The notes under the pieces are model-generated. The model saw nothing but the letters and a program-made list of their open reading frames with translations, was not told where the DNA came from and did no database searches. Both the position numbers and the translations under genes were made by a program. This document shows positions 1 to 35,994 of a stretch of 35,994 nt of DNA, piece after piece; the stretch's first letter is position 1; each line of letters starts with the position of its first letter. Origin of the DNA: a virus; IMG/VR virus record IMGVR_UViG_3300031933_000191, positions 1-35,994 of that record, one strand, 5' to 3'.

Positions 1-34
1 GACATGCCAAGTAATTCACACATAAAATAAATAA
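1..34. repeat. Left attachment-site repeat (attL candidate)
   Basis: The first 34 bases are repeated exactly, in the same orientation, as the last 34 bases of the window (35961-35994). A tyrosine integrase gene lies next to the right copy, so the pair is best read as attL and attR flanking an integrated prophage. The sequence is AT-rich and does not look like a tRNA 3' end. The true identity could be longer, because flanking host DNA is not shown. An alternative is an assembly overlap of a circular phage genome. Confidence 0.8.
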
Positions 35-85
35 CCCTTTATAAACAACGCAGTAGTAAAAAACAAACAACCCACGATTTCAACT

Positions 86-120
86 GGTCACACTTTGGGT
101 CGCACTTTGGTTCTGTGGCC
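86..120. promoter_or_regulatory. Integrase arm-type binding sites, left arm (candidate)
   Basis: Two tandem 12-mers, GGTCACACTTTG (86-97) and GGTCGCACTTTG (98-109), are followed by an inverted relative, CTGTGGCC (113-120). The same motif family with the same 12-bp spacing occurs near the other end (35827-35846), with an inverted copy at 35811-35818. Paired motif clusters on both sides of the attachment core are what tyrosine integrases of P2/HP1-type phages use as arm sites. Binding itself is inferred. Confidence 0.5.
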
Positions 121-195
121 GTTATATTTTTTAGTTTCTTACTGCTTTAGTGCGGTTATTGTTAAGCACGATTAATGAATTGGCAAGTATTAACA

Positions 196-1149
196 TTACT
201 CTACGATTGGCTCTAGTGTGCTTTTTAAGCTGCTGGCTGTTGATTTATGGCTGGTAAATTCGCCTTTGGTTATTGGTGGGCCTGCGCCTTGGTCTTTGTG
301 GCCGTGGTTTTCTAGGCTTTGGTTTATGTCTTTTACTAGGGTAATTAAATCAAGGAGTACTTGAGCCACGTTTACTGAATTATTACCTAGCCACACTGTT
401 TTGCCTTCTACTTTTGCCAGTTCGGTGGCTTTGGCGTGTAGGGTTTTGAGTGTGGTTAGGTTCATGTTTTCGTGCGCTTCAATATCTACCTGTTTTTTAC
501 TGCCAAGTAATAACCCTTCAAGTGCGACGATTAAGGCTTTTTCACCGACTACGGTTTTTAATGCGCCCATTACTTCGGTTACTTGGTTGCCGTCTATTTT
601 TAGCGTGTCGTGTGTGGCTATGTTAGTGCTACGTTCGTGGTAGCTTTGCTCGCTTTTGCGTGCGGTTGTTTTATTTGTGTCGCTGGTTTGGGTTATGTCG
701 CCGTCGGTTGTGGTGTGCCAATTGCCGTCGCGGCCTTGTAGTTTGCTGCGGCTATTTTGCTGCAGGGTTACGTCGGTGCGTTTGTGCTCGGGCACTAGGC
801 TTTGCCATGGCAATAAGCTGGTGATCACGGGATGGCTGTTTAGGCCGTCGATATATTGTATTAAACAATGCATGCCTGGTGCGGGTTCGTTTAGTAAACC
901 ATGATCAGGCGCTTGCCCTGTGCCAAGTGTTACTTGCTGAAAGATAGGCACGGCTAATTGCTCGCCTGTTAGCGGGTTTAATAGCTGTACGTCGGCTGCT
1001 TTTAGCGGCCTAAATGCGGTGCTAATGGCTGCGCCACCGCTTGGTAGGTCATATATTTTTTCAATACGCGCCAATTGCGGCAGGTGTTTACGCTCGCTTA
1101 GCTCTGGAAAGTAGCGCTGTATTAGGCGTTTAATGGCTTGTTTGACCAT
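196..1149 (-). CDS. V: Baseplate spike protein, gpV-like
   Basis: Predicted baseplate spike that forms the membrane-puncturing tip of the contractile tail. The 317-residue protein has an N-terminal OB-like region, a central polar stretch rich in Thr/Asp/Gln (about 120-175) typical of the beta-helical spike shaft, and a C-terminal part with a conserved-looking NHGHKDQ-type stretch (about residues 275-290). It is the last gene of the long minus-strand tail operon and overlaps the end of the hub gene by 28 bp, as expected for translational coupling of a hub-spike pair. In P2 itself the V gene sits next to W and J. Here the spike and hub are at the operon end, as in K139/HP1-like phages. The family call rests on context plus overall character, so gpV is the role rather than proven orthology. 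Confidence 0.68.
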   Translation of the reverse strand: MVKQAIKRLIQRYFPELSERKHLPQLARIEKIYDLPSGGAAISTAFRPLKAADVQLLNPLTGEQLAVPIFQQVTLGTGQAPDHGLLNEPAPGMHCLIQYIDGLNSHPVITSLLPWQSLVPEHKRTDVTLQQNSRSKLQGRDGNWHTTTDGDITQTSDTNKTTARKSEQSYHERSTNIATHDTLKIDGNQVTEVMGALKTVVGEKALIVALEGLLLGSKKQVDIEAHENMNLTTLKTLHAKATELAKVEGKTVWLGNNSVNVAQVLLDLITLVKDINQSLENHGHKDQGAGPPITKGEFTSHKSTASSLKSTLEPIVE

Positions 1150-1826
1150 CGTATGTGCATCCTGTCGTTGATTAGTGTTACTTCGGTTATGTGGCGGCCG
1201 TTTATTTGTATGCCTGGTCTTAATTTTGGGATAGCGATTAGCTCGCCGGTGGTTGAGCTTTTGGCGGTTATTGTGTGCTCCGGAAAGTCGCTTATTGCTG
1301 CGAGCGGCCAGCGCGAGTCGTGCCAGCTGCCGACAAATATTTTGCCATCTGGGCGTTGCTGAAATATAAAATCGCTAATGCCCCACACTTTAGCTACTTG
1401 CCTAAGCGCTTCAATACCTGTGCCGCTGTGATAAAACGCGGGTGTTATTTTATTTAAATATTCGGCGTTTTCAGGTGTTGCGAACTCAACACCGAGTTTT
1501 GCTAGTTCATCAAGCACCGCTTTAATTGTTGCGTGACGAACAGCCAGCGGGGCGGGAAAGCTTAGCGCGCCGAGTAATTCACGGCAGGTTAAATACCAGC
1601 GGCCGTTGGCTTGGTGCTTTGACTCTATTACACCGAGAAAATACGGGATCATATTATCAAGTGTGTAACCTAGGTGCAGCTCGACCAACCCGCTTGGCTC
1701 TTGCTCTGCGACCACTTCAAATTTTGCGCGACCTGTGCTGGCAATGTCTAGCTGCACGGTTTTGCTAACAATATTGGTTACTGTGTTGCCGCCAATTGTT
1801 AGCGTGTTAGATAGGCGGGTGCTCAT
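1122..1826 (-). CDS. D: Baseplate hub protein, gpD/gp27-like
   Basis: A 234-residue predicted tail hub that would connect the tube to the spike. The N-terminal half (about 5-100) is beta-rich, with a Phe-Leu-Gly-Val-Ile-Glu segment near residue 64 resembling the beta-barrels of gp27/gpD hubs. The middle segment (about 105-160: small helices, then a Ser-Asp-Phe-Ile-Phe-Gln-like strand) matches the way late-control-D-type hubs read the word 'FIFQQRPDGKIFVGSW'. The start codon overlaps the stop of the upstream gpU-like gene by 4 bp (ATGA), and its own end overlaps the spike gene. It is shorter than P2 gpD (about 387 residues), so this is a compact K139/HP1-like version. Its exact family could differ. 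Confidence 0.62.
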   Translation of the reverse strand: MSTRLSNTLTIGGNTVTNIVSKTVQLDIASTGRAKFEVVAEQEPSGLVELHLGYTLDNMIPYFLGVIESKHQANGRWYLTCRELLGALSFPAPLAVRHATIKAVLDELAKLGVEFATPENAEYLNKITPAFYHSGTGIEALRQVAKVWGISDFIFQQRPDGKIFVGSWHDSRWPLAAISDFPEHTITAKSSTTGELIAIPKLRPGIQINGRHITEVTLINDRMHIRWSNKPLNA

Positions 1827-2308
1827 GGCCCTTCGACCTCGTTAAATTTATTTTGTACGTCGTCGTTACTGGTTGATGCTTGCGGCTCTGCGCTTTCGGT
1901 TGCCTGTTCGTCTAGCTGCTGTTGCTCGCGCTCTGATACAGATTGCACTTCTACCAGCTTAAATATTACTTGCCAGCCTTTTTTGTTTTCTATTTCGCTG
2001 GCGCTTATGTCGCCATCGAATTTTGCTTTACGTATTTTATATGCTGCGGCTAGCTCGTTATTTACTGTGTAAATGATACGCGCGCCGTTTTCATCCAGCG
2101 CTTTTGCTTTGCTTATTAATAATGCCAGGCTAGCGCTTTCGTTAAATGGGATTTTAGTATTTACAGTTAACGTGCCCGACTTTACGCCTTGGTCGCTACT
2201 TAGTGAAAAGCTGCCAAAGCCTGACATGTCGCCACCGGCTAATTTTACGCCTGCGTTTACGCGGGTTTCGAACCCCGGCACGTTCCAACCGTCGAGTGCT
2301 ATGCTCAT
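1823..2308 (-). CDS. Tail/baseplate protein, gpU-like
   Basis: A 161-residue structural protein in the gpU position beside the hub. The N-terminal 40 residues are Gly/Ser-rich, followed by alternating strands around residues 45-115, including a segment like IRKAKFDGDISASEIENKKG. The last 40 residues are a disordered Gln/Glu/Ser-rich tail. I recognise the general style of baseplate-complex proteins of K139-like phages but cannot name a single domain with certainty. The start overlaps the upstream gene stop by 4 bp and the stop overlaps the hub gene start by 4 bp, so it is embedded in a tightly coupled tail operon. Confidence 0.6.
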   Translation of the reverse strand: MSIALDGWNVPGFETRVNAGVKLAGGDMSGFGSFSLSSDQGVKSGTLTVNTKIPFNESASLALLISKAKALDENGARIIYTVNNELAAAYKIRKAKFDGDISASEIENKKGWQVIFKLVEVQSVSEREQQQLDEQATESAEPQASTSNDDVQNKFNEVEGP

Positions 2309-2934
2309 AATACCTCTTTAATTTGATTAAGCTCGCCCTGCTCGCCAACGAATAGGCAGAATGCCCAGTAGTTGTGATCATTGCCTTTGTTTGCTACTGA
2401 GTCGGCTAGCTGTTTTGCGCTACCTGCAGTTATTAATTGCACATTTACGGCGCTGCTTTTTGCTGTGAACTGTGCCTGATTTAGTCGCTGGTCGCGCGCT
2501 GTTTTTAGCTCTGCAGCTTGGGTTAGTGCATCGTCTATGATGGTTATTAATTGCTTGCCGCTATTATTTACTGTGGCGAGTTCGTCCGCTATTAGCTGCT
2601 CACGAATTGGTAATAGGTTTTGCAGGGTATTTATTTGCCATTCTACGCTTTGGCCGTCATACGTTGTAAGTTGGGTTTCCTTTAGGGTGCTTTGGCTTTG
2701 GCCGTATTGCGCGCAGGCGATGAACTCGGCTATTGGGCAGTATTCATTTATTGTGCTGAGCGAGCTTGCCAGTGCTGCTGAGCTATTTGCGCTTACAGAT
2801 AAAAGCAGCGCGTTATATTGTGCGGGCTTATCTGTGCGCGAGTCGTCTTTTATTGCCGATGCAAGCAGCTGCGCACCCTCTTGCATTGAGCAAGGGGCGG
2901 CGGCTTGGTGGTAGCATAGCGCTATGTTATGCAT
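2305..2934 (-). CDS. Uncharacterised tail-operon protein
   Basis: A 209-residue protein I do not recognise as a named family. It is Ala/Gln/Ser-rich and mostly helical. Residues about 95-160 look like a helical hairpin, and the C-terminal third ends in a hydrophobic strand-like segment with Tyr-Trp-Ala-Phe. No signal peptide or membrane segment is apparent. It overlaps its upstream neighbour by 8 bp and the gpU-like gene by 4 bp, so it is translated as part of the tail/baseplate series. Proteins of this size in this position in HP1/K139-like phages are usually uncharacterised baseplate or tail-completion factors. A structural or assembly role is inference from position only. Confidence 0.6.
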   Translation of the reverse strand: MHNIALCYHQAAAPCSMQEGAQLLASAIKDDSRTDKPAQYNALLLSVSANSSAALASSLSTINEYCPIAEFIACAQYGQSQSTLKETQLTTYDGQSVEWQINTLQNLLPIREQLIADELATVNNSGKQLITIIDDALTQAAELKTARDQRLNQAQFTAKSSAVNVQLITAGSAKQLADSVANKGNDHNYWAFCLFVGEQGELNQIKEVL

Positions 2935-3214
2935 TTTCTGCTGTGCTTTGTGGCAGTGGGTAGCGCGCTTTAATTTCGGCTACTTTGTCGCGCCATTTTT
3001 GTAGCGTCTCTGGCGTGCCGTCGAACTGCGCTTCCATGTATAGCGGGTCTGACTCTTTTGCGTATGCGGCTTCGCGCCTTACAACATTTTGACTTAACTC
3101 AAATTGCTGCTGATTTAATACTGAGTCGATTTGCTCTTGGTCCATGCCTAGGTTTTGCATGTACTCAGCGCTTGTATTGCTATGGCTTGCGCCTTTGTAT
3201 ATATATGTAAACAT
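2927..3214 (-). CDS. Small tail-fibre-region protein (XkdW/assembly-chaperone style)
   Basis: A 95-residue protein. I place the start at the ATG at 3214 because AAAAGG lies just upstream at good spacing; a longer reading from 3268 has no such site. The C-terminal half reads like the common phage pattern SDPLYMEAQFDGTPE, then a short helix, then KVAEIKARYPLP. That pattern is typical of small proteins encoded beside tail fibres (XkdW-like or tail-fibre assembly chaperone-like). The N-terminus (Phe-Thr-Tyr-Ile-Tyr) is a likely beta strand. It lies downstream of the HNH insertion and would originally have followed the fibre genes directly. The chaperone role is inferred. Confidence 0.55.
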   Translation of the reverse strand: MFTYIYKGASHSNTSAEYMQNLGMDQEQIDSVLNQQQFELSQNVVRREAAYAKESDPLYMEAQFDGTPETLQKWRDKVAEIKARYPLPQSTAENA

Positions 3215-3315
3215 AGTTTTACCTTTTAAATGGAGTGTTAAAGTTTGTTTCTTTACTTGCAAAGTCATATCTATATACCTATATTGTACTTATACACTTT
3301 ACAATGGTAATAGTC

Positions 3316-3897
3316 ATGTTAATAACAGTCTGCGAACAAGTAATTGAAGTTGCCCAACATCCTGAGTTTTCTTTTTATGCCTGTAGTCGTGATGGTCGCG
3401 TTTTTACACGGCCAGCAATAAAAATTAGGGCAGGCCTTCCTCGTGGTGGAGCTTACCCGCGTGCTGATCATTATGTTGAAATTGCACAATTTATTGCAAA
3501 AGCAAAATATACACCTCCCTATAAAAAATGCAGAGTGACACAAGAAGGAAAAACCAAACTTGTATCTGTTCACCGCTTTATGCTTGAGTGCTGGCAATGC
3601 GTAAAACCGCGAACGGTAGTCACTCGGCATCTTGATGGTGACTCGCTTAATAATGACCTCTCAAACCTGAAGTACGGCACTGTTCAGGAAAATGTTAATG
3701 ATACTTTTAAACACTCTGGCAATTATGCCGAGGGTGAAAAAAACGGTAGAGCAAAGCTTTCTAAATTTGACGTTTTAACAATACGCAATAGACATGCTGC
3801 GGGTGAGGATTCACACGCTATATATGCTGATTATTCTTTTATTACTTTCACCGCTTTACGTGACGTAATAAAAAGAAAAACATGGCAGCATTTATAA
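3316..3897 (+). CDS. Free-standing HNH homing-type endonuclease
   Basis: Predicted DNA nicking or cutting enzyme of the HNH_3/NUMOD type. An N-terminal NUMOD4-like strand region (SRDGRVFTRP) is followed by the HNH core: VHRFMLECW as the first histidine element, then RHLDGDSLNNDLSNLKYGT with the conserved Asn pairs, and a downstream QEN. The C-terminal 50 residues (GRAKLSKFDVLTIRNRH onward) form a helix-turn-helix DNA-binding module common in such proteins. In-frame ATGs at 3304 and 3316 are both possible and neither has a strong ribosome site. The gene is on the strand opposite to all its neighbours and fills the gap between the Avd-like gene and the next tail gene, so it looks like an insertion. 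Its target is unknown. Confidence 0.8.
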   Translation: MLITVCEQVIEVAQHPEFSFYACSRDGRVFTRPAIKIRAGLPRGGAYPRADHYVEIAQFIAKAKYTPPYKKCRVTQEGKTKLVSVHRFMLECWQCVKPRTVVTRHLDGDSLNNDLSNLKYGTVQENVNDTFKHSGNYAEGEKNGRAKLSKFDVLTIRNRHAAGEDSHAIYADYSFITFTALRDVIKRKTWQHL

Positions 3898-3904
3898 TGC
3901 CTAG

Positions 3905-3932
3905 AACCTAATACCTGAAACCTGAAACCTGG
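3905..3932. repeat. Short degenerate heptad repeats at an insertion junction
   Basis: Four to five decayed copies of an ACCTGAA-like heptad lie in the 36-bp gap between the HNH gene stop and the Avd-like gene stop. The best copies are adjacent (ACCTGAAACCTGAAACCTGG). They may be a recombination scar or a small host-type intergenic repeat. No function can be assigned. Confidence 0.5.
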
Positions 3933-3933
3933 T

Positions 3934-4284
3934 TCATGCAACTGCCTGTTTGTTTCTGATGGACTTAATCCAACCGCCTAGCATTTTGCCAATTTCTACT
4001 AATCGCTCTATCCATAATTGATATTTTTTTACGTCTATATAGCGCAAGTCTTTTGCCAAGCGAACTTGGCGCTTTAGTATTGCTAGCTCAATGTCTAACT
4101 CTGTTAGCGTTGTTTTTTTATGATAACGCTTAAATGCAGTAACTATTAAACGCTGCAGCTGCAGCATAGACTTGCGTATTTCTGCTGCTAGCACGTGCGT
4201 TTCGTGCTTTGGGAATTGCTTTATTGCTTGATACCCGTACATCAACATGTCTCTGCATTTTTCTTCGATTGTTAGCGCGGTCAA
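3934..4284 (-). CDS. avd: Avd-like four-helix-bundle protein (DGR accessory)
   Basis: A 116-residue, basic, all-helical protein matching accessory variability determinant (Avd) proteins of diversity-generating retroelements. In known DGRs Avd forms a pentamer that binds the reverse transcriptase and the template RNA. The diagnostic C-terminal part reads LRLAKDLRYIDVKKY-like, then IERLVEIGKMLGGWIKS; Arg and Lys line the helices. The start is TTG at 4284, chosen because a full AAGGAGG lies 5 bp upstream. The gene follows the variable fibre-tip gene and its hairpin, which is the classical order (variable protein, Avd, template repeat, RT). Here no RT follows. The close relative family, 23S-rRNA intervening-sequence proteins, is less likely given this context. 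Confidence 0.82.
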   Translation of the reverse strand: MTALTIEEKCRDMLMYGYQAIKQFPKHETHVLAAEIRKSMLQLQRLIVTAFKRYHKKTTLTELDIELAILKRQVRLAKDLRYIDVKKYQLWIERLVEIGKMLGGWIKSIRNKQAVA

Positions 4285-4301
4285 ATTTCCTCCTTGTTAT
4301 G

Positions 4302-4319
4302 CCCGCGCTATCGCGCGGG
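4302..4319 (-). other. DGR-type hairpin/cruciform downstream of the variable repeat
   Basis: A perfect 7-bp stem, CCCGCGC/GCGCGGG, with a 4-base loop that reads GATA on the coding (minus) strand, lies 20 bp past the stop of the variable fibre gene. From what I recall of phage DGRs such as BPP-1, the target is followed by a 7-10 bp hairpin with a GRNA tetraloop that assists retrohoming; GATA fits that consensus. It is also close to the Avd ribosome site but has no T-tract after it, so it is a poor terminator. Confidence 0.7.
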
Positions 4320-4339
4320 GTTCAAATTTCAATAACCAA

Positions 4340-5557
4340 TTACGCAAAGAAAGCGGGACGAAAACCGATATAACTGTGCGCACTCGAACGCGCATCGTTC
4401 AGACCGAGCGCGCCCAGCCCAGCGCTCGAGCCATTGCCCCAGTTGCCGCCACGTAGCGGGAATCGATTGCCATAATTTCGGCAGTAGATTGCACCGGCAA
4501 CCGTGGTGGTTGATTCTGACTCGATTAACAAGCGGCGTAGTAGCTCTATTTTGCTGTAGTCGAGCGCTTTTTCGATTGCTGCAAAGTGGCTGTTTGTTAA
4601 ATAAGGGTTGTCGCTCGCATCATTACCCACTGGGCCATTTCGATTTGTGACGCTGTTACTAAGCTTTGGAGATCCAGCGCTGCCGGTGCCTTCTGTGTTT
4701 GCCGTTGGCGAATCTAAAAACGCTGTGTGCTTGTTCCAGTTTTCTTCAATCACCGCTGGGTTGTTGTCGAGCGTAGTAATGATCTGCCCTTCGTCTAGCA
4801 TCATTTGGTCTAGCCATTCCCACGCGTTACCTACTAGGTCTTGGATACCCCATTCTGTGTGGTCGTGCGACCATGTTGCAGGGCCTTTGCCTGTGTCGGT
4901 TCTTGCTGTTCCTGATGCATCGCCTGGCAAGCCGTTGTCGCTACGGCGTGCTGTTTCTAATTTGTTTTCGTGGCTGCGTCCGTAGTTTGTATTGCCGCGC
5001 GGCACTGTGCCATTTGCATAAGACCACAGCGCTATTGCTGCCCATTCGTGAATGCTCATCATGTGCCAGCCAGCGCCTTTGTTGTTGCATAGTGCTTTTG
5101 CCTGGTCGTAATTAACCGATGTGCGAGGCTGCACACCACCGATAACACTGCAGCCGCCATTTGCTCCGGCTGATGCTAGGTATTTACCAATGTACACTTC
5201 GCCCAACTGCACACCGTTGCGCATAAACATGGTTGGTATGCCTGTGCCTAGATTTAAATCTACGCTGTATTTTTCTTGGATTTTTGCTGCCAACTCTTCG
5301 TATGTGAACGGGGCAATTGCTACCATTACATTTGGGTTGCCTTGCTCATCGATGATGACTTTGTTGCGGCCACCTGACGCGTGCTCGATTGCGTTGCGGT
5401 AACCTTCTGATGCAACGATTGCCATTTCGTTTGCTTTGGCTTTTACGAACTGGTCTAGCTGCGTTGTTTTGCTGTCGATTTCGGCTGCTTTGCCTTCGAT
5501 TGCTGTTGTTAGCTGGTCGGCTGCGGTTACTAGCTGGTTTATTTGCGTTACGCTCAT
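4340..5557 (-). CDS. C-type-lectin/FGE-like variable tail-fibre tip (DGR target protein)
   Basis: A 405-residue receptor-binding tip. Residues 1-60 are a helical coiled region likely joining the fibre shaft. Residues about 130-250 carry the formylglycine-generating-enzyme/C-type-lectin fold (for example GWHMMSIHEWAAIALWSY and VGNAWEWLDQ). The C-terminal 45 residues (LRGGNWGNGSSAGLGALGL to IGFRPAF) have the signature of DGR variable repeats, in which surface codons derive from adenine-rich template codons. The ATG overlaps the stop of the collar gene by 4 bp. In a working DGR the last about 130 bp would be overwritten by mutagenic reverse transcription to change receptor specificity. Here the Avd gene is present but RT and template repeat are not seen. 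Confidence 0.85.
   Translation of the reverse strand: MSVTQINQLVTAADQLTTAIEGKAAEIDSKTTQLDQFVKAKANEMAIVASEGYRNAIEHASGGRNKVIIDEQGNPNVMVAIAPFTYEELAAKIQEKYSVDLNLGTGIPTMFMRNGVQLGEVYIGKYLASAGANGGCSVIGGVQPRTSVNYDQAKALCNNKGAGWHMMSIHEWAAIALWSYANGTVPRGNTNYGRSHENKLETARRSDNGLPGDASGTARTDTGKGPATWSHDHTEWGIQDLVGNAWEWLDQMMLDEGQIITTLDNNPAVIEENWNKHTAFLDSPTANTEGTGSAGSPKLSNSVTNRNGPVGNDASDNPYLTNSHFAAIEKALDYSKIELLRRLLIESESTTTVAGAIYCRNYGNRFPLRGGNWGNGSSAGLGALGLNDARSSAHSYIGFRPAFFA
4343..4480 (-). other. Candidate DGR variable repeat (VR)
   Basis: This stretch encodes the C-terminal segment from about CRNYGNRF to GFRPAF. Fixed scaffold codons (Gly-Gly-Asn-Trp, Leu-Asn, Ala-Arg-Ser, Ile-Gly-Phe-Arg) alternate with codons at the usual diversified positions, which hold Gly, Ser, Ala, Asp and His here. 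The 3' end is GC-containing and is followed by the hairpin. The exact left boundary cannot be fixed without a template repeat for comparison. Confidence 0.55.
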
Positions 5558-6132
5558 GATAGTTCCTTGCTGAAATTGCTGAAGTTTTTATTTAAAAAGT
5601 AATTGCGCACAGTGCGGCGCATGTTGTTTATTTGTGCCGTTGCATTGCTGGTTGCTAACAGTGTTAGCGCGTCAATTTGCGGGCTGTAGTCGAACATCCA
5701 CGATTGCGCTGGAATGGTAATGCGGGCTAGGGCTGCAGCTGCCGCAAACTTTAAAACGAACGAGCGGTTGTGCACGTTGTTTACGCCTTGTCGTTTTCGC
5801 TGTAGCGGTAGGTAATCGACTGCTAGCAATGTGCCGTCGCGCGTAACTAGGCCAATCCAGTTATAGTCAAAGTCGCCGATGTCTTGCTCTAGCACTACTG
5901 CCCATGCGACGGTGTTTGCATCTACATAGCCCGAGGTATCTATGTTGCGGCGGTAAACTATTTGTGCGCCGCCCGGCATTTTTTCGTTTGGGTTGCGCTC
6001 TGCTTGCTCGTTTAGCCCTGGTATGTTTGCAAACACTAGCTCTGTTACTTCAAGCCCTTTGTTTTGCAGCGTTGCTGTTGTTATGTATGCCTTGCCAGCA
6101 TTGGTCATTATGCCGGTTATTGCCTGATTCAT
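5554..6132 (-). CDS. H: Short tail-collar fibre protein, gpH N-terminal type
   Basis: A 192-residue protein corresponding to the N-terminal, baseplate-attaching part of P2-like gpH fibres (tail-collar/DUF3751 style). It starts with MNQAITGIMTNAGKAYITTA-type helix and strand, followed by the characteristic IVYRRNIDTSGYVDANTVAWAV-like region (residues about 58-80) and a GTLLAVDYLPLQRKRQG segment. P2 gpH is about 669 residues. Here the protein ends right after a short helical tail, and the distal receptor-binding part is encoded by the next overlapping gene. The fibre is therefore split into a collar protein and a lectin-type tip. ATG overlaps the stop of gpI by 4 bp. Confidence 0.78.
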   Translation of the reverse strand: MNQAITGIMTNAGKAYITTATLQNKGLEVTELVFANIPGLNEQAERNPNEKMPGGAQIVYRRNIDTSGYVDANTVAWAVVLEQDIGDFDYNWIGLVTRDGTLLAVDYLPLQRKRQGVNNVHNRSFVLKFAAAAALARITIPAQSWMFDYSPQIDALTLLATSNATAQINNMRRTVRNYFLNKNFSNFSKELS

Positions 6133-6839
6133 AGTTGCTCCTTGGCGGTGCTTATGCCGCCGTCTTTGCTTAAAAACCCATAATGCTGGTGCGCGGTAAT
6201 GTTGTGCTGCACGCCAATGCTTATTGCTTGGTGGCGCGTGTTGCTTGTTAGTGCGTCTAGCCCTAAAAAGCTGTGGGCTACGCCGTGATCAATGCCAGTT
6301 ATTGCGTTTATTTTTGTTGCTGAGCTAACGTAGTTGTTATCCCATTGCACATGCGTTAGGCCGAGATTTAGCGATACTGCTGCCAAGTTATGCACTGTTA
6401 GTTCGTATCGGCGGCATGTTCGGCCGTACAGCTGTATTAGCTCTGGCAATAGTTCGTATGCGCTGGCTAACGTTGAGTCGGTCATGTCGATTGCGATAAT
6501 ATCCCAGTCGCGTCCCTCTATTCGCTCACGCACATTTATGACCTGGAGATCCAGCCGGTTAAAAATATCTTTTATGGTTGCTATTTCTCCGGCGTCAATT
6601 GTATTGACTAATGCGTGCTGTACGCGCTTGCGGTAGAGATCCAGTGGTTCACTATTTAAACGCTGCGTTAACCGCTCCCACGCGAGCAGTCCTAGGATGG
6701 GCTCTTCGTTTTGCAGCTCGTCTTTTTGCTGCATAGCCCACATAACGTAATTGCGCGACTTGCTCCAATACCCTGTAGCCGCTTTTACGAGTTTTTCTGC
6801 GTAGCCTTTGTTTAGCCATGTTGCTATTTGGTTAGCCAT
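6129..6839 (-). CDS. I: Baseplate protein gpI
   Basis: A 236-residue homologue-type protein of P2 gpI, a baseplate wedge component that joins the fibres to the baseplate. The N-terminal half is helical with WERLTQRLNSEPLDLYRKRV, then TIDAGEIATIKDIFNRLDLQ, typical of the gpI family. A beta-rich C-terminal part (about 155-236) contains repeated Gly/His-rich strands. It sits directly after J with an 8-bp overlap and before H with a 4-bp overlap, the canonical J-I-H order. Confidence 0.8.
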   Translation of the reverse strand: MANQIATWLNKGYAEKLVKAATGYWSKSRNYVMWAMQQKDELQNEEPILGLLAWERLTQRLNSEPLDLYRKRVQHALVNTIDAGEIATIKDIFNRLDLQVINVRERIEGRDWDIIAIDMTDSTLASAYELLPELIQLYGRTCRRYELTVHNLAAVSLNLGLTHVQWDNNYVSSATKINAITGIDHGVAHSFLGLDALTSNTRHQAISIGVQHNITAHQHYGFLSKDGGISTAKEQL

Positions 6840-7980
6840 TTTCGACCTTAGTTACTGTTAGCGATGAAAGCACGGGCAGCCAGTTGGCGGCGGTTATGTC
6901 GTCAATATCGAACTTGATTGATTGCAGCTCACTAAATTGCGCGTGGCACTCTGCCACCAATTGGCTAACGCTAAACACGCATTGGTGCGCTACGCGGGTG
7001 GGTGCGTACGCTGCATTTTGCCTGAACGCTGCTTGTATAAATGTTGTTAACTCGCTTTGTATGTCTTCGCTTTGCGAGTGCAGTTTGTATGTTGCTGTTA
7101 CATTAAACCCAGTGGTTGCCATTGCATACACTATGAAGTCGTCGCCTAAGCCGTGATGCCCTGCGGTTCTTATGTGCTGATTAATTGCCCCCAGCAAAGC
7201 GGTTGGCACTGCGCCTATGTCTAAATATATGTAGGCATTTGCTGTACCTGGACCGCGTGGCGCTCCGGTTTGAATATAGATGTTATCTATTGGCACGCCA
7301 AAGCTTGCAATTATTTGTTTGTATACTGCGTTAATGTGCCAGCGAGCGGCCGTGCCGAACACGTTGCGTATGCGTTGGCGGTAATGCTCGGTGCTTTCGG
7401 TGTTTGCCCCGGGCTTTATTAGCCAGTCTTGGTTGTTAGTTACTGTTACGCCTTCTTGCTGATCAATAAAGTAGCGGTATGCGTTTGCTGGCAAGTTATA
7501 TGCTGCGCCCTCTTCTTGTGCTTGCGCTAATGCGTACGCCGTGCTTTGACCTGCTGCAAAATGCACATCTTGCATTAGCGTTAATTTATATACTTGTTCG
7601 CCTAGCACGTCGGTAGCAATTTGTGCACCGGCGGTAATTGAGCTTTCTCCGGCAGTGTTTTGGCGCGTGAACGTGAGTATGCCTTGAGCCGCTACGCCCG
7701 CCTGAATGAAAACGTTGCGAGCTGGGCCATGCTTTTCTATTAGCGCGTCGCGGCTGGCGGTCATTATAAATAGATTTGGCATAAGCTGTTGTGCAACCCA
7801 GTTTAATAGCTGCACTAGCGGCTTGGTGATCAGCGCTTCAACGGTGCGCCAAAAAGGGCTAAACGGTGAGTTATTAGCAATCTGTATGTTTTGCTCTTTT
7901 AGCTGTGCTTGCCATTGCGCTTTTGCTGTTTGCTCGTCCATTGGCAAGCCTGCATTTTGCATCATTGTTTTAAAGTTCAT
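6832..7980 (-). CDS. J: Baseplate wedge protein gpJ
   Basis: A baseplate wedge protein of the gpJ/Mu gp47 family, about 382 residues from the ATG at 7980. I prefer this start because GGAG precedes it by about 6 bp; an in-frame ATG at 7992 is also possible. Typical features are an N-terminal helical region with RDALIEKHGPARN, a central QIATDVLGEQVYKL/YNLPANAYRYFIDQQEGVTV stretch, and IKPGANTESTEHYRQRIRN. This last motif is characteristic of gpJ-like wedges. The gene overlaps its neighbours on both sides (DUF2590-like upstream, I downstream). Confidence 0.85.
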   Translation of the reverse strand: MNFKTMMQNAGLPMDEQTAKAQWQAQLKEQNIQIANNSPFSPFWRTVEALITKPLVQLLNWVAQQLMPNLFIMTASRDALIEKHGPARNVFIQAGVAAQGILTFTRQNTAGESSITAGAQIATDVLGEQVYKLTLMQDVHFAAGQSTAYALAQAQEEGAAYNLPANAYRYFIDQQEGVTVTNNQDWLIKPGANTESTEHYRQRIRNVFGTAARWHINAVYKQIIASFGVPIDNIYIQTGAPRGPGTANAYIYLDIGAVPTALLGAINQHIRTAGHHGLGDDFIVYAMATTGFNVTATYKLHSQSEDIQSELTTFIQAAFRQNAAYAPTRVAHQCVFSVSQLVAECHAQFSELQSIKFDIDDITAANWLPVLSSLTVTKVENG

Positions 7981-8296
7981 TGCTGCTCCCATACTGGCGC
8001 GTTTGTGCGTTAATGCTTAATGTGCCGTCGTCGTTGCGGTGCACTTTTATTGTGCCTGGCTTTACGCGATTGTCTTGCTCGGTTAGTAGTTCTAGCTCGG
8101 TTAATATGGGCGCTATGCCGTTTTTGTTGCGCAAGCCAACAAGCTTGGTTAGTAAGCCGCTTTCTAAAATGCGGTGCTTTATATCCTGACTTATTACGTC
8201 GGCTTTTTTAAACGTACTGGGACTTAGCGAGTCGTTAAGCATAAAGTCGCCGTCTTGTATTTCTAGGTCTATGTGTAGTGCTATATCAAATTTCAT
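7970..8296 (-). CDS. DUF2590-like baseplate protein
   Basis: A 108-residue protein in the position where P2 has gpW, the gp25-like wedge protein. It resembles the small DUF2590 family of K139-like phages: short beta strands at the start (IALHIDLEIQDGDFML), a helix around DVISQDIKHRILESGLL, then NRVKPGTIKVHRNDDGTLSI-like strands. The single-base overlap with the tape-measure stop and the 11-bp overlap with J tie it to baseplate assembly. The likely role is a gp25-like wedge or sheath initiator, inferred from position. Confidence 0.68.
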   Translation of the reverse strand: MKFDIALHIDLEIQDGDFMLNDSLSPSTFKKADVISQDIKHRILESGLLTKLVGLRNKNGIAPILTELELLTEQDNRVKPGTIKVHRNDDGTLSINAQTRQYGSSNEL

Positions 8297-11200
8297 TAAC
8301 CTGCTAGCTCCATCATTTGCTCAAAGCTTTGCGCTAAGTCGTCCGATTTAAAGTTTACGTTTTCAATGCTTATATGCTTGCTGCTGTCGCTGCTATTGCT
8401 GTTGTTATTTGTACTGTTGCTGTTGTTGTTGGTTAGGCTTTGCAGGTAAGCCGACTTTTGTGCTTTTGGCTTATATGCAGTGGCCTGTTGTTCTGCGCTA
8501 ATTTGCTGCGCTTTTTCGGCGCTGTTGCTGGCTGTGTTAGTAATTGCCCGATCTGTTTTTACGCTGGGCAATGCTGGCTCTGGTGCTGCGCTTTGGTTAA
8601 CGCTTACCAATTGGGCTTGCTTAGGGCTATAAACAGGCGAATTTGCCGCGTTAGTAATATTGCTAACTGTGTTTGTAGCCATTGGTGCTGCGTTGTTTTG
8701 AGCGGCGCTAATTGCGCTGTTAGTTACTGCGTTGTTTTGCTCGCTTGAGAACGCGTTATATATTAATGCTTGGCTACGTGCTTGCGACTGTAAATTTAAC
8801 GGCGCGGCGGTGTCGGTTGGCACAGCGGGTAAACGCTGGCTAGTAAATTTAAAGGCGGCTTGCGCTGCTTCGCGCTCAGTCATTGCTTTTGGTTGGGCTG
8901 AATAAGCAGGGTCGTTTGCTGCTTGCTCTGCCAATGCCTGCTTGCGCATTCCTTCAGTTTCAATAATTGTTGTTGCTTTAGGAGCTGCATAATTTACAGG
9001 GCTGCTTGGTGCTACATACTGCGAGCTTGCTTGCTGAGCTGGCGCGTTGGCTTTACTGATAACGCTTTGCCCGTAGTCGCGGCTGTATGCTTGATCGGCA
9101 CTTTGCATAACCATTGTTTGCGGCTGAACTGCTTGGGTTACTTTGGTTGCCTTTACTTCTACTTCGTCGTCACCAAAGCCAAAGAAATCTTTTATTGAGT
9201 CGGCTACACCTTTTAAGCCGCCTACTTTTTCACTGAGCCAGTCGAATGCCTTGCCGTAGCCTTTCATCAACATGCCCATTGGTGTAAACCCAAATATGGT
9301 TTTGATGATTTCGAAAAAACTACCTAGCGGTGATTGCACTGCGGTCCACATGCTACCGATTGCACTGCCTAGCCAAGTAATACCATTAATTAATTTGGTT
9401 ACTCCCCAAATAACTAGCTTTATAGGTGCTAGTACTAAATTTAGTATTGACCCAAAAATTAAGCCGAAAACTTCGCCTGCTGATGTTATGCCCTCTAGCG
9501 CTTCGCTTGACTTTTCAACCGGTGCAAATAAAGATACAAACCAGTTAAACGCACTTTTAACGGCGTTTATAATTGGCGCGAAGGCATCGCCTAGCTCGCT
9601 AAATAAATCAGTTACTGGCGCCATGCTGTGCACAAAGCCATCCCAAAAGCCGCTCATAAATGCTTTAATTGGCTGCCAATATTTATATATAACAAGCGCC
9701 AATATAGCCACCAATGCAATGATTGCGCCTATTGGGTTGGCGATCATTACTGCGTTTAAAAACCCCATTATTCTAGTTACGCTAAATAGGCTGCCTGCAA
9801 AGCGCCCAAAGCTTGCGCCGCCGGCTGCCAATACTGCTGGGAATAGTTTTAATGTGCCCATGAACCCTAGGGCTTTTATTCTTGAAAAAATCAAACCAGC
9901 CGGCATAAGGAGTCGAGCATTAAATACTTCGTATGCAATGCGGGCTTTATTAGTTGCACCTGCGTAAAGCGTTGTAACAATTGATGCTGTTTGCGTAGCC
10001 TTGGTTTGCGCCATTGTTTGCGCTGTAGTTAACGCGCTCACTGCGCGGGCTTTATTTGTAGCCCCTGTAGATAGCGTTAACGATGCTGCAAGCGCTTTGT
10101 TTGTTGTTGAGTAAAGCGCTGTCGCGTACTTTAGGCCACTTATAATTGGCGTTAACACAACCGACGCATATTTAAACAACCCCATAGCAAAGTTAACTAG
10201 GCCAAAGGCTGTTACTAAGCCCACCACGCCAACTACAACGGTTGCTATTGCGCTGGACAAAATAGGGAATTGCTCGGTTAGCGAGACGATGCCATAAAAC
10301 ATGGTAGCTAGCATTGAAACAAAAGGTTCTACCACTGGTAGTAATCGCTGACCAAGTGCTATTGATGCAGAGTTAAACGAACCTGCTAATTGGCTCCACG
10401 GCGTTTTCATGTCGTCCGCCATTTTTGCAACGTTTGCCATACCGCTAATATTGCTTAAATCTTTTACTTGGTTATCTAACCCGTCTATATCTTTTATTAA
10501 TAATTTAATTAGCGACGACGCTTCGGCTGAGCCGAACGCGGATGCTATTGCGTCAATGTCGACCTGCTTAGTTAAACCATTTGTTTTATCATTAATGAGC
10601 TGCAGTATATCTACCATGGGCAGTAGCTGCCCTGAGCTATCGGTAAAGTTTAAGCCGAGTGCTTTTTGCGCCTTGCCTGCGCCTGCTTCAAATGCCTTTA
10701 ACTTTGTTGCTGATTCGCTGCCGCTCATGGTTGATTGTAGTCGGCCTAAAATAGCAATTTGCTCAGCTATTGGCGCAGACGACGAAGCACCCAACGCACT
10801 AAACGCGGACGCCATTTCTTTACCGTCGGTTTTGTAGTCGGTTACTGCTTTGGCTGTAATACCTGCAATGTCTTCTGCCCACTTTACTTTGCCCATTTTG
10901 TCGGCCGTATCTTTAAATACGCCGTACATTGTGCCCATGTAATCGGTCACTGTTGCAGCGTCGGCTTTAGTGGCTTTGGCAAGTACGTTTGATATTTCGG
11001 TAACCTTTGATAGTTCGTCGCCTGTTATTCCTGACATTGCTGATTGAATATCGTAGGCGCTGCGAACAAAGTCGGATGCGTTGCCGCCAAAATTGGCGGT
11101 AAACTCTAATGAAGTTTTGTTTAATTTTTGTAATGATTCGTCAACTACGCCCAGCGATTTCACTTCACCCAATGCGGCGGCCTGATCTATTGCTGGCGCA

Positions 11201-11388
11201 AGTGAACGCGCTAATGCGTAGCCACCCGCTACGGCCGTGGCTGCGCCGCGCATCATCTGATCTTGCGCGGCGGCTGTTTGCTGGCTCAGCTGATTAATTT
11301 TAGCCATGACTTTATTAACCGGACCCGTCACCTTGTCGATGATGCCGATTGAATAATTAAGCTTGTCTAACTTGCTGAGCGTGGCCAT
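8296..11388 (-). CDS. T: Tail tape measure protein gpT
   Basis: A 1030-residue tape measure that sets tail length and is packed inside the tube. The N-terminus has the TP901 core (about 60-330: repeated helical pattern with AEDIAGITAKAVTDYKTDG and AILGRLQSTMSGSE). A long hydrophobic region follows, about 345-700, with several membrane-like segments such as FLNAVMIANPIGAIIALVAI that could insert in the host inner membrane. The last 300 residues are low complexity (Ala/Gln/Ser, then an Asn/Ser run near 1000). At roughly 0.15 nm per residue the tail would be about 150 nm, somewhat longer than that of P2 (gpT 815 residues). It starts 3 bp after the stop of the E' frameshift product. Confidence 0.9.
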   Translation of the reverse strand: MATLSKLDKLNYSIGIIDKVTGPVNKVMAKINQLSQQTAAAQDQMMRGAATAVAGGYALARSLAPAIDQAAALGEVKSLGVVDESLQKLNKTSLEFTANFGGNASDFVRSAYDIQSAMSGITGDELSKVTEISNVLAKATKADAATVTDYMGTMYGVFKDTADKMGKVKWAEDIAGITAKAVTDYKTDGKEMASAFSALGASSSAPIAEQIAILGRLQSTMSGSESATKLKAFEAGAGKAQKALGLNFTDSSGQLLPMVDILQLINDKTNGLTKQVDIDAIASAFGSAEASSLIKLLIKDIDGLDNQVKDLSNISGMANVAKMADDMKTPWSQLAGSFNSASIALGQRLLPVVEPFVSMLATMFYGIVSLTEQFPILSSAIATVVVGVVGLVTAFGLVNFAMGLFKYASVVLTPIISGLKYATALYSTTNKALAASLTLSTGATNKARAVSALTTAQTMAQTKATQTASIVTTLYAGATNKARIAYEVFNARLLMPAGLIFSRIKALGFMGTLKLFPAVLAAGGASFGRFAGSLFSVTRIMGFLNAVMIANPIGAIIALVAILALVIYKYWQPIKAFMSGFWDGFVHSMAPVTDLFSELGDAFAPIINAVKSAFNWFVSLFAPVEKSSEALEGITSAGEVFGLIFGSILNLVLAPIKLVIWGVTKLINGITWLGSAIGSMWTAVQSPLGSFFEIIKTIFGFTPMGMLMKGYGKAFDWLSEKVGGLKGVADSIKDFFGFGDDEVEVKATKVTQAVQPQTMVMQSADQAYSRDYGQSVISKANAPAQQASSQYVAPSSPVNYAAPKATTIIETEGMRKQALAEQAANDPAYSAQPKAMTEREAAQAAFKFTSQRLPAVPTDTAAPLNLQSQARSQALIYNAFSSEQNNAVTNSAISAAQNNAAPMATNTVSNITNAANSPVYSPKQAQLVSVNQSAAPEPALPSVKTDRAITNTASNSAEKAQQISAEQQATAYKPKAQKSAYLQSLTNNNSNSTNNNSNSSDSSKHISIENVNFKSDDLAQSFEQMMELAG

Positions 11389-11391
11389 ACA

Positions 11392-11843
11392 TTACTCGCT
11401 TAGTGCTTGGCATATGCCGTTATTTACAGCAACTACAAAGTTTTCTTGCTGCTGCGTTTCGAGGTATAGCGCTTGCGCTAGGCTCTCTTGGGTGGCGGTA
11501 ACCGCGCCAAAATACTTGGCGTGGTATGCCTGTAGCTGATCTAACCGAGACTTGCCTATTTGCTTGGCTCGGTCTTCGATTTTTTTACGGTGAAATTAAA
11601 CTCCGGTTGGTACTCTTCAACAATGGCACCCACTAAAAATAATGCGGCGCCTGGCTGTTGCACTAGCTCTTTTAATTTTTTAGCGTCTTCTTGCACTACG
11701 GTGTTTAATACAAAGTTAGTTGCCGGCTGCACTTTGTTGTTTGGCTGCGTAGAGTTTATGTATTTGTTGTAGTCTGCTGCGTTTACGTTAAATGTAATTT
11801 CGCCTACCGGTGTTTCTAATGTGATTTTTTTCTCGAACGCCAT
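11392..11843 (-). CDS. E': E+E' tail chaperone made by -1 ribosomal frameshift
   Basis: Reading the E gene in frame to a slippery heptamer A AAA AAA (codons gtA AAA AAA at about 11580-11586), a -1 shift enters an open frame. That frame continues IEDRAKQIGKSRLDQLQAYH, then about 42 more residues, to a TAA at 11392. The fusion would have about 150 residues: 88 shared with E plus 62 unique. In P2 and many tailed phages the E/E' (or G/GT) pair is made by exactly this mechanism, and the two proteins chaperone the tape measure during tube assembly. The product is highly helical and ends next to the tape-measure start. I saw the slip site and the open frame directly; frameshifting itself is inferred. 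Confidence 0.8.
11556..11843 (-). CDS. E: Tail assembly chaperone gpE
   Basis: A 95-residue protein between the tube-side gene and the tape measure, the invariable position of gpE. It starts with beta strands (ITLETPVGEITFNVNAADYN) and continues with helices, including DAKKLKELVQQPGAALFLVG. Near the 3' end the codons GTA AAA AAA form a perfect slippery heptamer. Ribosomes that do not shift stop seven codons later and give this short form. Start ATG at 11843 lies 3 bp beyond the stop of the upstream gene. Confidence 0.8.
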   Translation of the reverse strand: MAFEKKITLETPVGEITFNVNAADYNKYINSTQPNNKVQPATNFVLNTVVQEDAKKLKELVQQPGAALFLVGAIVEEYQPEFNFTVKKSKTEPSK

Positions 11844-11845
11844 GA

Positions 11846-12475
11846 TTATTTACTCTCTGTTGGTTTTGCAATGTCGGATTGATTTAGTAATGTGTATGTA
11901 AAATACGGGCCGTACTTGGCTGCTGATTGGTCACACAAATTAATGAACTCGTCAAAGTCATTTGGGTTAGCTAGCACTTGGCAACCTGCAGACCATTTAT
12001 CAACTTGGGTTGATGTGGTTTTGCTGTTTGCTCGGTGGCAGTTAATACCAAAGTAACCCTGCTGTAGCTCGGCTTGTGGTGTGACTTCCGTGTCTAACTC
12101 GGTGTTTTTGTCGTTGTCGCGTAGAACAACAACAGGTTTGTGCTGCACTAGGGCGCGGTATTTGCCCTGGTGATAACCCAACTTCCATAGGCTTTTATGC
12201 TGCCCTGCAATTAGCACTGCGGTGCCACTTACATTCATTGGGTTGGTTCGCCAGTACGTTCCTGCGTCTGTTGTAGCTTTGTACTGCTTTAATTGCCATT
12301 CGCCACTTTGCTGATACAGCACGCAAATAACATCGTTAAAGGTATTGGCGCGCGTGTTGTTGTGGCGAATACCTATAATGTTTAGGTTTAATTCTCCCTC
12401 GAACACGCGGTAGCCGCAGGCCTTTAAAGTGCTAAGCAATGTTGCGGCAGTTAGTTTGCGAATGGCTTTGGTCAT
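11846..12475 (-). CDS. L,D-transpeptidase-fold protein; candidate endolysin or tail-associated murein enzyme
   Basis: A 209-residue protein with a clear catalytic-looking core: TDAGTYWRTNPMNVSGTAVL (about 69-88), GKYRALVQHKPVVVLRD, then GYFGINCHRAN with His147, and VDKWSAGCQV with Ser162, Gly164 and Cys165. The His plus SxGC pattern is that of YkuD-like L,D-transpeptidase folds, which act on peptidoglycan peptides. Similar proteins occur in phages of other groups. It lies between tail tube FII and E and shares a base with FII. There is no signal peptide. No conventional lysozyme or amidase exists elsewhere in the window, so it could be the endolysin. A tail-associated wall-remodelling role is the alternative. 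Confidence 0.62.
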   Translation of the reverse strand: MTKAIRKLTAATLLSTLKACGYRVFEGELNLNIIGIRHNNTRANTFNDVICVLYQQSGEWQLKQYKATTDAGTYWRTNPMNVSGTAVLIAGQHKSLWKLGYHQGKYRALVQHKPVVVLRDNDKNTELDTEVTPQAELQQGYFGINCHRANSKTTSTQVDKWSAGCQVLANPNDFDEFINLCDQSAAKYGPYFTYTLLNQSDIAKPTESK

Positions 12476-12924
12476 TACAAGTCTCTCACTTCGTCAGATG
12501 TTAGGTACGGCACGCCGTTGATTTTTACAAAGTCGGGACTGGTGATCGGACACTTAATTGATGTTGTGTCTTCTTCGCCGCCGTCGGCTTTAATGTTTAA
12601 AATTTCGTCTAGTTGCGGTAGGCAGCCAAACGCTTCAATGTTCTTTTTGCCTGCTGCTACTTCGGCGTTAAATGCTACGTCGAACGGCTCAATGCCTTTC
12701 CAGCTACCTGCCTTTGCCGCTTGCGCTTGCACAATTAGCCAGTTTTCGTGGTCGAGCTTTAGGGTTACTTCGCCTTCTACGTCGCCGTCGATAAAGCCTT
12801 TTGGTACGCCACGCACTTTTTTAACTGTGCGGCCGTCAGTGATTTTTACGGTTGCTTCGATTACGTGCACCATTGAGTTACCAATGAAAATATCGAAGTC
12901 TTTACCGCCTAGTACTTTTTGCAT
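12475..12924 (-). CDS. FII: Tail tube protein FII-type (DUF2597-like)
   Basis: A 149-residue protein following the sheath gene with an 8-bp gap, the canonical FI-FII order. It has alternating strands from residue 10 to about 75 (FDIFIGNSMVHVIEATVKIT, then VPKGFIDGDVEGEVTLKL), matching the inner beta-barrel of tube proteins. It resembles the DUF2597 family of K139/HP1-like phages rather than P2 FII itself. It polymerises into the hollow tail tube inside the sheath. Confidence 0.78.
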   Translation of the reverse strand: MQKVLGGKDFDIFIGNSMVHVIEATVKITDGRTVKKVRGVPKGFIDGDVEGEVTLKLDHENWLIVQAQAAKAGSWKGIEPFDVAFNAEVAAGKKNIEAFGCLPQLDEILNIKADGGEEDTTSIKCPITSPDFVKINGVPYLTSDEVRDL

Positions 12925-12932
12925 GTTCGCTC

Positions 12933-14033
12933 CTACTCTGCGTTATCTAACATGATGCCAACTATGATGGTGTTGGGTGAATCGATTGGCTTAACTTTGA
13001 GAACGACTTGCAATGTGGTTGCGTTCATAAACGTTAGGCTGATGCTGTCGTCTTTTGGCGTGTCGATTAGGCCCGGGAACTTGTCGGCACCAATGTTAAT
13101 TGAGCGCGCCATTTCGCGTAGCGGTTTGCCCATAATGCGCTTGCCAAATTCAATGCCACTGGCACTGTTGTTTAGGCGGCGGTTTTTAATGTTTTGAATG
13201 GCAATAATGCGCACGTCGCGTGCGGCCTTGTCGACAATGCGGCCTGTTTCGATTTGCTGAAAGTCGCCGCCTTCGGCATCTAGCATGTTTACGTCGCCAA
13301 AATATGTGCCGTCGAAGTCTGGGTAAAACTGTGTGCAACTAAAGCGCAGCGCGTCTAGTGCGGCTGTGGTTGAGTTGGTTAACGGTTTGCCTGCGGCATC
13401 TACCGGATGCGGCATTAGTGACATTGCACCCGTAAGAACTCGCATTGGGCTATCTGCAATAGTGACTGCGCTTTTGCATAAACGCCCAGTTACTGCGCCT
13501 AGCTCGTCGCCAAATAACAAAGGAATAACAGCTGTTTGCGGTGCTACTACGCCTTCGGTTATTGGCTGCAATGCGGTTACTAAGTCTGACCAGTTTTGTA
13601 GCTCGGTTAGCCCAGGCGCTGCAACTAAAAAGCGCACGCGGCGAGCAAGACTTGCTAGTATTTCAAGCGCTTTAGCTTGATAGCTTTCTACTTCTGCTTT
13701 GCCTGTTACGGGCGTACAAATAACAATGATTTCGGGACTTACGTCTTGATCCATTGCTTCGTCAATAAGTGCCATTACGTCGGCGTCGATTGCGTGCGCT
13801 ATTGCATAACCACTTACTAGGTCGTCGCCGTTGCGCTGCCATGCTTTAACTTGGGTTTTTAACGGTGAGCCGGCTACGCCAAACTCAGCATCAAAGTCGC
13901 TTTGTGCATTAATGGGTAGAATTTTGCCGTTGTTTTCGGCTGCTTGGCCGATGAACAATACGGTGCGTTCTACCTGTTTTGTAGCGCCACTGCCTGTTTG
14001 AATGGCGGCAACGGATACTTTACCTTGTGCCAT
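12933..14033 (-). CDS. FI: Tail sheath protein FI-type (DUF2586-like)
   Basis: A 366-residue contractile sheath subunit. N-terminal strands (QGKVSVAAIQTGSGATKQVE) are followed by a sheath-like core containing VERTVLFIGQAAENNG, PEIIVICTPVTGKAEVESY and RRVRFLVAAPGLTEL, and a C-terminal domain with FPGLIDTPKDDSISLTFMNA. It is closer to the DUF2586 sheath of K139-like phages than to P2 gpFI. Between S and FII it forms the sheath that contracts to drive the tube into the cell. Confidence 0.86.
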   Translation of the reverse strand: MAQGKVSVAAIQTGSGATKQVERTVLFIGQAAENNGKILPINAQSDFDAEFGVAGSPLKTQVKAWQRNGDDLVSGYAIAHAIDADVMALIDEAMDQDVSPEIIVICTPVTGKAEVESYQAKALEILASLARRVRFLVAAPGLTELQNWSDLVTALQPITEGVVAPQTAVIPLLFGDELGAVTGRLCKSAVTIADSPMRVLTGAMSLMPHPVDAAGKPLTNSTTAALDALRFSCTQFYPDFDGTYFGDVNMLDAEGGDFQQIETGRIVDKAARDVRIIAIQNIKNRRLNNSASGIEFGKRIMGKPLREMARSINIGADKFPGLIDTPKDDSISLTFMNATTLQVVLKVKPIDSPNTIIVGIMLDNAE

Positions 14034-14055
14034 GGTCGTTCCTTTTTTGCTTGCG

Positions 14056-14688
14056 CTACGCCACTTGCATAGCTTTGTTTAAAATAAAATTCATTTGCTC
14101 TTTTTGTTCGGCCATTGTTTGCCCCAAAAAGGAGCGGGCCGGTAAATCAATTTTCCATGCGCTCTTGCCTGAGCTGCCCTTTAATTCGCGCAGTAAAAAC
14201 CCTGCTTGGTTAATACTTAAATTGTTTGTTATCCATTTAATACTTGGTCGCTTGCTGCCCTTGCCTTTGCCGCGCGGTATTTTGTAACCCTCGCTTATTA
14301 ATGCTCTGGCTAAGTTGCGCGTGGCTGGGCCTTCTTTATTTTGTGCGGCACTGCTTTTGGGCTTACCTGCATCTAGGCTTATGCCCTCTTGGTGGGCGCG
14401 GGCTATTTTTCCGCTGTTGCCACCTTTAAAATATACGCTTGCGCTATTTGCGCCGTAGCGCACTTTCATGTTGCGCTTTAGCTTTGTTAGCATTTTCTTT
14501 TTTTTGCCGTTGGCGCGGCCTTGCCACCTTTTACCCGCTAAATCACTTTGCCTGGTGATCCGCTCTTTACTGCTTTTGTTTGCTGCACGTATTGCGCTGC
14601 GCAATATGTTGCGGCGCTTTTGTGGCTTGAGCTGTAAAAACGCTAGCTGCTCTTTGCTTCGGCCTTCATCAAACTTGAGATTAAGCAC
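14056..14688 (-). CDS. S: Tail completion/virion morphogenesis protein gpS
   Basis: A 210-residue basic protein of the gpS (Phage_tail_S) family, required for tail completion and sheath formation. Recognisable parts are an early QLKPQKRRNILRSAIRAANK, a Lys/Arg-rich segment around ITRQSDLAGKRWQGRANGKKK, and RPSIKWITNNLSINQAGFLLRELKG. It overlaps the end of R by 8 bp and leads into the sheath gene after a 22-bp gap. It is longer than P2 gpS (150 residues). Confidence 0.8.
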   Translation of the reverse strand: MLNLKFDEGRSKEQLAFLQLKPQKRRNILRSAIRAANKSSKERITRQSDLAGKRWQGRANGKKKKMLTKLKRNMKVRYGANSASVYFKGGNSGKIARAHQEGISLDAGKPKSSAAQNKEGPATRNLARALISEGYKIPRGKGKGSKRPSIKWITNNLSINQAGFLLRELKGSSGKSAWKIDLPARSFLGQTMAEQKEQMNFILNKAMQVA

Positions 14689-15154
14689 GGCTTACTTGGC
14701 CTTCAAGCGTAAACGCTTCGGCTACCCATAGGCTTTGCTCGCCAAAGTCGTAACGGTTGCCGTTAAATTCAAACGGGCCGTTGGGCGCTTGTATTAGTTG
14801 TATGTCTTCGCAAAGCTGATTTATTGTTAGCTCTACTTCGTTGCTGTTGTCGTCGTTAACGTCGGCACTAAATTCAATGTCGGTGCTGTCGTATCGCCCG
14901 CCGTTGTTTTGCAACCAAAATGACGCAAAGGCACAAATAAGTGCTGCGGGTGCTGCGCATGGGTTTATGCTGATCACCCCTGAGTAATAAAACCTTGCGG
15001 CCAATAGGCCGTTGCCGTTAATGGTTTTACTGCTTGGCTCTATGCGGCCGCCTTCTATCCAGCTGTCGAACTGGGTGCTTAGCGCTAGGTTGCGGCCTTG
15101 GTATTCTGCGGTTGCTAAATGCTGCTTAAGCTTTGCTATTTTGCTTTGGCTCAT
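14681..15154 (-). CDS. R: Tail completion protein gpR
   Basis: From the ATG at 15154, which overlaps the L stop as ATGA, this gene encodes about 157 residues starting MSQSKIAKLKQHL. A longer reading to 15226 would run far into L and lacks a ribosome site. Typical features are the N-terminal helix, then AAPAALICAFASFWLQNNGGRYD, and a strand-rich region of acidic residues DIEFSADVNDDNSNEVELTI. The L-R-S order and length fit P2 gpR (about 155 residues), which completes the tail. Confidence 0.8.
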   Translation of the reverse strand: MSQSKIAKLKQHLATAEYQGRNLALSTQFDSWIEGGRIEPSSKTINGNGLLAARFYYSGVISINPCAAPAALICAFASFWLQNNGGRYDSTDIEFSADVNDDNSNEVELTINQLCEDIQLIQAPNGPFEFNGNRYDFGEQSLWVAEAFTLEGQVSRA

Positions 15155-15588
15155 AGTAGCTCTACCGTTAAATTTGGGCTTAGGCCTTGCAGCTGGCGCA
15201 TGGCGTTTATGCTTTCTCTTAACCAATGTTCGTGGTTGTCTATTGCCGCTTGGCTTTGTGCTGTTGCGCTATCGCGGTGCGTGCTGCCTAGCTTTGATAC
15301 CAGCAAACTGGCTTTTGCTTTGCTGTAAACTGCGCGCTTATAAAACAGGGCTTGTGCGGCGCTTAACGTTTGGCCATTGGTAAGCTGTGTATTTGCTAGC
15401 TCTTGGTTAATTTCGGCCTGTGCGTAAAGCAGCTTTTCTAGCAGTACGTCGCTTTTGCTGGCGTACTCTTGGGCTATTGCGTAGTGCTCAATAAAATGGG
15501 CAGTGCTTAGCGCTGGGTAATAGCCGCTGGCCTCAATGATTACATTGACGCTTTGTAAATCTGCTTGTGGCATGCCGCTTAAGTTCAT
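15151..15588 (-). CDS. L: Head completion protein gpL
   Basis: A 145-residue head completion protein. I place the start at 15588 (MNLSGMPQADLQ) because AGG lies 8 bp upstream. It is predominantly helical with TAHFIEHYAIAQEYASKSDVL, then AAQALFYKRAVYSKAKASLL, a pattern known from gpL/connector proteins that close the head after packaging. It follows M after a 107-bp gap and couples to R by a 4-bp overlap. Confidence 0.8.
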   Translation of the reverse strand: MNLSGMPQADLQSVNVIIEASGYYPALSTAHFIEHYAIAQEYASKSDVLLEKLLYAQAEINQELANTQLTNGQTLSAAQALFYKRAVYSKAKASLLVSKLGSTHRDSATAQSQAAIDNHEHWLRESINAMRQLQGLSPNLTVELL

Positions 15589-15695
15589 ATTGCACCTGTA
15601 AAATACACACATTAAATTGGGTGCGGGCGCCACTTAGTCACGCGCGTTAAGCAAGTAATGCTAACGTTGTGCTAAGTTGCCCGCTGGCGTTGGAG

Positions 15696-16436
15696 CTAGT
15701 TAGCGGCTGGCTGTTCTGGCTCCGCTGATTTAAACATTTTTTGCAATTCTTTTAGCAGGGTTTTAACGCCTGCTTTGTCGTTAATTGATTGGGCCATTTC
15801 GGCAAAGTAAAGTGCGCTACCTAAGTTGAGCTGTGCTTTATTTACTTTTGCAGCTATTGCGTAAAGCTTGCCGCCCACTACTTCTAGCCCTGCCCAGTCT
15901 TGGTTTTTAACCACAAAAATTAAGCGGCGCAGGATAAAGCCAATGTCGTACAGGTCTTGCTGCTGCGATTCGGCAAGGTAGTAATTTGCGTCGTCGTAGA
16001 GCTGGTCGATAACGAACGCCGCCCAATGCTTGGTATTAAACGCGGTTGGCAGTGGTTGCTTTTGCTCGATCATTAATGGCAATAAGTCCATTACTGCATC
16101 CCAGCGCTTTAAATCAACTAGCCAAATAAACACCCATGCCAACACTTTGTTGTGGTGGTTTTGGCCGCTTAGGCGGTATTGGTTTATGTATGCCAGGTAG
16201 TCTTGGCGCTCTAGCGCTTCTGATTTGTATGTTGCTTTGTCGCTAATGTCGGCAAATGTTTTTAATTGAGCCAAGTCGGATTCTATAGCTGCTGCATAAA
16301 GCTGGTACTCGGTTTGCTTGTTTACGGTTGCTGGCGCGTTGGCTTGAGTGGCGTTAGCCGCTGCCGTTGGCGCTTTATTTTCAGTGCTTGTTGGTACTGC
16401 TTTAGCTTTGGCTAATGATTTTTTGAAAAGGCTCAT
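15696..16436 (-). CDS. M: Terminase endonuclease subunit gpM
   Basis: A 246-residue homologue of P2 gpM, which cuts cos DNA during packaging. The N-terminal 45 residues are Ala/Thr-rich and disordered. The helical core contains LERQDYLAYINQYRLSGQNHH, then VLAWVFIWLVDLKRWDAVMDLLP, and NTKHWAAFVIDQLYDDANYY, all typical of gpM. It works with the large subunit P, encoded separately on the other strand. A strong hairpin terminator separates it from capsid gene N, so its expression probably comes from read-through or an unseen promoter. Confidence 0.84.
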   Translation of the reverse strand: MSLFKKSLAKAKAVPTSTENKAPTAAANATQANAPATVNKQTEYQLYAAAIESDLAQLKTFADISDKATYKSEALERQDYLAYINQYRLSGQNHHNKVLAWVFIWLVDLKRWDAVMDLLPLMIEQKQPLPTAFNTKHWAAFVIDQLYDDANYYLAESQQQDLYDIGFILRRLIFVVKNQDWAGLEVVGGKLYAIAAKVNKAQLNLGSALYFAEMAQSINDKAGVKTLLKELQKMFKSAEPEQPAAN

Positions 16437-16454
16437 TTAAAAATACTCGCTAAT

Positions 16455-16500
16455 TGTTAAAAAAGCCGCCCCGAAACTAGGGAGAAAGAGGCGGCTTGCT
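16455..16500 (-). terminator. Terminator after the major capsid gene
   Basis: An 8-bp stem, AAGCCGCC (16463-16470) with GGCGGCTT (16490-16497), is followed on the minus strand by TTTT. It sits right after N. It would lower expression of downstream M relative to the capsid gene, fitting the high demand for capsid protein. Confidence 0.78.
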
Positions 16501-16512
16501 GCTGCTAAAAAA

Positions 16513-17550
16513 CTATTCCCAGCCGGTGCCTGCTTTATTTGGCAGTTTTACGTTGGCTGATTCGAAGTACGCTACTTTTTCGAGGTCTTCGATGTAGTAA
16601 CAGTCGTTACGCGATAGGTAGTCTTCTACGCGTTTCTTTTTTGGGTTGTCTTCTACGTGGGTGCGGGTTGATCCTGATTGCACGTAGTGACTTAGGTTGT
16701 CGAAACTTGTTACTAAAATGCCGCGCGATGGAAAGAACGGAATTTTATAACTGGCTAGGCCGCCATATGTTTTAATGATTTGCTCAAGTTCGATTTTGGT
16801 TTTTTCGCTTGGCGTGTGCGACTGCTTTGCATACAACTTGTTTTGGTCGTTTGCTAGTAGTTCGTCACCAATGATGGCAACCATGTTTACGCGCTTGTGC
16901 TCTGGGATTGCTTGCAGTGCATCGAATACGGCTTGGTCTAGGTTTTCGTAATCACCACCGGCACCAATGCGAATTTCACCAACGGTTGCGCCTTCGTTTA
17001 CTGCGCGCTCTGGTGCGTCGCGGCGAATGAGCTGCAGCCAGCCAATGTTTACGTCTTGCAGCATTGTGTTGGTTGCTAGGTTTGTTGTGTCGGCAGCTGA
17101 TGTGCCATGAAAGCCAATTTTAATAATGTCGAGTGCAATTGCTTGGCGTACGTGATTGCGATAGCGCTGATGGAAGTCGGGGAATTTTGACCACTGATCC
17201 ATTTTTGCCCATGATAAGTGAATGTCGCATTCTACCGGGTAGCAGCGGTACTCGCGTTTTGCTAGGCCTGCTACGTCGCGCGTTTGGCGTTCTTTAGTGT
17301 CGTCGCTTTCTACACCGGCACGCCCTGTTACACCGCCATCCACGCTCATCATTACCGATTGGCCTACGATGTCATCTACTAGTGCGGTGTTAATTAATTG
17401 TAGAAACTCTACTGAGTCGTACGTTGCGTCGTATAAGCGCTGCTCAGTTGTTGGCTCTACGTTGAACTGCTCGTTCATTGATGCTACGCCGTAGTTGCTG
17501 GCCATGCCTGCAAGTACTGCGATAAATAATTGTTTTGTTCTGGTTTTCAT
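16513..17550 (-). CDS. N: Major capsid protein gpN
   Basis: A 345-residue capsid precursor of the P2 gpN family (P2: 357 residues). Residues about 80-200 hold the typical stretch KREYRCYPVECDIHLSWAKM, then DQWSKFPDFHQRYRNHVRQA and ALDIIKIGFHGTSAA. The segment VNMVAIIGDELLANDQNKLY and a later GILVTSFDNLSHYVQ match the A- and P-domain regions. The N-terminal about 30 residues are probably removed by the O protease, as in P2. AGGAACG lies before the ATG. It follows the scaffold gene after 42 bp. Confidence 0.9.
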   Translation of the reverse strand: MKTRTKQLFIAVLAGMASNYGVASMNEQFNVEPTTEQRLYDATYDSVEFLQLINTALVDDIVGQSVMMSVDGGVTGRAGVESDDTKERQTRDVAGLAKREYRCYPVECDIHLSWAKMDQWSKFPDFHQRYRNHVRQAIALDIIKIGFHGTSAADTTNLATNTMLQDVNIGWLQLIRRDAPERAVNEGATVGEIRIGAGGDYENLDQAVFDALQAIPEHKRVNMVAIIGDELLANDQNKLYAKQSHTPSEKTKIELEQIIKTYGGLASYKIPFFPSRGILVTSFDNLSHYVQSGSTRTHVEDNPKKKRVEDYLSRNDCYYIEDLEKVAYFESANVKLPNKAGTGWE

Positions 17551-17592
17551 TTTCGTTCCTGCGTTTTGCTAAGTTAAGTTAGGGTGCGGCAA

Positions 17593-18474
17593 TTACAAGC
17601 AGTTGCTGTATTTGCCTTCGTCGCCTTCGTGTTCTTCGTCGGCGTTGGTTGTGTCACCCGCAGGTGTTTTTAATGCTTTGGTAAACTTTTCGTTAAGTTC
17701 GTCAAGCGCTACTTTTGTGCTTGATAGCTCTTCTTTAAGCTTTGTTAGCTCGGCTGACTCTTCGGCTGGCGGGGCTGTTTCTTCTTCGCCTTCCACTTTA
17801 GTGGTTAAAAACGCATCAAGCTTTGCGGTTAGTCCGTCTAGCTTTTGGCCAAATTGCTCAAGCGGCGTGCCGAGTGCATCTTTTAATGCATTGGCTAATT
17901 GTGTTTCGTTCATGTCGGGATCTTCCTTAGTGAATAGTCGTTTGAAAAAGGGTTTTTTAGGTGTGTCGATAGGCTCACATGACCCTAAGTCAACGGTTAA
18001 TAAAGAGACTTCCGTGTCGTCTGCTTTGCTCTTACTACTGAAATGAATGCGGTCGGTGTAGCAGCTTGCTGGGTAGTCGGTAACAGCTAGGCCGGTTAGG
18101 TAGGTTTTGCCAGTGCCCATGAAGTCGCGGCTAATTTCGATGCTAAAATATACGGCTTGGTCGGCTTTGTTTAATGCTACAAACCCTTGGTTTGGTGCGA
18201 GCACGGCGTATAGGCACACTACGCCTTCTTCGTTTTCGTATGCTTCTACGCTTACTACGTCGCCTAGCATTCCTGGTATGTCTACGTTGTGTAGGTTTTT
18301 AGCGGCCCAGCCTGACCAGTTAAATTCGTGATCGAGGTTTATGCGTGCGCCATATTTGCGGGGGTTGTAGGTTTCTACTATGTCGGCTACGTCTTGCTCG
18401 GTTATTTCGCGGCCGTCGACAGTCATGCCAACAGCGGCAATTGATAATGGTTTTGTGCGTAGTTGACCTGACAT
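17593..18474 (-). CDS. O: Scaffold and prohead protease gpO
   Basis: A 293-residue bifunctional protein: the N-terminal half is a serine protease, the C-terminal half a scaffold. Candidate catalytic residues correspond to P2 gpO Asp19/His48/Ser107 and lie at Asp20, His49 (INLDHEF) and Ser111 (VYFSIEISRDF). Residues about 190-270 form a charged coiled coil rich in Glu/Lys. It is the first gene of the leftward head operon and starts beside the divergent terminase gene. Confidence 0.88.
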   Translation of the reverse strand: MSGQLRTKPLSIAAVGMTVDGREITEQDVADIVETYNPRKYGARINLDHEFNWSGWAAKNLHNVDIPGMLGDVVSVEAYENEEGVVCLYAVLAPNQGFVALNKADQAVYFSIEISRDFMGTGKTYLTGLAVTDYPASCYTDRIHFSSKSKADDTEVSLLTVDLGSCEPIDTPKKPFFKRLFTKEDPDMNETQLANALKDALGTPLEQFGQKLDGLTAKLDAFLTTKVEGEEETAPPAEESAELTKLKEELSSTKVALDELNEKFTKALKTPAGDTTNADEEHEGDEGKYSNCL

Positions 18475-18666
18475 ATAAACAAACCTTTTAAATGTTTTTT
18501 AATTAAGCTTTATGCTTTAAAGTAACTGCAGTTTGCACCCTCCTTTTGCACCTTTCCAACTGTTTAACTTTTTGAAATTCCTATATTTAACTTTTAGGAA
18601 TGGACAGGTTTTTAACAGACAGATTACGCGCTTTATTACTAATACACTGCCGCCATGGATTAATTA
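18475..18666. promoter_or_regulatory. Divergent late promoter region (O leftward, P rightward)
   Basis: This 192-bp gap separates the two late transcription units, so both late promoters must lie here or nearby. I see a direct repeat TTTGCACC at 18532-18539 and 18545-18552 (13-bp step), which could be a binding site for the Ogr-like activator, and no convincing -35 box on either side. Late P2-type promoters lack good -35 boxes because they depend on the activator. An AAAAGG-type ribosome site precedes O. Confidence 0.5.
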
Positions 18667-20448
18667 ATGTGGCGCAATATGAAGGCTAACTACGGACCAG
18701 ACGTACGCAAAAAAGCACAGGATTTGTATGTTGTTGAGGGCTATACCTATGAAGAAATAGCCGACTTAGCAGGCATGCCCAGTGCGCGCAGTATTAGGCG
18801 TTGGTCTGAAGCTGAGAACTGGGCTGACATGTGCCCAACGTATAATGCCGAAATGGCGTTTAGTCGCCGCATTAATTTGTTAGCCGATAAAGACAATAAA
18901 ACCGATGCTGAATATAAAGAGCTAGACTTTTGCACGCGCCAGCTGTGCGCGCTTAATAAAAGCAAGCTGGCGCCTGCTCCCAAGCAACGCGCTAACAATG
19001 ACGATGCGGCCGCTGGCAATAGTGGCAGCGGCAAAAAGTCGAAGAAGAAAAAGAAAAATGATTGCTCTGGCATTACGCTTGATATGCTCAACGAGCTTAA
19101 AGATAAACTGCTTTACCCTCACCAAAAACATTGGTTTGAAAACCAAGATCACCGCACCCGCTTTATTTTAAAGCCCCGCCAAATTGGGGCTACTTTTTAC
19201 TTTGCGTTTGAAGCCTTTGTTGATGCAATTATTAATGGCCGCAATAAAATATTTATATCGGCGAGCCGCGACCAGGCGGAAGTATTTAAGGCCAATATTG
19301 TGGCGCTGGTGCGTGAGCATTTTAATGTTGAGCTAACCGGTTCACCAATGGTGCTTAATTTAGCCGGTGGTAAAACGGTTAAGCTTATTTTTAAAAGTAC
19401 TAATGCGCGTACTGCTCAGTCGGAAAGCGGCGATTTATATATAGATGAAGTTTTTTGGATTCCTAAATATAAGAGCTTGCGCGGCTTGGCGCAGGCTATG
19501 GCAACGCATAAGCATTTGCGTATTACGTATTTTAGTACGCCAAGTGTTACCAGCCATGAAGCCTACGACCACTGGAATGGTAAATGGTACCGCAAAACAA
19601 AAGCCTGTAACGACCCTGAATTTGCCATTGATGTTAGCCATAAAAACTTAAAGCATGGCTTGCTGTGTGACGATGGTATTTGGCGGCAAATGCTTACGGT
19701 GCACGATGTGGTTAAAAGTGGCTTTGACCGCATTGATATTGAAGTACTTGAAAACGAATACAGCACCGATGAGTTTAATAATTTGTTTATGTGTAAGTTT
19801 ATTGATGATGCGCACAGTGCGTTTAATCTTAAACAGCTTATGGCCTGTGTGGGCGATTCGACCAAGTGGGATGATTTTGACTTGGATGCCGAGCGCCCAT
19901 TCGCATTAAAGCCTGTTGTTATTGGCTTTGACCCTGCCCGTTTTGGCGACAAAGCAAGCGTTGCTGTATTGAGCGCCCCTATGAAGCCTGGCGAAAAGTT
20001 CCGCTTACTTGAAGCGGTTGATTTAAGCGGCAATGACTTTGAAGCCATGGCCAGCGAGATAAAACTACTCACAGAAAAATACAACGTGCAACACATTGGT
20101 GTTGATACCACGGGCATTGGTTATGGTGTGTGGGAGATGATCACTAAATTTTATCCGAACGCTGAGCCTATACATTACAACCCAATAATTAAAAACCAAC
20201 TGGTTATTAAGGCGATTAACGTAATTAAAAACCGACGCCTTGAGTTTGACCAAGACGCGGTAAACATTGCCAGTTCGTTTATTAATATTCGCCGCAAAGT
20301 GGTTGGCGACCAAATTACCTATGCTACTAACCGCACCGCTACAACTGGTCATGCCGATATTGCGTGGGCGATTATGCATGCCATGAAATTTGAACCATTG
20401 GACGGTAATGCCCACAGCCGCCAAACATCTGTAGGAATTGCAGCTTAA
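18667..20448 (+). CDS. P: Terminase large subunit (ATPase) gpP
   Basis: A 593-residue packaging motor of the P2 gpP family. An N-terminal helix-turn-helix (YTYEEIADLAGMPSARSIRR) is followed by a Lys-rich linker at about 121-131 and the ATPase domain with a Walker A variant KPRQIGAT (169-176) and Walker B LYIDEVFW (Asp260/Glu261). The nuclease domain has VIGFDPARFGDKA (Asp422) and HIGVDTTGIGYGVW. The gene has two possible starts, ATG at 18667 or ATG at 18679, and neither has a strong ribosome site. It is the first gene of the rightward late operon and overlaps portal gene Q by one base. Confidence 0.92.
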   Translation: MWRNMKANYGPDVRKKAQDLYVVEGYTYEEIADLAGMPSARSIRRWSEAENWADMCPTYNAEMAFSRRINLLADKDNKTDAEYKELDFCTRQLCALNKSKLAPAPKQRANNDDAAAGNSGSGKKSKKKKKNDCSGITLDMLNELKDKLLYPHQKHWFENQDHRTRFILKPRQIGATFYFAFEAFVDAIINGRNKIFISASRDQAEVFKANIVALVREHFNVELTGSPMVLNLAGGKTVKLIFKSTNARTAQSESGDLYIDEVFWIPKYKSLRGLAQAMATHKHLRITYFSTPSVTSHEAYDHWNGKWYRKTKACNDPEFAIDVSHKNLKHGLLCDDGIWRQMLTVHDVVKSGFDRIDIEVLENEYSTDEFNNLFMCKFIDDAHSAFNLKQLMACVGDSTKWDDFDLDAERPFALKPVVIGFDPARFGDKASVAVLSAPMKPGEKFRLLEAVDLSGNDFEAMASEIKLLTEKYNVQHIGVDTTGIGYGVWEMITKFYPNAEPIHYNPIIKNQLVIKAINVIKNRRLEFDQDAVNIASSFINIRRKVVGDQITYATNRTATTGHADIAWAIMHAMKFEPLDGNAHSRQTSVGIAA

Positions 20449-21512
20449 TGAAACCACGATTAAAAGTAAGCAACGGCCATGCGCCTAATTATAACCAACG
20501 AACTGCGGTAACTGATGCGTTTAGTTTTGGCGACCCTGAGCCGTGTTTAGATAACCGGCTAACCGATTACGTTGGTGTGTTTAGTGATAGCAACGGCGTT
20601 TATGCGCCGCCCATTAGTTTGCAGGGTTTAATTAAACTGCTGCGCGTTAATGCCCAGCACGGGCCCATTTTGTATTTTAAGCGCAACATGATTTTAAAGT
20701 GGTATAAGCCAAACCCGCTTTTAAGCCATCAAGCATTAAGTAAGTTTGGCTTTGATTTGTTGTGGAGCGGCAACGCTTATTTGCAAATTATTAAAAATTC
20801 GTTTGGGCAAATTATTAAACTGCGGCACCTGCCTGCATTGACTATGCGCTATACGAGTACGCGCGGTGTGTATGCGCAATTAAGTAACCGCAGCCATGAG
20901 CCTATTTATTTTAATGCGGGTGAAGTTATACACGTAAAAGAGTACGACCCCGCCCAAGGTATTTACGGTATACCGCAGTATTACGGGGGTATTCAGTCGG
21001 CATTATTAAATGAAGATGCCACTTTATTTAGACGCCGTTACTACAAGAACGGTGCGCACATGGGCTTTATATTTTCAATGGCTGATCCGAACCTAAGTAA
21101 TGAAGATGAGGCCGCGCTTAAAAATGCAATACGCGACAGCAAGGGTGTAGGTAATTTTAGAAGTTTATTTTTTAATTTTAGAAGCAATAAGGCCGATGCT
21201 GAAAAGTCGATAAACATTACACCGGTTGGCGATATATCAACTAAAGATGAATTTGAGCGCATTAAAAAAATTACGCTTAACGATATGCTGAGTATGCACC
21301 GTGCACAAGAAGCACTTAGCGGCCAGTCGTCTGGTGATAAAAACGGCTTTGGCGACTTAGATAAAATTACCCGTGCCTATTACAACAATGAAGTTGTGCC
21401 AATGCAGCAAGATGTATTAGGTATTAATAATTATTTACCTGCAGCGCAGCGTATTGAATTTAAAGAGCCTGAATATTCAGACCTTAACCCAACACCCAAG
21501 GAAGACGCATGA
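20448..21512 (+). CDS. Q: Portal protein gpQ
   Basis: A 354-residue portal of the PBSX/P2 gpQ family (P2: 344 residues). Diagnostic parts are YVGVFSDSNGVYAPPISLQGL, FGFDLLWSGNAYLQIIKN-like residues 100-118, EVIHVKEYDPAQGIYGIPQYY and MLSMHRAQEALSGQ near 290. It forms the dodecameric ring at one vertex through which DNA enters. It overlaps P by one base and the downstream holin by 4 bp. Confidence 0.92.
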   Translation: MKPRLKVSNGHAPNYNQRTAVTDAFSFGDPEPCLDNRLTDYVGVFSDSNGVYAPPISLQGLIKLLRVNAQHGPILYFKRNMILKWYKPNPLLSHQALSKFGFDLLWSGNAYLQIIKNSFGQIIKLRHLPALTMRYTSTRGVYAQLSNRSHEPIYFNAGEVIHVKEYDPAQGIYGIPQYYGGIQSALLNEDATLFRRRYYKNGAHMGFIFSMADPNLSNEDEAALKNAIRDSKGVGNFRSLFFNFRSNKADAEKSINITPVGDISTKDEFERIKKITLNDMLSMHRAQEALSGQSSGDKNGFGDLDKITRAYYNNEVVPMQQDVLGINNYLPAAQRIEFKEPEYSDLNPTPKEDA

Positions 21513-21835
21513 GCTGGATAGATATAGTTGAATTTATTAAACAGTGGGGGCAGTTGCTTATGTTGAGCTTTTTAGCGGCGGCTATACAAATGTATTTAAG
21601 TCGTAAGGTGTTTACGTTTTTTCATTATTTTATGAGTGTGTTAATTGCTGTTTTTGCGGCGTACTTGGCGGCTATGTTTTGCGAGTGGCGGCAATTTGAT
21701 GAAAGTTTAAAAACGGGCGTTATTGGTGTAACGGCTTATGCGGCCCCGCACATTTTGGAGGGGATCAATAAATTTATTGAAACGTTTAGCAAAGACCCAA
21801 AGGGCTTTATTAAATTAATTAGGGGCGGCAAATAA
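21509..21835 (+). CDS. Holin-like membrane protein
   Basis: A 108-residue protein with a short N-terminal amphipathic part and two or three predicted membrane segments: LLMLSFLAAAIQMYL (about 17-31), YFMSVLIAVFAAYLAAMF (about 41-58), and a weaker one around TGVIGVTAYAAPHIL. It ends in a basic tail. Size, topology and position just after the portal match class I-III phage holins (LydA-like). It would form holes or depolarise the inner membrane at the end of the lytic cycle. Overlaps of 4 bp with Q and 1 bp with the next gene point to coupled translation. Confidence 0.66.
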   Translation: MSWIDIVEFIKQWGQLLMLSFLAAAIQMYLSRKVFTFFHYFMSVLIAVFAAYLAAMFCEWRQFDESLKTGVIGVTAYAAPHILEGINKFIETFSKDPKGFIKLIRGGK

Positions 21836-22293
21836 TGGGATGGCTTAAAACACTGGTTTCATTCATCACAAACCCAATAGCCGACTTAACCGGCGGCTAT
21901 GTTGAGCGCAAACGCATAGCGGCAGAAATGGCCGCCGATGTAGCGCGCGCTGAAAACAATTTTAAAATTGCGCAGTTTGAAGCTAAAGCAAGGCGCTGTA
22001 TGCAAGCCGAGCAAAACGATGCAGATTATGACTTTCTTGTTTTAAAGAACCGCGATAAAACCATCATGGATGAAGTGATTATTTTATTCTTTTTAGGTTT
22101 GTTTGTGTGCCACTTCATACCAGCAATGCAGCCTTATATGCAAAAAGGCTGGCAAGCCATGGGTTATGAAGGTGCGCCCTGGTACTTTGAATTTGTGATA
22201 GTGGGTATTGCCGTTTCAACCCTTGGATTAATGCGATTGTTTAGAGCATTTTGGGGAAGTAAAGGCGGCAATAAAAAAAGTGCTAGTGACTAG
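21835..22293 (+). CDS. Three-TM holin family (GTA-type) protein
   Basis: A 152-residue membrane protein. A cytoplasmic helical region (VERKRIAAEMAADVARAENN, about 23-42) precedes two clear membrane segments, VIILFFLGLFVCHFIPAM and FEFVIVGIAVSTLGLMRLF. This arrangement resembles the 'holin of 3TMs, for gene-transfer release' family. It may act as second holin, antiholin or spanin-like partner of the preceding gene. Its stop lies inside a bidirectional terminator hairpin shared with the convergent gene. Confidence 0.62.
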   Translation: MGWLKTLVSFITNPIADLTGGYVERKRIAAEMAADVARAENNFKIAQFEAKARRCMQAEQNDADYDFLVLKNRDKTIMDEVIILFFLGLFVCHFIPAMQPYMQKGWQAMGYEGAPWYFEFVIVGIAVSTLGLMRLFRAFWGSKGGNKKSASD

Positions 22294-22304
22294 CTAGCGC
22301 TTTT
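22276..22304. terminator. Bidirectional terminator between convergent genes
   Basis: The arms AAAAGTGCTAG (22276-22286) and CTAGCGCTTTT (22294-22304) pair with one G-T wobble around a 7-base loop. A-rich and T-rich arms at both ends would terminate the rightward late operon and the leftward small gene. Confidence 0.68.
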
Positions 22305-22539
22305 GCCAATCTATTTCTTTTATTTTCTCGACCACTTCTGCTTTAGCATTTAGCTGATTAAGTGCGCGTGAAAAGTTAGGCGCAGGAACTCCGTTTAATA
22401 GCGCCGCTGACTTTTTATCAATGCCGCGAACTAGGTGATCGCTGAGCGCAGTTTTAATATCTTCACTGCTAATTTTACACAGCGATAAAAGCAAGTTTAA
22501 TCGCTCTGGTGTTTGCGTGCCTTTAAATAAATAGACCAT
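22294..22539 (-). CDS. PapB/FocB-like helix-turn-helix DNA-binding protein
   Basis: An 81-residue, all-helical protein. ERLNLLLSLCKISSEDIKTA is followed by LSDHLVRGIDKKSAALLNG and VPAPNFSRALNQLNAKAEVV. This resembles the PapB/FocB fold of adhesin-operon regulators, in which the last two helices bind DNA. It lies alone, facing the late operon, beyond the holin genes. No strong ribosome site precedes the ATG at 22539. A regulatory role near the cos and activator region is inferred. It could be a lysogeny-expressed accessory gene because it is oriented against the late genes. Confidence 0.5.
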   Translation of the reverse strand: MVYLFKGTQTPERLNLLLSLCKISSEDIKTALSDHLVRGIDKKSAALLNGVPAPNFSRALNQLNAKAEVVEKIKEIDWQKR

Positions 22540-22819
22540 AAATAGTTATCGGTTAAGTGATAATAATTTAATAATATTTCAATATTAAATAAATAGCCAC
22601 CCATTTGATCTTTTCATTGTCACTTTGTGTCTAACATTGTCACTTTTTTGTCATTGCGATCCTTTTAAACTTTCTTTTAGATCCTTTTATTATAAGGCTT
22701 AGCCAAAAAGTGCTTGTCACTGAGGCTGTCAATTTGACGCATTTTTTGCACGAAAGCGGAAGGCGAGGAGGAGTGAATTTTTTAGCTCTTAGATTCTCAG
22801 CCAGTAGTTAAATGGTTGT
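22540..22819. other. Non-coding region with direct repeats and candidate cos
   Basis: I see no gene in this stretch. It holds a 12-bp direct repeat CATTGTCACTTT at 22615-22626 and 22635-22646, repeated GATCCTTTT words at about 22658 and 22680, and a purine-rich block at 22751-22775. The region lies just beyond the portal and lysis genes, where P2-type phages keep cos. Repeated words could be packaging or regulator sites. Confidence 0.4.
22762..22768. other. Candidate cos cohesive-end site
   Basis: GGCGAGG within a purine-rich block matches the first seven bases of the 19-base P2 cohesive end as I recall it (GGCGAGGCGGGGAAAGCAC). The position downstream of portal Q and before the activator gene agrees with P2-type maps. 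The match is short, so this is a weak call. Confidence 0.3.
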
Positions 22820-22853
22820 TTGTCATACAGTGCGCCACTGTATATAATCACAG
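22820..22853 (+). promoter_or_regulatory. SOS-type promoter: sigma70 promoter overlapping a perfect LexA box
   Basis: TTGTCA (22820-22825) and TATAAT (22843-22848) are separated by 17 bp, a near-consensus sigma70 promoter for the activator gene at 22882. The -10 lies inside CTGTATATAATCACAG (22838-22853), a perfect CTGT-N8-ACAG LexA box. A further half-site upstream makes a second dyad, TACAGTG-CGC-CACTGTA (22827-22843). LexA bound here would block RNA polymerase, so the gene should be switched on by DNA damage. Confidence 0.82.
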
Positions 22854-22881
22854 TGTATTTTATTAACGATTGGTGGTTATT

Positions 22882-23127
22882 ATGGCGCGGGTTACTTGTC
22901 CAAATTGCGAAGCTAAAGCAACAGTTACATCACGCGAAAAACAAAGCGCCCATGTGGTTAATTTATATTGCTCGTGTACTAATACCCGTGAGTGCGGCGC
23001 GACGTTTCGTGTTACCCAATCGTTTGATCACTTCTTAAATCCTCCTGTAAAAAGCACGCAACAATTAGCCGCATCGCTTATTAAAAATCTATCTCGTGAA
23101 CAGCAATTAGAATTGGTTGGCTTGTAA
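22882..23127 (+). CDS. ogr: Ogr/Delta-type zinc-finger late transcription activator
   Basis: An 81-residue activator of late promoters. The zinc-finger pattern is VTCPNCEAKATVTSRE, then VNLYCSCTNTRECGATF, with two Cys pairs spaced as in P2 Ogr (72 residues) and P4 Delta. The C-terminal helix LSREQQLELVGL may contact RNA polymerase. I chose ATG 22882 over the TTG at 22870 because GGTGG lies at suitable spacing and the zinc-finger family begins there. The gene has its own LexA-overlapped promoter and a strong terminator downstream, so it is an independent SOS-controlled unit. Confidence 0.88.
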   Translation: MARVTCPNCEAKATVTSREKQSAHVVNLYCSCTNTRECGATFRVTQSFDHFLNPPVKSTQQLAASLIKNLSREQQLELVGL

Positions 23128-23140
23128 AATACATAGCCAT

Positions 23141-23170
23141 AAAAAAGGCCGCTAATTTAGCGGCCTTTTT
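23141..23170. terminator. Bidirectional terminator between ogr and the methylase
   Basis: A near-perfect palindrome, AAAAAGGCCGCTAA and TTAGCGGCCTTTTT, flanks a one-base centre. It ends the ogr transcript and the early minus-strand operon that reaches the methylase stop. Confidence 0.85.
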
Positions 23171-23853
23171 CATTCAACTGATAATAGTGCGGCAAGTATT
23201 GTTTGGCGTTCTGCTGGCGGTAACGCTTTATAGTTTTTCGCCCAGCGCTGGGCTTTTCGCTTTATACGTTGACGATCAGTAAAATTATCGCCCGCAAAGG
23301 TATGGTAATGTACGTCACTTGGCTGGTAGTTTAGCCATATGGTTTCAGTACGAACTCCACCACGTGTCATGGCCTGAAAATCTTTGCGCCACCAATCTTT
23401 TAGCATTTCGTTATAAAGTGGGTTGGCGTAACCAGATATTATAATTTTAACTTCATCAGGGTTTTGCTTTTTTGCAGCTGTTAGCAAACGCTGGTGATCG
23501 GCTTCTGTCATTTCGTATTCATAACGGGCATTGCTGGTACGTGTTTCTGGCATGTATGGCGGATCAAGATAAAGCTGGGTTTTGCAAAATGGTTTAAAAC
23601 TCTCTAAGTACTCGATGGCACACCCGCATATTTTATTTTCTGGTACCACATAGTTAAACTTGTCTAGCATGGTTTGTGACTTATCAATTACCACGTTGTT
23701 TTTAGCCAGCGCTTTATTTTTAAATACTACGCCAGTGCCTAAGAATAGCTCGCCGTAAAATTCATGCGGTGCCATTACGTTTATAATTGCTTGGTAAACA
23801 CCACTTCCACCTTTAGCGCCTAAGTAACTTTTGTGTTGTGATTGGTTTTTCAT
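23170..23853 (-). CDS. DNA N6-adenine methyltransferase, Dam/D12 class
   Basis: A 227-residue adenine methyltransferase. SAM-binding motif region SYLGAKGGSGVYQAII (9-24) precedes GELFLGTGVVF (35-44), and the catalytic DPPY is at 97-100. The downstream region is short and has a basic tail. This is the D12 class, as in Dam; related genes are common in P2-like phages and are thought to protect phage DNA from restriction. It is the last gene of the early operon. Its upstream region carries dyad repeats, and a 19-bp word of that region also occurs inside the coding sequence (23638-23656), which suggests autoregulation. Confidence 0.86.
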   Translation of the reverse strand: MKNQSQHKSYLGAKGGSGVYQAIINVMAPHEFYGELFLGTGVVFKNKALAKNNVVIDKSQTMLDKFNYVVPENKICGCAIEYLESFKPFCKTQLYLDPPYMPETRTSNARYEYEMTEADHQRLLTAAKKQNPDEVKIIISGYANPLYNEMLKDWWRKDFQAMTRGGVRTETIWLNYQPSDVHYHTFAGDNFTDRQRIKRKAQRWAKNYKALPPAERQTILAALLSVE

Positions 23854-23872
23854 GTGTATTCCTTAGCATCTG

Positions 23873-23993
23873 ACATAGCTAAATTTATCTATTGTGGCCA
23901 ACACAGTTAAATTTAACTATGCGACTAGGTGTTAACTTTAATTCTGGTACCACATAGTTATATTTGGCTGTACTCGATTGATAGTACTTCATA
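23873..23993. promoter_or_regulatory. Cluster of TAAATTTA-centred dyads upstream of the methylase
   Basis: Two dyads are visible. The first is ATAG-n-TAAATTTA-n-CTAT at 23876-23893. The second is AGTTAAATTTAACT with CACAG/CTATG extensions at about 23899-23920, one step of about 26 bp away. A degenerate third copy (ATAGTTATATTT) follows near 23955 and a half-site at 23991. Repeated palindromes before a gene are typical operators. A 19-bp word TTCTGGTACCACATAGTTA (23942-23960) recurs inside the methylase gene at 23638-23656. The regulator is unknown. Confidence 0.5.
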
Positions 23994-24023
23994 GCTAAAA
24001 ACAACTGTGCTGTTGTTTTTAGC
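23994..24023. terminator. Hairpin with T-tract, possible terminator
   Basis: A perfect 12-bp stem (GCTAAAAACAAC with GTTGTTTTTAGC) and a 6-base loop is followed by TTTTTT on the plus strand. On the minus strand it lies just after the stop of the Gln/Pro-rich gene and could attenuate transcription into the methylase. Confidence 0.6.
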
Positions 24024-24031
24024 TTTTTTAT

Positions 24032-24388
24032 TTACTGGCGCTGTTGGCCGTATTGCTGGGGTGCTGGTTGTTGGGGTGCGTATTGCTGCTGATCATACTG
24101 CGGCGCTGGCTGTCTTTGGTATTGCGGCGGCGCGTAACCTTGGCTTTGATCTTGTGTTTGCTGGCTTTCGCTATCCCAAAAAATATACAGCTTTAACGGG
24201 CCTTGGTGGTTTATTGGCATGGTGTCGAGCTCTATCTCTACGCTTTCGCTGCCGCCTTGGTTGTTGCTTGGCCATTTAGTGGCGCGGCCTAATGTGGCGT
24301 AGCGGTTTTTGGTAGTGTTGCCTTGCTGGTATTTTTCAGCAATACAGGCTACACGGCCTTTGTCGAGTGGTTTATTTTGTTGGTGCAT
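24032..24388 (-). CDS. Small protein with Gln/Pro-rich tail, possible ssDNA-binding role
   Basis: A 118-residue early protein. Residues 10-75 look like a compact beta-rich domain (CIAEKYQQGNTTKNRYATLG, then SVEIELDTMPINHQGPLKLYIFW). Residues 76-118 are a low-complexity Gln/Pro/Tyr tail. Phage replication modules often carry small single-strand-binding-like proteins with such a tail, but there is no acidic DDIPF-type C-terminus and I cannot identify the fold with certainty. It follows a 39-residue membrane peptide gene in the early operon. Confidence 0.5.
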   Translation of the reverse strand: MHQQNKPLDKGRVACIAEKYQQGNTTKNRYATLGRATKWPSNNQGGSESVEIELDTMPINHQGPLKLYIFWDSESQQTQDQSQGYAPPQYQRQPAPQYDQQQYAPQQPAPQQYGQQRQ

Positions 24389-24406
24389 GGTTCGTATCCT
24401 TTTTGG

Positions 24407-24526
24407 TTAATAAAATAAAATGTTTGCAGCGAGTTTGGTTAACTCATAAACCGCTGCTGACAAGGTAAAGCCTACTTGTAAGTAAAAACCTCTTAATACC
24501 CACATCAATGCTGTTTTTTGTTTCAT
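24407..24526 (-). CDS. 39-residue single-membrane-segment microprotein
   Basis: An open frame of 39 residues starting MKQKTALMWVLRGFYLQVGF, with a hydrophobic stretch at about residues 7-24 and a shorter one at the C-terminus. It has an AGAGAG-type ribosome site 6-8 bp before ATG 24526 and is in line with the operon. It ends 18 bp before the Gln/Pro-rich gene. I do not know its function. The small size and single membrane segment would fit a phage microprotein. Confidence 0.5.
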   Translation of the reverse strand: MKQKTALMWVLRGFYLQVGFTLSAAVYELTKLAANILFY

Positions 24527-24595
24527 TTGGTTGCTCTCTTTTGTTTGGTTTAACAACTGAGTGAAATACCCAGTTGCGGCGCTTAACGGTTGGTT

Positions 24596-24904
24596 TCATA
24601 AATCGCCTTTTCCGTTAATACCTAACTTAAAATCAACAGTTTCTATCGCATCTAATGACTTTTCTACATAACCTAACTGCCAGTATCTATTTGCTAGTTT
24701 TTCCATGTAGTGCTCATCAAGACTTATAAATTCAGCTTGTGAGCTAAAGCAATATGGGCACTTATGCATTATTTTAGGGAATGCAAATTTACAGCTTTGA
24801 CACAGCTTTGCTTGCTTATGGCCGTTAGCGTGCAACTCCAAAACTGAGTTAACTAACTGGTTTGATCTTGCCTGCTTTATTTTTAATAATTCGTTGTAAT
24901 CCAT
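24596..24904 (-). CDS. Zinc-ribbon small protein
   Basis: A 102-residue protein starting at ATG 24904, chosen because AGGAG lies at ideal spacing and overlaps the Rep stop; a longer reading to 24940 would run into Rep. The core is AKLCQSCKFAFPKIMHKCPY with two Cys-x2-Cys pairs, a zinc ribbon, followed by EHYMEKLANRYWQLGYVEKS helices. Translation is coupled to Rep. The function is unknown; a replication- or RNA-polymerase-associated role is speculation. Confidence 0.6.
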   Translation of the reverse strand: MDYNELLKIKQARSNQLVNSVLELHANGHKQAKLCQSCKFAFPKIMHKCPYCFSSQAEFISLDEHYMEKLANRYWQLGYVEKSLDAIETVDFKLGINGKGDL

Positions 24905-24912
24905 GTTATCTC

Positions 24913-27666
24913 CTATGCCATTAAATCCATTGCCCACCAATCGTTGTCGCTGATTGCTGTTGCTTCACCAGCTAGAACAAGCCTAGCCATTTCAAGATCG
25001 CCAATTACATCAGCATGACCTTTTTTAAATTTTGTTGAATTTGGTAGCGAACGGCCATCAATAGCCGCGTACTGACTTGCTAAATCGTATTGTTCGCGCG
25101 CGGCCTGATAGTGCTTTTCTGTTACTTGTATTTTAATAGCCGCTTTTGGCTGTTCTAAATCTAGTTTTTCAAAGCTATAAAGGTCTAAGCCTCTGGTGAA
25201 ATACACTCGACCATTGCTGATCACTATATTGCCTTGCTCAAGTGATGCCCTTTGCGACTCTGTAAGTGAGTAAAACAGATGATTGCATTTTGTTGGTGCG
25301 CTATTAACTGATAACAACTCATCATTTTGCGCTTCGTTATGCGCCATTGATTCAATAGACTGACGTCGATGCTCTTTAATTTGTGCTTTTTCGTCCCAAA
25401 TTTGTAAAACACCATCTTGAACTACGTAAATTTGGCCGTCTCTGGCGATCCTCTTACCGCTATTTAGATCCTTTTTAACCTCTGTGATCTGTTTTTTATC
25501 ACACCCCACCATATCGAGTATTAACTCGGCGCTAGAGCCCACGGCTATAGGCGTACAGTTATTACCACTAGACCAAGATAGGTCGGCTACGCCGACGTTG
25601 GTGTTATCCTTAGCGTTGAGTTTTTCGGCTGTGCCTTTAAGTTGCCTTGTCCATTCTATAAGGCGCGTTTTTAAGCTGGTGCTTGCAATTACGTTGTGCA
25701 CGTTTTCAAGGCTGCGCTTAAGCACCGCTTTGTAATCGGTATTAGTAAGCACGCCCTTAATGCGGCGCACTACTTCGGCGTAGTCGTTACCCTGCGGTGT
25801 AATTTCGTACATTGATTTAAAGTTAGCGGCGCGGCCAATACACATGCCGCCCTGTAATTTTACGTAGTCTTTCCAATTGGCGTTATCTGCCGCGTACCGA
25901 ATAGGCTCTATTATTTCGTCTTTAATTGGTTTGCCTTTTGGCATACGGCGAAGCTCTCGCCAAACCGTAACGCTTGGCGAACCTTGAAATTGAAACTGGC
26001 GAATATTCCACGTACTTGCCCAGGCTAAAACGGGGTTAGCTTGCTCTTGCAGGTTTTCGCCTGTGTCGGCGTCAACGTGATCGGTCAGCATGTAACCATC
26101 AATATTTTTACTGATGTATTTAGCAATGTAGGCCGCTGCACTGCCCTTGCTTTTATCGAGCTTTACAGCGTCAAAGCGTGGGCTAAAAGTACGGTAAAAT
26201 TTGGTAGGCGCTTTATGGTTTTTCGCCTTAAACTTTTTAGGTTCTCTTTTTTCAGCCTTGGCTTTTTCGGCCTCTTCTTTATTGCGTTGTATGGCTACTT
26301 CGTTGGCTTTCTTTTTAGCAAAGCCCCACTCGCTGCGCTTTTGTTTATAGATTTTAAATAACTTGGTTTTCTCAGTGCCTGCACGGTATTTAACACATGC
26401 TTCAACGGTTTTTATGTGTGTGCCATGGGTGTTTATATCTACAAATTTATTGAACACCTTGGCGCGGGTAAGCTCGGGGCCATAACGATCGTAAAGCTCG
26501 CTTTTATCCTCTTGAATAAAGTACCAACGCAAAATAGCGTTGATTTCTTGAAGTTTGTTTTTTGGCATAAATAGCATCATGTGCCAGTGCGGGCACCCGT
26601 CGGCATGTGGCTCTACAACACGCACACCAAAGTACTTAAGTTCACGGCGGTTTAACTTAGAACGCGCCCTTGCCCATGTGGTAGTTAAATAGTTTTGGGC
26701 ATCTTTAGGGGTTGAACCGTCCCACGTACTTGCATTGGCATGAAAACGCGCAGGGCAAGTAATGGTGTAAAACATGGCAACATAGCCCATTTCATCGGCT
26801 AGTTCTTCGGTTTCACGTATGCGTAGCATTAGCTCATTACGGCGGTTAGCAGGGTTTGCCATGCCGCTTTTTACGGCTTCGATTAAGTTAATTACATCGC
26901 CGTCACTGCTTTGTAGTTCCATCATTTCTAAAAACTGCCTGCCGCTGGCTTGGGCAAAGCTAAATTCACGTTGAGCTTGTTTTGATGAATACGGGCTAAT
27001 ACCACGGCGCTTTGGCTTTTTGCTTTTTTTGTCGTAGTAAAGGTCTTTACCCACTTGGCCGGTTGCAATTTCTAGTAATTCTAAAAACTGTTTACGTAGG
27101 GTTTTTAATTGGCGAGCCCACCACTTATCACATTGCAGTTTAAGTAAAGCGATTTCAAAACAGGCTTGCGGTAGGTCGTCTTTGCGCATCTCGTAAAATG
27201 GCACGTTTACACCAAACTGTTTGGCATACCCTGCAACACCCTCGTAGGTAAGGCGTACTATTTTCTCGTAGGGTAAATGCTGGTTTTGCTCGCTTACATC
27301 TAGTGCTTTTTCAAGGCACTCTAATGCAAGGGTGCCTGCATGCTTTTTAGTTTTTTCAACACTACTTAGAATATGCCATGGCAATGGCATATTGTGAGTA
27401 ATACTGAGTAGCACACCAAAACGGGGTTTTAAACGCGCAATGGTACGGCGCATCCATGTGTTAGCACGGAACTGGCTCCCCGCTTTTTTTTCGGTGTAAC
27501 GATCAATGTATTTGCGGGCCATGCGACTTTGCAGCGACACAGGCACCTTTTCCAAGTTGCTGGCAAGGTAATTAAAGTCGTCAATATCAGTAATAGACGA
27601 AATTAAGCCCTTAGCTATGCTTGATAGGTTAAGGGCGTCAAGGTCGAGCGGGATTGGGTTAGCCAT
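24913..27666 (-). CDS. A: Rolling-circle replication initiator gpA
   Basis: A 917-residue HUH endonuclease of the P2 gpA family. The metal-binding motif is PHWHMMLF (His360/His362) and the catalytic tyrosines are AAYIAKYISKN (Tyr513 and Tyr517, spaced Y-x3-Y, as P2 Tyr450/Tyr454). It nicks its own origin, normally within its own gene, and starts single-strand rolling-circle replication. The protein is longer than P2 gpA (761 residues). A highly charged segment (about 430-490, Lys/Glu-rich) between the two motifs accounts for part of this. It follows the exonuclease by 3 bp. Confidence 0.92.
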   Translation of the reverse strand: MANPIPLDLDALNLSSIAKGLISSITDIDDFNYLASNLEKVPVSLQSRMARKYIDRYTEKKAGSQFRANTWMRRTIARLKPRFGVLLSITHNMPLPWHILSSVEKTKKHAGTLALECLEKALDVSEQNQHLPYEKIVRLTYEGVAGYAKQFGVNVPFYEMRKDDLPQACFEIALLKLQCDKWWARQLKTLRKQFLELLEIATGQVGKDLYYDKKSKKPKRRGISPYSSKQAQREFSFAQASGRQFLEMMELQSSDGDVINLIEAVKSGMANPANRRNELMLRIRETEELADEMGYVAMFYTITCPARFHANASTWDGSTPKDAQNYLTTTWARARSKLNRRELKYFGVRVVEPHADGCPHWHMMLFMPKNKLQEINAILRWYFIQEDKSELYDRYGPELTRAKVFNKFVDINTHGTHIKTVEACVKYRAGTEKTKLFKIYKQKRSEWGFAKKKANEVAIQRNKEEAEKAKAEKREPKKFKAKNHKAPTKFYRTFSPRFDAVKLDKSKGSAAAYIAKYISKNIDGYMLTDHVDADTGENLQEQANPVLAWASTWNIRQFQFQGSPSVTVWRELRRMPKGKPIKDEIIEPIRYAADNANWKDYVKLQGGMCIGRAANFKSMYEITPQGNDYAEVVRRIKGVLTNTDYKAVLKRSLENVHNVIASTSLKTRLIEWTRQLKGTAEKLNAKDNTNVGVADLSWSSGNNCTPIAVGSSAELILDMVGCDKKQITEVKKDLNSGKRIARDGQIYVVQDGVLQIWDEKAQIKEHRRQSIESMAHNEAQNDELLSVNSAPTKCNHLFYSLTESQRASLEQGNIVISNGRVYFTRGLDLYSFEKLDLEQPKAAIKIQVTEKHYQAAREQYDLASQYAAIDGRSLPNSTKFKKGHADVIGDLEMARLVLAGEATAISDNDWWAMDLMA

Positions 27667-27669
27667 TAT

Positions 27670-28221
27670 TTATGCAAGTGCCTTGTAAATTGCTGATACA
27701 TATTTGGCTTGATGAATAGCATCATCTAATGCGTTGTGCGCCGTGCCTTTAAATGGCATATCACGCTTAGGATCAAAGCCTTTAAGTGTGCGGCCTAACT
27801 CAACAACAGTTCTAACATCGCGGTCATTCCAAAAACGCCATGGCTTTCCGTAACCTAACGCTTTAAATGCATTGCTTAAAATTACGTTATCAAAGCTTGA
27901 GCCATTCCCCCAAACAACACGGTTATTAATGCGCTCACATTTAGCATGTAGCCAAACGGTAAAATCAACAATTGCATGTTTTAATTCCACTGCGTCATTG
28001 CTAGTAATTTCAGCACGCGCTTCATCGCTTTGCTTTAACCACCAAAGCACTGTGCTTGGGTCAATTTCGCCGAATTGTGCGGCGCTCCCTAAATCAATTT
28101 TTCTATAAAAAGTGTCACCAATTTCACCTGTCGTCGGCTCAAAAAATACCGCGCCAATGGCGACAATCGCAGCGTTATTGCCCTGCCCCATAGTTTCTAA
28201 ATCAAGCATTACGTGGTTCAT
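27670..28221 (-). CDS. DEDDh 3'-5' exonuclease
   Basis: A 183-residue RNase-T-superfamily exonuclease. Catalytic acids are Asp7 and Glu9 (LDLETMG), Asp111 (SSFDNVIL), and the His162/Asp166 end motif HNALDD. It fits the short exonuclease family found beside gpA in K139-like phages, with a likely role in DNA replication or processing. It has a GGAG ribosome site and ends 3 bp before gpA. Confidence 0.85.
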   Translation of the reverse strand: MNHVMLDLETMGQGNNAAIVAIGAVFFEPTTGEIGDTFYRKIDLGSAAQFGEIDPSTVLWWLKQSDEARAEITSNDAVELKHAIVDFTVWLHAKCERINNRVVWGNGSSFDNVILSNAFKALGYGKPWRFWNDRDVRTVVELGRTLKGFDPKRDMPFKGTAHNALDDAIHQAKYVSAIYKALA

Positions 28222-28275
28222 AATTTTTCTCCGTTTTATAATTCAAGGTCGAGCGGTCTAGGGTTAGCCACGGCG

Positions 28276-28551
28276 CTACAGCTCTATTTCCATTGGCTCG
28301 CCACCAATTTGTACGGCATTTAATGCAATGCTCATTTGGCTGTAAACTTGCTCAAAGTTAACGTCGTCGTCAGCAATCAGTTTTACGATTGGTAGTAAGT
28401 CAGTTAGCGTGTCTTCGCACTGCATTAGCATGTGTACGGTGCTACGTTTGTTTAAAAGGCGGATTGTAAAATTAGCTTGCTCAATTGCGTGTAAAACAAT
28501 ATTGAGTATTAACTGGTTTTTAGATATATCTTGGTCTTTGATAGGGTTCAT
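28276..28551 (-). CDS. Uncharacterised early protein
   Basis: A 91-residue acidic, all-helical protein (AIEQANFTIRLLNKRSTVHM, then LLPIVKLIADDDVNFEQVYS) with AAGGAA before ATG 28551. No known domain is recognised. It is co-transcribed with replication genes. Confidence 0.6.
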   Translation of the reverse strand: MNPIKDQDISKNQLILNIVLHAIEQANFTIRLLNKRSTVHMLMQCEDTLTDLLPIVKLIADDDVNFEQVYSQMSIALNAVQIGGEPMEIEL

Positions 28552-28584
28552 TTTTAGTATTCCTTTGGGTGTTTTTTTTTGGCG

Positions 28585-29175
28585 TTAAATTACGAAAAGC
28601 TCAGGGGCTAGCTCGTATCCTTTGCAAAATACAAAGTGGGCGTATTCGGTAGAATCGGTTTTACTTGGTTTTTGTGGGTCAAAGCCTGGGCGTTTGCTAT
28701 GTACATAAACCGCGGCTAATGGCAGTTTTTTCCACATAGGTTTACGCTTTTGGCTACCTAACCAATTAAGGCGTTGCAGCATAATGACTAAACCGCCCTC
28801 ACAAACCATTTCAAGTGCGTGCTCAGTGAATTCTTGTGCTAGGTTAAATGGCGGGTTTGTGATGATCATGTCGTATTTACGCGATTCATAACTAGGGACG
28901 TTTAAAAAATTAACGCCTGTTAAGTTAGCGCGTGAGTCTTCGCGAATATCCCAGCTATTAACATTAAATCCGTGTTTTTCTAATACGGTTGGGTAGCTCA
29001 TTTCGTACTTGTCGCAGCCGCCTGCGCTTGGGTCTAACATTAACGGGTATGCTTGTTCGTCAAAATTAAAGCGGCAGTTTTCGCTAAACGCTGCTAAAAA
29101 ATCGTCTATTAACCAATGCGGTGTTACGTAGTAATCATCTGCATTGCGCTGGGTTCCGCGATTAGTTGAGCTCAT
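28585..29175 (-). CDS. DNA N6-adenine methyltransferase, NPPF type
   Basis: A 196-residue methyltransferase starting at ATG 29175 (MSSTNRGTQ), with AAGGG 6 bp upstream. Motif I LMLDPSAGGCD (45-55) and the catalytic NPPF (107-110) are clear, followed by ALEMVCEGGLVIMLQRLNWL. It is distinct from the DPPY enzyme at 23170 and could modify adenines against host restriction. Its target is not predictable. Spacing to the upstream stop is 2 bp. Confidence 0.8.
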   Translation of the reverse strand: MSSTNRGTQRNADDYYVTPHWLIDDFLAAFSENCRFNFDEQAYPLMLDPSAGGCDKYEMSYPTVLEKHGFNVNSWDIREDSRANLTGVNFLNVPSYESRKYDMIITNPPFNLAQEFTEHALEMVCEGGLVIMLQRLNWLGSQKRKPMWKKLPLAAVYVHSKRPGFDPQKPSKTDSTEYAHFVFCKGYELAPELFVI

Positions 29176-29177
29176 GA

Positions 29178-29573
29178 TCAACCCTTAGTAATGGTTAAAT
29201 GTGAATAGTTGGTATTGGCTTCAACGCGCGGGGCGTTTTGCACAAACTTAGCCGGTGCCATGGCGTTAGCATCGGTAAATGCTTTTACTAATTGCTCCAT
29301 TTGCAAAATAGCCTTGTGAATTTTTAAGCGAGTATCTGCATCAAAATTAGCAAAGCCGCTTTCTAAATGGTGGCGCTTTAGGCCTGCTGCAAAACACACT
29401 AATGTGCGCTCTTGCTCGCTTAGCACTTTGGTATACACGTACTCTGGCGTATGGCGCTCACTGCCTAGTAGCGCTTTTATTTCGGCAAGGCCTTTTGGTA
29501 TGTGGCGCCCTTCTACAGCTTTTAACGGCGCTGGTTGTGCGTTTTCGGTTTGTTTAACTAATGCATTTGCCAT
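29178..29573 (-). CDS. Uncharacterised early protein
   Basis: A 131-residue protein with AGGAGA before ATG 29573. The N-terminal 30 residues are low complexity. The central part has RHTPEYVYTKVLSEQERTLV and a Phe/Asp-rich helix, and the last 25 residues are Asn/Thr-rich. No known domain is recognised. It ends immediately before the NPPF methyltransferase and may be its partner, but this is only inference. Confidence 0.6.
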   Translation of the reverse strand: MANALVKQTENAQPAPLKAVEGRHIPKGLAEIKALLGSERHTPEYVYTKVLSEQERTLVCFAAGLKRHHLESGFANFDADTRLKIHKAILQMEQLVKAFTDANAMAPAKFVQNAPRVEANTNYSHLTITKG

Positions 29574-29575
29574 GG

Positions 29576-29839
29576 TTATATCTCCTGCTGTTTAGCTGCG
29601 TTTAAATAGTTGGCGGCTTGTGTTTTTAACCAGAAAACTGCTTTTTGTATTGTTTGGTACTCGTCGCCATTGCAATAAACTGGCAAGTCAAAATCACCAA
29701 CACGCGCTTGAAGCACTGGGCCAAAACCAAACACCGCTTTGCGGGTAGTAATTTTGCAGCTCAATAAATAGCGGCATTGCTCAGCTAAGGTTTTAAAGCT
29801 GCTTAACGTTTCTCTGCTAAATGCTTGATATGTATTCAT
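29576..29839 (-). CDS. Uncharacterised small early protein
   Basis: An 87-residue protein with AGGGG before ATG 29839. N-terminal helices SRETLSSFKTLAEQCRYLLS are followed by an FGFGPVLQARVGDFDLPVYC strand region and a Lys/Ala-rich C-terminal helix. No family is recognised. It lies between the AlpA-like gene and the next early gene. Confidence 0.55.
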   Translation of the reverse strand: MNTYQAFSRETLSSFKTLAEQCRYLLSCKITTRKAVFGFGPVLQARVGDFDLPVYCNGDEYQTIQKAVFWLKTQAANYLNAAKQQEI

Positions 29840-29848
29840 GGCTGGCCC

Positions 29849-30121
29849 CTAGTTTGCTTGTTGTTTGCCGTAAAATTCGTGAAACTTTTCGGCGCCTAAG
29901 CGCATCCACTCTTCTATGTCTTCTTCAACCCATACCACACGGCCGCTTGATGCCTTGTGCGATTTAGGAAACTGGCCGCGCTCTATTAAGCGGTAAATTG
30001 TTGAACGGTGAATACCGCACTTTTCTGCCACATCGGCTGGGCGTAAGTAGCGGTCGTTAATGGTGATAACTTCGCCGCGTAAATTGCGGCGGTAGTGATC
30101 GGCTATATTTGATTGACTCAT
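29849..30121 (-). CDS. AlpA/MerR-like DNA-binding protein (Cox/excisionase candidate)
   Basis: A 90-residue winged-helix-type protein of the AlpA family: ITINDRYLRPADVAEKCGIH, then RSTIYRLIERGQFPKSHKAS and VWVEEDIEEWM. AlpA-like proteins serve as excisionases or regulators of integrase expression. In P2-like phages the Cox protein has the combined role of repressing lysogeny and directing excision. The start ATG 30121 follows the repeated GGAAGATACAGC leader. Confidence 0.8.
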   Translation of the reverse strand: MSQSNIADHYRRNLRGEVITINDRYLRPADVAEKCGIHRSTIYRLIERGQFPKSHKASSGRVVWVEEDIEEWMRLGAEKFHEFYGKQQAN

Positions 30122-30139
30122 GCTGTATCTTCCTTACCC

Positions 30140-30222
30140 TATTTCTATAAAATCCCTCTCTGTTTTGGTATGTTGCAAGTGCGAATATTCACAAACCAAA
30201 ACAAAGAGGAAAAACCTATGTC
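30140..30222. repeat. Duplicated 83-bp promoter/leader, copy 1
   Basis: This 83-bp block is identical to 30761-30843 and ends in the start codon region of the plus-strand gene at 30218. It has an extended -10-like TGGTATGTT, a ribosome site AAAGAGG, and arms CCTCTCTGTTTTGGT and ACCAAAACAAAGAGG that pair with one mismatch around a 25-base centre. The right arm includes the ribosome site, so an RNA hairpin could block translation. It could also be a DNA operator. Confidence 0.75.
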
Positions 30223-30529
30223 AAACCCAATCTTGAGCGACTGCATAAAAGCACTTTCAAACAGTCTTACACCTGCAAATGGGCTCACCCATCCAGTTGA
30301 CGACTCAAAAGCAAAATGCTTATTTAAAGCGCTCCACAAAAAAGGCATTGCCTTAAGTGAAGATGAAGTACTTTTGCTTGCTATCGAAAACAACTGGCCT
30401 GAAAAACACGCCAAAAAACTAGCCGACATAGCACAACGCATTAACGATGGGCGCAGTGTTAATATTGTTCGCTCAACAAGCTGGGGTGAAACCACCGTTG
30501 ATAAAATCATTCAATCTCACCGGGGTTAA
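30218..30529 (+). CDS. DUF1889 (YoaC-like) protein, cassette gene 1
   Basis: A 103-residue protein starting at ATG 30218 with AAAGAGGA before it. Residues about 30-80 (AKCLFKALHKKGIALSEDEV, then LLLAIENNWPEKHAKKLADI) resemble the DUF1889/YoaC family of small helical proteins of unknown function. It lies against the direction of the early operon and has its own duplicated leader, so it is probably expressed in the lysogen. It overlaps the convergent small gene by 23 bp. Confidence 0.6.
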   Translation: MSNPILSDCIKALSNSLTPANGLTHPVDDSKAKCLFKALHKKGIALSEDEVLLLAIENNWPEKHAKKLADIAQRINDGRSVNIVRSTSWGETTVDKIIQSHRG

Positions 30530-30743
30530 AATCTTCAAACCATTTATCTACCAGTGTAAAAAGCTGGTTTTTAAACTTATCTACGCCACCATGCGCCGCG
30601 GCAAAGTAATCGTTGCTTAGCGCGCTCTTATAATCTAATGCTGCCATGGCCACTTTCTCTGACATGGTAAAGCGCTCATCATCCATTAACGCTTCTGTGC
30701 GCTCGCTAATGTCCATTACATCAATTGGGTCTACTTCAATCAT
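30507..30743 (-). CDS. Uncharacterised small acidic protein, cassette partner 1
   Basis: A 78-residue acidic protein (MIEVDPIDVMDISERTEALM, then FTMSEKVAMAALDYKSALSN). It begins with the repeated GGAAGATGCAGC leader and converges with the DUF1889 gene with a 23-bp overlap. No family is recognised. It is likely an early or lytic gene because it lies in the direction of the early operon. Confidence 0.55.
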   Translation of the reverse strand: MIEVDPIDVMDISERTEALMDDERFTMSEKVAMAALDYKSALSNDYFAAAHGGVDKFKNQLFTLVDKWFEDFNPGEIE

Positions 30744-30760
30744 GCTGCATCTTCCTTTTG

Positions 30761-30843
30761 TATTTCTATAAAATCCCTCTCTGTTTTGGTATGTTGCAAG
30801 TGCGAATATTCACAAACCAAAACAAAGAGGAAAAACCTATGTC
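30761..30843. repeat. Duplicated 83-bp promoter/leader, copy 2
   Basis: Exact copy of 30140-30222, 621 bp away in the same orientation, ahead of a different plus-strand gene at 30839. The flanks just upstream also match partly (CATGCTGCATCTTCC), so the whole divergent intergenic block is duplicated. Identical leaders before unrelated genes suggest a portable expression module. Confidence 0.75.
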
Positions 30844-31135
30844 GGAAATTGATAAAATTAAATTATTCAATAACCTGTCTAAAAACCTAATGGCTGTACT
30901 GTTTAAACAATTCCCTGAACAAGACATACTTGAACAGGCTGAATTTGTTAACAAATCGCCGTACATCACACCATCGGTGTACGAATCCACCTTAAAACAA
31001 CTAATTCTTAGTGGCTTTATCGCCCCTGCGGACCAAAAAAACGCGTATTACTTAACAATTAAAGGGGCAAACACTGTTTATACAAACCTCGTTCAAGACC
31101 CTCACGAGCGCCTTGCAAAACAAGAGGCTAAATAA
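30839..31135 (+). CDS. Winged-helix-like small protein, cassette gene 2
   Basis: A 98-residue protein from ATG 30839 with AAAGAGG before it. The pattern (LFNNLSKNLMAVLFKQFPEQ, then ITPSVYESTLKQLILSGFIA and AYYLTIKGANTVYTNLV) looks like a winged helix: helices and a C-terminal strand-turn-strand with a typical 'LTIKG' wing. A DNA-binding role is possible but not proven. It shares its leader with cassette gene 1 but not its sequence. It overlaps the convergent minus gene by 8 bp. Confidence 0.55.
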   Translation: MSEIDKIKLFNNLSKNLMAVLFKQFPEQDILEQAEFVNKSPYITPSVYESTLKQLILSGFIAPADQKNAYYLTIKGANTVYTNLVQDPHERLAKQEAK

Positions 31136-31511
31136 GCGCTAATGCTTTTTTAATTGCACTTGGGTGCTCAATTACATCCTCGTGCCGTGCGGCTTCTTCA
31201 AAAACATCAGCCAAAAGAGCCGCCATATCATTTACACTCTTCCCTTTATTTGCCTCAGTGCGCGCAAATTTAACTGCAATACCTAACGCAATGGCCGCTA
31301 AGTCAATCGGCGTTAACGTGGTCGCGCTACTCATGGCGTTTATAATGGCAAACTCCACTTTGGCCTTTTCGTTACGCTGTGCAAAAAACTCAACTGCCAG
31401 AGCGTCAATATCAAAAGCAGGCGCATCTTTATTTTCTTTTTTTCTGCGGGCTAAATTTTCTTTGGCTGACTCTTCTGTTATCCAGCACCCTGTAAAAATG
31501 TCATTAATCAT
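31128..31511 (-). CDS. Uncharacterised small protein, cassette partner 2
   Basis: A 127-residue helical protein (Ala-rich, with FAIINAMSSATTLTPIDLAA, then VNDMAALLADVFEEAARHED). Its ATG 31511 overlaps the cro stop as ATGA. The upstream GGACGATGCAGC is the coding end of cro and is related to the leaders of the genes at 30743 and 30121. No family is recognised. It is the second gene of the early operon. Confidence 0.55.
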   Translation of the reverse strand: MINDIFTGCWITEESAKENLARRKKENKDAPAFDIDALAVEFFAQRNEKAKVEFAIINAMSSATTLTPIDLAAIALGIAVKFARTEANKGKSVNDMAALLADVFEEAARHEDVIEHPSAIKKALALI

Positions 31512-31726
31512 GCTGCATCGTCCTTGTTTGTTTTTTGGTGATCGGCAAGTAAATCGTTTACCGATACTTCACCGTTGGTTAGTTCTGAAATACGCGGGAT
31601 GTATTTCGCTGGGGCTTGGCCGAACTTATTCATCCAATCCCAAACAGAAGCTTGTTTTACACCTAACTCTCTTCCGAGCTTCGTTTGGCCCCCATAGATT
31701 TTTACAGCTTTAGTTATAGAATTCAT
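31508..31726 (-). CDS. cro: Cro-like/YdaS-type HTH regulator
   Basis: A 72-residue protein starting at ATG 31726. The HTH is clear: MNSITKAVKIYGGQTKLGRE, then LGVKQASVWDWMNKFGQ. It resembles YdaS/Cro-type repressors. It diverges from the S24-type repressor gene and heads the lytic early operon, so it is expected to repress cI and tune early transcription. Its promoter is TTGACA-17-TTTAAT (31784-31789/31761-31766, minus strand). Confidence 0.8.
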   Translation of the reverse strand: MNSITKAVKIYGGQTKLGRELGVKQASVWDWMNKFGQAPAKYIPRISELTNGEVSVNDLLADHQKTNKDDAA

Positions 31727-31882
31727 GATAAAACACCTATAAAAACAGTTTATACCTGTCATTAAATACCTGTTTAACATTGTTGTCAATACCTCTTAAA
31801 ACTGTAATCATAGGCATAAGCTTTAATTAAAGCTGTTAATATTTTACTAACCTATTGTTTTATTTATTTAAAAGGATTATTT
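31727..31882. promoter_or_regulatory. cI/cro operator region with early promoter
   Basis: Early minus-strand promoter: TTGACA (31784-31789) and TTTAAT (31761-31766) spaced by 17 bp. Between and around these are several half-sites, TACCTGTCA, TACCTGTTTA and TACCTCTTA on the plus strand and AAACAG/AAACTG relatives, consistent with operators of the divergent repressors. AAAGGA precedes the GTG start of cI. A plus-strand promoter for cI is not obvious. Confidence 0.68.
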
Positions 31883-32503
31883 GTGAGCATTGGAGAAAGA
31901 ATAAAAAAAAGACGTAAGCACTTAGGCTTAACACAGGCTGCTTTATCAGAAATGATTGGCATAGCACAGCAATCACTCCAATCTATAGAGTCAGGGAAGA
32001 TAGAAAAACCAAGAAAGATAATTGAGCTTGCTGACGCTTTAGAAACAACCCCTGAGTATTTACAGTTTGGAATTGGTGAAAACGAAAACAGTAACGTTGC
32101 ACCGGGCCCAACACTTAAAGCGGCTGTGCCATTAATTAGCTGGGTGCAAGCAGGTGCTTGGTCTGAGATTAATGAAATACGTGAATTTGATGCCGACCGC
32201 TACTTATGCCCAGTTAAGTGCAGTGATAAAACCTTTGCACTAAAAGTACAAGGCGTGAGCATGGAACCGAAGTTTTATGACGGTGATTTAATATTTGTAG
32301 ACCCTGAAGCTGAGTGCATTCATGGTTCTTACGTAGTGGCGCGCCTAGACGATAATAACGAAGCGACCTTTAAGCAGCTAATTATTGAAAGCGGCCAAAA
32401 GTTTTTAAAAGCCGCTAACCCCAACTGGCCTGAGCAACTCATACCGATTAATGGCAACTGCACCTTGGTGGGCAAAGTGGTGTTTGCTGGAAAGTCGTTT
32501 TAG
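31883..32503 (+). CDS. cI: CI-type repressor with S24/LexA-like peptidase domain
   Basis: A 206-residue repressor with GTG start 31883 preceded by AAAGGA. Residues 5-60 are a classic HTH_XRE (GLTQAALSEMIGIAQQSLQS). The C-terminal half (about 80-206) is a LexA-like self-cleavage domain: Ala90-Gly91 (WVQAGAWSE) is the probable cleavage site, Ser126 (GVSMEPKF) and Lys164 (ATFKQLI) the catalytic dyad. RecA-stimulated self-cleavage would induce the prophage after DNA damage. It diverges from cro and ends in a strong terminator. Confidence 0.9.
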   Translation: MSIGERIKKRRKHLGLTQAALSEMIGIAQQSLQSIESGKIEKPRKIIELADALETTPEYLQFGIGENENSNVAPGPTLKAAVPLISWVQAGAWSEINEIREFDADRYLCPVKCSDKTFALKVQGVSMEPKFYDGDLIFVDPEAECIHGSYVVARLDDNNEATFKQLIIESGQKFLKAANPNWPEQLIPINGNCTLVGKVVFAGKSF

Positions 32504-32527
32504 TTTGCTGAATTACAGGCACAAAAA

Positions 32528-32551
32528 AGCCCGCGCTGGGCGGGCTGTTTT
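32528..32551. terminator. Terminator after cI (bidirectional)
   Basis: A 7-bp GC-rich stem, AGCCCGC/GCGGGCT, with a 5-base loop is followed by GTTTTT. It ends the cI transcript and faces the convergent membrane-protein gene on the other side. Confidence 0.82.
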
Positions 32552-33216
32552 TACATTTTTATATCAAGCAAACTCCATTTATCATCCACAATTTCGTTTT
32601 TAATCTCAACATAATAAGGCGTTCTAATTATTGCGCCAAATGAGTTTTGCGAATCTACATAACCCCATATTTTATGAACACAATTGCCTACATATTCAAC
32701 CCTTACATCGCTATCATTAGATGATGGAAACTCAGCAGTTGACGGGGATTTAAGATATCTTTTGACAAACTTTTTTGCCATATAATAATGCGTATAATCA
32801 GATTTGCATTCTTCCTCTCGCTCAGCAGCTAGCTCCTCTGCTTTTTCACGCTCTATTTTTTCCACCTTAATTCGCAATCTTTCTTGCTCTGCGGCTATTT
32901 CACGTTGCTCAATTTCTTTCTCTATCCTCTCTTCTTGGGCTTGCTGGGCTTTTTGCTCTGGAGTAAGTGGCGGGGGTGGCGTAGCGAATGCCGCTGCAAT
33001 AAATAATAATACAACGCTTGCTATTACTGCCCTACCTTGCGTTAGCTCTACCTTGCCTTTTGCGGCTGTGTTTACTGCACTTAGCAATGGCGGTAAGCAT
33101 ATAGCTGTAGCCAGTAATAAAATTAACCCGGTAATTACATCGCCAGTAAACAAGCTGCTTATACCGCTAACTAAAAAGCTTATTCCAAAAAACCAGCCTA
33201 GTACTTTTAATATCAT
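32551..33216 (-). CDS. Membrane protein with coiled coil, possible lysogenic conversion or exclusion factor
   Basis: A 221-residue protein with two or three N-terminal membrane segments (FFGISFLVSGISSLF, ITGLILLLATAICLPPLL, AVIASVVLLFIAAAF), a long Glu/Lys/Arg coiled coil (about 85-140), and a C-terminal domain containing YYMAKKFVKRYLKSPSTAEF and a Tyr-Val-Glu-Ile-Lys strand. I recognise the C-terminal pattern from many uncharacterised secreted or membrane proteins but no named function. Location beside cI and outside the lytic units suggests expression in lysogens, for instance superinfection exclusion. That is inference. Confidence 0.55.
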   Translation of the reverse strand: MILKVLGWFFGISFLVSGISSLFTGDVITGLILLLATAICLPPLLSAVNTAAKGKVELTQGRAVIASVVLLFIAAAFATPPPPLTPEQKAQQAQEERIEKEIEQREIAAEQERLRIKVEKIEREKAEELAAEREEECKSDYTHYYMAKKFVKRYLKSPSTAEFPSSNDSDVRVEYVGNCVHKIWGYVDSQNSFGAIIRTPYYVEIKNEIVDDKWSLLDIKM

Positions 33217-33284
33217 GCCTTATCCTTATATTTTCCATAATGCTGCAAAGGTACAGGTTAAGTTTTCGTTCAGTTTTTAACAAC

Positions 33285-33313
33285 CTGTGTATTTATACAG
33301 CCAATGCTATACT
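33285..33313 (+). promoter_or_regulatory. LexA box with extended -10 promoter
   Basis: CTGTGTATTTATACAG (33285-33300) is a perfect CTGT-N8-ACAG LexA box. It is followed by TGCTATACT, an extended -10 with TATACT at 33308-33313. The -35 position falls inside the LexA box, so LexA would block polymerase. It controls the zinc-ribbon gene that I start at 33349. The membrane-protein gene on the other side starts 69 bp away and might also be affected. Confidence 0.75.
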
Positions 33314-33348
33314 GCGGTGAAATAAGCGAATTAGTAGGCAGGTTTAAC

Positions 33349-33636
33349 GTGGGTAAACAACATAATTATTTAGCGGTACATGCTGATCATGCAGCCCCGT
33401 TTTTAAATAAAATAACTAACGGGGCCAATTGCCCAGTGTGCAAAATAGGCGAGCTTAAATTTTTGGGTAATGAAAACGAGTTAATTGGTGTGCATAAACT
33501 GCCGATTGATTGCTTTACTGCAAGCTATAAAATAGACACCGTTAACGTGCCTGTTTTTACGCTTGTGTGCTCTGAGTGCTTTATTCACCAAACCGTAAAC
33601 GCTAGGCTTTTTTTAAATGCTCTGGACAATAAATAA
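33349..33636 (+). CDS. SOS-controlled zinc-ribbon protein of unknown function
   Basis: A 95-residue protein from GTG 33349. The alternative ATG at 33304 lies upstream of the predicted transcription start, so I reject it. Two Cys-x2-Cys pairs (ANCPVCKIGELKF and FTLVCSECF) make a zinc ribbon, surrounded by beta strands. It has a perfect LexA box and its own promoter. In phage 186 the comparable position, a LexA-controlled gene near the repressor, is held by the tum antirepressor. No sequence similarity to Tum is claimed. An antirepressor or SOS-response role is a testable inference. Confidence 0.6.
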   Translation: MGKQHNYLAVHADHAAPFLNKITNGANCPVCKIGELKFLGNENELIGVHKLPIDCFTASYKIDTVNVPVFTLVCSECFIHQTVNARLFLNALDNK

Positions 33637-33651
33637 TAACAGGCATAAAAA

Positions 33652-33670
33652 AGCCCGTACTAAACGGGCT
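33652..33670 (-). terminator. Terminator after the GNAT gene
   Basis: A 7-bp stem, AGCCCGT/ACGGGCT, with a 5-base loop is followed on the minus strand by TTTTTT. It closes the leftward GNAT/58-residue operon and may also help terminate the plus-strand zinc-ribbon gene. Confidence 0.78.
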
Positions 33671-33688
33671 CGTAGTCATCTTGTATTT

Positions 33689-34282
33689 TCATTCTTCTTC
33701 CCTCAGCTTTATTGAATCAACCACGCAAATATACATTGTAATAAGGCGCTCTGCAGGATTATCAATAAGGATATTAAACCCATTGGCTTGATATAGCGAT
33801 ACTAATTTTTCAGCTTTTTCGCACTCTAGTATTATTACGCGCCCGCCCACAAGCTGGTTTGCTTTGTCTATAATCGTGTAGGCTTCTTCAAGGATATAAG
33901 GTAGGTTTATTTGATTATCAACTACTGAGTCATTTTTACCTATCTGGCCTATAAGGTAGGCATTTACACGTTCACTATTTTTACAAATGCCGTCAAGCTT
34001 TTTCCGCAAACCTTTACTTATTTTAGTTTCGTTGTTTTGATTTAGGGATACTTCTTTGATAGACAGTGAAAAATAGGCAAGTATTTCACCGCTTTCATCA
34101 TTTAATATTAAATAGGTTCGTGATTTGGAGGAGCTTTCAAGGCGAATTGCTTTGTTTTGATCGGTTAGGAATGCTTCAACATCTGTGTTTTTTGTACTAC
34201 AAAAACTAGAAAGGAGTTGATGTAGTTGGGGTGCATCAAACTCCTTTATTAGCTCTGAGAGCTGGACAACCGTTGTCTTAAT
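33689..34282 (-). CDS. GNAT acetyltransferase with non-standard start (toxin-like or frameshifted)
   Basis: The open frame runs continuously from the stop at 33689 back to about 34300. Conserved GNAT parts include KNTDVEAFLTDQNKAI, SKSRTYLILNDESGEILAYF, RVNAYLIGQIGKN, and the C-terminal LYQANGFNIL. No ATG, GTG or TTG exists in frame before the TTG at 34009, which lies deep inside the fold, so a start there would lack the N-terminal half. The best candidate is ATT at 34282, with AAGGA 8 bp upstream (infC-like AUU start). Alternatively a one-base indel separates it from an out-of-frame ATG preceded by AAAGGAG at about 34229-34240, making it a pseudogene. It overlaps the 58-residue gene and may be a tightly controlled toxin-like enzyme. 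Confidence 0.6.
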   Translation of the reverse strand: MKTTVVQLSELIKEFDAPQLHQLLSSFCSTKNTDVEAFLTDQNKAIRLESSSKSRTYLILNDESGEILAYFSLSIKEVSLNQNNETKISKGLRKKLDGICKNSERVNAYLIGQIGKNDSVVDNQINLPYILEEAYTIIDKANQLVGGRVIILECEKAEKLVSLYQANGFNILIDNPAERLITMYICVVDSIKLREEE

Positions 34283-34425
34283 AACGCTATTCCTTTTACT
34301 CTATCTGCCTCATGGTTACGGTTGTTAGTTGTAACTTTATGGGCTTTTTTGCAGTTTTCTTTAAACGCTTTAATTGCATTTTGGTCTGTTACTACAAAGT
34401 TTTTTTCAAATGACGTGGTAGCCAT
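34249..34425 (-). CDS. 58-residue protein preceding the GNAT gene (antitoxin candidate)
   Basis: A 58-residue basic, helical protein (MATTSFEKNFVVTDQNAIKA, then FKENCKKAHKVTTNNRNHEA and ending LLRQRLSSSQS). It has AAGGAGC 7 bp before ATG 34425 and a good promoter further upstream. It overlaps the GNAT frame by about 34 bp, and its ribosomes would pass the GNAT start region, so the two are likely translationally coupled. The arrangement of a small DNA-binding-like protein before a GNAT enzyme resembles GNAT toxin-antitoxin pairs, but the sequence is not a ribbon-helix-helix TacA-type. The pairing is inference. Confidence 0.6.
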   Translation of the reverse strand: MATTSFEKNFVVTDQNAIKAFKENCKKAHKVTTNNRNHEADRVKGIALLRQRLSSSQS

Positions 34426-34490
34426 AATAAGCTCCTTAATGCCGTTTTGATAACCTTTTATGCTCTATGCATAATTTTGTATACACTGTA

Positions 34491-34520
34491 ATATAATAAA
34501 GCTATTGCATGTTATGTCAA
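34491..34520 (-). promoter_or_regulatory. Sigma70 promoter for the small protein/GNAT pair
   Basis: On the minus strand TTGACA (34515-34520) is followed after 18 bp by TTATAT (34491-34496). CI-like ACCTGT half-sites occur next to it at about 34527 and 34554, so repressor control is possible but unproven. Confidence 0.6.
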
Positions 34521-34561
34521 TACTCACCTGTTAATTTAGACTTAAGCCGTCTTAACCTGTC

Positions 34562-35794
34562 TTAAATAACTGCTTTTATAAATTTTTCCCACACTTCAAT
34601 GCTCTGGCGTTTTTCTTTCATGTAGTCGTATCTATCGTAATGCACACTAGATACATCAAACTTGTTGTGTTGCTGGAGTATGTCGCGGTTTATTTTATCT
34701 ATGCCCGCTTTGCCCATAAGAGTTTTACACGTTCTACGTAAGTCACGAGGGTTAAAGTTTGGCACTTTGTTTTTTTCGCACCATCGTAATATTGCCATTC
34801 TTAATGTTGATACATGGGCGGTGGCTGTTGTGTTGTCGCGATGCGGGAACATTTGCCCAGCTTTACCGCTTTGCTGCATTAGCTCTTGAATAATGGGGAT
34901 TGCAGTTTCGCATAATGGTACTATGTGATCGCCCCGTTGTTGTACTTTGATACGATTTGCGGGGATAGTGAAAGTTTTATTTTCTAAATCAAAGTCACTT
35001 ACGTATGAGCCGTAAACCTCGTTTACGCGTTGGCCACCAAGTAATAATGCCAGTTTTATGTATTGGTGGGTGTAATAAGGTAGGTCGTCTGCATTCCATA
35101 CTTTTTTAAGCTCGGCTTCATTTAGCCAGCGTTCACCTTTATTTTTTGGCGTTTCAAAATTAATGTCTCTGATGAAGTTGGTTTTTATATCGTAAAGGTT
35201 AGGCTTTTTATATTGCTCTGGTGAGTTATCAAAATCTATAGCAAATTTTAATATGCTCATTAGTACACTGCGAACTAGTCGCGCTTGTTCTTTAGCGCCA
35301 CGGTTATAAACACGGTAAATAATGTCACGGGCCATATCTATTGTGAACTCGTCGGGCATTAATTCGGGTTTTATAAACGGGGTAATGTTTCTTTTTATTA
35401 GTTTTTCAGTTCTGTCTATTGTTGACTCTGCCCAGCGTGTACTTATGAATACATTAAAGTCAGCGAGCATTTGTAACATGGTACGCTTTGCTGATGATTC
35501 GAACTCTATTTTTTGGGCTTCTAATTGATGCTCTTGCGGGTCGATATTGTCACTTAATAAGACTGCTATTTTTGCATGTTTACTACGTGCTTTTTTAAGA
35601 TCAACGGTTGGGTAATTACCAAGACCAATTACTTTACGCTTGCCATTTATGTGATACTGAACCCGAAACGTTTTAGCACCAGATTCGCTAACTCTAATTT
35701 GTAAGCGCCCTTCCCCATAGTTACCTGACTCGGTTAATACGTAACGTTTTTCTTTGGCCTTAAGCGCCTTAATTGATTTGTCTGTAAAGTTCAT
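34562..35794 (-). CDS. int: Tyrosine integrase
   Basis: A 410-residue tyrosine recombinase. The N-terminal DUF4102-like arm-binding part (NFTDKSIKALKAKEKRYVLT onward) is followed by a SAM-like core-binding domain and the catalytic domain. Catalytic residues are Arg256 (GGQRVNEV), Arg353 in RDLRRT, His376 (LQQHNKFD) and Tyr386 (SVHYDRY). The usual His of HxLRR is Arg350 here, a substitution seen in some members of this family. It lies next to attR. Its upstream DNA contains three arm-type GGTCACAG sites within about 55 bp of the start, so binding may also autoregulate. Confidence 0.92.
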   Translation of the reverse strand: MNFTDKSIKALKAKEKRYVLTESGNYGEGRLQIRVSESGAKTFRVQYHINGKRKVIGLGNYPTVDLKKARSKHAKIAVLLSDNIDPQEHQLEAQKIEFESSAKRTMLQMLADFNVFISTRWAESTIDRTEKLIKRNITPFIKPELMPDEFTIDMARDIIYRVYNRGAKEQARLVRSVLMSILKFAIDFDNSPEQYKKPNLYDIKTNFIRDINFETPKNKGERWLNEAELKKVWNADDLPYYTHQYIKLALLLGGQRVNEVYGSYVSDFDLENKTFTIPANRIKVQQRGDHIVPLCETAIPIIQELMQQSGKAGQMFPHRDNTTATAHVSTLRMAILRWCEKNKVPNFNPRDLRRTCKTLMGKAGIDKINRDILQQHNKFDVSSVHYDRYDYMKEKRQSIEVWEKFIKAVI

Positions 35795-35810
35795 ATATTG
35801 CCATTTGAAA

Positions 35811-35846
35811 CTGTGACCACCACATGGGTCACAGTTTTGGTCACAG
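35811..35846. promoter_or_regulatory. Integrase arm-type binding sites, right arm (candidate)
   Basis: Inverted CTGTGACC (35811-35818) and two direct GGTCACAG sites (35827-35834 and 35839-35846), 12 bp apart. The left end of the element has the same motif family with the same 12-bp step. The sites lie 17-52 bp upstream of the integrase start, between it and attR. Confidence 0.55.
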
Positions 35847-35960
35847 ATTAGTATGCGATAACAATAACAGAAAGAGACAGAATGAAAAGCTTTAGACTAT
35901 TAAAAACGAGGGTTTGAAGCGGGTTGCGACAAGCTAATACTGGATGAAATCTAAAAAACC

Positions 35961-35994
35961 GACATGCCAAGTAATTCACACATAAAATAAATAA
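35961..35994. repeat. Right attachment-site repeat (attR candidate)
   Basis: Exact direct copy of bases 1-34. It lies 166 bp beyond the integrase start codon and ends at the window edge, so the true identity could extend further. Confidence 0.8.

Follow-up and report, generated by a model that had tools for sequence, protein, structure and literature searches.

A putative host LexA operator on the promoter of the Ogr-type late-gene activator in P2-like phages of marine bacteria

Accounts of prophage induction usually centre on the immunity switch, acting either through cleavage of CI or through LexA-controlled antirepressors, and phage genes under LexA are familiar from 186 tum, the Gifsy antirepressors, CTXphi and GIL01. 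The locus described here raises the question of whether the host damage sensor may also be placed directly on a late-gene activator. The window (the whole stretch of DNA analysed, 35,994 bases) is the record of a P2-like phage of marine Pseudoalteromonas, and the product of its ogr gene (Table 1) matches the Ogr_Delta family (PF04606; E 8.5e-13) with 48.5 bits, above the curated cut-off of 26.3, as well as PHROG 603 (transcriptional regulator). This protein is ~90% identical to the Ogr of Pseudoalteromonas phages ACA1, ACA2, C5a and PY3, and its close chromosomal relatives are found in Pseudoalteromonas. The gene is solitary, lying between two leftward genes, one for a PapB-like regulator and one for a DNA methylase, and is followed by a candidate terminator that was read by eye and was not listed by the terminator scan. 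Tandem CATTGTCACTTT repeats (22615-22646, 20-base spacing) lie upstream of the PapB-like gene (22294-22539) and are perhaps its operator, while four imperfect 20-base repeats of the ACATAGCTAAATTTATCTAT type (23873-24008) lie in the intergenic stretch before the methylase gene.

Table 1. Positions of features in the window that bear on the control of ogr.
Feature	Position	Strand	Remarks
TTCCTA-N11-TAGGAA dyad, putative Ogr binding site	18578-18600		between divergent late operons
ogr promoter, sigma70-type	22820-22848	+	-35 TTGTCA 22820-22825, 17-bp spacer, -10 TATAAT 22843-22848
Extra dyad TACAGTGCGCCACTGTA, ACAG-N7-CTGT	22826-22842	+	fills ogr promoter spacer; probable CI operator
LexA operator (putative) CACTGTATATAATCACAGTG	22836-22855	+	core CTGT-N8-ACAG 22838-22853, overlaps -10
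ogr, Ogr/Delta-type late-gene activator, 81 aa	22882-23127	+	four-cysteine zinc finger; PF04606
Probable intrinsic terminator 3' of ogr, AAAAAAGGCCGCTAATTTAGCGGCCTTTTT	23141-23170	+	read from sequence by eye
YdaS/Cro-like regulator, divergent from CI	31508-31789	-	Pfam YdaS_toxin 1.4e-19, weak P22_Cro
ACAG-N7-CTGT site in CI/YdaS switch	31745-31759		sole other such site in window
Phage immunity repressor CI	31883-32503	+	HTH_3 + Peptidase S24 (Pfam); PHROG 4; QAG|AW cleavage motif read by eye

The initial annotation had described a near-consensus promoter overlapping a perfect LexA box just before the Ogr-like gene, and both elements were confirmed. The promoter carries 11 of the 12 sigma70 consensus bases and is the top promoter-like match within 22200-23250. 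The LexA core CTGTATATAATCACAG is an exact CTGT-N8-ACAG dyad lying on the -10, 29 bp from the ogr start, and widens to CACTGT...ACAGTG; counted by eye, the resulting 20-mer agrees with the E. coli consensus at 15 of 20 positions. The window holds just two such cores (0.30 expected by chance). The box at ogr, taken alone, is only mildly improbable as a chance occurrence; where it sits on the promoter, together with how well it is conserved, puts it far beyond chance. The other core (33285-33300) belongs to a LexA-like box, ACCTGTGTATTTATACAGCC (33283-33302, + strand), upstream of a small ORF (33304/33349-33636) of no recognised family, relatives of which were found only in L023 and L054 at 36% identity.

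Conservation in related prophages, the check that the initial annotation had called for, was strongly positive in three lineages. A position weight matrix (PWM) trained on E. coli boxes and on four host lexA boxes detected a box upstream of ogr in 55/56 Pseudoalteromonas loci, where chance would give 0.4% per 250 bp, in 50/54 K139-like loci and in 77/80 phiO18P-like loci. The box is lost or altered in a few loci (L056, L119, L124). By the same matrix no box was found upstream of ogr in 80 186/P2-like or 79 ev239-like loci, and just two were found among 79 (Pseudomonas) phi3-like loci. Key counts were repeated with the bare patterns CTGT-N8-ACAG and CTG-N10-CAG and gave the same picture, CTGT-N8-ACAG occurring in 43/45, 40/47 and 51/73 distinct 120-bp upstream regions of the Pseudoalteromonas, K139-like and phiO18P-like loci respectively (background in random stretches of the same loci, 0.08-2.2%). 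Across 57 loci including the window, which reduce to 44 distinct upstream regions of 110 bp, the promoter keeps its -35, its -10 and the 17 bp between them, and 15 of the 16 positions in the core show no change or a change in one sequence only, the exception being position 12; in Pseudoalteromonas this conservation is partly due to the -10 and to sequence relatedness. The promoter spacer upstream of the core is near random over the same regions. Divergent Ogr proteins on Pseudoalteromonas chromosomes retain the box, and in relatives of K139 and phiO18P both the centre of the box and its position relative to the start codon differ, which argues for retention of the dyad and not of one particular -10. 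In a tree built from a short alignment of 93 Ogr proteins, the box trait appears strongly clustered, requiring 5 changes compared with 31.4 when labels were shuffled.

In Salinivibrio SMHB1-type phages the box lies ~245 bases before the matched Ogr domain, and the annotated SMHB1 gene begins upstream of that domain, ~57 bases after the box. Long Ogr proteins, like P4 Delta, are encoded by Enterovibrio phages and probably by Salinivibrio SMHB1 phages (L060 / G101:C199:45198-45506, L103), with a LexA-like box upstream here too; two Ogr domains were found in the Enterovibrio protein. A second strong LexA box is present in 52/54 K139-like loci ~520 bases after the ogr start (L137), ~40 bases before a small convergent gene adjoining ogr (K139 orf12, 81 aa). 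The ev239-like phages have no box at ogr itself and carry a strong one in 56/79 loci ~471 bases after the ogr start (L282), ~40 bases before a small convergent 68-aa ORF adjoining ogr.

Which protein reads the box was approached through the host operators, which were read in six Pseudoalteromonas genomes, the window's own genome being known only as a virus record. Each of the six has two LexA boxes before lexA; one of them, CTGTATATACTCACAG, is one base off the 16-bp phage core, and TACTGTATGAAATCACAGTA or a near variant lies upstream of recA, so that the motif at ogr matches that of the host lexA and recA operators. The box is common to phages whose immunity repressors are of at least two unrelated kinds, namely the window's S24-type CI and a 154-aa repressor in C5a and the ACA phages; two further loci with long flanks (L021, L051) show weak or no match to either. 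Even among phages with S24-class repressors the palindromes of the CI/Cro switch regions are wholly different and the box at ogr is unchanged. Since the box stays constant while the phage repressor changes, a host protein best explains the site, and it does not appear to be simply an operator of phage CI. The W-type CI uses similar half-sites (ACAG/CTGT) and could, in the window phage alone, bind the LexA box too. Taken together, conservation, the match to host operators and independence of the repressor lend good support to direct repression of ogr by LexA, as the initial annotation had read the locus. LexA boxes were also seen near the gene for a UmuD-like S24 protein (gp4 of ACA1 and C5a, with a homologue in L002), at the sites L002 ~9904 bases after ogr, L098 31455 and L108 2588; this accessory SOS protein is probably LexA-controlled as well.

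The explanation that we hold with considerable confidence is that host LexA, sitting over the -10, holds off ogr's own near-consensus promoter until DNA damage frees it and Ogr starts the late genes. In an undamaged lysogen LexA would keep this strong promoter, and with it ogr, silent; RecA-driven cleavage of LexA would then free the promoter for synthesis of Ogr, which, judging from its family and the anatomy of the phage, would bind between the divergent late operons and switch on the capsid, tail and lysis genes. Cleavage of the S24-type CI would be expected from the same RecA signal. The likely Ogr site is the TTCCTA-N11-TAGGAA dyad (Table 1), which is the sole zero-mismatch copy in the window, recurs exactly, once each and in a similar location in C5a, ACA1, PY3, L002, L003, L006, L036 and L042, and was not found in L051; the activator sites of P2 and 186 sit between the equivalent genes. 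P4 Delta can activate the late genes of an unreplicated P2 prophage, and Ogr released from LexA control could therefore act directly on the prophage. During lytic infection of an undamaged cell the lock would need some other opening, for which we conjecture SOS triggered by rolling-circle replication or titration of LexA. A stronger form of the idea holds that throughout the C5a/K139/phiO18P branch host LexA, and not the immunity repressor, is the standing gatekeeper of the late genes, which would follow the SOS state even in infection, with ogr opened by rolling-circle single-stranded DNA (through activation of RecA) or by extra copies of the box (through titration of LexA). We regard this stronger form as unlikely; if true, it would offer a concrete way in which late transcription in P2-type phages could depend on replication.

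The window adds a further element to the putatively LexA-controlled promoter. Because an ACAG stands 7 bases before the CTGT of the box, the 17-bp promoter spacer is itself a perfect palindrome, and the symmetry extends to an exact 8+8 bp palindrome, ATACAGTG-CGC-CACTGTAT (arms 22825-22832 and 22836-22843). The extra half-site that the initial annotation had noted as making a second dyad is thus real; its place in a conserved LexA operator was rejected, the half-site being restricted to the window and L002, whose two promoters are identical over 110 bp. The window's only other ACAG-N7-CTGT site falls in the CI/YdaS switch, and in 914 kb of loci the triple ACAG-N7-CTGT-N8-ACAG is confined to two ogr promoters, those of the window and L002, and to the CI switches of L002, L028 and L046. 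The extra dyad is probably an operator of phage CI, its right half also belonging to the LexA box, and at the ogr promoter of these two phages LexA and CI may compete or act jointly. CI would then probably also sit on this promoter, giving two SOS-sensitive locks that must both be released, which would extend rather than displace the LexA explanation. The exact palindrome within the spacer, the confinement of the window's N7 pairs to the ogr promoter and the CI switch, and the presence of the triple geometry at CI switches of the phage's own immunity type all favour such a double lock. On the other hand, two near-identical promoters count as a single evolutionary event, the full triple is missing from the window's own switch, which has just the N7 pair, and L028, L046, L007 and L010 have a CI switch of the window's type yet lack the extra half-site at ogr; overall we place the double lock slightly below an even chance.

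Could the whole composite instead be an operator of CI, with LexA playing no part? The 186 promoter pB is annotated as CI-repressed, and the ACAG/CTGT half-sites of the W-type switch, together with the restricted distribution of the triple, would fit such a reading. CTGT-N8-ACAG is nevertheless invariant in phages with the unrelated C5a/ACA repressor and with CI classes whose switch operators differ, it is also present in Vibrio and Aeromonas phages, and the extra half-site is missing from the four relatives just named. CI as the sole regulator of ogr was rejected on the invariance of the box and is, in our judgement, quite improbable.

Autoregulation, in which the dyad at ogr would be Ogr's own site, is more improbable still. 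The P2 Ogr/Delta sites are TGT/ACA dyads, loosely similar in half-site; however, the spacing here is N8, against N12 in P2, and neither a P2-type TGT-N12-ACA copy nor a LexA-type box occurs in the late intergenic region. The likely late site differs from the box and has no copy upstream of ogr, making autoregulation unlikely, and it was rejected on these grounds. We give equally little credence to conservation of the -10 alone with coincidental or recently inherited flanks: TATAAT does fall within the box and many Pseudoalteromonas ogr genes are 84-99% identical, but CTGT and ACAG are as invariant as TATAAT where the spacer is not, K139/phiO18P-type phages retain these flanks around a different centre, and divergent Ogr clades keep the box.

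Our analysis suggests that more than 180 of the prophage loci examined, from three marine or aquatic host groups (Pseudoalteromonas, Vibrio and Aeromonas), place the late-gene activator directly under a host damage sensor; in them virus production appears to be wired directly to host DNA damage and, in the Pseudoalteromonas set, regardless of the immunity repressor carried. LexA is predicted to be able to trigger or withhold late genes and lysis independently of CI, and co-resident prophages of the C5a/K139/phiO18P branch are predicted to fire together.

A search of literature lying mostly outside subscription journals turned up no account of an Ogr-type activator controlled by LexA; one, on K139 for example, may exist in those journals. 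In E. coli K-12 the PWM scan found no box at ogrK; one E. coli study counts ogrK among its SOS genes but saw no induction of it. That the late activator of 186 is controlled by CI is already known. Like ogr here, gene B of 186 has a dedicated promoter (pB) just before an Ogr-type activator, controlled by a repressor that loses its activity after DNA damage; the annotation of pB, however, gives CI repression and two CI sites but no LexA site, and the contrast with 186 is thus one of LexA versus CI at the late activator. The initial annotation had held that P2 and 186 switch on their activators by other routes; no LexA box was found in the 186/P2-like loci, and a refinement is that pB itself is annotated as a CI-repressed promoter and that Tum acts through CI. 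At 186 tum (p95) a LexA box likewise overlaps the -10 of a P2-family phage promoter, whereas the product there is an antirepressor acting on CI and LexA here would act on the late activator, downstream of immunity. The closest experimental relative is a P2-like prophage of E. coli whose induction runs through LexA-controlled tum and depends on the antirepressor (PMC12055606). In CTXphi, host LexA and a phage repressor jointly control phage genes at rstA/rstR (PMC3323433), as may be the case in the window phage, although CTXphi is filamentous and the controlled genes are those for replication and the repressor rather than a late-gene activator. In GIL01 of Bacillus thuringiensis, phage promoters are under direct repression by host LexA, as is proposed here, whereas LexA at its promoter P1 needs gp7 and a phage-encoded LexA homologue activates the lytic genes (PMC4551915, PMC6182141). 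The nearest phages, ACA1, ACA2, C5a and PY3, share with the window the closely related Ogr and, in the three examined (C5a, ACA1 and PY3), the same box at ogr; the paper describing ACA1 and ACA2 discusses SOS only via gp4 and the antirepressor gp1, not ogr (PMC10612066). ACA1 and C5a differ from the window phage in their unrelated immunity repressor.
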